Source: Sphagnum magellanicum (taxonomy: Eukaryota; Streptophyta; Sphagnopsida; Sphagnales; Sphagnaceae). Taken from it: DNA of 64,000 nucleotides. A program made the position numbers and the translations under genes. The DNA is taken from positions 3,102,501 through 3,166,500 of the forward strand of contig CM038911.1 in assembly GCA_021904315.1 (NCBI GenBank), written 5' to 3'. Below the pieces are notes generated by a model, which ran no database searches, was not told where the DNA came from, and saw only the letters and a list, made by a program, of their open reading frames with translations. Position 1 is the stretch's first letter, and each line of letters begins with the position of its first letter. Of this stretch, positions 1-64,000 are shown in pieces.

Positions 1-2
1 TC

Positions 3-157
3 TGACAATTCAGCATCCGTTTTATATATAGTACTGCACACAAACGGAGCACGCGCGTAATTATGTAAGCAGAATGAAATTTCTCAACCTTCAATGTCAA
101 GATGATGTCAAGTGTGATTGACTGTTGAAAGAGGACTGTGCAGGCTCGGGGCTATTG
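3..157 (-). repeat. Left arm of inverted repeat: inverted copy of the germin-like promoter
   Basis: This segment is the reverse complement of 3085-3235, with about 10 mismatches over 150 bases (roughly 93 percent by eye). It includes an inverted TATA box (22-31) and the upstream promoter bases. The arm reaches the window edge, so it may continue outside. The simplest reading is the promoter of a second, divergently transcribed germin-like gene lying left of the window. A transposon arm is an alternative. Confidence 0.85.
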
Positions 158-839
158 TGTTTAGGGGTTCCAAGCAACTGACCTGGAACTTTCAAGGAAC
201 CTACTTGGAACTAGAACTAAAACCAAAGATAAACCAAAACTGGACCTAGGTTACATGTTTTTTGAAAAGAAAATGTAAGTCTAGAACCATGGCTAACGAA
301 CTAATAACTAAAAGTTTTGGTATGGGCTACTTGAAATCGGATGATATAATTTATTGGTAATGTATGGTAGTATAATCCATGTTTCAATTACCTTACCCTA
401 GGGTCAATTTTAAAAATAAATAATGCTTAAAATAGTGAAATGAATTTTTTTGAAAATATGAAGTTGAGTTGTGGAAAACCATCATAATTATCTCCAGCTA
501 AAATCTATATAATTTCACTCCTTGAACGACAATATGATAGTAGATCATGAAATAATAATAAATTCAAATTTGCAAAAACGAATTCATGTTTTGAAAATTA
601 ATAATAATTTGTTTTGTCAATGTGGAAATGGACCTTAGGATATGGTAATAACTTGATGGAGGGGGTGCCTCCCAAGTTCAATAAATATTCTTTTTTTTAG
701 GGTTTTTGGTGTGGTGAGCCAGTTTTGATTGGTGCATCACCCAGAAAAATAAAGTTGAATTTATGGAGTCTCCCTAAAGTAGAAGGTTATATTTTGAAGT
801 CTGGCTTGGTTCTTTCCCTTTGGTGCACCTAATAAGTGA
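158..839. other. Intergenic, no gene seen
   Basis: The stretch is AT-rich without a convincing coding region. Bases 165-300 are rich in GGAAC/GGTTC-like words (ccaagc, ggaact, tctagaacc) that resemble the block at 4860-4950 in style. I could not place these in a known repeat family. Confidence 0.5.
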
Positions 840-1135
840 TAGGAGGACAACATTTTTCAAAACATACATGGGATAAAAATGAGATACTATTGGGAACATG
901 TTCAGGCACCGATTGGAATCTTAGAGGACATGTTGCAAACGTGATAGGAACAAGGAAAAAATGAAAAATCCCTTCCAAAGTTCCCTAAACCCAAAAGGAC
1001 AAAATCAGGGCCCCTTCAGTGCATGTGGAGTCTTTCCATTGGCCACATAAAAAGTTGATTTTTGAAATGGTTTGTCACCATTTTCAACCTAGCTACACTA
1101 ATCGAAGGTTGGTGGAATATGAGTAAGTTTTGGGT
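840..1135 (+). repeat. Diverged direct duplication, copy A
   Basis: This block matches 1345-1630 in the same order and orientation. Shared pieces include atgaaaaatccct, aacccaaaag, an attggc-containing stretch and a caccatttncaac stretch. Identity looks roughly 65-75 percent by eye, so the duplication is old. No conserved protein frame was recognised in either copy. Confidence 0.55.
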
Positions 1136-1332
1136 ACTTATTGTTGCTTCTATTCATTCCCCACAATTTTTTTTGCCTTGAAGGAGCCATTTGGTTGGCC
1201 CATCACCAATATGTTTGAAACATGGGGAACTTCACAACATAGAAACCTGAATATACTTCCCTTCTCAAAATAAATACATGCTTTGTCATGCTTCCCTTTG
1301 CCCTCTGTCACACACCTTTAACTCCTTTACAA

Positions 1333-1371
<39 letters not shown>

Positions 1372-1372
1372 T
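1333..1372. repeat. (CT)n(TA)n compound microsatellite
   Basis: About twelve CT units run directly into about eight TA units. The tract sits at the start of copy B of the direct duplication. Confidence 0.95.
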
Positions 1373-1630
1373 GGGTTGAGTGATGGCTGAACAATATGGG
1401 ATGAAAAATGAGATGCTAGATGTCTTAAGAAAGAAATTGTTAGCCTGGGAACACATTAAGAACAAAGCAAAAATGAAAAATCCCTCTACCCCACTCCCAA
1501 ACCCAAAAGAAACAAAAACTTGCTCCCCAGACTGCATGCTGAGCCTTCACATTGGCTCGCATGAAAGTTTTATTCTCAAAACTGTTGATCACCATTTACA
1601 ACTTGGACTAATACCCATTATAAGTTTGGG
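1345..1630 (+). repeat. Diverged direct duplication, copy B
   Basis: This is the partner of 840-1135. It contains a 104-codon open frame (1380-1694) that is not conserved in the other copy, so I do not call it a gene. Confidence 0.55.
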
Positions 1631-1699
1631 GTATGTGCTGTACTACCTTTGCAACTTCGACACTAATTTTATGATTTCAGAAATGATGAATTAAAAAAA

Positions 1700-3060
1700 A
1701 ATTATTCATTTAAAAGACCAAATGGTTTCCAAGGAACTTGAAGAATCATCAGAAATATTCTATTTTCGAAATGAAAATTCCAGAATTAATTAATTATTTG
1801 ACAAATGTGTGTCAAAGTTGCCAAGGTATTATGGGTGATATTATGTAGGCCTTGCTGCTGCTGGTGGTGGACCACTAGTCTCATACTTTCTTGGGCTTTT
1901 TCAAAAACTTGCTTCCTGTGTAAGAAAACCACATATTTTGTCCACACAGCCCATTAGCATGTAGCCAACAAGATGAGGACTATCGCTGAATAGTGAAAAA
2001 TTGGTTAATGCGAATCAGGAAATTCAATCCTGACACCCGCTCATACATCAAATAAGACATTCCACGTAGCACCTTCAGATAGTAGGTAAGTTTCTCTGTG
2101 AGGCCATGCTGGTGTGTCTCCTGGATAGTTCCTTGATTGGGCTCTAGCTAGTGACTCGGTTCTCGTTGAGCCTTCACTTGAATCTATCTGATAAAAGGGA
2201 AATTAATATAGGAAGCGTCATGAGTCATGACCAGCCCTTTTTTTCTGGGGCTAAAAATCGCCAAAAGGCAACAGTGCCCAAATTCTCTATCGAAAATATC
2301 TTTTATTCCTTGGAATCAATTCGCCAGACTGCGCTCCTTTCTGAGGAACGAGTCGCCACATGTATGTCTAGTGCCTACTCTTTTAATGTTCCTGGACAAA
2401 CGTATGGCCAGTCAGGCAAATTATGACTGAGTCTCGTTGGGATACTCGCCAGTACTGCGAAACTTAAAAAATGAAAACAAAATGACGGGTCATGATCAGC
2501 AGTTTCTTTTTCTGGCAAATTGGTGCCGATTTCGCTCTCTCCAGTGGAGGCCCATGCGCCATAACAGGAGTTTTTAACTCCATTTCGCCATAAGTTGTTT
2601 TTTTTTATCATATTTAGGGTGCGAGGTTGCAACCAGTCACAATCAACCCTTTACTCTCTCTTTTGTTATGTAGCTGAAGTTGCCATCATCGATAGAACAC
2701 TTTAGCCAGAATCTGCTACAAACTGCATATGAAAGTCAAAATATTTGTGGATCCTTCACGTTTTTGGCTACATACTAAAACCCAATACGTAAATCTGGCT
2801 ATTTTCAGGAAACAAATTTAGATTTTGTTGAAAATCTGGCTACACAAAACCCAAAAACCACACATTTTAAGCTAGTTTTGGGGGTTAAATGTGTTGTGAC
2901 GTTTTGCACCGTGATCCTAATGTCGGAGTCAACTCGCCCTGGCCCTACTCCACTGCAGATTTGAAGACAACAACACACTGGCCCTACTCATGAACATGTG
3001 CGTTCTAAATGCCAACGCGTGACGATGAATGCGATCCTGGCGCCAGAATCACCCAGCACA
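1700..3060. other. Upstream region of the germin-like gene, no gene seen
   Basis: Short open frames at 2151-2632 overlap on both strands and resemble nothing I know. Two loosely similar pieces (tcatga-c-ag followed by a T-rich stretch and tctgg) lie near 2222 and 2488. The word ctggctac recurs near 2760-2860. GC content rises towards 2900-3480, as expected for a promoter. Confidence 0.45.
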
Positions 3061-3100
3061 ATATCCCCGAACCTGCACACGCCATATCCCCGAACCTGCA
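3061..3100 (+). repeat. 19-bp tandem duplication at the edge of the inverted-repeat arm
   Basis: The word atatccccgaacctgcaca occurs twice in tandem, separated by a few bases. The left arm has only one equivalent (near 140-155). This small duplication therefore followed, or marks the breakpoint of, the larger inverted duplication. Confidence 0.8.
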
Positions 3101-3235
3101 CAGTCCTCTTTCAACATTCAATCACACTTGACATCATCTTGACGTTGAAGATTGAGAATTTTCATTCTGGTCACATAATTACGCGTGTGCTTCGTTTGTG
3201 TGCAGTACTATATATAAAACGGATGCTGAATTGTC
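3085..3235 (+). repeat. Right arm of inverted repeat: germin-like promoter
   Basis: This is the inverted partner of 3-157. It ends just after the TATA box of the germin-like gene and about 245 bases upstream of its start codon, so the duplicated unit includes the core promoter. The two arms are separated by about 2.9 kb. Confidence 0.85.
3209..3219 (+). promoter_or_regulatory. TATA box of the germin-like gene
   Basis: The sequence tatatataaaa lies about 260 bases upstream of the ATG at 3480. Transcription would then start near 3240-3250, giving a 5' leader of about 235 bases. The same box is preserved in the inverted copy at 22-31, which supports its importance. Confidence 0.65.
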
Positions 3236-3479
3236 ATACATCCAACACCACCGGCATAGTATTCAGTGTAGTTCTAAGAGGGGACTTCTGACAGGGATAA
3301 TCTGAGCACTTTCCCACATCTCACACAGGGAATTATCCAGGAGCTCCAGCTTGTACTAGTTCATACACTCAGTTACGTAGCCAGACATACTCTCGTCAGG
3401 TTTGCCAACCCAGCTGCACTAGATCTAGAGTTACAACTGATTTCCACAAGTCACTGAGCTTTCACAGTAAGCTGCAGCC

Positions 3480-4428
3480 ATGAAGATTTACAGTACTGAT
3501 CATCCACGCTCCTACAGCGGCCAGGCTTGGAGCTCACTGTGGGGTGCAAATCTCGTGCATCATGTGTTTGCGTGCACTGCTCTAGCATTACTAGTCATTA
3601 TGGCTGCAATGACGTCGACCATGGTGCAAGCCTCGGATCCAGATCAATTGCAGGATTTCTGCGTGGCAGATCTGTCCCCCGCCAATCCTGTAAAAGTCAA
3701 TGGCTTTCCTTGCAAGCGCAGCGCAAATGTTACTTCCAAAGACTTCCTCTTCACGGGCCTCCGTACAGCTGGTAATTCGCTATTCCACATAACAGCTTTC
3801 AACTTTGCCATTACAAACATGTTTATATAATTGGCCAGCACGTCACAGATGATTGCTTTTCTTATATGCTAGTCCAGCTCATGATGTACCGATCGCATTC
3901 TAACACGACTGAAAATTTAACACTCATGTCCCATATCTTGCTGAATTGGGCCATTTGGTGATGTATTGAACAGCGAATGTCTCTACCACCGGTATAAAGG
4001 CCTCCGCAACGTTTGCAACTGTGTTCGAGTACCCAGCTCTCAACACACTCGGCATCTCCCACGTCCGACTGGATTTCGGTCCCGGGGGAGTTATTCCTCC
4101 CCATACCCATCCTTTGGGTTCGGAGACATTGTACGTGCTGGAAGGCACCATTTACACGGGATTTGTGAGCTACGAAGGTGTGCTGTACGCAGAAACCCTG
4201 CAAGTGGGAGACATGTACGTCTTCCCAAAAGGCACTATCCATTTCCAAATCAACGTAGGTACTGGACATGCCGCTTCCTTGAACGCTCTGACTTCGCAGA
4301 ATCCTGAGTTATTGTTTGTAGCAAATCAGTTGCTGGGGAGCAACATCCCCGATGCAGTGCTGGAGACGTCCCTGGGAATAAATGCCAAAGCGCTCAAATA
4401 TCTCCAAGCCTCTCTTCCTTCCGTGTGA
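3480..4428 (+). CDS. Germin-like protein (cupin), two exons
   Basis: The coding exons are 3480-3771 and 3974-4428, joined across a 202-base GT-AG intron in phase 1, giving 248 residues. Residues 28-50 form a hydrophobic signal segment preceded by an unusually long n-region of about 27 residues. The mature protein probably starts near SDPDQLQDFC at residue 52, giving the usual germin size of about 197. C61 and C78 are the conserved disulfide pair. Cupin motif 1 (G...HTH...E......G) supplies H141, H143 and E148. Motif 2 (GDMYVFPKGTIHFQIN) supplies H187. All four manganese ligands are present. NVT at 83 and NVS at 99 are N-glycosylation sites, the second made at the splice junction. Germins are secreted apoplastic hexamers. 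Some have oxalate oxidase or superoxide dismutase activity, and the sequence does not decide which applies here. The start has a good context (gcagccATGa). Confidence 0.95.
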
Positions 4429-5282
4429 CTTGGTATTTGTGGACTAGAGTCTACTTCCAAGCTGTGCATGAAAGAGTCAGCTGGCTGTAATCTCTACTAC
4501 TTCTTCAATTTTGTTGCCTGTGTGACCTTACAGATTTCTACAACACCAACCTTGCAAGTGTTGAGCAAGAGGTTTTATTTATTTATTTATTTATTTAGTC
4601 AAGAATTTTGGAATTTTGCGTTTTAGATCATGATGATGAATCATGTAATTTGTTCAAACAATCATAAAAATATTTGAATTTTTTTTTGCCTTACATGTTC
4701 ATGGTTATAATCTTAATTGTTGTGACTTCAAAGATTAGAATTTATGTCAAATTTGAATGTACTTACATCTAAGAAAGCGTCTCAAATTTTATGGTGCCCA
4801 AAGAAGACTTACTTGGTTTGTACCAATGGTCAGCGGTTACCTGATTTGGTTAGTTAGATTTGAAGGTTCCAGTTCTAGACTTTCATATAAAGTTTAAACC
4901 AAACTGGAATCGGGTTTGATTTTTGGACCCACAGTTTCGGAACCAGAAGCGGTTCAACTGAAATTTTTGAAGTCAGACCTTGAATTTGGGTTCCCATTTT
5001 TATTTCAAAAAACTAGAGCCACGGGTTAATTGAAGATTAACCAGTGGGTCCTGGTTTGCTTGAGTGTCCAATCTTTGGTATGGTATTGGGTGTACATTTT
5101 GTATTAAGAAAGTCCATGTTAAGGACTGATTTTGTTGGTGTTATTACTGTGAGAATTAAAAATTTGATTATCAATTATTAATGTCAAGTAGAATGATCTT
5201 GGAAAATTCAGAGGGGGTCATGGCAAAGAGACCAGCCTACGCAATTTTGACACTTATTAGTGACGGCTACTGACTGAGCTAG
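4429..5282. other. 3' flank of the germin-like gene, no gene seen
   Basis: The 3' untranslated region probably ends near 4650-4680, where AT-rich signals such as caatcataaaaat occur. A (TTTA)n microsatellite lies at 4574-4598. Bases 4860-4980 contain several ggttc/gaacc words of the sort also seen at 165-300. I see no coding region. Confidence 0.5.
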
Positions 5283-5850
5283 GAGGAAAGCTCCAGGGGG
5301 GATGTATTGCAAGAAGGGAATGGAAAGCTAAAGGGTGAAGCTGCTCTGGTGGTCCCAACTTCAGGTGATCACCATGAACCTCATGAAATTGTTGGTCCTT
5401 TAAGCGCCTGCACCTTAGTGACAGATGGAAACCTGAAGTCTCTCCATGGGAAAAGATCAATTGTGCTGATTAGACCTTATAGAACATGGAAAAAACAGTC
5501 AACGTGGCCAGGAGCCAAAGGACCATGTAAACCCTATTGAGACTCAGCAGCATGTGAGTGCAGAAAAGACCCAGGTGAATCTAAAGGTTGATGATAAGGT
5601 GGAAAATGTCAATGATCTTGAAGCATAGGAGATAGTGAAAAGGACTAAACTTAGTAAGTCTGGTGGGAAATCCAAGACAAAAGGGTCCACAATGGACAAA
5701 GCAGTTGTGACCAGAACGGAGTCAAAGGAGAAGGGGGTAAAGACAAGAGCTCGAGGACCAGTAGATGATGTGGACTTGGGTGATGAAGTGCAGAAGGGGA
5801 AAGAAAGTCAAAGAAACATAAAGGTAGAGAGCCAGCAAATAAGGTATTGA
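5283..5850 (+). other. Lys/Glu-rich coding-like stretch, possible N-terminal part of the SUVR pseudogene
   Basis: Two open frames (5307-5540 and 5635-5850) encode basic, low-complexity protein rich in Lys, Glu and Ser. The first contains GKRSIVLIRP. SUVR-type histone methyltransferases have long, poorly conserved N-terminal regions of this composition ahead of the pre-SET domain, and the stretch lies 0.5 kb upstream of such a domain in the same orientation. The link is inferred from position and composition only. A stop-rich gap separates it from 6381. Confidence 0.3.
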
Positions 5851-6380
5851 AGATTAGGGATGTGTCTGAGGGCGTTGTCAGAAATGTTTAAAAGGTTTCT
5901 TAGAATTCAGATGTGACATTTTTAAGCATATTTTCATGTCACAAGTTTGACTGCATTCATGCCTTACATGTCTAGAACTTGGGATACCTCAAAGGATTCT
6001 AGATGCATAGAAGGCTAGGTTGTTTAATTGGTTCTTGTGATGCAATCGTGGTTTTTGATTGCAAATATGGTAGTTCAGTATGAAATAGAAGAGACACCTA
6101 AAAATATAGGTTTGGTTACTGGTAAGATGTGCCAGAATGCCTCTGATATATCACCAAAGTGCATTTTGTTGCAGAATGATAAATCATAGTGCCCTGAATT
6201 TTGTCATTTTTTCCACATTGCCTCTATGGGATCTCATTTGCATTTAGGTTGAAGATGAAAATAGGATTGGTGTTGATTATGTCCAGCAAATTTTGGATTA
6301 GCCATAGGTCCTAGAAAAGATAATTGACAGCTAAATTTCAAAGATTTCATTAGGCAAACTTTGTCTGATTTTAAAAGCGT

Positions 6381-7738
6381 GTGTGGTTGCAAAATATAAA
6401 TTTAGAAAGCCAGGAGTCTTGGCAAAATCACCTTTGGGATTTGAATGGAGGATTAGAATCTATTCATGTCTCTATCAACCCTCAAGAAAACATGCCATTG
6501 CCATCTGCTTTCATTTATATAAGAAACAACATTATTAGTCAAGTTGTGATATATTTAAGTAGGGATGTTTCTGAGTATTCTATAGATGACTATTGTTCAA
6601 GTTGTCATTGTCATTCCAACTTTGTTGTACCCACAAGTGGTTCTAATTGTGCTCACCAAATAGATGATCATGGGGAGTTTGCTAATATGCTATCTAGATT
6701 GCTCAAAGAACAACTTTTAATAAGGTTTTCATTTTACATTACTAGTTATTTCAAATTTGAAAGATGCAGCTTAAGTGTGTTAGAAACATCACTAGTGTGG
6801 TTGAAGTTGTGACATGTGTTATGTGCATGACCTCAATGCCTTGGTTTGGTTGAAGTTGAAAACACCAAATATTGCACAGTGGGGACATGCATTTTGTCTA
6901 CTAATAGAGATAGGGGACAACAATGCAAGGGCCATGTTGAGGTTAGGAATTTATCTAGGAGTGCAACAAGTTGTGTGATTGCAACATGGATTATGGGAAT
7001 TGAGTAGTGCAACAAGGGATGCACTATCATCTAAAGGTATAGTGAACTCTATCTTCCATAAATTCTCTTCATTTGTTTTGATCTTTGAAGGTCTCTTCAA
7101 ATGATATAGGCATCACATATTCTAAATTGTGACTTTTTGTTTTTAAATTTTTTGGGCAAACAAAGAAAAGGGTTGAGGGGATCAGAAAACTAGAAGACCT
7201 TCCGACTAGTGCATTTGTATTTGAGTCTGTGGGTGAAGTTGTGACGAATACTAAATTAATGCGACAAGTCCAAGATCATTAGAAAAATGGTGAATCTACC
7301 TACCATTATGGAATGCATTTAGATGTAGATTGGGCCTTTGAAATGATTACTAATGATGATTAAACATTATGCTCAACACTATGGGATGCGCAACACTATG
7401 GGAACATTTCAAGATTCCTAAATCATAGATGCCAAAACGCAAACTTGATAAACATGCCTATCAAAACTGACAACCAAGTTCCATAATATTATCAAGCAAG
7501 TTGTTGATATAATCTTGTTAGTTAATCATAGAATATCAACATTGGCATTATGTGCAAAGGAGTTTCTGACATACCCACACTTGGATGTTTTATATGTGTA
7601 GGTTACATTCTTTACTTGTTGCAAAGTCATAACATGCAAGGAATTAACTTGGGACTATGGAATTGACTTTTCCAACATTTTCGGTGGCATGTAAACATTC
7701 ACATGTTGTTGTGACAACGCATACTATAAGGGTCATGG
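6381..7738 (+). pseudogene. Decayed SUVR-type SET-domain histone H3K9 methyltransferase
   Basis: Four exon-like blocks follow the family order. Block one (about 6381-6715) is pre-SET, with LPSAFIYIRNN, the cluster DDYCSSCHCH and HGEFANMLSRLLKEQ. Block two (about 6870-7036) has QQCKGHVEVR, then CDCNMDYGN and VVQQGMHY in another frame, ending at a plausible donor aaag|gtatag. Block three (about 7160-7490) has KLEDLPTSAFVFE, VGEVVTNTKL, HYGNISRFLNHRC and NANLINMPIK. Block four (about 7600-7738) has FFTCCKVITCKELTWDYGID and a post-SET remnant TFTCCCDNAYY. Introns of roughly 100-150 bases remain, so this is a duplicated gene rather than a processed copy. It is dead. There are in-frame stops within GN*VVQ, NDD*TLC, VP*YYQ and GGM*TF, and at least one frameshift in block two. 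The AdoMet loop GKGWG has become KKRVEG, and the third post-SET Cys is missing. The catalytic-core words NHRC and TWDYGID survive. An active homologue probably exists elsewhere in the genome. Confidence 0.85.
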
Positions 7739-7859
7739 AGTATAATTGCATGTGTAAGCGGAGCCCATGTAAGTTACCCTAGCCTTGAGTTCACAATCAA
7801 GGCGAGAGTTGGCAAAGGTGCCAAGAGTGAAGCCTAGGAGTCACATTTCATGCTCCTGA

Positions 7860-8690
7860 AAGTGTAGGAAAGTGTGAAGGAATGAACCCCCACACTCCCA
7901 AATGAGCTCCCACTTTGGGAGTTGGAGTCCTAGTGGACTCCCAAATTTTTAGAAGGTGATTACAAAGGTCAAAACACATTGGATTGAAGAGTTACTTATA
8001 TTGTTGGAAAGTTCTTGGAATGTAGATGTCAAAAATGGGTTCGCATGACCCATTTGGGCACTTAAAACATAAGTTATGGCCAAAAGAAAGGTCAAAAATC
8101 AAATTGTCAATTTGGCAATTTGACTCCCGACCACTAAAAGTCAAGAATCACCCTAATTTCCTTGCGTGTAGGTGGCATGCCACATACTGTTGAAAAGCTC
8201 TCAAGGGCTACAACTTTGCTTCAGACCTCACCTCAATTGGAGGTCTTCACACAAAATTATGGGCCTCCAAAGTCAAAGGAGTCCCAATTTCGAAAATTTC
8301 AAGACTCCAACTTGGGAGTCCTAGGACAAAATGACATTTGGGTGCTGGCTCCATGGCTAGGCACAAACAACATTATAAGGGGGAAGGTGGTGGCTTCCCC
8401 CAAGTCCGGGCTGTGATGAGTTTTGTGAATCTGTGTTTGCTCGTGGCTTGTCCGTGCACCAAAAGTGCTCCAACTACGCATTAACCAACTTGTTGTTTGG
8501 TTCGTGCAAGTCCATGTGAATAATTGAATTACTTGTCACTCTTCCTAGTCCCCATCTCAAAGCTCCAGCACGCCCCTTTACCCCAAAATGCTACAAGCCA
8601 AGGAATATGCCCCAACTCCTTATCCTTATGTTGTTTTCACCTTAGACTCACATTTGAGTCTATCAAAGAACTTGGGGGTGCATCATATGA
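7860..8690 (+). repeat. Dispersed repeat R1, copy 1 (LTR-like)
   Basis: This copy shares an ordered series of words with 16635-17500 (inverted) and 30395-31200. They include the palindromic gggagtc...gactccc block, tttgactcccgaccactaaaagtc, gccatttgg/acatttggg, a ggtggtggctt-type stretch followed by gtccgggc, and cctagtcccc. No coding capacity is seen. Size, lack of genes and dispersal suggest a solo LTR or a non-autonomous LTR-related element. This copy has lost most CpG and looks old. Confidence 0.6.
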
Positions 8691-9120
8691 GGTGGGGTAT
8701 CTATACATAATTTACATATGTACTTACATGTAATATTTTTGGGGTGTAGATTTTGGACATTCATGTAATCTTATGTTAAACATGTGATACAACAGTATAC
8801 AATTTAGTGTACATGGGTTACATTTTGGTACATTTTACTTTACTTTAAGTACTATGTTGTACCAACTGACTATAATTACTACAACACTACATTGTTATTC
8901 TTTCTTACAAGATGTGTTGACATTCTATAGTTGGAGAATAATTTAAATAGCTTAGAAAAGTGTGAAAATGATAAAATATTCTTACAAATTAAAGTAGTTC
9001 ATGTGATGTTGTAAGAAAAATTGGTCGGAGAATTTGAATGTAAAATTGATCAAACCTGATCAATGAAGATATGTGGCAGGTTCCAATGTGGAATGCAACA
9101 TCATAACATCTACAAAAACA
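8691..9120. other. Intergenic, no gene seen
   Basis: AT-rich sequence rich in tttacat/tgtac words. There is no coding or repeat structure that I can support. Confidence 0.5.
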
Positions 9121-10250
9121 ACCTTTCAAATATGCTTCAAGGTTGTAATGTGACCGAACAGCAGGTCACCTCACTGGTGTGAACACGGCATGTTTTGAGG
9201 TTTGCTTTTTGATTTATTAGCCGTCTTTTTTGCAGCCGGAATCTCTCCATTACTACTGCAGACGTTGCATGGGGAGGTTTCTCTCTTTGTTGGGCTGTTA
9301 TGGAGTGTAGGAAAGAGGCGGCGCCAATGATGGTGAGGGATGGAGCTGCATTGATGAGGGGAGGTGGCAGGAAGGAGGGCGGCAAAAGGACAGGGGGCGG
9401 TGCTGAGCTGATAGCTGGGAGGTCCAGACGAATTCATTGGCAATGTAGAGATGAAACGGAGGTAGAGCTATAGAGAGCTGAGGAGAGATATTCAGAGCAG
9501 ATTTTTGAGCAGAACTTAGCTGGTCGTTGTAATCTTTCCGTTGTGCCAGCGACTTGGCCAGGTAGCTTTATAAAGGACTCATGAAAGGATAATTGCCGAG
9601 GTGTGATGAGGACTGGAAGGATCCGAGTTATAGAATTAGGGTGCATTTTGCATGAAAGTGAGTCTGTTCGAGTAACTTGAGGGGTCTGGGTTGCAGTACC
9701 TTGCATTTGAGACGTTGGTTGTGGTCTGAGTGAGTAGCAAAGAGCAAAGGGGGACCCCGCAGGTGGAAAGAATGAGAGCATCGAATGAGGGCGTAGAAAG
9801 GTTTTGAAACTAGCAAAGCTACTGATCATTTTGCATGAGAGTGCGTCTGTTCGAATAACATTGGCAAGCGTGGTGTAAACTGTTCAGAGTCGGGTGCTTT
9901 CAGAGTGCAATTTGGACTAGAGGGAAATCCAGTCGTAGGTCTCTGGTTCAGCAAATGTGAAGAAAAGCATGCATTGTAACATTCTGTGGGGAATCAGGTT
10001 AAAGGTTCAAAGGATCGAGTGAACACTGAGAGCTCTGACCTCAAGGGCCATACCTTAATTGATGTTTGATTTTTTACGTATACTCTGGAGCTAGAAGTAT
10101 TGTGCTCTCTGGAGATTTTTATGAATGGCAAGGTGCAAGTTTTGATTTCAGCTTTTCTGTTCTGCTGATCTGTGAGTGTGTGAGTTTTCTTGTCCAAAGA
10201 TCAGTGACTGCATATGGAAATTGATTAAGTCCACAATAGTGGTCAGATTC
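9121..10250. other. GC-enriched low-copy-looking island of unknown role
   Basis: GC and CpG content is clearly higher than on either side (for example ggcggcgccaatg near 9320). There is a TATA-like box agctttataaagg near 9560. Two short plus-strand frames start near 9326, and longer open frames of 82-131 codons lie on the minus strand (9137-9829). None resembles a protein I know. A 39-bp direct repeat (gcattttgcatgaaagtg...ctgttcgagtaac) occurs near 9641 and again near 9827. The island could be a gene 5' region, a gene fragment or a young insertion. Confidence 0.35.
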
Positions 10251-13200
10251 TTTGCTTGGTCTCGAGACCCTCTCTTTTTGGTTACATTAGAGTTGATATG
10301 GTGAATTCAGCCAACCTTTGACAAATGGGTTTATTTCCTTCTCCAAAAGCACAAATGTTGAAAACACCATTTGCAAACAATAATAACCGACTCCAAATAA
10401 CATGAACAAATGGGTTAATATGTTGTTTACTCAATTTAATTTTTGTGAGCATAAAATCACTTCTAAGCAAAAAACCTGGGTTCCTAATTAAACTAATACT
10501 CCCTTGAACCCTTGCAAATCACATTAAGGGCATGTAAATACAATGCACATATTAGACATATTGATCATGTAGGAAATTTAATATTAAAAAAAATGGGTTA
10601 CCTAAATTAACCAATTTACATGAAATTTGTTGTAACCTGTGGGGGGTAATGAATGGAACACTTATTGGCTGAAAATCAAATGCCATGTTTTAACCCACTA
10701 AATTAAAAAAGTTAATTTGCGTCACCTGCAAGCAATACAACCCACCCAAATCAAACCAATGCAAAATTTTAACAATGGCAAGTTAAAACAGTTACAGCAT
10801 TAATTCCAGAATCAACCAAATTGATACATTGCTAGAATTAACCATGTAGTGGCCATCTATAATTTATGATATATGACTAAAATCTCATTTCAAAACATTT
10901 TCTTCACATAATGTAGTGGGGCATTTAACCATATAGGTACTTCAAAAGACTCCACCTCAAGTCCTAATGGACCTTAAAATGGTAATTCCATTGATCTATA
11001 TAAATATATATTAGATTTCAAAGATGTGTTCCCAAAATTAAATTGCACAAAGTAACAACTCCACAATCTGCCAATATAACTAAATTCTTTAGTGTTAGTA
11101 TATTGCTATCTACTCTGCAATAGATGTGTGTTTAAATTTGCATGCACTCATGCATATGGTATTACACATACAAATGCTAGCCACTTCAACTTACTCGAGG
11201 AGCTAGTTGGAACATGTGATGTGAAACTAGCCCAAAGCTTGCTAATGATTGTTGTTAATAGAAGATAGTCCACTGTATGATTCAAAAATTTGTAGTTAGA
11301 CAAGTTGGAAGTTTGGGATTGAAGCACTAACAAAGAGAGGTGGTGAAAAACATTATCAAATTTTCACACCAAACAAACCCTAGCCAATGTTTTTTTATAA
11401 TTGATTATATTCAAGTGTTTAACAACTTCTGCATAATGTTCAAAAAATCAAATATCAAATATTATTTGTTTGATGCACACCCCTGCTTGATTTGATTTGC
11501 ATTGAATTTTCACACCTCTGCATAAGCTTGCTAGTTATTCCTCCCAAATTACTTAGTGATAAGGTTCAAACTACAACCAGTTAGTTTGCACATGAAACTT
11601 GTTAGATTGGATGTCAAACCTTTTCCAAACTTGAATATATTTTAGATCTAAAATCTCATCATGTTGCTGCGATTTTGAATTCTGATACATGTGCTTAAAG
11701 GTTCATCAGATTGGACCTTGATGCACATCAACAAGTGCAAAACTTCAAGCTCCAATGTTGATGCAGCTAGCTTACATAACTTTGATGTGTCTTGAAGGGA
11801 CCTAGTCTGCCAACATTGTTATTGTAAAACTCTACTACCAGCTCCATGAAACAAGAGGCCAAACAATAGCTCCAACCAAGAAGCTTGAGTTAAATTAGCT
11901 AATAGACCCTTTCTTAGAGACAGTAGTTCAAATCTGCACATTCATTCCTACCAAACAAATGAAAGTCCATGTTATGGACACATCGGTGAGCTCTCCAATT
12001 CACACACTCCTTGCAGCCAAGTTTTTTTTTCAAAAACATGCGATCATTATCTTACAGGCTTCCAAGCGTGCATCACCATGAAAGTTGACGGATAGGTTGT
12101 ATTTTTGAAGCTACTATGCACACAGTCGCTTGTGGCAAGTTTAGCATCTCAATGATTTGCAACAAATGACATTGAAGTTGAAAGCTTCAGTAGATAGTGC
12201 ACATGATGGGACACTTGACATAACATTGAACTCCTCAAACACACATGCCATAATCAGCACGAGGGAAAGAAACATTTTTTGAGAAAAACAACTACATAAA
12301 CCATTGGATCAAAACGAACGGTAAAGATGCCATTTTAAGGTTCTGGAAGACAGATGAAAAGAAAACATACATTTTTCATAGTGCATCCACATTTTTCAAA
12401 TGAACACTATTTGGTTCTTTGTTGGGTGCTTCAAACAATAGTTCCTTGCATTTGATTCGATTTTGCATTCAACATACATGGAATTTTCAAGTGGGATTTG
12501 TTGGACTTAATTAGGTTGGGTAGTACACAAATGTCTTTGTGACTTCCAAGGGGAAAATTTCTTGGAGATTTTTTAAACTAAAAATTACACATAATGGTGA
12601 AAGGCATCTAAAAAAAGGCCAAACCATGTTCAAGTAAATTTCTAACATCATGGTTAATTTTTCTATACTTTAATATGCAACTTTACCTCATACATCATGT
12701 ACATTAAACCATATTTACATGTCACAAAGGACTCTTGAAATTCTAATGACTCTGAATTTTGATAAAATTTTCAACTTACATATTTTTAATGTTTTGAGTG
12801 CTTTTAAAGTGTGTATAGTGGTTCCCTACCACCCCAAAAAAAATCAATGTAAAAAGGATGATATTGTGCAAATTAAAGGGCTTTTTATAAAATGAAAATT
12901 ATGTGACGCTACACCTATCAAACTTTAATGATATGTTCCTCCAAAAAAATCTTCAAATTGGGCCCATTGATAATTCAATTTACATTTTTCAACATTCAAA
13001 TTAATTGTTAAGCATAAGTTCCCACAATTAACATGACATTTAAATGTTGCCATATAGACATATGTAGAAAGGTTTCTATTTTCACCACTATTTGACAGGG
13101 TTTTTGGCTCCTTTAATCATACTTTTGCCTTCTTTCAAAATTTATGGATGGTTTTGAGAATATAAATGAAAAGAAGCATCAAAATTCATTAACATCAAAT

Positions 13201-13307
13201 CAATTTGTTTGTTGAGAGGATGATGGAAACAAATCACTGGAATAATTTTATTGAATGACAGTAAAACTTGAACAAAATTCATAAAAAAAGACCAAACACC
13301 AATTTGA
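10251..13307. other. Gene-free AT-rich stretch
   Basis: About 3 kb with only short chance open frames. I found no recognisable gene, RNA or repeat boundary. It begins just after the GC-enriched island and ends at the CACTA element at 13308. Confidence 0.5.
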
Positions 13308-14155
13308 CACTACTATGAAACATGGTTTTTCAAACGGTTCAAGTTGACTGATTGGTCATTTTTTACTAATGGACATGTTCATTTTGATTAGAAGTCCAAA
13401 ACATGTATTTTTTGACCAATCAAGTTGACTAGAGTGATTTATTTGACTAATACATCTAGTCAAGTTAAATAACCCTAGTCAAAATGGTCAATGGGTCTTA
13501 ATCAAATGGGACATCTAGTCAAATTGAACATCTTATACCTAGTACATACCTACCTGCTACCTCCCACTTATAATTTTATAACCTACCCACCTACCAACCC
13601 ACCCACCTACCTACCTACCCACCCACCAATCTCCTATAACCTTCCTACCTTCAACCTCATAGTCTTGTAGCAAACTGTTGAAATAAACATGTGAAATAAA
13701 AAAATTGACAAAAGTTGAACACCTTTTGATGGTGTGGTCCATTGGTTTATCATTAGGGAGGTCAAGGGTTCAATTCCTAACATTATAACCTATGTAAATG
13801 TTTAAGGGGCTAAGGTAGGTAGGGTAGGTTAAGTAGGATATACTAGGTTGGGTTAAGGTAGGTCAAGTAGGATAGGGTAGGCTACCACCTACCTACTTAT
13901 TTGCCTGCCCACCTTTTTATGACCTATTTACCTACCAACCTACCACAATTTTTTTCATATGGGTAGAAATTTGATTATTCAAAATGGCTAATCAAATGGT
14001 CCATACTCTGCTAGTAGAAAAAACCACCTTAATCACAGTGAACTTATCGAAATTGACTTGTCCAAAATGATAAAGTGGTCTTTTTGATGCCCGTTCAAAC
14101 TAGCTATTTTCTTACTAGATTTGCTAGTAAAAAAAGACCATGTTTTTTAGTAGTT
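13308..14155. mobile_element. Non-autonomous CACTA element, 848 bp, with TGA target duplication
   Basis: The left end starts CACTACTATGAAACATGG. The right end, read in reverse complement, starts AACTACTAAAAAACATGG. Both are flanked by TGA, the 3-bp target duplication expected for CACTA (En/Spm-type) transposons. Subterminal repeats of ctagtcaa and its complement crowd the first 220 bases. No transposase is encoded. A SINE-like head and a CCTACC-rich block are nested inside (13700-13930). Confidence 0.8.
13700..13930 (+). mobile_element. SINE-like element with tRNA-type promoter and CCTACC/GGTAGG tail
   Basis: An A-box-like tggtccattgg (13735-13745) and a B-box-like ggttcaattcc (13767-13777) stand at a spacing usual for tRNA-derived SINEs. 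Downstream is a ggtaggt/cctacc-rich stretch. A similar head followed by the same type of tail occurs at 23365-23560. I cannot define the 3' end or a target duplication. It is nested in the CACTA element. Confidence 0.45.
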
Positions 14156-14539
14156 TGAACCCAATGACGAATTCCAAATGCAACATAAATTGCAAAGGAA
14201 ACATTACTCCAAACATTTTGTTGTTTCATAATCAATAAGGTTTACAACACCATGGTCATATGATCTTTTGCTCCTAGAGGATTTTGGAGAGGGTAATGAG
14301 GCCATGTGTCGAACAATGTCCTCGGCATATCCCAACAAGTAGTTGCTTGAAAGGGGGTTTGGGAAGAAGTCCTGCAAAGCATAAAATGGAACAAACCAAA
14401 AATGATTAGGTTGGATATTTCTACATAAAATATAGAACATTAGCCTAAAATGAGAGGCATAATAATTATGAAAGAGACAATTAATGATGATTAATGTCAA
14501 CTTACTCACAATCAAGATTGATTCGAGTTTTTTTTTTGA

Positions 14540-16060
14540 GTGGTGAATATGGGGGAGGTCAAGAAGAAAAGCTAGGCTCCAAATTAGGTTTAGATTTCTC
14601 CAAAAGAGGTTTCACAACCTTTTCATATACATCATTGTCAAGTTTCAGCACAAAAACATCACTGCCAATAGATTCATAGGCTCAAATGCAATTCCCTGCA
14701 AAACAATCAAAGAAAATAATATTTTAATCATTAGGCAACACAGATTGTTGTTTTAAGCTTATAAAGAGAAGTCAAGATGACATACCAGTGGATGAATTCA
14801 TGGTGACAACTAGAGAACTAGGACAACTGTAAAGGTGCATAAGAGCCTTCAATGTGGACACTTGCATCTCCTGATCTCCTCTGAATGGTATACCCCTTCT
14901 TGACTTTTCCATTATATCAATGTCTATGCGATTTGGTAGGATATCATCCTCATTCGTAGAAACACCGAGCCTCACCATCTCTAACTGAATTTTTTGAAAC
15001 TGGAATCCACCCATTTGGCAAACAAAAAAGTCACCCAACTTAGTTGAGTTTGCAAGATTGGGAATGATATGAGTTAGTCCAATATGATTCTATGGAATGA
15101 TAGGTAATGTAAATACAATTCAGTAGGGGAATTACCATTTTCCCCTTGATTTCGCTACTCATCCGTAGTAGAAAATTAATTACTGCCCATTTGAAATGGA
15201 TTTCATAGCCATTCGTCTCTAATAAGGATTTGATTTCCTTGAAGATATGAGGGGTCATCATGGAAAATAAGAATTACACCATTCTTTTCCATGTATTTAT
15301 TTGCAAAACCAAATATCTTGGACACATAGTTATTTATGTGACAGTTCCAAGAAGGGACAATAGTGGGAGGTATGGAGATAAGAGGGATTAACAAGTCTGA
15401 AGAAACTTCAGTAATGAGGAGAGTAGGCTTACCAATTGTAGAATCTTGCAAAGTGGAAGGAAAATTATTAATAACTTCCAAAATAGTGCAAATCATGTGA
15501 AATGCACATAAGGAGTTTCCTATTTGTACCTTTAAGAGCATCTTATTGAGTTCATTGAACTGAATGGGCCACGAGCGAGAAGAAACCTTTACTACCACCA
15601 TGTTTGGACAAGAAAGATTACAAGCTTTGACAGTTAGCTACATGAGGGTATCGCTATTACTTGGGAGCTCAATGGATTTGGGATGGGATTTTGAAGAAGA
15701 TCCAAACTAGGATCTGCATCAATATTCAAGAGTTGCCTCTTTTGATGGACAATTTAAGACTGTAAACCTTTTGGGTTTGGAACTAGTTCTTCTTCTTCTA
15801 GATCCTCCTCATCTTGTTTGTCATTTGAGGGTCCAATAGATTGGTCTTTGGTCTTCCTCAACTTTTTTGCATTGTGGCTCTTCTTCCCACCCCTAAAACT
15901 AAAATTAGTTGAAGTGGGCTTGTCAAAATGCACATCCTCAAACTTTTCTTTTAAGTTGCACTTTGACTTTGGGGTACTATTAGCTAGGTAGTTTAAGTAC
16001 CACCCATAGGATGCCAAGTGGCCACTCGACCACTCTTTCAAGAGGTCTTGAGGAGTTTTT
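14540..16060 (-). pseudogene. Methyltransferase-like coding fragments of a dispersed element family
   Basis: Reading leftwards there are several protein-like segments. The first is an acidic/basic linker (16041-15754, with GKKSHNAKKLRKTKD and DEEDLEEEELVP). Next is a segment with ISIPPTIVPSW and FANKYMEKNGVILIFHDD (about 15601-15270). Then comes EIKSLLETNGYEIHFKWAV (near 15240), followed by GIPFRGDQEMQVSTLKALMH and SSLVVTMNSSTG (15040-14772), and finally GSDVFVLKLDNDVYEKVVKP (near 14650-14600). The order resembles a circularly permuted N4/N6 DNA methyltransferase: a weak DPPY-like motif IV, then FRG, then a D-x-F-x-G-like motif I, then a (G)RxxxxLExD-like strand. The key residues are altered, so activity is unlikely. 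Pieces are separated by acceptor-like sequences, suggesting exons. The region looks broken. Its class (host gene or mobile element) is undecided. Confidence 0.4.
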
Positions 16061-16634
16061 TGCTTTAGAATCGCACTAAATCCTAAGAAGCGGAGGCAGG
16101 TTGCAAATTACCTCCTTTGCAAATAGAACATGGGGAAAATACCTATGGTAAGGAAATGGGGTTAAATGTGTGGAATATTGCTCTTGAAGCCAAGTACAGA
16201 ATTAAGCTAGAACATGGAAAGGAAGATATGTCCTTTACTTATAAATCACTTGTTTTAGAGTTTCTTCACCACTAGTATGTTGTTACCAAGTCTTGTTTTT
16301 TAGGATTCCACCTTTCATCTTGAATTCACCATAAAACAAAGACTCCCATAATTCAAGCTTTTAATGACTTATGAAGTTTTCAAGATTCTGAACTTTGACA
16401 CTCTTGAAGATAAATGCACCAAGGTCCGTGACTGTGTTATTAAAAAGCTTCTTAGCCTCCACTTCCAATTACAATGATAACACAAATGCAAAGCCATTAA
16501 CACGAACGCGCAATGAAAAAGCTTTAAAATAATTTTAATGTACAATCAAGATGAACCAGTAGGGTACTTGAAATTAAAATGTTGATTTATGAAGCCATTT
16601 TTCAAAAATGGCATCCAATAACCCGACCTTAGGA
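16061..16634. other. No recognisable gene
   Basis: AT-rich sequence between the methyltransferase-like fragments and repeat R1 copy 2. I see no supportable feature. It may be intron of the minus-strand coding-like unit. Confidence 0.4.
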
Positions 16635-17500
16635 AATCTCTGAGTTTCCCTGAAAACCGATGATGCACCCCCAAACTCCTCAAAAGATTCAAATGCGAGT
16701 TCGAAGGTGAAAACAACCCAAAAAAAAAGAACTAGGGTACGTTCCCTAGCTCGTAACACTTTGGGGGTAAGAGGGGCATGTTGGAGTTCCAGGATGGGGA
16801 CTAGAATGAATTCATAAGTGAATGTTTGAAATGAGATCAACTTGCACAACCAAGAAAAGAGGGAAATTAGTGCAAGTTGAATGGAAGTGGTGTGATAGAC
16901 TTAGTAGGAACAACCTCAAACACAAACTTTACATGGCCCACAACCTTTGGGAAGAAGCACCATTCCCCTCCCTATAGTATACTCTATGCCTTTCCATGGG
17001 GACTACATCCAAATGTCACTTTCCCCAAAGATTCCCAAATGGGAGTCCCAAAACTAGGACTTTTGTTGTCCCAAAACTTTGGACGTTCATATTTTTTTCA
17101 AATCAAATCTATTTTGATAACACAAGGGAAATATCTTATAGCCCTAAAAAGGATCTTTCCAACAGTGTATATCACGCCCAAATCGGACCTCATTTGACCC
17201 TTGCTTTCTAAGGATTTATGGTCGGGAGTCAAATTCCCAATTTGACTCCCACCCTTTCTTTTGATCATAACTCATGCAAATCAGGTTTAAATGAACAATG
17301 TGAGGGTGCTTTAAGCATCTAATCTTCAATAAATTTCTAATGGTGTCTTGGGCAACCAATTTGGTGGTTGTTTGCCTTTTCAACCAAGGCTTTGAACATT
17401 CACAACTCTCACATGAATGCAATTCCCAAAGTGGGAGTGCACTTGGGAGTCATTGGGTTTCATCCCTTGCACTCTCCCCCATTTGTGAAAGTGTGTTTCA
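16635..17500 (-). repeat. Dispersed repeat R1, copy 2 (LTR-like), inverted
   Basis: Read on the minus strand it follows copy 1: cactcccactttggga, then a gagtcaaattgggaatttgactcccgacca block, then gggactcccatttggga, then catttggatgtagtcccc, then ctagtccccatcctgga and a long downstream part that matches copy 1 to gggggtgcatcat. It appears inserted in the minus-strand coding-like unit between 16.0 and 17.6 kb. It has few CpGs and looks old. No open coding region is present. Confidence 0.6.
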
Positions 17501-17599
17501 CACCTAAACACACTTTTGGCCTCATGGGCCATTGCACTTCACATGTAGTCGTGAACCCAATGTTAGGGTTACAACAATCAAAGATTAGTTCCACTACTT

Positions 17600-18760
17600 G
17601 AGCAAGAAAACCTTCTACTTGTTGTTCATTTATGAAAACACAAGCAACTGCAACTTTTCAATCATCATTTTTGGATCAAGATTGATGTTATAATGAACCT
17701 TTACTTGTTGGAGAAATTTAGGGTGAAATGCAAGGTCATGAACGGGCAATCTCTTATGGAACGCTATCATGTGTTCCTTTTGAACATTCTCCATTACCTT
17801 GTTACTTAGTGAAGCTAACATTTCTAGGTTTCAAAAAGCAAGATCTAGAACATCTATATAATACAAATAATGTGCAACATCAACAATAGTCGCAAGTTCC
17901 CTCTACAAAAAAACATTTGGCTCAAAATTAAATGCAATTATTTTAGATAATGGAGTTCATTTAAGAAAAGATTTTGAAAATTTACCTCATACATAAACTC
18001 AAAAAATGCCTCATGCATGAGGCTATTCTAAGTCTTCTTGATTTTATTTTCGCATTTTTTGTATTGGGTATTTGGAATGACCTCTTTGAATTTGTGGAAT
18101 GGAATCATTTTGATGGATTAATGTAGAAGAAATCATGAACAAATGATGGTTTCACGTGGTTTGGATATCAATGGACTTGCAAAGAAAAATAATGTTAAAC
18201 ATGAATAAGACATTGTTTGACATTTATGGAAAAAAAAATAGACATTAATAATGGAAACTCATTTTTTTATGTTAGTCATAGTTGTAAGCAGCTTAACTAG
18301 CCTATTTGTTGTGTCTAGAAGAAATGAATCAACCTTGATGTGCCAATTGGGCTCGTTGGGATGGTTCACATCAATGTATGGTCACCAAGCCTAAAGTCAA
18401 TGATTGTCATCCCAAACATGAAATATTATTTTAGATAGCCAATAAAGATGTGAATCCTCAGCCAAGAATTTTTCAAACTCCACATTCTTCTCTTTCCAAA
18501 GAAAACTCCAAGTATCAATGTGATTGCACACATATTCTTCCTCACCTTACCAGTTTGTTGAGGAAACATAAAATGCCTTCTCACCTTCCCAATAACCCAT
18601 GAAAAACACTTGTTCCATCTTTAACATGTTGATTTTCAAATCTAGCTTAACAATCAACATGGTCAGGAGTCGACACAAAGGGATATTTATCCTTGCTTTA
18701 TTTTTCAAAAGGATTTTGTACTTGTTTAGAACCTCCAAAGTATTTAGCTTATTCTAACGT
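17600..18760 (-). pseudogene. Minus-strand coding-like fragments of unknown family
   Basis: Protein-like segments on the minus strand include VNHPNEPNWHIKVDS and LLDTTNRLVKLLTTMT (near 18370-18290), WSFLWKEKNVEFEKFL (near 18510-18460), IPFHKFKEVIPN (near 18100) and a 63-codon frame at 17821-17630. They are acidic/aromatic and continuous with each other in a way chance frames rarely are. I do not recognise the family. They lie upstream, in transcription order, of the methyltransferase-like pieces and may be an earlier part of the same unit. The region is broken. Confidence 0.35.
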
Positions 18761-19039
18761 TGAATTACTTCTATGGTCCTTTGGCAATTGGACTCCTCCT
18801 ATGATTACATAAATGGGAAATAGTCATCTAGTTGAAAGAGTACAAATTTATCCCTTACAAACAAAAAAAAGAAAATGACAATGTAAGAAAATGAAAAAAC
18901 TAGAGACATTATCCCAGGAAGTTATATGAAGAGGGGAATGTTTCTCAACATTTGGCCTACCACTCGGTGCTAACCATTGAAAGAAAGCTTTTCAATTATG
19001 ATACTAATACTAGTGATAAAACTTCTTGGAATCTTTTTA

Positions 19040-19193
19040 CACTACAACAAAAGGTGTCCTTGCATGCCAAGTGATTTCATTGAATTTTTAGTGAATTCAC
19101 TAGTTATAGTGAATGGGAACCAGTGAAGAAGTAGTGAATTCACTGGTTTAGTGAATGGGGATTAGTGAACTACGCCCACATTTTGTAGTAATG
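19040..19193. mobile_element. CACTA miniature element, 154 bp, with TTA target duplication
   Basis: The left end is CACTACAACAAAAGGTG. The right end in reverse complement is CATTACTACAAAATGTG, matching at 14 of 17 positions. TTA flanks both ends (19037-19039 and 19194-19196). The interior is built from repeated agtgaattcact palindromes and ttagtgaatggg words. It has no coding capacity. Confidence 0.8.
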
Positions 19194-19199
19194 TTAATA

Positions 19200-19575
19200 C
19201 ATCTTTCAAAACATATTTAAATTTTTAAATTTTTTTTAAATGTTTTTTTGTTAAGGTGTCTATTAAAAAATATCCAAAAATATGTCATTAAAAAATATTT
19301 TCAAATTGTGCTTTTAGTGTCAAATTTACTTTAAGTTGTTTTTATGTAGCTTTTAAGCAATGGTTACAAGAGGTTAAAAGTCTTTATACATATTTTTCAC
19401 TCATTAGATTGATTCCAAATTTTTATGACATATACATAATGTATTCAAAATAACATTTTATAAAAAAAATCTATTTATTATTATTTTATTATTTTTACAA
19501 TCCAAAATTCAAAAAATTAAATAATGGTTACGACTACTTTTGGTACATGTTACTATGATTACACCCTACTAGGAT
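19200..19575 (+). repeat. Dispersed repeat R2, copy 1
   Basis: It matches 33830-34195 in order: gttaaggt, ccaaaaatatgtcatt, gcttttaagcaatggttacaag, then aatggttacgactactttt and ending gattacaccctac. Both copies are in the same orientation and gene-free. The family is unknown. Confidence 0.7.
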
Positions 19576-20120
19576 AGTTGGTAGGAAGTATGCTAAATTA
19601 TGTAGAGAATGTTCATCAATTCCATGACATTTGTTATGTTTTGTGTACCTTTATTTGGCCGGCTCATGGAATCATGGCTAACATGCAAGATGGTGGTTAT
19701 GATTATGAAGATTTTAAGGTGGACCATGATTTTGAAAATGAGATGTCTAAGGTGGAAGTAGGGGACAATTTCACAATCATTGTTGATGAGTTAGAGAACG
19801 GAGATCCTTTTTTTGTCATATTACATGATAAAACATTACATAGATGTGAATTACAATCAAAGGTGGTTGGGGGCACGTGTGGTATGAAGGTGACATGATC
19901 ATAGGTGGTGTCTGGTATCAGAAAATGGCAACCCAAAAAGGCCAAACCACTTCATATGTGTTTTTGACTAATTCACCTCTTGCCTTTGCCTACTTTCATT
20001 TGGTGCTAAAGTCAAAAAAATTCCATGCTCCCAAGTGCCATTCGTAAAGGCAATCCTAAGTTCTCCATGCCTTTAGATGTGAAGGAAATACTAATAGCAT
20101 CCATTGAAGATAGAGCAACA
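19576..20120 (+). pseudogene. Plus-strand coding-like fragment of unknown family
   Basis: A 106-codon open frame (19578-19898) contains VEVGDNFTIIVDELENGDPF and FVILHDKTLHRCE. Just after it, other protein-like words follow (EGDMIIGGVWYQKMATQ, SYVFLTNSPLAFAYFHLVL, to about 20025). The composition looks like real protein rather than chance, but I do not recognise the family and the stretch is interrupted. It is flanked by mobile elements and is probably part of one. Confidence 0.35.
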
Positions 20121-21658
20121 TATGTTCATGAGTGAAAAGATTATAAAAAACTACATTGACAAGCTACACTCTATTCCTTGTTTTTTTTGTGTTGTTTTAT
20201 TATTGCTTTGATGAATTTAATTTGTAGTTTGATGTGGTGATAAAATGGGTTTTGAAGTTCTTGCCTTGGGTTCAACGTCTTGATTGCCATCTACTACTTC
20301 TTGTTAGAAAGGGGAGGTAATTGTGTTCCAGATGTCGGAAGTGTGAAGTAGTAATTGTTGACAACTTTCATTATCAAAATATTCAAGTTCAGTGACAAGT
20401 TAGTTTTATCTTTTGTGAAGTCAAATGAGATTATGCAGTAGCATTTATAAGTGATGAAGATTCAATTTTGTGATCTAAGTTTGCTTTTTGTACTATATCA
20501 AAGGAATAAGTTATTTTGTGGGTATTCCAACTCTTCCCATGTTTACTATAATTCTACATATGTTCTTGGTTATGTTAGTGATGTTTAACTATTGAAAATT
20601 TAGTGGTTTTGCTAGGTGTATGTGTACATCAAGTTCTAAAGTTGGGTTTGATGCATAAAAAAACCTAATGTTCAATGGTTAAATAATTCAGATGTCTTCA
20701 TCTTTGTTTAGTTATTCCTTATTTAATGCAGTTTGGGGTATGAAAAAATGTTTGCAAAGGAAACCTTACTCTTTTCTACAATTATTAATCTATGCAATTA
20801 TCAATATAAATGGTCAGTTTGTAATGTTTTCTTTGGCTGTAGGGTGTAAGCATAGTAAAGTATGCCAATTGGTCATCCCTACCGACAAGTAAAAGTAGAT
20901 TTGGAATCTTTTGCATTTTAAGCATTTTAATCATGCCATAAAATTTGGAAAGTGCTTATCACATTAAATAAACCATATATGGGTCATTCTTAATGTATGT
21001 TATTACTTTCATTAATTAATTAATTTACTGCAAGTTTATTATTCTGATTAATACTACACGTTTTAAAAATCAAATTATTCAAATGATGTGTTACTAATGT
21101 TTGAGCCATTATGCACCTTGATACACATTTTTTTAGAAGTTGAAATTTTGGATTATGACAATGTGAAGCCCCTCAAAAATAGGTTTTCCATAAACTCAAA
21201 TTTGGCATCCAAAACATGTTTTTTGATACGATACTAAAGTGCATTGCATGTGTTTAATTCATTAAATCATGCCCCAAACCCTTTCACAATGCAACATATG
21301 AATGAAATTTCCAAATTAATTTTTTTTTATTCACTTTCTCACAACTAAATAAATTGGCAAATTTTGCAAAGTAAATTGAAAGTATGTTCTAAAAAAGGTT
21401 GATACAATTTTTGAGACTTTCAAAAACTTCAACATATCACATTTGATGCCCTCATGTAGTTCAAAAGCATAATCTCATAAAACATCACCTATTTTCTAAT
21501 CTACTTGTCACAAATTTATGTTTTTTTACTTGTGAGGACTACTTTTTTGGTATATTTTAGCATGCTTTCACCCTACAACATGCTCCCATCCAAACTGTAC
21601 CAAAAGTATCAAATAATTTAGATATGGGTAGTGTCTTTTCTATGATGTTGTCTAGGTT
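20121..21658. other. No recognisable gene
   Basis: AT-rich sequence with only short chance frames. It ends at the CACTA terminus at 21659. Confidence 0.45.
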
Positions 21659-21790
21659 CACTACTACAAAAATGGGGTGTAGTTCACTAACTTAAATCAC
21701 TGTGGAACCTTAAAAATGAAATAAGTTCATTGTATTTTACTAATTTCACCCTGGTGAAAGTTATTTCACTATAATATCACTATGTAAACA
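21659..21790 (+). mobile_element. Left end of a CACTA-type element
   Basis: It starts CACTACTACAAAAATGGGG and continues with gtagttcactaac, closely matching the right terminus of the miniature element at 19193 read in reverse complement (ACTACAAAATGTGGGCGTAGTTCACTAA). Subterminal tcact words follow. I found no convincing partner end downstream, so the extent is unknown. It may be a broken or large element containing the satellite at 22.2-22.7 kb. Confidence 0.55.
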
Positions 21791-22179
21791 TCATGTTTCA
21801 TTCCAAGTTAACATAATTCAATATTATAATTTATTATAGTAAATAGGTTTATTTTTATGTTTTCAAAAATATTATATATGTGCTACTTTATGATATACCC
21901 TATATTATTTTAAGCTACTTTAATTATTTTAACTTATACCTTATGTTATTATAAATTATTTTATTCTAAGTATAATAACTTAAAATAATATAAAATAACA
22001 TATAATGACCTAAGGTAAATAAATTAGAATAGAAAATAATAACCTATGAAGAATAATTTAAAATACCCTACAATATAACAACTACCAATACCTATGATAT
22101 TATAACATAGAATATCCAACAATAATTTATAATAAAATAATCACCAATAGTTGTAATATAACATATAATAACCAACAAT

Positions 22180-22745
22180 AATTTATAATATAATAACCAT
22201 CAATAACCATTAATAACCACTAATATCCACTAACAAAATATCCACCAATAGCCATTAACATAATAGCCACCAATAGCCATTAATATAATAACCATTAATA
22301 ACCACCATATCCACTAATAGAATAGCCACCAACAACCACTAATATAATAACCATTAATAAGCACCAATAGTCATTAATAGAATAACAACCAATAGTCATT
22401 AATAGAATAACAACCAATAGCCATTAATAGAATAACAACCAATAGCCATTAATAGAATAATAACCAATAGTAATTAATAAAATAGCAACCAATAGCCATT
22501 AATAGAATAACAACCAATAGCCATTAATAAAATAGTAACCAATAGTAACTAATAAAGTAGCAACCAATAGCCATTAATAAAATAACAACCAATAGCCATT
22601 AATAGGATAACAACTAATAACCATTAATAAAATAACCACTAATAGCCATTGATAACCACCAATAAAATAACCATTAATAACCACCAATAGAATAGGTACT
22701 AATAGCCATTAATAACCACCAATAGCCCCAATAAAATAATAACCA
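22180..22745. repeat. 25-bp tandem satellite
   Basis: The unit aatagaataacaaccaatagccatt (25 bases) recurs at least eleven times in strict register between about 22375 and 22640, with divergent copies on both sides. Typical variants are aataaaatagcaacc and ccaatagtaatt. The array decays outward into similar aataacc/aatagcc words to about 23000. It contains no gene. Confidence 0.9.
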
Positions 22746-23364
22746 ATAACCATATATTAGAATTATTTAAAGTTGCCAAAAGTAATCTAAGGTGAAATAA
22801 TTTGTAATAAACAAAAGTAACTTAAGATGAAATAGCCTACAATAACCTAAAATTGTTAATAATAACATAGGGTGAAATAGCCTTCAATAGCCAAAAATAA
22901 CCAATAATAACCTCACATAATAAAAAATAACCTAAGATGAAATAACTTAGAATAGCCAAAAGTAATTGAGAATAGCCATAAATACCATAAATAATGTAGG
23001 GTGAAATAATTTAAATTAATGAAAAATAGTCATATAATAATTGAAAGTAGCTTAACATAGGTAGTATTATTATATTATCAAAAATCCTATCCATTTATTA
23101 AACTTCATTTTCTCCAAAAGAATGGTCATTGAAGTGTTATTAAATAATGATATTCAATTTATGTTTTTGTTCAAGTGATTTTACACTTTCAAAAAGAAAT
23201 AAATGTAATTATGTACATTATTGAAATTTTTTAAAAAGTAAACACAAATCATTTCGTTTTAACAAAATCTCAATAGAATATGAATTTTCAAAGTTTATGT
23301 TTTTGTAATGTTTAAAATGAAGTATTTTATAAATAGAATGTAATGTAACATATTATCATAACAA

Positions 23365-23560
23365 GTGGGGTGGCTTGATGGTAGGGGTGTTTACTTCCAT
23401 TTTAAAGGTAAAGGGATCAAACCTCATAAGTGGTGTTGTGTGTGGTCAACAATGGTAAGTTAATCGAATATTCTTTTATCTAGTTCCCTATAATAGGTGC
23501 CAAGGTTGATTACATGGCCTACCTACCTAAGTTAAATTTTAAACCTAGCCTAGGCAGTGA
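23365..23560 (+). mobile_element. SINE-like element, second copy
   Basis: An A-box-like tggcttgatggt (23371-23382) and a B-box-like gggatcaaacc (23413-23423) are followed at 23510-23550 by gcctacctacctaag. This is the same head-plus-tail plan as 13700-13930. The ends are not defined. Confidence 0.4.
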
Positions 23561-23699
23561 CACGTGTTAATAAATCATAGGTTGAAAATCATGAAATTAT
23601 CAGTAATATTATATATTAAATAATTTAATTTTAACTGATTTCCATGTTGGCTAGTTAATTAACTAGCAAATGAATGGCTTAATAAATTTGTATTTCACT

Positions 23700-24925
23700 T
23701 GAGAGTAACCTTGATTCTAGGCATATGGATCTTAAGTATGCTAGTGTAGAGGAATGTGAGAAGGTTTGGGGAGTTAGACTCTTTAATAACCACAGTTTCA
23801 AATATAAAAAATAGTGCACAAACTTAAAGGTGCTTTATTGTGTTGAGGAACTATGGCCCAAAATATATTAGAAGGGTGTCATTACTAATAATGAAATTAA
23901 CTTGTCATTTGCAAAACGAATCTTGGCCGAACAAAAGGGGTTAAAAGTTTGTTGGGTAGCTTTTGTAGTTGAAGTGTAATATCAAGGTTCGTAAACACAC
24001 AAAACAGGCCAATCTTTTATGTGCAGAAAAAAGACCTGGCTATACATGGAGAGGAAGGCAAAATCAAAAAATACAGGAGCTGAAAATATATATGTGGGAA
24101 AGGAATTGCTGGAAGTTCCAATGTTGTTGGGAACTCTATTTTTAAAAGAAAGAATATTGTAGAAGTTGAAATAAACAAACATAACTATAAGCTGATGGTT
24201 CAAATGCGGACTTAATGGTGGAAGAAGTTCAGATCGACTAAACACCTGATGATGTAACAACATTACATCACACAAGAGATGAATCAATTCAAACTATAAG
24301 CCTAGCAAGTGTTGAAGACACAAATGCAAATATGGAAAGCACAAATTATCAACCTAACTGGGAGGTTCAAGTGAGTAGACTTACAAATGAACTTGGCTCA
24401 TGTGGGAGTATTGTGCAATTATTTGTAGCAGGGGAACTTGAGTTGCAAAAGAAAATCTTAGAGTGTGATTCAAGATTGAATAGCTCCAAAGACATCTTGG
24501 TTGAGGAGGACATTATTCTCCAATTTAAAACACAAGCTTACACGTTTGAATTAGGTAATTCCGGAGTTAGAAATGTGCTTGCAGGTTGCACATAGACAAA
24601 GACAAGCATGTGAAGATGAAGATGATAAATATCAACTAGTACACATTGTTAATGCATATTTGAAGGATGCTCAAGATAAACACAAGGAATTATTTAAGGA
24701 ACAATAATTGCAACTGGGTTAGGTCAACGCACAGTTGGAAGTGGTTGATAAGCAAAGGAATCGAGTGTCGACACTACAACAAGAATATTTAAGATTGCTT
24801 GAAACACATTACAAAGCCTTCCCTACAAACAACCTGAAACTTGACAAGATACAAAAACAATTTACAGCACTGCAAGAAACCTTGGAAGAGATCAAATCAC
24901 TACTTCTAGTAATTAAACCATAAGA
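23700..24925 (+). pseudogene. Coiled-coil coding-like fragments, unknown family
   Basis: An 87-codon frame (24332-24595: NWEVQVSRLTNELGS, GELELQKKILECDSRL) and a 62-codon frame (24735-24923: EVVDKQRNRVSTLQQEYLRL, KQFTALQETLEEIKSLL) encode leucine-heptad coiled coil. Further protein-like words precede them (near 23700-23960: ASVEECEKVWGVRLFNNH). The unit is broken in a few places. It may be a structural protein of a mobile element. I do not recognise the family. Confidence 0.4.
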
Positions 24926-26740
24926 AGTGAAGAACTAGTTTCAATGGCTAGATGTGTGGGTATTGTCATTGGAGATTTTGGTGTAGATAGAATTTTGAAT
25001 TCAAGTTGACACCAAAAAAGTTGTCTAGTCCTTGTCCTTTTATGGAAAGAAATTAACAATTAAGTTAAAACATACAATCCTTCACATTCTGTAGCATATA
25101 GTCATTCAATATGTAATGCCAATAATAAACATACCTCATGTAGAACTTGTTAATCAATCTCTTCAAATATGAGCTAATTGTGAATTAGGCTTCCAACACC
25201 CCCACAATAATTTCCCAAAGTGAGTTCATGTCAGCAATATTACATCTTGGGTAACATGGATTTGGGCAACATGGATCATGGATGGCTCAAATCCTAAGTG
25301 TTAAACAACCTATTCTGAAAAATTGCAAACATAACTTTTCTATACCAAACAACCACACTGAAAGGTCAAATACAAAAGCACACATTTATTACCTTTAATT
25401 ATTCATCACCTCTTTTTTTTTCTAAAAAGCCAAAAAAAAACCCTTCTACCCATTCAAATTACACAAGAATAATAATTAAGTGTGCAATGGACTTACCATA
25501 TTCTTCCATGTACATGGCCATATAAATCACCCAAGATGACTATATTTCAAAGCAGACCAAATTGGCTTAGCCCTCCTTCAAAAGCCTACTTCATATGCCA
25601 ACAAACAATATAATCAACAAGAAAAGAAAAGGGATACAAAGAAAAGGATAAATCAACAAGTGCTCATCATTTGAATCAATAGCCCAAATCCATGTGGCAA
25701 GTATAATTACTTGTTTTCTCCATAGACACAATAAGTTATAGTTTATAGGCGATAGACATGCCAAGAAGGAAAAAAACAAAAACCCATCACTAAAACAGAA
25801 GAATTAGAGGACATTATTGATGACACAAACAACCAACAAAGTATACAAGATTTATATGATTTCTCCCTAGGCCCAAAGGCATGATTGGTAAGCTCAAGTT
25901 ATCAATGATTTCACATCACATGCTACTTTGGCTTTCTCTAGCAACAATTGATTTCTTGTTTGACCTGCAAACATGGGACCACAAGAACCTTCCCTACCAA
26001 TTGGATCTTAACGGGCTCGTCTACAACAACATTATAGCAAATTGACAGAATCCAGCTTAATGAATTAGTTGATTATGTGTACATTTTTCTACCTAAAAGC
26101 CCACAAAACATATCAATATAGGTAGCTTACTATTGATCATTAATGAACCATCCACACTTAAGAACTCTATGTTTAACAACCAACAAAAACTAATTTGGGA
26201 AAAATTGACATGATTGTGTGAAAGGTCATAAAAGATTACTTTATTGAAATGAAATAGAACTAGCACATCTAAGAACAATTACAATTTATAAGCAAGATGT
26301 CTGATTAGGTAACCATCATAGTATGGTTGATTTGTGGGGTTACCCCACACCAATAACAACTTAGATTGTATGGCCTTTTTCTTATTCACATCTGCCAAAA
26401 CAGTGAAACAACATCAAGGCATTAATCACATGATAAATTATGCATCTTGAATGGGTCAACCAAGTCCAAATAGTTCATAACCAAACTTATGGCTACCACA
26501 TTTGTCACATAATGCAATTAAGACACTTCACTAGGGTTAGAAAAATGTTGTACCCGCTTGGAGCATAGATTTGTAGGTCCTAGAGTTGGTGCAACAACAC
26601 TCTTTTGTTGAGATCCTTATCTAGTCATTGTCCTACCCTTCTTGGCTACATAATTAGCTAGAAAGTCATTTGGAGACCATTTGTCTTTCCTCTTTCAACT
26701 AGTTGTTTACTTTTTGTCATTTGGATGAATAGGTAAAGCT
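24926..26740. other. No recognisable gene
   Basis: AT-rich sequence with short chance frames on the minus strand only. I see no supportable feature. Confidence 0.45.
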
Positions 26741-26747
26741 TCCTTTC

Positions 26748-27146
26748 TCAATCCAAAATATGTTGTAGGGGCACCAAAAAAATGTCTAGTGACAATTGTT
26801 TTTCTTTAACATTTGGTTTTTCTGTAGGAATGTTAATTATGAGCTTGCTAGGTTTGGGCGCACAGTCTTGGGCCTCATTATCACTTATTACTTGCAAACC
26901 ATTCATCCTTTGATCTACTGGTGCATTGTTCAAATGTTTTTGTACCAATGTTTGTAATCTTGGAGGCTTTGTGGGATGATTTTCCTTATCATCAAATTGT
27001 TGAGCAAGCTTTGTGTTCTCATCTTCCTTGTGTTCAAGGTTCACTGCAATCTTGGTCATGATGTTGTCATGGTCATCGAAGAGGTCAACATCGACCAATG
27101 TAGAAGTTGGTGTAATATCTTTGGGTGGCACCTTGGGTGAAGTCAA
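26748..27146 (-). other. 132-codon acidic open frame, unknown
   Basis: The frame encodes a hydrophilic, Asp/Lys/Pro-rich protein (VDLFDDHDNIMTKI, KENHPTKPPRLQTLVQKH, PSKLIINIPTEKPNVKEKQ). It resembles a disordered linker rather than an enzyme. It is longer than chance frames nearby. It lies on the same strand as the zinc-finger fragments at 29.9-32.0 kb and the fragments at 14.5-18.8 kb, and could be another part of that family. Confidence 0.3.
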
Positions 27147-27459
27147 GATGAGTGTAACTATATTAAGAGAGCTTCCAAAATTAATTAATAGATGCTCAAA
27201 GCACTGATTGCTTCCATGGTGTCATCAATTTCAACATGGGAAAGCCATTTGAACCCCCTACAATATAATCAATTGCATACACTGCATAACAAGTTTATTA
27301 ATAAATCGGTAGTGCAAGTGAAATCTACAAACATACCATTTGAAGTAGATAACCATAAATGCCCACTAACATTTATGACCTTTTAAAGTTGATACATGTA
27401 ACCTACATAATGCAAGTATAGGTCTAGTAAATAGTGTGATAGTAGCCATTGGTTGAAAC

Positions 27460-27990
27460 CGGTAAATTAGGGTTCAATATGTAAAAACTACTTGAAATCA
27501 ATTCAATTGTAAATAACCATTCATTGAAACAAGTAAATTGGGGTTTGGCAAATAGCCACTCCAAGTGAAATAAATAAACAAGGCTAGAACAACTGGCCAC
27601 CCCTTGGAACAAGTAAAGTAAGGTTAAATATTCAAGTAGATAGTAGCTAAATCCAATAGATTGGTGTCCACATAGTGTACCAAGTAACCACAAGTAAGCT
27701 AGGGTCCAATGTTCAAGTAGATAGTAGTTGAAAGTAATATAATACTATCCACAAAGTAGCCACAAGTAAGTTACAGTTCAATCTTCAAGTAGATAGTGGC
27801 TAAAATTAGATGAATAATACCCATCAAGTAGCCATAAGTAAGCTAGGGTCTAATACTCAAGTAGGTAGTAACTAAAAATAGTAGACTCATATCCACCAAG
27901 TAGCCACTAATTGACATTAGTTGGGTAATGTCCTTGGCATGTAGCCACCAGTAGCCACCACTTATATCAAGTAAAAATTTGATGTCTAGC
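27460..27990. repeat. Degenerate 72-bp tandem array
   Basis: Units such as caagtaagctagggtccaat followed by gttcaagtagatagtag recur at about 27691, 27763 and 27835 with a 72-base period. Fainter units lie on both sides. The core word caagtagcca recurs further to about 28260. Confidence 0.75.
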
Positions 27991-29880
27991 AAGTAGCCAC
28001 TAGTTTAAACAATTAAGCTAGCACATTCAACAAGTAGCCTTGATCCATGATGTAAGTAAAATTATCTTGAACAAGTAAGCCACTAGTTTAAAATGCAAGG
28101 AAGCTATTCAAAACCAAAAAAAAATGCCTAGATCAAGTAACCATGCAAGTCTAGCATCTATAGACAAGTAACCACCCACCATAACAAGTGTTGATAGGTG
28201 CAACTTGACATACTTAGTAGCTAGACAAGTTAAATAATGTCCATCAAGTAGTTAGACATAAACAAGAGCAACATAACAAAAATTAAAAAAACATGCAACG
28301 TACAATCAAATTGCTCAACAATATATTGTCAAATTCCACCAAGTTGTTTGCAAAGTGGCACATAAAAAAAAACAAATGTAATGATTTCACAACATCATTT
28401 AATTTGTGGCAAGTTAGTGTACACATAACTTCTTGACAAATGCTTCAAATTAAATGATGTAACACACAATAATGAATTAGCTTCATACAAATTGGCATCT
28501 AGGACACATCATTGAATCATAGTTTCAAATTACAAGTGCATTAGCATGCAGGGAAAAAAAATATACAATCCATACACCCTAAACAAAGATATGCAACTTC
28601 CAACATATGTTTCAGATCTCAAGTGGAGATGGATGATTACAAATGCCTTTTAAATTAAACTAGAATCATGGGAAATGAAACCCATATTTCTTGTTGCAAA
28701 CTTTTCTAAGTGGAATTAAACACATTCAGCTTCTATAAATTAAATTTGTAATTAAAAAATGGATGTCATTAATCCACATGGAAAAAAATACTTTGAAGTT
28801 TTATTTCAAACATGAAGAAGAGGGTTTCTTTTATCATGACTCAATTGCTTCAAAGTAGTTGGGCACTCTTAAGTGAAAATTTGGGCAATAACATGGTTCT
28901 TCAAAATCTACATTGGTGAAGGTGCACATGGGCTACACATAAGGTAGTTGTAGACATTTTGAAGTGGAACCAATACACCTAGGGTTTATATTTAATCAAT
29001 TTAAGTCACAAAATGGATTTGCATTTATGAACGGACCAAATTTTGACAACCAACCAATTTTAATATATATGACACTTGTAAAGTTATGATTTTGACCTGA
29101 GGTTACAAAATGGATTTGCATTTGTGCAAATCATATTTCAACCAACCTCAAAAATTTCATGCTTATGTAGTTATGATTTTGATGTGAAAGCCCAAATTTT
29201 TTGGGTCATGACTCAAAGAGCATGAGCAAAGTAGAACAACCTAAAGTGGAGATTGTGGATTGTCACATCTTTCAAAATCTAGTTTCAAAAGGTAATGGCT
29301 AAGCCAAAGCCTAATTCTCCATACTCAAAATTTATAGTTACAAAATGGACACATGCATCTACATGTGGAACAAGCTTCAACCACCTACAATGCCCTAAAG
29401 ACTCACACATCCAACCATATGGTTTAGATACGAGGGCAAAGATTAAATGCATGTATGTTCAAAATTTGACAAAAAGAAAGTTACCAATGGGATGTATAAA
29501 GGCACACTACAGAAATTTGACCAACAATTCTCTACTTAAAAAGGCAAAGAACACCGTCTTTGAACTTATGTTTTTGACAGATAGAAAAGTAGTCAATCAA
29601 CATAAAATCACAAAGAACCCCAAACATCAATGCATTCAAAGTAAGAAATGAAGCCATATGGGCCTTTCAAGCAAACACATACACATGGACCACTTGAATC
29701 ATGCAAACCAAAAAGTTCAAAATTATGGTCTATATGAAAAGAAAAACCTTATAAGGTGTGGACGTTGATGCTTGTAAACTTGTAGAGGTGCTTCTAGTGA
29801 TTATATTGCATCCTTTTTCAAGCTTGGGCCTCTTCAATTGGACATAAGTTTGCTTAAATCTGAAGCTTGTGATCTAGTCA
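27991..29880. other. No recognisable gene
   Basis: AT-rich sequence with remnants of the caagtag word at its left end. A 118-codon plus-strand frame (29295-29651) has basic composition but no recognisable domain. I do not call it a gene. Confidence 0.4.
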
Positions 29881-29888
29881 GATGTTAA

Positions 29889-30390
29889 CTATTTCCCACA
29901 CATAGGCTTGGCACAATGAGAACCATTAGTTTCCATATATAACCCCATGCAGAAGGGGTGATATGTGCATCCACATGATGACATAATGATGTTACTACAG
30001 AAGAAATATAAACCACAAATAGGGCATGGTTCCACAAAAATCATTCCAGGACTTCCTGGTAGCATGGTGGTGGGATTGTCAATGGGCAATGGGGTGTTAG
30101 ACACACTTGACCATTTGACATTAAATGTATTTGGTGTAGTAAACCTTTTATCCAAATCTTGCTATGGCTTGTTTCAAAGTTAAGCAACTTGACCTCAATA
30201 GTTAGAGGTTCTAATTGTGTTAATGTTAGGTCATGTTCCTTTTGGCCTTCTTGCACCTTATCACACTCATTCTCAACCAAAAAGTTTTGAAGCTCAAAAT
30301 CCCACTCAGATTTATTCAAATTCACAATTGTTGTTGACGCCATGGCCTTGTACTTCTCTAAAGCAATGGGATTGGAAGAGACAGTAGAGT
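29889..30390 (-). pseudogene. Zinc-finger coding-like fragment, dispersed family
   Basis: The 88-codon frame 30155-29889 ends with CPICGLYFFCSN, SSCGCTYHPFCMGLYMET and SHCAKPMCGK. This is a C-x2-C ... C-x-C-x2-HPxC ... C ... C pattern resembling a RING/treble-clef zinc-binding module. Upstream on the same strand (30418-30041 frame) is a hydrophilic segment (MASTTIVNLNKSEWDFELQN, VQEGQKEHDLTLTQLEPLT). A similar C-x2-C ... YHPCC ... H motif occurs at 59.4-59.9 kb. The unit is broken and interrupted by repeat R1 copy 3. Confidence 0.45.
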
Positions 30391-30394
30391 TTGT

Positions 30395-31200
30395 ATGTCG
30401 CAACCCCACTTTGGCCAAGTGTGGGGGTGAAGCCCAACACTTGGAAAAGTTGGAGATTTGGAGTCCTTTAGGACTCCTGAATGTTCAGAGCTCAACAGCA
30501 AGGCCCAAAACACCTCGCATTGAGGTGTTTTTGATGTCATTGGAAAGGTCTTGAAACCTAGATATCAAAAATGGCCTCGCATTGGCCATTTGGACATTTG
30601 CAGCCCAAGTTATGGGCAAAAGAAGGGCCGGGAGTCAAACTGGCAATTTGACTCCCGACCACTAAAAGTCGGGAATCGACCTCTTCCTGACGTCCGAATT
30701 GAGAGTGCGACACGGAGTTGGAAATATCTCGACAAGGGCTACAACTTTGGTTTAAACCTCATCGCGATCGGACTCCACAGTCGGGAGTTATGGCCGTTCA
30801 AAGTTCCGGGAGTCCAGCCGGGATAGTTTCGGGACTCCATTTCGGGAGTCCCAACAAAATGTGCCATTTGGATGTAGCCTCGGCGGCGAGCTGCAGAGAA
30901 TACTATAGGGAGTAAGGTGGTGGCTTACTCCCGAGTCCGGGCCGTGGTGAGTCTTGTGTGTCCAAGTCCCAACACCCAAAGGTGTCCCGGATGCTAAACT
31001 AACCTCTTGTGGTTGGTTTTTTGGATGCAGATTCACACGAGCTAAACTAGTTCCTTTTCCTAGTCTAATCCCTGGGCTCCCAACTCGACCCTCTACCCCC
31101 TTTTAGAGTTGGAAGCCGGGAGTGCACCGTTAAGTCACAATTTCCGCAACTTGACTTTGTGAAACCCTCAAGTGGGTTTCGCCCCGTGACTTAGGAACAC
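30395..31200 (+). repeat. Dispersed repeat R1, copy 3 (LTR-like), GC-richer
   Basis: It aligns in order with copies 1 and 2: tttggagtcc, gatatcaaaaatgg, tttgactcccgaccactaaaagtc, gggagtcccaacaaaatg, catttggatgtagcc, a ggtggtggcttactcc stretch and gtccgggccgtggtgag, then cctagtctaatccctgggctccc. It keeps many CpGs (ctcatcgcgatcgg, gcctcggcggcgagc) that have become TpG or CpA in the other two copies, so it looks the youngest. It separates minus-strand coding-like fragments at 29.9-30.4 and 31.4-32.0 kb. Confidence 0.65.
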
Positions 31201-31389
31201 GTCATTGTACATTTTGAATGGCATATAGAAACATCCTTATGAGTGTTATCCCTACTTCTACACAATTATGATAGTTTGCCTTCATCCTTTTCCAAGCACT
31301 TATTTAAGTGAATTAAAGTTGTCACCCAAAAATTCACTTCAGATTAGAGACATTCCTTCTTTGTGGGCATAGTCAACTTCTTTGGATGG

Positions 31390-32035
31390 TGGTTCTACTC
31401 CGCACTTTCTACATTTTCCAACAACTTCTTCACTAGTGCTATATAGTTTGGCATGAAAGCCTTCAATTCTTTGATGCCTTCTAGAAGAAAACACTCCTCA
31501 TCTTGCCCATCTTTGTCAATAAGGTGCACGTTGTTTTGTGTGGATTGTGTTGTTACAGTCAAATTCAATTTTGGTCTTCCACACAGTGCAAGCCTTATTG
31601 CCCTCTTCAACTATTGATGTGTTGTATCATGCACATATTGAACCCAATTCACTTGAACGCCTTTACACTGAGCCAACCAGCCATGTAGAAAATAAAATTA
31701 GGTAGTCACCATTCGAAGGAGGCTGGGCGTAGACATCTTCATACAACTTGCAAAACGTTTCACAGTCCTTTTCGATCAAGAATTCACTAATGCTTGGTTT
31801 CCATTCGTTTTGCTGCCTAGCACCAAAAATAGAGGTGAATTCTTCAGGAGCCACTACAAATGCTATGATCTCCTTGCGGGGATTCAAACCTTCACAACAT
31901 AACCCTAGCCTATTTGCAAAGTTAGAGATTTCCCATCCTAATCGATTAAGAGTATGCCTCACCCTTTGAAGCTTTTCTTTTTCCCTCTTATTCACCGAAT
32001 TATCTTTCACATTTTCATCCTTCAAAGCCAATGGT
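31390..32035 (-). pseudogene. Minus-strand coding-like fragments of unknown family
   Basis: Two frames look like real protein. One is 32031-31663 (EKEKLQRVRHTLNRLGWEI, RKEIIAFVVAPEEFTSIFG, FLIEKDCETFCKLYEDVY). The other is 31610-31395 (KRAIRLALCGRPKLNLTV, QDEECFLLEGIKELKAFMP). Both are followed by possible donors. They lie upstream of the zinc-finger segment on the same strand, with R1 copy 3 between. No family was recognised. Confidence 0.35.
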
Positions 32036-32039
32036 TCTC

Positions 32040-33829
32040 TTCAAAATCAAGGATGCCATAATCAAAGATGAACAATGAACTTATGCATTAACAAGGTGAA
32101 ATTTTTTTGTATGCTTCAACAAATCACTGTTTGAAACTTTGCACAAGCTATCACAATTTTGTAAAAAACTCAAAATAATGAAACGCCAAATAATCATATG
32201 TTCAAAATTCTATTGAAGCTCAAACTTGAAGTGTAAGACCGGCAACAATATAACGTGCACAAAGCTTGGGTCAAAGTACCAAAAGTTTGCACTAAGAGTT
32301 CGACAATAATGGTGATGGTAGTTGAACCCTACCCCATGGGTGTTTTGTTCCCCTATGTTTGCGAGATTTTCAAAACCTAGAAGGCGGGCTAACATTTGCA
32401 CCTTAATCACTCCTTAACCCATAGGTGATTTTTGAACCTTAAAAGATGGACAATTAGCGGGAAAAAAATTGAACAATTTTTTTGGGGGTGCAACAATTAA
32501 CAAATGTATACTTGATCATGATTTGACCCTATTGGGCAACTTCAACATTGGCATACCTATTTAGGAACACCATATTGGCATATTGGGCAAATTAATATTG
32601 AGTATAAGGGCATTTATTTTTGGGAAAGGGTTAATTAGATGACTTTTACTCAAACATTGATGTTTACAATTAAAGCTTGATGTTTTCTATAGCCTAATGT
32701 GACTATTTCAACAATGTGGTTTTGAACCAAAAGATTAATGTTATTTAAGGTTGTTGCAATTGGCTATCATCAATTTGTTGGTAAAAAATGAGGTGATTCT
32801 TCACTCTTTCCTATGAATCCTCCAACCACAAAAAATCTAGACATTTGGAATTTAAAATAAAATCTTTATGAATTAATAGGAACTACAAGCTTGGGAACGT
32901 GGGTTTAGTTCAATAGGAGTTTCACTAGGGGAAATTTGTGTGAAATATGAGTATGGTCATCTAGTCACAATCCAAAAATTTCTTAATGCTTTAAGTGTAA
33001 AAATAATTTCAATCATATTAGGAGTTTCAATTTAAAAATAAATTCAAATAATTAATGTCCAAATCATATTATAAATGAAATGAATTGTCCAGACTTCAAT
33101 TAAACATTAATTCACCTAATCGAATGATTAATTCACTCCATACTCACTTTCATGAAAATCATTTTTGAACTCAATTCAGTTAATTTAATCAATTGATCTA
33201 GTGGGTTGGGTGATTAATTGAATTAATCACTTAATTTGGTGAATTCACAAATGATTTGAAAGTGATTTCATTTAGGTGAATTCAACTTCAATTAATCACC
33301 AAATTGGTGAATGGTATTAAATTAATTAATTACTTGAACTAATATAAATGAATTGAAGTCCAATCTACACTAATACGTAAATTTGACCAACACCCAAATC
33401 ACTTTGACCAACTACTAGCTACCATTCTAAAACATGTAATAACATTGCACAAGGGTAGTTGCAAACTAGAGTGTTCACAAAATCATGTAGGGTCCAAATT
33501 ATTTAAAGTGTACCAAAATTTTGTGTCACCTTTTTCTATCTTTTTCACCTAGTCCATTTTTACAATGTAAAGACACATTTATGGATGATTATGATGGAAT
33601 TTAGAATTGTAATGGTCTAAAATATGGTTCTTTTAATTTTTTTGACAACTTTTGATTCATTATTTTTTATGGGGATCAAAATATAAAGTAAAAAAAGGAT
33701 TACAATAAGGACTTGGCCCTTTTCGTCCTTTGTGGTACACCTTAAAGGATTTTCACCCTGTAATGGGGCAATTTTTTTACACCTTTATGGGTTTAAATGT
33801 ATGGTAGGTGATTACTTTTGGGGGAACAT
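32040..33829. other. No recognisable gene; palindrome-rich AT stretch
   Basis: Bases 33050-33340 are crowded with gtgaattca, ttaattgatt and ggtgattaatt words in both orientations, forming potential hairpins (for example gattaattgaattaatc). I see no gene. Confidence 0.45.
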
Positions 33830-34195
33830 TCTTGAAATATTTTCAAAAAAATCTTCATTTTTTTTTAATTTAAAAAAAAAAAATTACTTCGTTAAGGTTT
33901 GTGTTAAAACTTTGCCAAAAATATGTCATTTTCAAAGTTTTCCAATTCCATTTACAAGTCTTTTTATTGCTTAAAAGCAATGGTTACAAGTCTTTTACAC
34001 AAGTTTTGAAGGTCCAAATGTTGGTGAAATAATTTCATATTTGCACATTTATAGAATAAGATATTAGATTTGATGATTTGCAAAAATAAAATAAAATCTT
34101 TAAGTTTTTTTTTTTCAAAAATTAGTGTAAAAAACAAATAATTAAGCAATGGTTATGACTATTTTTGGCTCCTATTAACATTATTACACCCTATT
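33830..34195 (+). repeat. Dispersed repeat R2, copy 2
   Basis: This is the partner of 19200-19575: cgttaaggt, gccaaaaatatgtcatt, gcttaaaagcaatggttacaag, gcaatggttatgactattttt, ending attattacaccctat. It has the same orientation as copy 1, about 14.6 kb away. Confidence 0.7.
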
Positions 34196-37070
34196 TCATC
34201 AATATACTAAAATAATTACTAATAATTGGTTTAACTTCATGTTACTTAATATTTATTATCCAGCCTACCTAATTAATTAACTAATTAAAAAAAATTATGA
34301 CATATCAACATGATAAAATATTTATTATTTAACCACATACATATTTCCTACTACCCATTCGTATTTACAATTTGCTATAAACTACCATTTGTCTACACAA
34401 CCAATTACAAAAGCAATTATGTTTTCATCCATCAATGAATGCGTTAACAATGGATGGTAAATGTGTATTTTTTGCACCTAACTACAAATTATGAAAAACC
34501 CTATAATGTTAAAATTTTCAAAATGGTTCATTTCTACCAATAATTACTATGGGTCCTCTAAAATTTCACAAACCCACCAAACCCTACTACACATTTATAT
34601 TTAATTCATTGACAAAAGTTAATGGAAAAAAAAAATCCATTAAATCTAGTAATTTCATTGGCCAATTCATCTTTTTAAACATTTAGTTACATGTACATTT
34701 ATAACTAGGACTTATTGTTGTAAATCAAGTTGAAAAGATGTGGTGTGTTGTCAAATGGTTTATGAGCTACCTTCCAAGTTGCAAAAATAATTACATTTTC
34801 ATTTGTTTTGGGATGCCATTAAAAATGGATGATACAAATGTATTTTTCATTTTCATTTTCATGCAAATTGACATTAATCACAAATCTAAGTTGCATATGC
34901 AACTATAAATCACTTTGTGATCCTTTATACAACTATAAGTCATTTTTACCAAGTGCCATGCAAGACATTTGCATCTATAGTTACAAAAATGGTTGATTTG
35001 GACACAAGTTGTAAACACATGGGTTGGAATGGATATGATTATTTGTAGTGAAATTTTTGCCTCTTGCTTACTTTCCCTTACAAACAATTTTACTTCACAT
35101 GATATGCCCCATGCACACCTAGCCTTTAAATGGAAAGGCATATAAGAAATTACAACCCTGAATATGAATGTACATGCGACAATGTGCATGTGGCATTGCC
35201 AATAGTCTTATTTTGCACTAGACCTAACTCTAACAATAAATGGTTATTTTGCTACAACAACCTTGTTAATTCTTGCAACTGATGGAAGGGAGGTACATGT
35301 TCAATATGAGGTTTTGTTGTTATCTAACATATGAACACAATTTCAACAAAAAGTGGTAGCTGTAGTTGCATCTAGGTGTTCCATCTATTTAAATGATAAA
35401 AATATATTTAACTTCTCTTATGGAAACATTTCCCATCTTCAATTTGTTGCTAGACACCATTGATGTGCACATGATGGATCAAATCATTATTAATATAGAA
35501 ATAATTAGATCTAGTGTTGTTTTTGGTTCATCATACACAACAAGTTATATGTATAAATGTATCTAAAACATTTCGTTAACATGCACATGGATTTGTTTTA
35601 CAATGACCCTCCACCTCCTTTCTTCTTTGGTTCAACCAATCACAAGATGAGATGTATGAAATAGGAAAGTTAATCTTTAGAAATAGGAAGTAGGGGTCAA
35701 AACTTCAAAGATAATCAGTATGGTGTTGGGTTTTAACCTATTAGATCTTATTGCTCAAAATATTATTCAACATTAGAGGTCTTGACTTTTCTTTTACAAA
35801 ATGTGGTTAGTCATGTGTCCAAAATTAGCATACAAGACAAATAAAAGCCTATTGCAATATTGTGTTATTGCTTTTGGGCAAGTCTATTTCATAGTCAATT
35901 GGAAAATCAACTAAGTATAAAGATGTTGGAAATGAAAAAACTAAGAAGGAAAAAGTACAACAAGAATGAAGCCCACACAAACTTTGATGCATGGTTATGT
36001 GTGGGTTGTTTGTTGCCCAACACTTCTACTACTTATGGGAATAAATGTTCCTACATGTGGGGTGGAGTGAGTGCCAACATAACCATTGATCAAGGCAATG
36101 AGATTACAAATGTCTCCTACCCCTCCCAGTTTGATGAAATCAACTTATGTAAAGGAAATGCAATATCATCCTTTTGTTGTAGTCTCGTGTAATAGATCAA
36201 TAATCACACAACCTTACTAAAGATTACACCAAGTCACTTTCGAAGGAAATATAAACAAGATGAACAGTCAAGTACTTGTGGGTTGGGGCAAACATATTTG
36301 CTTCAATTGAAACAAAAAAAATATGAAACACATATTGGAACAAGGAGTGTCATGAGCTCATATTATGATACCAAATGTTCATTACTAAATGTGCTATAAT
36401 CTCATGAGCATTCTAACCCTAATATACAAAATGGGCGACATTCAACAATAGAATGGTACAAAACTTGCACTGGCGCAAAGACAACACATGAAAGACACTA
36501 CATGGCAACACAAGCTACTATTAACATTCATTATTTTCATAATCAAAATTTGGAAAAATAAAATAAAATGGCACAACATGTTATATATATATATAGGTTA
36601 AGATATTAGTTCCCTTACCTTTCCCATACTTGATGATGGAAGTTGCCAACACCACCTAGACCAAACATTACAAAGCTCAAGTGTACACAAAAAGGATTTA
36701 TCTAAATTCTTCATCAACCATGTACACTAAAATGATGACAATTGACTACAAAAGAAGAAAAATGGATTTTTACAATTGGCCTATGCAATTATTTTTTAGT
36801 CACTTGTGTCATATGCAACTAAAAATCCTCTAGTTGCTTTGGACAAGTTGCATGCATCCTTAATTGTAAACAATGGATGAAGTCAAAATCAACATATACA
36901 ATTTCATCTATATGCAAAATGTATGGTCTATGCGATTGCCATGCAACTTGCATGTGATTAAATTGGTTGGACCTTACAGTATGTCATGTGTACAACTAAC
37001 AACAAATACCAATATGGCACGTGGCATGTTTATTAGCCTAGGGAAGCCTAGCCCAAGCTAATGAGGTGTA
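34196..37070. other. No recognisable gene
   Basis: AT-rich sequence. The longest frames are 35860-36192 (+, 110 codons, with a Cys-rich middle) and 35189-34878 (-, 103 codons). Neither resembles a known protein and neither has supporting splice or promoter context. Confidence 0.4.
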
Positions 37071-37079
37071 GTTTTTAGC

Positions 37080-37240
37080 AAATTAAAAAGGGACATGTAG
37101 CTATTTGTAGGTTATTTTTTATTGAATTATAAGGTGACATGTGACAATTTGTAGGTTAATTACAAGGAGACACATGGCAATTTATAAATTAATCTTTTAT
37201 CAAATTACAAAAAAACATGTGGCAATTTATAGGTCGCTTA
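37080..37240. repeat. Short tandem array of 36-48 bp units
   Basis: Four imperfect units share acatgtggcaatttataggtt preceded by aaattacaa. They differ in length and in the second half. The array leads directly into a block rich in cctacctacgttagg (37240-37400). Confidence 0.65.
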
Positions 37241-37400
37241 AGGAGGCTTAGGATACTTAAGCTTATTTCACTTACATAAGTTAATAGGTTGACCTATTTA
37301 CTTATCTACTTAATTTAGCCCTACCTACCTACGTTAGGTAAGTAGAGCTAAGCTACTTGTAGGTAGCTAAGTAGGCCTAGGTTAGGATGTAATTTATGTT
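37240..37400. repeat. CCTACC/GGTAGG-type degenerate repeat
   Basis: Dense words such as cctacctacctacgttagg, taggtaagtagagctaagc and gtaggcctaggttagg occur in both orientations. Similar blocks lie at 13540-13930, 23510-23550, 38390-38500, 54050-54200 and 55100-56000. Confidence 0.7.
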
Positions 37401-37599
37401 TTTAAATCCTATTTTATTTCAAGTTTAACCTTTGAAAATCAAGGTTATTTGATTGGCTCACCTTAATTGACATGTGTTTTTTAATGTGAAAGTGTAGGAC
37501 AAAAACCTTCTCATTATATAGTTCTCAAGATGGAAGTGAAGGACAAAACATATGGGATAAAAACTAAAGTTGCAACTTAGCTGCAAACTAGGTTGCAAC

Positions 37600-38400
37600 T
37601 AAAAAGTTGATTTCATATTTTTTTTCCTCCTTTTTAATTTTGTAAATTATACAATTAAGTAAAAGTTTCAAAAAATTAATTATTTAATTATTAATTATAT
37701 AATAATCAATTAACTAATTCATATATTTATAAATTATAAATTCATAATTCATAAATAGAAAATAAATGATTGAAGTAATAACTAATTAACCAAGTTTTTA
37801 CTTATAAGTTTTCATTAATATTTTTAATTTAAAATAAATAATAGAATATTAAATAAGAAATAATTAATATATAATTTATTAGTTATAAGTTATCAATTTT
37901 TTGCATAAATAAAAAATAAATGACTAAAATGTTAATTAAATGATAATTAAATAACCAACTTATTAGTCCTAAATTTTCATTAATAGTTTCACATAATCAA
38001 ATAAATAAATAAAATATTAAATAATCACAAATTAATACCTAAATAATAATTAACTAACATATTTGTTACACATTATTAATTAATAGTTCAATTTTTAAGA
38101 AAATGAATGATTAAAATATTAAACAAATTATTAGTTATAAAATTTCATTGTTGGTTCTTAAATAATCAAATAAATAATTAAAATGTTAACTAATTAATAA
38201 ATATTAACTAACCAATAATTAACTAACTAGTTACTTATAAATAATTAAGTAATAATTCGTATTAAAAAACTAATATCTTGAATAATTATGAAATACTAAC
38301 TATAAATATTAAGTATGAACTATTAGTTCTCAATTAATTAAAAATAAATGCAACTAATTAATCATCAACTAATTAATAAGTAAATAATTTACGTTAGGTA
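37600..38400. repeat. Extreme AT-rich block of taattaa words
   Basis: About 800 bases are almost pure A/T, with endless variations of aattaatta, aataattaa and taactaa and no gene. Such DNA unwinds easily and can act as a matrix attachment region, but that role is speculation here. A CCTACC-type block follows at 38390-38500. Confidence 0.6.
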
Positions 38401-38499
38401 TGTAGGTAACCTAGGCTAAATAGGTAGGTAAACATATAAGTATATAGGTTGGTATGTTAAACTAAGTAAATAAATAAGCATATATAGGTAGCTAGGTAG

Positions 38500-41400
38500 T
38501 TAATTTGCCTAAATACAAACTAAATACAACTTTATAAATACACCAATGGAAACATACCCCCATTATACCCCTAATAGAACTTATCAAAAGTACACATACC
38601 TTTCAAAAGTTTCCTACAACACCTACGTATACTATTAGGGGTTATTTTGACACCATGGCAATGTAATTAAGTTTGGTTCCATTTGTAACTAATGGGACAT
38701 ATGGGCATGATTATGGATGATTATTATTTTTAAGTGTAGGATGAAGAAGTCATTAGTTGCAAGAGTGGTCAAGGGTGCAAAATAGTTGCAAAAACAATTA
38801 GAGGTAGTTGCAAATGAAAATTAGTTGCACATAGTTGCAAATGCATTGGTTGCATTTTGGGGGATTTCTTCTAGTGTTGGGGTCTTGATCATTTGGAACA
38901 CATGTGATATCTTAATTATTCAAAAAATAAATACCCAACAAATCAAGTTCTGACAATAAGAATGCTTGAAATGTTTCCATTGTTGTGTTGATGTTATGGA
39001 AAATCACATGATCATTATGTTGAAGGATAATTTTCTACAAAATGTTGTGAAGCTTGATATATCAAACTCAATCCATTTGATGTCTTTTATTTTATGGTAA
39101 AAGGGGTTATGGCAAAATCTTTTGTCATTAAACTTATGATACAACTTTGGATGTGTTTATTGAATTTCCAAGTGCCTTGGAAATGAAAAACATGTTTGCT
39201 ATGAAAACATCCTTGACACCACCTTTAAAAGTCAAATATCCAATGCAACAAATTGATAATTAGTGCAATTTTCATGGGCATGGGTTGACATGAAAAAACT
39301 AGGAGTTTGATTGGAATCCTTACTAGATTTGAAAACATTCATCAAATAAACAATTGGTGCTTTGTGATATTTGTTAATTCTTGCAACACAATTTGGCACC
39401 ATGTTTAACATGGCATAAGCAGACAATCATTGTTTGCAAATTATATTCTCAAGATGTATAATATGACAACGGTGTATGGTTGATTTCATTAATACAAAAT
39501 TCCTAAATGGAATTCCTATACTTGATTGTTTATTCCAAACCATGACATAATTTTTTGGAATACAACAACTTCTTTCATTGACTACTTTTTTTTTTTTTAG
39601 CACCTCATTTATGCATGATGGTGGTGCACTATTCATATTTTATCAAAATGATTGGAACATGTAGAAATAAATTAATGCATACCTTGTTGGCAACCATTTT
39701 TAAAGTTTTGAAAAGTGGATTACATTCAAGAGAATGTTCAAATTTGTTTTGCTTGATACAAAGGAAATGATTAGTCCCCTAAGCCCATGTAGCATGTTGT
39801 GTGAAACATGCATGTTATTTTCTATAATACATGACAAAAACTTTCATTTATGTTTGGATATTAAAATTAATTATTTATATTCTTATACCATGGTTAATAT
39901 GTTCATTATCTTCCATGCATTCCTTCCCCTTTGAGAGGACCTTACATTGGTTTCCAAAGCCTTTCAAATTACAATTTGATGCAAAACTTGCCAACTTTGA
40001 AGTTGACATCACCAAGGATGATGTGTTCTTTAATGACATTGGCAAGGGGACCCAAACATTGTGTAAAAATCACATTCCATGACATGGTTAAAAAAAATTA
40101 TTATTTTTTTCATGTTTATTTTGATATGAACATGTTGTGTTGTTGATGATTTTGTGGTTGATTTCACAAGGATATGTATTATTCAAAATTCATTTTTAGC
40201 ATTTATTTCAAAGATTTGTTTGTCTTATGTGTGCTCACATATTTAACACAAATCATTCATGCAACATATATAAAAATATCCATTAAAGTTTTCTGGGGTG
40301 AAAATAAAGACATACTTGCACTTGAAGAAAACAAAAACATGTTTGAATTTGTTTAAAAGCCATTGGCTGATTCTCACCTAGAAGACACTTTTGACCACCT
40401 TCAATTTGATATTGAAGTTGAAGATGATATCAAGTTTGATGACCAAAAAAATGATCAACATCCTAAATTGCAACCTTTAAGATATGATTTCTTCTATGAA
40501 TAAAATGATTATTGAATTTTTTTTGTGGTTTTGCCAAAATTATACATTCCTTTTTAATTCATGCCAATGTTTTGTGAAAAGTTTAATTGATTCTTCCATG
40601 ATAAACAAATGGTGACATTCATTTTTCCTTCTTAGTTTTTTGACTATGTTTTGATGTTGTCTAATAATATGAAGTGCCATGAATGTTTAACATTGTGAAA
40701 TTTCCTAGGTGGAAGTGTCTCATTTTTTGCACAAGATGGTTTTTTTATAATTTGTCTTGGAGTGCAAGGTTACTAATTTATGTTGGCTAGGTTAGTAATT
40801 TGTATGTTATCTAATTATCTTCCCCTTCATCTTCAACATCACCATCCACATCACATAGATATAGTATGGGAGTGCATTATTACATGGATAATGAGGCATT
40901 TGAATCTTCCACTAGGACAAAATCTAAAACACCATGTTTGATGGTTGAAACACTTTCATTCCAAAAATACTTGTTGAATTTTCAAATACATATGGTGACT
41001 ATTTACGATTTCTTGTCCTTGTTTATTGAAGTTCATTTTTCAATATTGTTGTTCAAGTTTTTGTTGAATGTGTTTACGATTCAATTTTATTCAACTTGCT
41101 CCTTAATTTTTTTTTAATTTTAAAATCTGGGTTTTCCATTTTATTTTTTATTTTTATGTTCATTGGTATCTCATTTGATCTAAAATCTTTATATCCCCCA
41201 TTGTTAGGTCAATATTTCCAATTATATTAAGATTGATTCATATCATTTTGTAATTAATGCATATGAATGTATTTTTGTCCATAATCATCATCACAAACTT
41301 GTATAAGCAAAAAAATTTAAACTATTTGGTTGTTGAGTTGTTTAAACATTTGTCGTTACCACAATCAACAGTGTTTTAACTAATTAGTTTTATTGATTCC

Positions 41401-41950
41401 ATATCTTTCACTCAAAAATAGCCTAATCATATGGGGGAAAATAATTCCATCTTTTCAACTGTGTTGCAAAATTCAAGAGTTGCCAAGGTGTACCCATGGT
41501 CTTCCATCTTGCTATAATACATGCATAAATGTGGTTTCCCAACCTTGGTGACACAAAAGAAGTGTTGTAAAAACTACATGTGATAATTTTCTTTCTACAA
41601 CACCTTTTTTTGGATCTCAACCAAAAGTCATGGTTGTATAATTAAAGCATTTGAAAACTTATTCCTACAATATTTCGTTGCATAATTATCATGAATTCAT
41701 CATTTGTCAATTACATCATGCCTCTCTAAAAACTCCAAACCAAGACTTCACCCTAAGAGTCAAACTAGTGATTGTGTACTCACATGTGAGCTTGAGAGTT
41801 GAAAGAAGATCAATTTGTGAAATAGGAAGATAAAACTACTATTTGTAATGAAAGTCTATTTATTTACCTAATGAAGGTTCAACAAGCTATAAAGTCTAAT
41901 TAGGGTTTACAATTAGCCCAATGAAATAGTTGACTAGTTTTCCATTTTAT
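38500..41950. other. No recognisable gene
   Basis: AT-rich sequence with short frames on both strands. A plus-strand frame near 40370-40500 has acidic protein-like composition (FDDQKNDQHPKLQPLRYDFF) but no recognisable family. I do not call any gene. Confidence 0.4.
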
Positions 41951-41958
41951 ATTGTTCA

Positions 41959-42347
41959 TCCATTATATAAATTGTACACATTCAATCCAATTATGTTATT
42001 TCGACAACAAAATATATCCATCATTCATCCTCATACATTCATTCTCCATCCAAATTTTATCCACAATTTCCTTCCATTCACCTAGGTCAAAAATGATGAC
42101 AAACAAAGGAATAGGTGATTGCTTTAAATCCCACAGAAACAATCGATTCTTGAAGACAACAACCCTTGGTCTGATCCTCAACTGCAGAAACAATCTTCCA
42201 TTGACACCAGCGCGTAAGCGACTAGTGCCTAATCTCGATCTCCAAACTACATTGCTAAGAGGTATCAGCTTGGCGTTTACCAGACTGGTCTTTATACTCA
42301 AAGAATACCAAACTGATATAAAGACCAGTTTGGTCTTCTTGATATGA
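41959..42347 (+). other. Possible small gene or gene fragment with TATA-like box
   Basis: A TATA-like attatataaatt lies at about 41963-41975. An open frame from the ATG near 42092 to 42347 encodes about 85 residues (NRFLKTTTLGLILNCRNNLP, TPARKRLVPNLDLQTTLLRG). Local GC is higher than in the flanks. The last part of the frame overlaps an inverted repeat (42279-42334). No family was recognised. Confidence 0.3.
42279..42334. repeat. Near-perfect 17-bp inverted repeat (hairpin)
   Basis: Bases 42279-42295 (accagactggtctttat) are the reverse complement of 42318-42334 with one mismatch, and a 22-base loop lies between. The repeat includes an inner accaaactg/cagtttggt pair that could compete. Too short to call a microRNA precursor. 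Confidence 0.8.
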
Positions 42348-42378
42348 TCTGTGTCAAAACCTTCACTCCCTCAAAGCA

Positions 42379-42543
42379 ATGAAAAGGATAATAGGAGTAG
42401 AGTACGATCCAAATTTTCTACCAACTCTCCAGGGAATCCTGGTTGTAGACATTGTTGATCCACCCGCAGTATCTCCCACCCGTCACCTTCTATTAGGAGA
42501 TGGGATCCACAATAGTGCTTTATGGGATCTGAAAGAGACATAA
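42379..42543 (+). pseudogene. RPA70N-like fragment (single-stranded DNA-binding protein N-terminal domain)
   Basis: A 54-codon frame contains LPTLQGILVVDIVDPPAVSP and TRHLLLGDGIHNSAL. This resembles the N-terminal domain of replication protein A large subunit, where P-x-LQV-x-DI ... RYRLLLSDG-x-(N/H)SxxAML is typical. The rest of RPA1 is absent, and the following 220 bases (GC-rich) encode nothing I recognise. It is likely a gene fragment captured or duplicated alone. The assignment rests on about 35 residues. Confidence 0.35.
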
Positions 42544-43700
42544 TTTGCTTCCACTTGTAAACGAAACATGCATGTGGGGTACATGATAGTGCACCACCTC
42601 GGCTTCTCCTCTGTGAGAGGTGCCTGGTTTTGCTGAGCAAAGTGCCATGACTCTGAAGGATTGTACATAAACTCTCTGTAGGGTCCAACCCATACTGTTC
42701 ACAAGAACAGTTACTAGATGCTTCAGTTAGACTGCTCTTGCTGAATATCAGGCCAACAGGACAAATGAAATTCTAATAAATTACCAGCACTGCATGCAGA
42801 GCAGCCATAGTTGTGAAAGCACCTCAGTAAAGCATGAAAGAGATGAAGGCAGAGGAGCAGAGGTGAAGACATTTTACACCTTCTCCCTCATTCATTCTTG
42901 CACTCCATGCATCATTCCATGTCTTAATTTATAATAGTTCCCTCAATCATTGTAGATGGGACAATGGGTTGAGCAAATTAAGACTAGGTTCTTGTTGCAT
43001 CAACCACTTAAAATGTTATTTAGGTAGTGGAAGAATAACTCAATTCAATTCAATTCAAGGAGATGTTTATGATTTCATAGACAATTTATATAATCATGGA
43101 TTATCAATATTAGGTAGGTGATTAATCATATTTCTTTCAAAGTTATTTAATTTTAAATATATATTTTAATATTTGACCGTATGTGAATTGATCATCATTG
43201 GTAGATTGAAACAATGCAAAGCCCAAATAAATATTATGAAGCGTAAAATGACTACTTACTTGGTAGGCATGTACAATATGAATATTATCAAATTCTATAA
43301 AGTATTACCATTTTTCATTTGGTTGAAACAATTTGGACTATAAAATGTGCACATTTTTGGTCAAATATGGTGATATAAAAAGGAGTTTTGATTGATATTA
43401 AATGCCTAGCTATCATCACACATTTGGAATTTTGATAATAATTCCCCATCTTTAGAATTTCTGTTATTTTTTTATTTTAAAGATATGAGAATTTACAAAT
43501 TTAGTGGATGTGGAAGGCATATTCAAGTCTTCATATGTATTATATTAAAAAAACGAACAAGAAAAGTGAAGGTCTAATGGTATAATATTGATTTAAACCA
43601 TACTAAAGCAAGATTGGTATGGAGTCAATAGTGATTCATCTAAGAAAACATTAGACAAGGCATTGATCTTATGTAGTTAGTATTAAAGTATTGTCACTTC
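42544..43700. other. GC-enriched tail (to 42900), then AT-rich; no gene recognised
   Basis: Bases 42544-42900 are GC-enriched and have open frames of 60-105 codons on the minus strand (42371-42702), without a recognisable domain. The rest is ordinary AT-rich sequence. Confidence 0.35.
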
Positions 43701-43718
43701 AACATTCAAAATTCATTT

Positions 43719-44033
43719 TTGCCTTCTTTGTCTAGGCACGTTGTTCACAAATTACATATTATAAGGCCCTTATGTAAGAGGCCATGGCTTTTGCCCTTCA
43801 ATTTTTTTGATTTTGAGGGAGCAAAGATTTACACCATGGGAGGAAAAACAGCACAAGGCTTTCTTAGCATTCCTAACATGTCAAGGTATGCAAGATTTCA
43901 ATGGTGGTGGTTGTCAAACTTTTCTTTTTTCTTTCAAACTTATTGGAGTTTCATAGGAATGTTTTTGTATCATGAGAATTGTAAGAAGGCCATCATAGAA
44001 CAAATTATTCATGAATGGAATTTTTGTGGTTGA
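43719..44033 (+). other. 104-codon open frame, unknown
   Basis: The frame has protein-like composition (RPWLLPFNFFDFEGAKIYTM, GGKTAQGFLSIPNMSRYARF). A possible donor (aag|gtatgc) lies inside. No family was recognised and there is no other gene context, so I would not call it a gene without transcript evidence. Confidence 0.2.
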
Positions 44034-47000
44034 GGATGCAAACATTGGAACAATTGAACAATTTTAGGAGTTCGTACCCAAGCTAAAAAAGGGTGAGCAA
44101 TTTGTGTGGTTTTCATGCTCATTATTTGAACTAAACGGAAATGGGAGACAGTTCACTTGAAAAATGGAACCCAAGGCATTCCACATTAATTTAGAATTAA
44201 TGTAGCATATGTCATTGGCCCAAGTGTGAACACATTCAGGGCTCAACCAAATTTTCCTTCCAAAGCCATTTTTTTCAATTTGTTTGAATTTCCATAACAA
44301 AATACACTCCAAAATAATATCATCCAAACCTTAGCTTCAAAAATTGTGAAATAAACTCTATTAAATTTGACTCACCAAAGGTTTTCCAACAACACCACAA
44401 ATGCCCCCAAATTCCAATATAGTTTTCAATTTTTATTTTATTTTATTTTCATTGAGAAAATGGTTCAATAATCAATAGCTTCCACACAGTAGCTCCAAAT
44501 AGTTTCAAACCAAGTCAATGCACCCCTACTCATTGAAAACTTTTTGAGCTACCAAAAGTGTGGCATGAAGCATTGTGGTTTGGAAGATTTTAGTGTGACA
44601 AAACAAAATAAGGTGTGTCATACACAATGGCCCCACCATTAATTTAATATCAACAATTGATATTGTATGATAAATTGTTCATGGCTAGGGGATTTTTAGA
44701 GAAAATCTATTTTAATGTACATAATCATCATGTTGCAAAAGAAAAAATGTAATTTTTAACATCACATGAGTTATGAGGAACCCAAAAAGGATCCCACATT
44801 AAATGATGACATGTCATAGGAACTGATATAAACATTTAAAATTTTTGTTACCAAACCAAAACCAATAGGGAAATGTTGCAACATGATTTTCACTTTTTAG
44901 TAAATCTAATGACTTTCTTTTCTTAAAAAAATAGAGATAAAATATTCCCATTTCATATTTATTTTTCACATTTGTGCAAAAATTCAAACCAAAAAAAAAA
45001 AAAACTCATCATGACATGTGTATTTGAATGTTTTCAATGACATTGTCACATTTAAAAAGAATTACATGAATTTTTGATGGGTGCCATAACCATTGTTGGA
45101 AAAAATAGTTTCATATTTAGTTTTGTGATTTATGGATTGGTGACAAAGTCACTTGGGGTTGGGTGCACATTTGAGGACGTGGCATAGAAAACAAAATGTC
45201 AAAAGATGAATGTGAATTTTTGTACAAAAATTAGGATGAATCATCTCACCTAGTTTCTAGGGGGCAAAATCCCTTGAAGAAGCTACCATACTTTATAATG
45301 ATTATCAACACAATATTCATGCCTTACAAGGCAAGGCCAAAAACTACCTTGCTTCATAAATAGATGTCTTGGGGTTGTTTTTCTTTAAAATGAACCCTCT
45401 CCCACCCCCCGTAGTTCAAAAAATGGGCATGCAAATCCCACAAATTACCCACCTCATTTCAACCCAGCTAACAACCTTACAAATTGTTCAAATGTTCCAA
45501 CTTTTGCATCCTTGACCAAGAAATTTCCATGGTGCCTTTTTTTATAAGTTTCATCATACAAAAACATTTTTCCCTAGCTTCAAAACAATACCCTAACTAA
45601 TTTTTTTTAATTCAACCTTTTTTATCCCAATAAGTTTGAAAGAAAGAAAAGGTTCAATAACAACCACTGCGGAAATCTTACATGCCCTAATATATCAAAT
45701 GTGCTAGGAGCATCTTGTGCATGTTTCTGTTCTTGTATTGATTACATGTTTCCTCCCACAACTCAAGGAATGAGCTCTTCCTTTGATTTTCTTTTATGTC
45801 TTAAACAATCATTTATTGGAATGTTTTTTCAAGTTTTTCCAAAGTTTTGCACACTATTATTTCACATGATTTAAAGCTACTTTTGAAGTCTAAAGGGTAG
45901 CGGGTGACAATAAAATTCAAATTTTGATATTGTAAAAGGCATGACCTATTAGAAGAAGGCCATATATTGTGTAATGTTGCATGTGCGTGGGCAAAGAAGG
46001 TAAAAACCATATTTGAATGCCAATTTGCTTGTGTATTGGTCACATTCAAGGTATTGACTTGTTTACCATTATTTCTTGAAGTCTTACCAACTATATAGGT
46101 TTGGTGATACTAATGCACACACACATATTAAACCATTGCCCTTATATCAAATTGAGATTGGTGCTAACAAGTGGAGTATTAACCTTTAATTTCATAGTTG
46201 GCCATTTATGGCTTTTCCAAAGTTCATTATTATTTATATTTTTTGTAACTTGTAACCCTTGAGCTCTTCTAACATGTACTATGCTTTAGAATTGGATATA
46301 AGACAACCCTTTTTTCCATTACTTTTTTGAATCTTTAATGGCCCACACGGATTCTTGAAAAGTGGAAAAATCAAGCATTTCGCATGACAAGAGCCCGCCC
46401 TTCGAATCATTAGTCCTTACCTTAGGACCCCATCATTTGCTTAAGTAAGAGAATGTTTCAGGACATGGTCATCTTTTATATGAAAATGTAACTTTATCCA
46501 ATTTTTATTTAATGTATTTCAATTTTTTAACGTCCTAAGTCCACACAAGGTTTTGTGCAAAAGCTTATCTTCTACTTCATTTAAGGTTGAAGCACCTAAA
46601 AACCATTGAAATAAGTTCTTTGGAAGAAATACCTCTTAGTTCTACCTTACACTATATTTTGGCAAAATGCAAGAGGATTCAAAAGTTGTTGCAAAGTGGA
46701 ATTGTATTTTTTGGAATGTTTTAGAATTAGTTAGTCACACTACATTTCCATTTTTGGATGTCACAAGGCAAAATTTATTGTATCTTTACCTATTACAATT
46801 AATGCTTCCTACTTCCAATTGGGAAGGAAATAAGTATAAAGGGATTCATATTTATGATCTAGATTTTTATATGAAGATATTATCAAAAAAAAAAAAAAAA
46901 AAACCATATGATCATTCTTGAGTTTTTGGGGGACTTTAAACTCAATTTTCAAATTGTGTCAATGTCTATATAACTTTATAAATGTACTCATAAAGTAAGT

Positions 47001-48130
47001 GCTCCTACTTTACACCTTAACCATGTAGTTATTCCTCTCCACCCACCTCCCCTATTTTAATTACTTCCATTACTCTTTGCACATTGTTGATGTGTGATCT
47101 TGTCAACTACACATTGAACATATAAACCATATTGGTCCTTTCCCTTACTTTTGGTTTACAACGAATGTTTGATTACTAGACATTGTGTTCTATATGCGTG
47201 TTTGTGATTTTGCAATTTTAAATTGTAGATTTTAAAGAGGCAAACCCAATCCTATTTCCCTTGTCCTAACTAGTTGATTGGATCTCATGAGTTGATGATA
47301 ACAAATTGGGCTTTGGAATTTGAATTGATAATGAAACGAATAGACAAATATTAAGGCATTTAGAAAATATGCACTTGGTGTTGCTACTTCATGCTTTGCA
47401 AATTCAATCATGGTCAACTATCCTTCAAGATAAAAATGCCAATTTATATAAAACTTCAAGGTTGTTTCAACTTAATGATTGAACTTTTCAAATTAATGAA
47501 AAGATCTCATTATGTCATGTACTTGGAGATACACAATGTATTGTGAAGATTCAGGTTTTAATTTGATAATGTGCTAAGGTGCTAGTATCAATCCACAATG
47601 GATGAAATTCAATCCATCCTCAATCACATGTTATTGAATGAATGAAACTTATACATCATAGTGCACTTATCATCCATAATAAATATTTAAGAAGGTGATC
47701 AAAAAGATTTTTTGGATGTTGGGCCAAATGGAAGTGAAGCCTTTTTATGCAAGTTCTCATGGACTAGAACCCCTATAGGAATAAATACAAAAAAATTGAC
47801 ATATTTTGGAAAAATGCCCATTGCTTGTGTCATTACTATCACTAATCATGGGTCATAGCATGATTACCCTCCCATCAAACATTAACTAATGCAACGTACA
47901 CTTTGAATTTAAAAACTTATTTTATTTGGATTTTTTTTTGCCGGTATGGGGAGTACTTGGTTTGATGAACATGATGCTACAACACTTCTTTTCTTTAAAG
48001 ATTGGAGCGTGGATGATGAAGATGGTTCGACTCTATCCCAACTTGATGTCACTTAGAGGAAGGAAAAACTAAGCCACCCTTTACCTTCTCCCCGAGGCAC
48101 ATGGCACATTTTGGCACCAAGGAACTCATC
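44034..48130. other. No recognisable gene
   Basis: AT-rich sequence with poly-A/T tracts (for example 46889-46903). A short protein-like word (WFDEHDATTLLFFKDWSVDD) occurs near 47950-48020 just beyond the 3' end of the wax synthase gene. It has no recognisable family. Confidence 0.45.
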
Positions 48131-48139
48131 AAATTGCAC

Positions 48140-51100
48140 CTAATCTGATTGTACATTGATGGAAGCAGCTGCCTTCTTCATATCCTCCAGGGCATCAACA
48201 CAATATTGACTAAGTTTCTCAGGGTCGGGAATGAGATGTTTAGAACTCATAACCACCAAGCCTGCCTTTCCAGCATAGCTCACCAAGTAAAAGCATAGTG
48301 ACTGCACCCACACAAAGAAAAAGGGTTGATTAGCTGTGTGTACACAGTATGGACAAGCATATTATCTCCAAAGATCAAGTGGGTAATCCCCATAATAGAG
48401 GCAACGCCTTGAAGCACATCATGTGGTTATATAACCCGTGTTGGGTGGTTCTTTCATTTTGTTGTAACCTCCAGTGCAAGGATTTTGGAAACTTTCGGAA
48501 TGAAAAAAAATGCCTGGTTCCAACCTTGGGCTTCAGATATTTGAAAATTTTCAACAAACCTGCTGGTTTTAATAAAGAACTGGCAAAGAACTGGCGATTT
48601 CAGGGTACGTTCTGTGATGGGCTCTTTGGGTCTTTGAGAACTGTGGTTTATGAGTCAAAACTGGCTCTTTGACTTTCTGAGAACCACTGGTCAAAGGGTC
48701 AATATACCCGACACTTACCCACTGGTTCTTTCTTTTGAAAAAGAGAGAACCCACCCACACTGGATATGACATTCAAGTTGCAATTTTGAGAGTTTCCATG
48801 CATCTGAGGCCATTTCTGAGATTTCTTTTCAAGTCTGAGATTATGTCATGGCTTTTTTGCTGTTGTTGGGTATTAGAAAAATGCAAGATTGTGAAGAGGA
48901 AATGCATACCTGTGGGTGTCCAGAGACCACAGGAAATATGTGAACAATTGGGTTATTATCCAGCATGACAGGCTCGATAGGACCAGGAACATTTGACACT
49001 GTCAATGTTGTCTGCAGGATTGCGCGCCGTGTGAGCATTGTTGTCAGCTGCAAAAACCAAACAATCTCATAGCTATTATGAACACATTACTGTAAATCAT
49101 GAAAAAACCTAGTTTTTAGGAATCATCAAACCATCCTAACCCTAAATTTTCACCATCCACAAGCAAAAGGCTGAACATGCTACCTTCACAAAAAAAACCC
49201 AGCATTTAGACACAGAGAACAGATGAACATACATAGGATCTATGATAGAAGAGGTGTAAGAAGAGAAAATGAAACATACAGATGGGCCTGCAAGCCAGCT
49301 GAGAAGTGTTGCGCTCCAGAATGTGAAAAGTCCTTCAAGGGATGCCTTTTTACTGTCACTCACTTTCTTGGCCGCACGGACCTGGTCAAGAGGGTCACTA
49401 TAATGCTTGAGAGAAATTGGCAAAACCAAGTACCCCATGTGGTTTCCCCAGCGCACCTGTGATCCTCCTGCCATCATTGCCTCTAGCTCCTGTACAACCA
49501 CAGGACCATAGCTTGAGTACATCATACACACATATATATACCCTTCAAAAAATGGGTCTATAATCTTTAGGTTTACAAAAAAAAGGAAACAAAATTCATT
49601 TCAAGGCAAATGCCTCATGAGAACTCTTGTGTGTCAGGAACTTTTGCCAAAACCTAATAAGAAAGAAAGGCCTCAAAATCAGTCAGGTACCAGATGATAC
49701 CTGTAGGCCCGGTGATGCTCTAGTGTTTACCAAAGCTGCTGCACGTATTCGAAGGGCTTCTACTTTTTTTGAAGTGTCTCTTGTTTGAGAAACCACTCCA
49801 TTTCCTGTTGTTCCATCAATGGTCATTTCTTCAATCGTCTTCCTTGCATTCATTTGAGATTCCTGCCCTTGACCCTCCTCAACTGCCCCCCAATATAACC
49901 ATTTCAAGTGTTAAGACTTCTTGAGGCTTTAACAACTTAAGGGATCAAGTGTAACTGAGTGCATACTGGCACAAACAAGAAAAACTAATATCATCTTTCG
50001 ACTTTCCATTTTCCCCATTTTGGCACTTCAACTTCTCAATGAAGACATTGTCAAATGAAGTTGAAAACAAGTACTATTATGGTGTCTGGACCAAGCAACA
50101 GAGGCAACCCACTTTACCATTGTCTCAAGGAAAAAAATTCACATGACTGTATACATGTGGTGGATACACACACGAACATAAATTCCTCATGTTCCAAAAC
50201 TATTGTCACCTGTGACAAGACAAATCAAATGATACTCATACAAATTGAGAAAACAGATAACATGATCCAATTTAGGTCAATTCTAACACACAGACATAAT
50301 TACCACAGCAGTGGAAAGAGATGGAGATGGATTGCAAGAACTGAGATGCAAAATTGGTTCACAAAACCATACAAGTATTATGGTTGGCAGGGAGAGTAGA
50401 AGCTTCATTGTAACGGCCTTGCAAATAGCGATGGAGAGATGCACCTATCATACCCAATAACACATCATTGATTGTCTGCCACCCACCACCACCACCCAAG
50501 TTCCAATTCCCCCAATCATTGACAGCTCTTGCAAAACAATACTTTTGCAAACAATACCACAGACAAAGATGCTTGCTTGATTTCTCTGATCAACTCTTCT
50601 CCATGGATACAACAACAAATGTGTGAGAGACAGTAAAGAACTTACCCCACCAACAGTGTTCTTCACAAACTTCATGTCTTTCATGTTGACCTCAGTAAGT
50701 ACAAGAAGCTTGGGTTGTTGCTCGACTCCTGCAGAGCCTTTGATCACAGTGTCACTGTCTTTTAACCACAACACCGTTGCCAAGAAATAGAAAATGCCCC
50801 AAACTGTATTCACCAAAAGAACAAGCATCTTCCAAAAAGATTGCAGAAAAGATTGTCTAGCAGCCACTGCGCTTGATTGTCCCAATGAGACTGGAATTGA
50901 AGGCAGCTTCTCAGGATTATCTGTCTGCCGTGTACTTGCCAGCATGAGGGACATGAGAGAAGTTCCATCTCCTAAAGAATGATGCATCCGCAAAACCACA
51001 TGTGCAGCAGCATTCCCTGATGTTCCATTCAGTACATGACATTCCCATAGCGGTCGTGATGTGGGCAACGGTGGTGCAATTGCAAGATCACAGACATACT

Positions 51101-51643
51101 TCTCAACAAACCCTGGGGTTGCAATTTCCGCTTCTGAGATGCTTGATGGCTCAAAGACATGAGCATCCATGTCCACTTCTGTTTCTACCCAGACCTCAAC
51201 TCCCTTTCTGTTCTTCTTCTGCATTCTCAAAAGAAAGTTAGTACATGAATTCTGTGCATGTGTGGAATACTAGAGAAATCAGCTACCAGCTAAACCTAAA
51301 CCCTAAAGCCTATACACAACAACAAATGATGATAAGAAAACGAAACAAGACTCACCACAATGCTGGTAAATCGCTTGTGTTTCACCAATGTGTTCTTGAC
51401 AGCTTGCTTGAAGGATTCCAAGTTGATGGTCTTCTGAAACCCCATGGTGCACAAGATGGTGCAGCACAAATCAGGTTGAAGAAACATTCTTCCAGCTGGT
51501 GTGACAGGCTCTTCCTCCGTTGATTCTGGTTCCCTCTCTCCTAGAGCTCCTGCTCCCTCTGCCGCCCTAGATTTTAAGCCACCACTCTTGTTTATTTGAA
51601 GATGTCGAAGCTTCAATTCCGACACACCCTCATTTGATGCCAT
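48140..51643 (-). CDS. WSD-type wax ester synthase / diacylglycerol acyltransferase, seven exons
   Basis: Exons in transcription order are 51643-51356, 51218-50646, 50475-50373, 49882-49701, 49489-49280, 49047-48910 and 48301-48140, all with GT-AG introns, giving 551 residues. The protein joins fatty acyl-CoA to a fatty alcohol or diacylglycerol, making wax esters (cuticular wax) or triacylglycerol at the ER. EEPVTPAGRMF (44-54) and KHKRF (88-92) open the acyltransferase domain. RPLWECHVLNG is at 151-161. The catalytic HHSLGDG is at 175-181. A hydrophobic helix lies at about 225-247, and INDVLLGM at 289-296 is the ND motif. The C-terminal DUF1298 half includes VSNVPGPIEP (469-478) and ends at LIPDPEKLSQY. 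An in-frame stop lies upstream, fixing ATG 51643 as the first start. The exon 3 donor is uncertain: gtatgg at 50372 keeps GRYNEAS, and an upstream gttaca also fits the phase. The gene looks intact. Confidence 0.93.
48724..48751. repeat. 28-bp near-palindrome in the last intron of the wax synthase gene
   Basis: The sequence ggttctttcttttg...agagagaacc pairs with itself almost completely. It lies in the 608-base final intron together with several agaactgg/actggttct words. Role unknown. Confidence 0.7.
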
Positions 51644-51783
51644 GGTTTCCGACAGTTGCTGAGAATCCCAAGTTCCTTCAAAGGGTTTCAACCCTAAATC
51701 CTAAACGTGTATGTATGTATCCGCCTTTCTCTCACTCAGAATTGTTGCTTGCCTCACTCTGCAATTCAAAAGCCACAGAGAGA

Positions 51784-52234
51784 ACACACACACACACACA
51801 CACACACGAAGTAATCGTCAGTCAGTCCCCTAGAAGAGATGATTCACCTCCAGTAGAGAGCATGAACAAAATGAGCTGGTTCTCTCTCCAAACCAGCAAC
51901 TTTCTCTAGGTAGTTTGCCTCACACACAGACCAGAATTCAAAATCTTTGCAAAATAGAAAAGCACGAACACCCATCTCTCTCTATCTGTCTCTTTCCGAC
52001 TTCTTTTCTGCCTTCCAACAGCCATGCTTTACAAATTTCTCTTTATATGGAGATTGTTTGTTTGTTTGTTTTTGCGATCCACTTGTCTGAGGGCAGGTGA
52101 TCTCACAGATCGAAGGCTGTGTTACAAATGGTACAAGAATCACTACGAGACGCTAGTCATAATCTACACACACTCTAGACTGCTTTTCAAAACTAGTCAT
52201 ACAAATGAATGCGGCAGGGAGCTTCCTAGGTCAG

Positions 52235-52284
<50 letters not shown>

Positions 52285-52777
52285 GCGTAGAATTTTCGCT
52301 ACCCACTCAACAACAACAACAACAACACTCCCCCGTTTCTCTCAAAAACACTTTGGGGAAGCACCCATCCACCCACCTTCCAAAAACAAAGCAGCAACCT
52401 ATCCGGATGAAGAAAAAATTCACTCAATTCCCAAACAAATCAAGCATTGTTCTTGTTCTTGTTCTCCTTGTCCTTCTTCCTCTTCTGCTTATTGCTCTTC
52501 TTCTTCTTCTTCTTCTTCTTCTTCCCGAATCCAAGAGCAACCGATTGATGGATTCTGTACAGTGATCAAATAACAGACAATAAAAAATTCAACAAACAAA
52601 ACCCATACACCTCCATCGTCGTCGTCGTCATCATCGTCGTCGTCATCATCATCATCATCATCATCACAGCTTGGAAATCCACCGCTACTACTGCTTATAG
52701 ATTGTTGACTCACAAACGGTTTTAGCAAAAAACAAAAAAACAAGACCCAAAAAAAACAAACAAACAAACAAACAAAA
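51784..52777. repeat. Microsatellite cluster in the wax synthase 5' region
   Basis: Within 1 kb lie (CA)n at 51784-51807, (CT)n at 52237-52282, (CTT)n at 52496-52524, mixed (CAT/CGT)n at 52612-52666 and (CAAA)n at 52754-52777. On the coding strand these are GT, GA, GAA, ATG/ACG and TTTG tracts. GA-type repeats are common near plant promoters. They also create spurious open frames with poly-Asp and poly-Glu. Confidence 0.9.
52042..52047 (-). promoter_or_regulatory. Probable TATA box of the wax synthase gene
   Basis: Read on the minus strand the site is ccatataaagag, about 400 bases upstream of the start codon. It would place the transcription start near 52015 and give a 5' leader of about 370 bases. 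The (GA)n tract lies about 190 bases further upstream. There is no other equally good TATA box between it and the start codon. Confidence 0.5.
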
Positions 52778-53069
52778 TAGCGAACAGAATTTGCTAGGAT
52801 GTGATTCAATTTCAAGACTACGAGCCAACTAAAATCGCGACCGTAAGTGGCAGAGCTTGAATTCCACCGCAAGTGCAGACACAGAAGCAGAAGAAGAGAC
52901 TGGAAATCCAAGTCTCCAATTGCAAAACTTGGAACTCCAGTTTTGCTTCTTAAAGTTCTCCTGTTTTTGTGGCTCTTCAAACCAAACTTCAACTTCAAAG
53001 CATCTCTCATCCACACGCCAAAGAAAGACAATAATACAAAAAGTAGTATACTATCTTCAGCTTTCGTCG

Positions 53070-53204
53070 ACTATCTTTCAAAATACAGCAAAGTGAGAGT
53101 ACCAGTTCACTCATCCTTCCTTTTTTAACTAGCTTTAAAATACTGCAAAGTGACGACCAGTTTACTCATCCTTCCTTTTTCAACTGTCTTTACAATACAG
53201 CAAA
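53070..53204. repeat. Tandem array of about 57-bp units, three copies
   Basis: The unit contains ctttnnaaatacagcaaagtga, then accagttnactcatccttcc and a T-rich end. Copies are spaced 57 and 55 bases apart (aatac-gca at about 53082, 53139 and 53194). The array abuts the next tandem array. Confidence 0.85.
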
Positions 53205-53736
53205 GTGAGGACCAGCCCTTACGAGCATCTCCAACGGTGCTCAGTATGTAACTCTGGATAGTAAAATTAAATGTCGAAGTTTAGCTGTTTTTGTTTTTTT
53301 TTTTGGGCAACCCCACTAATCAAATTGAAACTGCATATACATTGGGGACTACTAATAGCAAACCACCTGGACCAATCATTGTGTGAGGACCAGCCCTTAC
53401 GAGCATCTCCAACGGTGCTCAGTATGTAACTCTAGATAGTAAAATTAAATGTCGAAGTTTAGCTGTTTTTTTTCTTTTTTTTTGGGCAACCCCACTAATC
53501 AAACTGAAACTGCATATACATTGGGGACTACTAATAGCAAACCACCTGGACCAATCATTGTGTGAGGACCAGCCCTTACGAGCATCTCCAACGGTGCTCA
53601 GTATGTAACTCTGGATAGTAAAATTAAATGTCGAAGTTTAGCTGTTTTTTTTTTTTTTTTTTGGGGCAACCCCACTAATCAAACTGAAACTGCATATACA
53701 TGGGGGATTACTAATAACAAACCACCTGGACCAATC
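53205..53736. repeat. Tandem triplication, unit about 178 bp
   Basis: Three nearly identical units start gtgaggaccagcccttacg at 53205, 53383 and 53562. They differ by a few substitutions and by the length of a poly-T run, so the amplification is recent. Each unit contains the left terminal repeat gagcatctccaacggtg of the element at 53223-53998. Confidence 0.92.
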
Positions 53737-53998
53737 TGTTTACTGTTTGTTTACTGTTTACAATTTTACGTCCGTTTGGGACCAGAAAGTCCAATCATTG
53801 TGATCCACCAATTAGAAATACTGAGCCGCAGTCAGGTGCAATTATTACACTCTTTTTGGGAGGTGCACAACCAGCCACTGCAAGCTGCACGAATTCGGTG
53901 GAGAATTACAAATTTCCTGAGCTAAACCGGCACATTTTGACTTTTTCACAATAAATTTTACTGTCTGGAGTCACATACTGACACCACTGGAGATGCTC
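53223..53998. mobile_element. Terminal-inverted-repeat DNA element, non-autonomous
   Basis: The left end gagcatctccaacggtgctc (from 53223) pairs with the right end, which in reverse complement begins gagcatctccagtggtgtca (53998 leftwards). Similarity continues for about 55 bases (gtatgt-actc---a-agtaaaatt). No transposase is encoded. The left part has been triplicated, so two extra left termini sit inside. I cannot assign the superfamily or a clear target duplication. Confidence 0.7.
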
Positions 53999-54049
53999 TA
54001 AACACTTATAGTCTTCCAAAATGATTATCATAATCATTTTTTTAATCAC

Positions 54050-54200
54050 ATTAACTAGGTTAGGCTTACCTATGGGTTACCTCCTTGCTTAGGGGCTACC
54101 TACCTATCTAAGAATTATCTACCTACTCATTTGAAAGGCTTAGTTAAATTAAGGGATACTTAATCGTTATTTAGGTGAAAGGATACCTAAGAATGTATAA
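54050..54200. repeat. CCTACC/GGTTACC-type degenerate repeat
   Basis: Words such as taggttaggcttacctatggg and cctacctatctaagaattatc resemble the blocks at 13.5, 37.2 and 55.1-56.0 kb. Confidence 0.55.
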
Positions 54201-54789
54201 GCATTATCAAAATCTTAGTCCAAAATCATATTTCAAACTACGTATCAATCCCCATTTTCACTCTTAAATCCCAAAACCAAATGTGCAATCCAGAATCTTT
54301 GTTTTCAACCTTGTGCATAAGCTTTGTTTTATGGGTGGGGATTATATAAGTGGGAGGTGTTCCCAATTACTTTTTCCTTTTCATTTCTCAACTATGGAAG
54401 GGTTTTTTCTCACTTGTAGATCATGGCTTCATCATTCAAATGTGATTCTAACTCTATTAAATAGTTCTAGTTCATCTTCAAGTGATTATGAGATGATACA
54501 TGACATGTTTGTAGACATGGATAAATCGAGACAATATGCATTTGTGATTGCAATTGTTGCTATCAACTCATTTGATATGTTCAATGCAAATGAGTTAGAA
54601 GAAATAATTTTTGGATTCAGGTGTTAGAATTGAAATGTGTTCATTACTTTGTGAGAAATGTCAAGGTTGTTTAAAACTTTGATCAATGTCATTTTGGCCA
54701 AGTTTGATTAATTGAAATTACTAGTGGTACCCACCATTGCATGCCATGCACATTTTATAAGTGAGCACCATATTCAAGTTTTAAATTAT
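54201..54789. other. No recognisable gene
   Basis: A 114-codon plus-strand frame (54283-54627) includes a Ser run and DYEMIHDMFVDMDKSRQYAF. It could be a decayed transposase N-terminus, but no motif supports that. Confidence 0.3.
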
Positions 54790-55085
54790 TTTTTTTGGTT
54801 TAGGGTTTTTTTATTATTAAGGTTTGGATATTAAGATTTGAAGTTAAGGTTCGGATGAAGGATTCAGTTTTAAAGTTTGGGTTTGGGGGTTTGGATTAAG
54901 GTTTTTGTTTTAAGGATTTTGATTTAGGGTTTGGAATAAGGTTTAGGGTTTAATGCTTTGGATTTAAGGTTTAAATTAAGATTTTTTTTAGGGGGGATTG
55001 AATATGGAGATTTCAATTAAAGTTTTAATTTTAAAATTAAGGTTAAAATTTTAGTTTTAGGGATTAAGATGAGAGTTTTAAAAGA
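54790..55085 (+). repeat. Degenerate interstitial telomere-like repeat
   Basis: Variants of the plant telomere word tttaggg (ggtttagggttt, gatttagggtttgg, aaggtttagggtttaat) alternate with gtttggatt and ttaaggtt over about 300 bases. Perfect heptamers are few, so the tract is old or was never a true telomere. Confidence 0.6.
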
Positions 55086-55099
55086 GTTACAAGGTTCTC

Positions 55100-56000
55100 A
55101 GAAGATACCTAAAGGTTATTATAGATGTTACATAAAACCTATCGAAGAGGCTATACAAATAATCCTTAAGTTAGGGGTTATTTAAGGAATATTTATGGGG
55201 TTTATTTATATTAAAGGCTACTTAAAGACTACCTCAAGACCACATAAAAACTTACCTAGGGCTATTTAAAATAAGGGCTATCAATGGCCTCCATAGGGGG
55301 TTACATAAGAATCATTTAATGTGTTACATAAGGGCTAGTTGGGAACATACTTAAGTTAGGGGATACTTAAGTGTTATTTAAAGGGCTACTTAAAGAACTA
55401 CATAGGCTATACATAGGGGCTATGAATTAGCCTTAGTAGCCCTTTTTTGCACTATAAATTAATTTTATGTAGCTTTTAAACAACCCCTAGGTATCCCTTC
55501 ACTTAAAAAATCTTTAGATAGTCCCATAAGTAGGTCCTACATAACTCCCTAAATGACTTTCAAATATCCCATTACCTAGGAACTTAGCCTTTAAGAGTCT
55601 CCCTAAATATCATTTCAAATAGGCCCTAGGTAATCCCCTAAATAGAACTTAGGTATCCCATAACCTAGGTTAGCTTATAGGTGTTTCCCTAGGTAACTTT
55701 CTAAATAGGCTTTATGCAACCCCATATGTAGGCTTTTGATGTCCCTAAATAGCCTTTTATGTAAGTTATATGTAACCCTTTAAGTAGTTTTTAAATATCC
55801 CATAACCTAAGTAAATCATTATGTGCCTTCTTAGAATATTCCTAGGTATGCCCTAGGTAGATTTTTAATAATTGTTAGGTATTTTTTAGCTTTAAAAAAT
55901 CCCTAACTAACCCCTTAGGTAAGCTTTGTGTAATCCTTAAGTCCTAATTAGGTACATCCCATAACATAAATAAGCCCCTAGGTAAACAAGTAGAATATGA
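55100..56000. repeat. Degenerate CCTAGG/CCTAAG-rich repeat block
   Basis: Words such as ggctacttaaagactacc and ggggttacataag in the first half become their near complements (aggtaatcccctaaatag, cttaggtatcccataacc) in the second half, switching near 55430. The block as a whole is therefore a very diverged inverted repeat of short units. It contains no gene. Confidence 0.6.
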
Positions 56001-59000
56001 ATGCAAAACACAATAAATAAAAGAAAATATTCAAATTATCATGGGTTGAAGAAAAAAAAAAAATCCCTCTATAATTTTTTTGGGGGCATAATCCCATCCT
56101 ATATTTTGACTATCATCCTTAGTATTAAAGAAACCCAAGGTTTTCATCCTAGATTTTACTAACTTTGTGGATAGTTTTAATGTTTGGGAACCATTTTCAT
56201 CATTTGTTGGGTTCATATTTTTTGTAATTGATTATCTCCATTTTCATTTGCCATATTTGATCAATGCAAAAGCTTTGAAAGTTGTAAAGTGATTGTGAGT
56301 ATAGTTAGGTGCAAAAAATGTAATAGAAACGGGTTGTTATGACAAATTTTATTGTGAAGGATGAAGGATGTCTTAAATACTAAAAAAGGTTCACCTAGCA
56401 AAATTGGCATGTTATGGAGTATGGAAGAGGTCCCTTACCATTAGGAACGCACCAATGTGGGGCAAGTATTTGATTTTTGTAATACCCATTGGTTTCAAAT
56501 ATTTGCAAGAAATTAAAATTAAAAAATTGTTAATTTTGGGTATTTGAAAGTTTTCAAAATCAAAAAAATTATCAAATCTAAGTATTTGAAAACAAAGAAC
56601 CTTTGGTTTTGGGCATTTCAAAAACTTCAAATAACCATTAGGTTTCATGAAAAATTTAACAAAGTCCCAATGGTTTTAGATGGCTATTTGAATTTTTTTT
56701 CAAATTTGCAATTATATAAAATAATCAAATATTTGATTTTTTGATAACTATGGTTATATATCAAACTGGGTATTTGATTATTATATGCACTATTATTAAC
56801 TTTGATACCCTACTTTATAGTTGATGGGGGTTTGGTGTAATTTATAATACCCACACCACTCTAGAATGCACCACTAGGAATATGGTGAGCCTAATGGGGG
56901 TAATCCATAGTTCTTTTAGGTGGTAATTGATTATTCCAAAGCTTGTAACCAATTTTAGATTTAATTCACATTTCAAAGCATGTTGTATTGTAACAAAAAG
57001 AACAGGTAACACAATATCACACACCCCAAAATGAATATGCCAACTATTAGCCATATTTTTACGATTTGAAATGAATAAAATCCCTCAAGTACATCAAACT
57101 TAAAATAAATTGATTATGCATTTAAATGTCTATCCAAAAACATTTAATTTATGGGTCATCATGGATTATATCACTTCAATTTCCTTTCATGGAGATTAAT
57201 TGGTCATCTTCTTGTAGTCCCATTTGTGATATATGACCCAACACATATGGAATAACCGCCCACTAAAATAATCCAAAACATATCCATCACATATGTGTAA
57301 AAAAATCTTTGAACAACTATAAGATCGCATGGCTTCGAACTTCCCCCCCAACATAACCCATTTAACACAATTGAATACTTCCCCATAGAAATGAATAGAA
57401 AAATAATTTTCACAATTGGTCCCAAGAGGTTTGACAAATATGAAATAACATTCTAGGCAACTTACCAACAAAAACCCTAATTAAAACATTGCTAGAATAA
57501 AACCTCACTTCAAAGCTCCCATTTCAATGGGTATTTTCTTCCTTGTAACAACTTAGCTTCCCTAGAATCACCAAACATCTCTTACATCACAATTGACTTG
57601 CCATCTAAGCATTTTTAAAAACCCTAAAGTTTTTCATCACATCCATGGTTTTGACCTCTACAAACTATTGTTGAACCTTTACTCCCTTTGTTGAAGTTCA
57701 TGGCACATCAAAAAAAAATTTAGCTTTCCAAGGTCATAAAATTTTCAATCGAGGGGCATTTTTCCCCCATCAATTGAAAAAGTAGTCCACACTCCAAAAA
57801 CAACACTCAAATGACTATAATTAGTAATAAAAAAATAACACTGAATAACAACCAACATTTAGGTATTTAACTTTTTTTCACCTTTGAATTTTCGTCTTTT
57901 TATCCTCAACTCCAACACCTCCTCTTTGACTAATGTCCTTCAAAACACAATGCAAAACCAACAACCCATTCAAAATTTACCTAATGAAAAAACCATGACA
58001 CAATCAATGTCATTAAACAATAAAACCCGTAGTGCTCATAAACTACAAAAAAACAAACAAAGAAAAAAAAATAGCCATGGCAATCCACATCTTCGTTTCT
58101 TGTCAAAATCAATTGCCAAAAGTTTTGTTGTTTTCTACTTTTGACGATTGATGGTACTATTTCATCAAGTTACATTTTCATCCCTTAACTTTTCATTAAA
58201 GTAGACTAATTTATCATACAAGTGAAGTAGACCAAAAGTGAAACCATCAAATGGTTGCATGCACAAGTGCCATGGCTTGAATTGGACACCCCAACCATTA
58301 CATATATAGGAAGTCTTCTTTGGACTTTTAGAATGAAACCTTTATAAGGGCAAAAAACTGAAAGAGGAGGGCTTGGAGTCCCAGGGGAAGGAGACTTGGC
58401 ATAGATACATATATGAAGTCTGTGAAGTCATGTGGGAAGAGGACTCCTACATAAATATCTTCACATTTTTTTTGGGTTAGTATTAAGATCAATAGTGTTA
58501 TTCAAAACTCAGCACAATTTTATGCAAAAGTTCATGCTTGTTAAGGGTCACTCCCTAGGGGCCTTATGTAGAAGGAAATAAGGTCTCTTAAATGATGGGA
58601 TCCCAATTATATGTTAGAACTTGGAACCCACCTTTGGAATCACTATAAAAAAATTTAAAGGTTTGTATGACATGTTCCCTAGTGCTATAAGAAGGTAGTT
58701 TAATATATACATAATTTACATTTACATGTATATTAATGGACCAGGGAATTCAACTCTTTAAAGGTGTTAGTGGAACAAAGGTGGGTGATAAATAACATGG
58801 AAAATGGTCTTCACCTTGCACGGAGGTGGGCCTTATACTAATGATTACCACATAAATTAACAAATGGAATTGAGAGGTCATGGGTAGCTAGTTTGGATGG
58901 AGGTAAATTGAATTATGGTTAGGTGGAGTTCAATTTGTAGATGTGTGATATGAGAAGTGGGGACTTTAAATTTGGATCCTAACAAATTAGAATGGACACC

Positions 59001-59366
59001 TCCACTAAGGGTTGTAATGAGGACTTATAAGGGGTTGATGGGTCAACCATAATAACTAATGATTAGGTTGTGTATATCAATTTTGTGAAACATCCTTTGT
59101 CCAAGCCATGAAACTTTAATGTTATTGAAAATCAAGATTATTTTTAAGCAAGAAAATTTACAACAAAAGACATCAAAGTATTTCAAATCTCCTAGTAGCT
59201 GTTAGTTCATGATTCAACAAAAACCTTCCTTGAATTTGATTTCAATGAAATAACCAAAAGGAAACCTTTATAAACCCTAAAAACATGCATTCCTTAATTA
59301 TGTTAGTATAAGCTACAAAAAACTTCTAAGATTCTTGATATGAGTTGTTAACTCAAATATCATTAA
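56001..59366. other. No recognisable gene
   Basis: AT-rich sequence. Bases 56450-56780 are rich in atatttgatt/caaatatttg words forming loose tandem repeats. Open frames are short and overlap on both strands. Confidence 0.45.
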
Positions 59367-59858
59367 TCAAATTGACAATTTAAATTTCATACATGTTTGT
59401 ATGATCTGATGTGTTAAAGTTAATTGAAGATTCAAAAGGTCTTTTGTATCCTCCATCTTTGTCATTAAACCAAATGTTTCACCTATAAGTTTTGATAATC
59501 CAAATGAATAACACCAATCCACGTGAAAGACTTCATGGTTGACAAACTTACATTTTTTTGAGGAAATTATGTGCATCATTAAACAACATGGGTGGTAGGG
59601 GTTATTGCGTGATGCAACCCAATTGTCATTGAAATAAACCAATTCATTACAAATTTGGCAAGCTTGAACATTGACCATTGTGAGGCAACTAGACAAAGTT
59701 GATGGCTTGATGAATAACAATGGTTGTAAATGAAGGCCTACTTTTGTTTTCACATGAGCATGTTGCTTTGCCATCATGGTCAACACATCTTGGGCAAGCT
59801 TCAAGCCCTTCACAAAGGGACTTGGATGTTCTTTCACATTCAACAAAATTATAATCAC
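59367..59858 (-). pseudogene. Zinc-finger coding-like fragment, same motif plan as 29.9 kb
   Basis: A 163-codon open frame contains HPSPFVKGLKLAQDVLTMMA, then VQACQICNELVYF, NPYHPCCLMMHI, SSKKCKFVNHEVF and DWCYSFGLSKL. The C-x2-C ... YHPxC-x3-H ... C pattern mirrors the segment at 29889-30155 on the same strand. The family is unknown to me. It is probably one domain of a larger, broken, dispersed unit. Confidence 0.45.
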
Positions 59859-61349
59859 ATAGAAAAAAAATTAATTTCTACTACTTGCAATTTCTCCTTG
59901 GTTTACAACATGTTTTTCTCTTCATGTTAAACATGTTGCTTCAATTCTTTAATCAATTTTGATATAACATATAGAAAACTTGACCATAACCTATCATCAA
60001 CCCAATACATGGTAATTACGTACTATGAATGATCACCACCCACAAACATTGACTTGAAGACAAAATTTTATCAACTTTCCCAAGTTCTACTTGCAAGTTT
60101 TACCTTCACCTTATCACACTTAGTTCTTGCTTCAATATGTATTGCGACCTACCTATCATTTAAAAGTACACAAACTTTTTTTTGTTCAAACTCTACTTAT
60201 ATTAAGCCTTTTTTAATCCCTTATATTCATTATTTCAATTAAAAAATGTATGACTAAGTAAGCAATGAGATTAAAACACTCTTGATATCACTTAAATATT
60301 ACATGTAGGTTTTTTTCTTAAAAAGAAGGAAGAACTAAAATTCAATTGATTGTGTGGCATGTTGCGATTTACAAAAATAACTTCAATCCTCACCTTCATA
60401 GTGCATAGTGCCTAAAGGTGAATGATGAGACTTTAAACTCGAGGATCAGCCAACATATTGTTTTCCGTTAATACCTTCAACACAATTGGGGACAAAATGT
60501 AGACTTATTGATTCTATGGCTAACTTAGTTGGGAAGTCATTAGTTTTCCAAGTTGCAACTTGTTGAAAAAGATGGTATTCATGGGCAATAAACACATAAG
60601 CTACTTAATTCCATTCAATTATATTGTTTTCAACATTAAAAAAAATGGTAAGTTCTAAAGTTATTGTGTCATTCAAAACCTTTTGTTTCTCATTCAAGAG
60701 TGCATAAATTTACATTCACCTTCAACATTTCAATTTTAATGCACAACTTGAAGTTCCATGATCCATTCTTTTCAGACTTTGGGCCAAGAACTTTGCAATT
60801 TTTTTCTTTTAAGATGTTAGGCTTTCCCAAGTCTTGACATTGCAAATTGTGCACTTCAAGCCTTATTATTCCATGAAATATTACAAGTCAACCATGCATT
60901 GTGTTTTTAAAATTATAACATCAACACAATATCCATTGAATTACAATATAAAAATTAATTGTGCTTGGAACTCATGTGAAACATATTACAAGATGGTGCG
61001 CCCCCAAAGGTTCACCACAAGGTAATGGGGTAAATGTTTTGATATTATGTGCTACAAAAGTCTATAAAGCCTTGGGTGTAATTGTTGGTTCCACACATTG
61101 GGATAAAAAAACATGTGAGAACTCTAAGATGGGACAATGATGAACTCAATATGTTAAGGTTAAAGTGAAATCAATTTGTGCAAACCAAGAGAAAAGGGTG
61201 ATTAATTGTATTGAGGGAAGATAATCTATTAATTAGTACAAATTAATGCATTGACAAGCCATCGATTCACAAAGTTCATCACAACTTGGACTTGTGAGGA
61301 ATCACTATTCTCTTCCCTTACAATATATTCTATAGATGGCAGCCTAGAA
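59859..61349. other. No recognisable gene
   Basis: AT-rich sequence. Its left part may hold upstream pieces of the zinc-finger unit (minus strand), but I cannot support any specific segment. Confidence 0.4.
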
Positions 61350-62550
61350 GGTAAAGGAGTCAAATATTTAAGAATCTAAGTTGGTTTCCATCTTCATCTT
61401 GAAGCTAACTTTGATAAACTCATTATTTCATTGAAATCCAAACTCATTGCATGGGTTAGTTGTAAGCTATCTTTGGAAAGAAAAATTCTAGTTTGAAACT
61501 AGACTATCTTAACTTTTATATGGTACATTGCAATTTGTTGGATTAATCCCAATCCATGTATGTGTGACCAATTGCATGAGATTTTTAACTTTTTCATTTG
61601 GGAAGAACTAAAGAGCAACCCATGGCTAAGGTCAAGTGGAATGTGTTCATAATGTTGATTAGTTATGGAGACTTTGGTATCACTAATCATAAGGCACACA
61701 TGAAGGTGTTCTTGACAAAATTATTAGTAAGAGGGCTATCCTTTAGGGGGAACCTTGCAAATAGTTATTGCAACATAGGGAAAAACAAATGTAAACTCCA
61801 AGTTGAAATTGGACCACAATGCACCCAAATATCAACTAGATTTTTGGACCCTCCAAATTGCAAAAAACTTAGTATAATGTTATAAGTTCTCTTATGAAAT
61901 ATACCTTAATAAGCTGGCAAAAATTATAAAACAACTATTTTTTGGAAATCATTTTATTTCTAATGATTTAAGTCCTCGCTTGGGTCCTGTATTTAAAAAC
62001 AAAAGGAGGGATTTCTCCAAAGTGGGTTGTAGCAAAATCAAAGACTTATGGGACTCTAAGAAAAGAATCTATAACTTGAAAGGATTAAGATCTTTGCATA
62101 TCACTAGAAACCCCTCCAATGTGGAGCCCTATAGGAAGTTACATTGGTTGTTTGATTTGGGGTGTTGTGGAAAACTTGCCATGGGACCTATGTGTGTGGC
62201 ATTAATCTCCAATTGTTTATTTAATCAATTATATGCCTTTTTTGGGGGTATTCTTCTAGAAGAGGGGCTAAAGGTATCCAACTTGGGTGCAAGATTTTGG
62301 AATTTCAGAGATCGTTATATTTTTCATCCAACAATTGGGCTTATAAGGTGATGATCAAATATCCCCAATCATTCAATACATCTAGCATAAGCCAAGGGTG
62401 ACAATTATGATTTAACTTACCTTCAACAAGGGTCTTTTAGTAGGAACCTAGTTAAAGTATATGGGGATTGATATCGTTTGCATGGTATGTAATTCCCAAA
62501 ATCAAAAATCATCACAACATTGTTTTATGGATTATCCTACATATGTAGTG
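61350..62550 (+). mobile_element. 5'-truncated LINE (L1-clade) remnant: end of reverse transcriptase and zf-RVT region
   Basis: Translations in order give GVKYLRI, VGFHLHLEANFDKLI, SLKSKLIAW and LSLERKILV, then FIWYIAICWINPNPCMCDQL (61350-61595). After a frame change come AKVKWNV, DFGITNHKAHMKVFLTKLLV (61620-61730) and a 123-codon frame (61980-62351, SKIKDLWDSKKRIYNLKGL). WYVIPKIKNHHNIVLWIILH lies near 62485-62545. These match the thumb and C-terminal zf-RVT part of plant L1-type LINE ORF2. The YADD catalytic part is missing upstream. Stops interrupt YLRI*VGF and ILV*N*TI, and there is at least one frameshift. A poly-A tail was not identified. The copy is old and inactive. Confidence 0.8.
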
Positions 62551-64000
62551 ACATGGAATTCTTTTCACAAGGTTTGGTGCAAATGGGGGCTTTTGGTTCA
62601 CTCATTAATTATTAGTGGCATATCATTATTGGTGACATGATCAAGAATAACAAAAATGTTTTTTTTTTCTTCTAACATTCATGTGGGTGGATTTTCTTGC
62701 AAACATTCCTTAGATATAATTTTTAGGACCTTTGTCCTTTTTATCTTTGGGTTAAAGGATATAATAAAAAAATTGATGGAATTTATTTTTTGATTAAGTT
62801 GTTAATTAAACATCATCGAACTTCTATTGTGGAGTTGAGATGGCTTCTTAGTGTACTTTTAACAAGCACAAGGTTACTATAGATCTTAGCAAACATATTA
62901 AAAAATAATTTTAGACTTGTTTGTCATTATAATGTCTTTGTTATGGGGGAAAACACCATCATTTGGTATTTGCTCCCTCTTTTTGATTTTTTTGAAATTT
63001 GTGATTAGTGAAGGGCAAGGTCAAGTAAACAACTCATTGTTCTTTGTTTTACAAATAACCATGAAAAAGTTTTATTGTATTAACAGTAGAATTTTATTTT
63101 ATGCAATAATTAACATGATAATAATATCTCAATATATATTTTAAATATTAAAAAACCCCATCTTAAAAGTAGATTTAAAAATGCATCTACATGCACAAGA
63201 TATTTGATCTTACAAAATGGGTTGCATGTAAATGAAATTTTGATTGAATTTTTCTTTTAGTTATTGGGGCTTTAAAAGATACTTATGTATTGTCAAATTA
63301 TGCATGTTATAATCAGAATGTATCAAAATTTTAATATGGAGTACATTTGAACACCATATTGACCCCATCAATTTCAAACATAGTTTCAACCTATTTTACA
63401 ATACCAAAGTTGTTGAAAATTTGTATCCAATTTTCCATAAACTAAATGTAATGACCTATTTTTTCATATTTTTACTTCAAGATCTTTTGAATTTACTTTC
63501 TTGTGTCCATATCAAAAAATGTTTCATTTTAAAATTGGATTTTGGGTTGACTATTTTTTTTTGGTTTATTTTACCTTTGACACCTAATTGTATTATTCCT
63601 TTCACATTTTTTGGGACTTGATTTTGACTTTATAAACGATGCCAAAAATTACATCAAAGTGATAAAAGTCCTAGGATTAGGAGGATTCACTTGCAATTAA
63701 ATTTTTTTTTAATCATTTAAATGTCATAACTCCCTAATAAAAATAACTCTAGTGTATGTTGAAAAAGGCCATGAACTTTATTTTTGGATGAACCTTCCTT
63801 CACTATAGCAAAAATATAAAAAATCTTTAGCCAATATATTATAAGATGGCATGGGTTTTCCAAGCCTACACCATGGAAGACTAATGTTTTTTTGGTGCTT
63901 AACCATATTCATCATGATTGGCTAATCATCATGATTGGTCCATGTGTTGTTTTTATTCTTAACTACAAAAAGCAAAATGCAAACAATAAAGTTTATGGGT
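62551..64000. other. No recognisable gene
   Basis: AT-rich sequence to the right edge. It may begin with the LINE 3' untranslated region. Frames at 62917-63144 and 63421-63621 are hydrophobic chance frames. Confidence 0.45.

Follow-up and report, generated by a model that had tools for sequence, protein, structure and literature searches.

Decayed gene fragments in Sphagnum magellanicum as the probable remnant of a methyltransferase-derived accessory gene of a large Mutator-like transposon

VANDAL Mutator-like elements of Arabidopsis are described as carrying accessory genes beside the transposase, with VANC as their anti-silencing protein (PMC10398659, PMC5735166, PMC6446971), and fungal DNA transposons (KDZ and others) as carrying TET/JBP dioxygenases, a DNA-modification cargo proposed to counter silencing (PMC12730594). 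Mobile DNA methylases likewise occur in DIRS and Ty3/gypsy retrotransposons with DAM or DCM domains; the same source records retrotransposon-borne DNA-modification genes from other eukaryotes, as far as algae and charophytes, and states, as of 2019, that transposon-borne DNA methylases are absent from land plants (PMC6338049). We consider it probable that the gene fragments described here, from the moss Sphagnum magellanicum, represent a decayed accessory gene that belonged to a Mutator-like transposon, an element that is large, old, and present in many copies and whose methyltransferase-derived accessory protein would act on the DNA of the element or against its silencing. The moss element resembles VANDAL in its architecture and differs in that its accessory protein derives from a methyltransferase. 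The fungal elements differ in having a dioxygenase as cargo, fungal hosts, other transposases, and duplications of 2-8 bp, according to the part of the account that covers them (PMC12730594). The DIRS and Ty3/gypsy carriers are retrotransposons, whereas the moss carrier appears to be a DNA transposon. Among the best-ranked matches in the open-access literature, no report of the moss family was found.

The remnant in the window and its relatives in the genome

The window, that is, the whole stretch of 64,000 nucleotides that was analysed (C5:3102501-3166500), is part of a 31-contig genome with a total length of 438,994,042 bases. Decayed coding pieces on its minus strand, between 14559 and 16468, follow the motif order of the beta-class N6/N4 DNA methyltransferases, in which motif IV precedes motif I (Table 1). 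The segments named by the first-pass annotation (a motif IV-like stretch, FRG, SSTG, and an acidic strand) are all present, on the minus strand and in the order it gave. They lie in a remnant that is homologous to other genomic copies over 13130-13296, 14158-16657 and 17580-19030, with about 66-91% identity within the element (blastn). Outside 13130-19020 the window copy has no match to the C15 locus; both its termini and the transposase gene are lost, and the copy is dead. At the intron inside motif I, GT is found in 15 of 16 other aligned loci, AG in place in nine, and both in eight. The first part of stretch e is probably an intron as well.

Table 1. Features of the transposon remnant, in window coordinates
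Feature	Position	Strand	Basis
Transposon remnant, both ends missing	13130..19030	-	blastn against 19 other genomic loci
Later insertion in the element; ends (CACTACTA.../...TAGTAGT) judged CACTA-like by eye	13297..14157	.	Missing here in most other copies
Later insertion of another repeat	16658..17579	.	Missing here in most copies; found elsewhere in several
Upstream coding piece f (..ELWESLFYGEFKMKGGILK..)	16253..16468	-	tblastn conservation between copies
Coding piece a (LLKEWSSGHLASYGWYLNY..)	15865..16050	-	tblastn conservation between copies
Coding piece b: motif IV region (15421-15344) and downstream part	15043..15780	-	tblastn conservation; profile match to methyltransferases
Coding piece c: FRG and first half of motif I, running a few bases into the intron	14772..15089	-	tblastn conservation
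GT...AG intron inside motif I	about 14696..14785	-	Splice-site alignment among copies
Coding piece d: end of motif I and following acidic strand (VFVLKLDNDVYEKVVKPLLE)	14559..14681	-	tblastn conservation
Stretch e with C-terminal coding piece (DFFPNPLSSNYLLGY.., 14371-14327)	14207..14527	-	tblastn conservation
Motif IV region, LLITEVSSDLLIP	15421-15383	-	
Motif IV region, SIPPTIVPSWN	15376-15344	-	
GVILIFHDD	15280-15254	-	
FRG segment, IPFRGDQE	14891-14868	-	
First half of motif I, SSLVVTMNSSTG	14819-14784	-	
Acidic strand after motif I, VFVLKLDNDVYEKVVKPLLE	14657-14598	-	

As DNA, the segment 14540-16060 has at least 44 matches in the genome; 13 of these span 1,284 or more of its 1,521 bases; one is the window itself, and the remaining 12 are 76-91% identical to the window sequence. 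The joined pieces of two copies, used as a protein query, gave 115 matches, the distant ones at 25-35% identity, and distant family members used in the same way gave at least 150 and at least 148. Merging the first of these two match lists left at least 147 distinct methyltransferase-like loci, and the methyltransferase-like matches listed run down to 31% identity. The fragments thus recur across the genome with shared flanks, as the first-pass annotation had considered possible. Twenty loci of 9.9 kb were compared (L009-L028, of which L009 is the window locus), and nine distant loci of the family were read individually. The wider family was gathered by similarity to the window family and not to methyltransferases, which limits the risk of bias in its later comparison with these enzymes, though some of that risk is still present.

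Window 11052-19024 has a second copy (L010) on its own contig, at a distance of about 100 kb; the two are 90-96% identical, with the piece 11906-12325 inverted, and the pair looks like a local duplication. CACTA elements were mentioned by the first-pass annotation as neighbours of the fragments, and CACTA-like ends, named by eye, were indeed seen nearby. Such ends (CACTACAACAAAAGGTG; CACTACTAGAA) are found at or in copies of the element, from about 19040 onward in the window and at L030:4034-7445. In Sphagnum divinum, CACTA elements are counted among the most abundant repeats (PMC9946827).

Resemblance to beta-class N6/N4 DNA methyltransferases

The beta-class N6/N4 DNA methyltransferases (PF01555 type, represented here by eight phage proteins) share with the moss gene the order motif IV region, later part, motif I, and acidic strand. 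The reference set consists of eight of 26 phage matches, all eight annotated as DNA methyltransferases or methylases, and the moss alignment of 13 rows, which were selected and assembled manually from pieces of exons. Compared by hhalign, the two profiles match in order along 194 columns, beginning with the strand that precedes motif IV and ending with the one that follows motif I (probability 94.4, score 57.3, P 8.7e-8). The best score in 40 column shuffles was 19.8, two reversed profiles scored 12.6 and 9.8 (P 0.57 and 0.89), and circular permutation of the reference broke the match into two parts. When each of the eight references was omitted in turn, P ranged from 8e-8 to 9e-7; the nine distant rows alone gave P 6.7e-8, and a 9-row moss alignment P 1.3e-4. 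Each half of the reference also matches the moss profile by itself (P 1.4e-4 for the motif IV half, 1.5e-5 for the motif I half). The likeness to a permuted N4/N6-type methyltransferase, first noticed by reading the fragments, is therefore borne out at the profile level, where none of the controls reproduces it. Neither a match to another fold nor a single-copy sequence devoid of methyltransferase similarity was found. Two PHROGs named DNA methyltransferase add a weaker signal (E 0.0044 and 0.0048), each matching one of the 13 members.

Family databases were far less responsive. No methyltransferase match was obtained when PHROGs were queried with eight separate pieces, and no family match when Pfam was searched with six window pieces. 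Single open-reading-frame pieces gave no usable match in Pfam, PDB, or NCBIfam (best single piece against PDB, E 0.84), and the family profiles had no match in PDB. In Pfam and NCBIfam nothing exceeded the curated cut-offs, the weak Pfam matches being to other families (best E 0.01), and PF01555 was absent among the Pfam hits of the 13 family members. An AlphaFold model of one window piece, made without an alignment, was uninformative (pLDDT 40.5). The window subfamily alone compares weakly with the phage references (12 rows, P 0.0078; four rows, P 0.004), and since its pieces are also unmatched in Pfam, the case for homology depends on the wider family.

A transposon accessory protein of unrelated origin that resembles methyltransferases by chance or convergence would go unrecognised by family databases, as the moss protein does, and would agree with the weak P values (0.004-0.008) of the window subfamily and with an alignment whose rows were joined by hand. 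We hold this explanation to be very improbable in view of the independent matches of both halves and the outcome of the shuffle, reversal, and permutation controls. From the profile comparisons we conclude that the moss gene is homologous to beta-class N6/N4 DNA methyltransferases, a claim that leaves membership among the enzymes aside.

The family departs from these enzymes in several respects. At the DPPY site it has [DENKQ]-[VI]-x-x in the 24 readable loci; in the profile alignment DPPY stands opposite EVSS of LLITEVSSDLLIP (NVPW of L056) and not opposite SIPP. Against the FxGxG of beta-class motif I, the moss rows have NSSTG or STST-like sequences in which the glycines are mostly replaced, and unlike the beta-class enzymes the moss family has an intron inside motif I and no Pfam match. 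Within the detection limits applied, viral contigs, prokaryote genomes, and phages yielded no relatives, and recent acquisition from a virus or phage that has been sequenced is thus unsupported.

The carrier element and its second gene

The C15 copy extends from C15:9478043 to C15:9499999, or 21,957 bases; subtracting the 3,412 bases of a CACTA-like element nested in it leaves 18,545 bases, and further nested inserts are possible. The element is accordingly about 18.5 kb long. A shorter element of 4-6 kb was considered and rejected, as its supposed end breaks turned out to be insertions or truncation. Two of the compared loci, L014 and L015, align in a single stretch of 9.0 kb that reaches near the edges of both. 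The left end (GGGATGYTA...) was seen in six further copies, with flanks that are unrelated by eye. Candidate terminal inverted repeats are GGGATGYTATTTGGTGA.. on the left and, in reverse complement, ..GATGCTAACAAATGAG.. on the right; they are imperfect, and the right counterpart is poor. Target-site duplications of 9-10 bp flank two of the four copies read at both ends, ATTTGCATG at the C15 copy and CACATTTTAC at the C2 copy; among the other two, that of the C12 copy is approximate and of low complexity, and the C20 copy has none. The C15 and C2 duplications fall within the range of 8-11 bp given for Mutator-like elements (MULEs) in the literature (PMC6446971).

In its right part, on the opposite strand, the element carries a gene for a transposase-like protein, pieces of which were read in L030-L033 and in a relative, L067; it has at least 150 matches in the genome. 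All three transposase-like fragments checked contain the motif TCLFH or ICLFH, which is a motif and not a profile match. In our reading, [T/I]CLFH corresponds to the C(2)H signature that Mutator-like transposases have in their DDE domain. The MULE profile PF10551, with 150 matches listed in the moss genome, has none to the transposase-like pieces of L030-L033 and L067, and the only Pfam matches of these pieces were two below the cut-off, one with a DUF and the other with an oxidase domain.

Among the loci listed, the two genes form 36 pairs at most 20 kb apart, of which 27 are divergent, three convergent, and six on the same strand. The divergent partners stand head-to-head, 4-19 kb apart, and two of the 27 pairs have a single transposase locus in common. 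When the transposase loci were placed uniformly at random (1000 trials), there were on average 0.66 divergent, 0.63 convergent, and 1.29 same-strand pairs, with maxima of 4, 4 and 7. Mere clustering of repeats would give these orientations at about 1:1:2, and the bias is therefore evidence that both genes belong to one element. A mobile element as carrier, which the first-pass annotation had raised as a possibility, thus agrees with the recurring ends, the target-site duplications in two of four copies, and the two-gene architecture. Several matches of both genes, methyltransferase-like and transposase-like, occur on C20, a contig of 4.72 Mb that from its size and number is perhaps the sex chromosome.

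State of the coding copies and possible role of the protein

Translated comparison shows one protein common to all 20 loci of the window subfamily, and all 20 copies are broken. Stop codons occur within the compared pieces of 19 copies (2-14 each, with 334-583 residues compared per copy), and a frame change within at least one piece is found in all 20, including L015, which has no stop in the compared pieces and changes frame within piece c. A part of these stops and frame changes may fall in introns, above all in stretch e. Pieces b and c are in different frames in many copies, for which an unrecognised intron may be responsible. At motif IV, [D/N/S]PP[Y/F/W] occurs in none of the 24 readable loci (19 of L009-L028, L021 being frameshifted there, together with L045, L047, L056, L058, and L059); elsewhere L044 is ambiguous, and L043, L046 and L057 are without a DPPY-type motif. 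One distant member has ANVPW at this site and another VDVPK, and several have kept VVDLS or VMDLS at motif I.

These residues of the distant members, and a motif order like that of the beta-class enzymes, would suit the idea that intact members, with a motif IV like DVPW, encode an active N6-adenine or N4-cytosine methyltransferase and that it methylates the element, in the manner of the adenine methyltransferase of DIRS retrotransposons. We judge such an enzyme unlikely: no intact copy was met among those read, all 20 copies of the window subfamily are broken, and the 24 loci have no DPPY-type motif. The first-pass annotation spoke of a family with its own methyltransferase; as far as a functional enzyme is concerned, this is unsupported. 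The catalytic motif being changed wherever it is readable, binding without catalysis may be at least as likely as methylation, and the accessory protein is perhaps divergent and non-catalytic.

The median pairwise dN/dS in the reading frame is 0.45 (190 pairs), as against 0.62 (189 pairs) and 0.69 (190 pairs) in the two shifted frames and 0.64 (189 pairs) in antisense; the codons were derived from tblastn, which leans towards similarity, and the difference between frames is modest. We read it as a modest sign of past selection on the protein, before its decay. This lower in-frame ratio also bears on the idea that a methyltransferase gene was captured by chance and is a passenger with no role in the element, in line with the tendency of Mutator-like elements to acquire host gene fragments (PMC6446971). 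Capture of this kind seems to us improbable, in view also of the 27 head-to-head pairs with the transposase-like gene, drawn from lists that reach down to such low identity, and of the PF01555 profile, which at E 0.001 had no match in the moss genome and detected no host homologue (11 of 14 control genomes were positive); no host gene of PF01555 type was found there.

On our preferred reading, that of an accessory gene in a Mutator-like transposon, the transposase would cut and paste the element, and the methyltransferase-derived protein, retaining a base-recognition scaffold, would bind or mark the element's own DNA; DNA so bound or marked might escape silencing by the host or be recognised by the element's own transposase. 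By analogy with VANC of VANDAL and with TET/JBP of the fungal transposons, the protein probably has the DNA of the element as its target or counteracts silencing. Broader, and more tentative, is the possibility that the family represents a land-plant lineage of giant DNA transposons in which a bacterial-type DNA methyltransferase, its catalytic motif rebuilt, was repurposed for self-marking or anti-silencing. It would then be the first transposon-borne N6/N4 methyltransferase of land plants and a counterpart of the fungal TET-carrying transposons. If this is true, the moss would offer a system for testing how plant transposons use a methyltransferase-derived protein against silencing, the cargo would have been kept beside the transposase through large divergence, and one could test whether 6mA or 4mC in mosses might have a mobile-element source.

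Elsewhere in the window, an open frame with a cupin domain lies on the plus strand at 3970-4425 (PF00190, E 1.7e-27), and two separate open frames on the minus strand at 49145-51266 hold gene fragments of a wax ester synthase/diacylglycerol acyltransferase (PF03007, E 3.7e-15; PF06974, E 9.6e-11). Positions 3-170 and 3069-3236 form an inverted repeat with arms of 168 bases, 90% complementary and 2.9 kb apart. AT-rich tandem repeats occupy 21982-22965, with a central spacing of 25 bases and AATAACCACC-like units, and a tandem array at 53205-53736 consists of three 179-base units with 96% matches.
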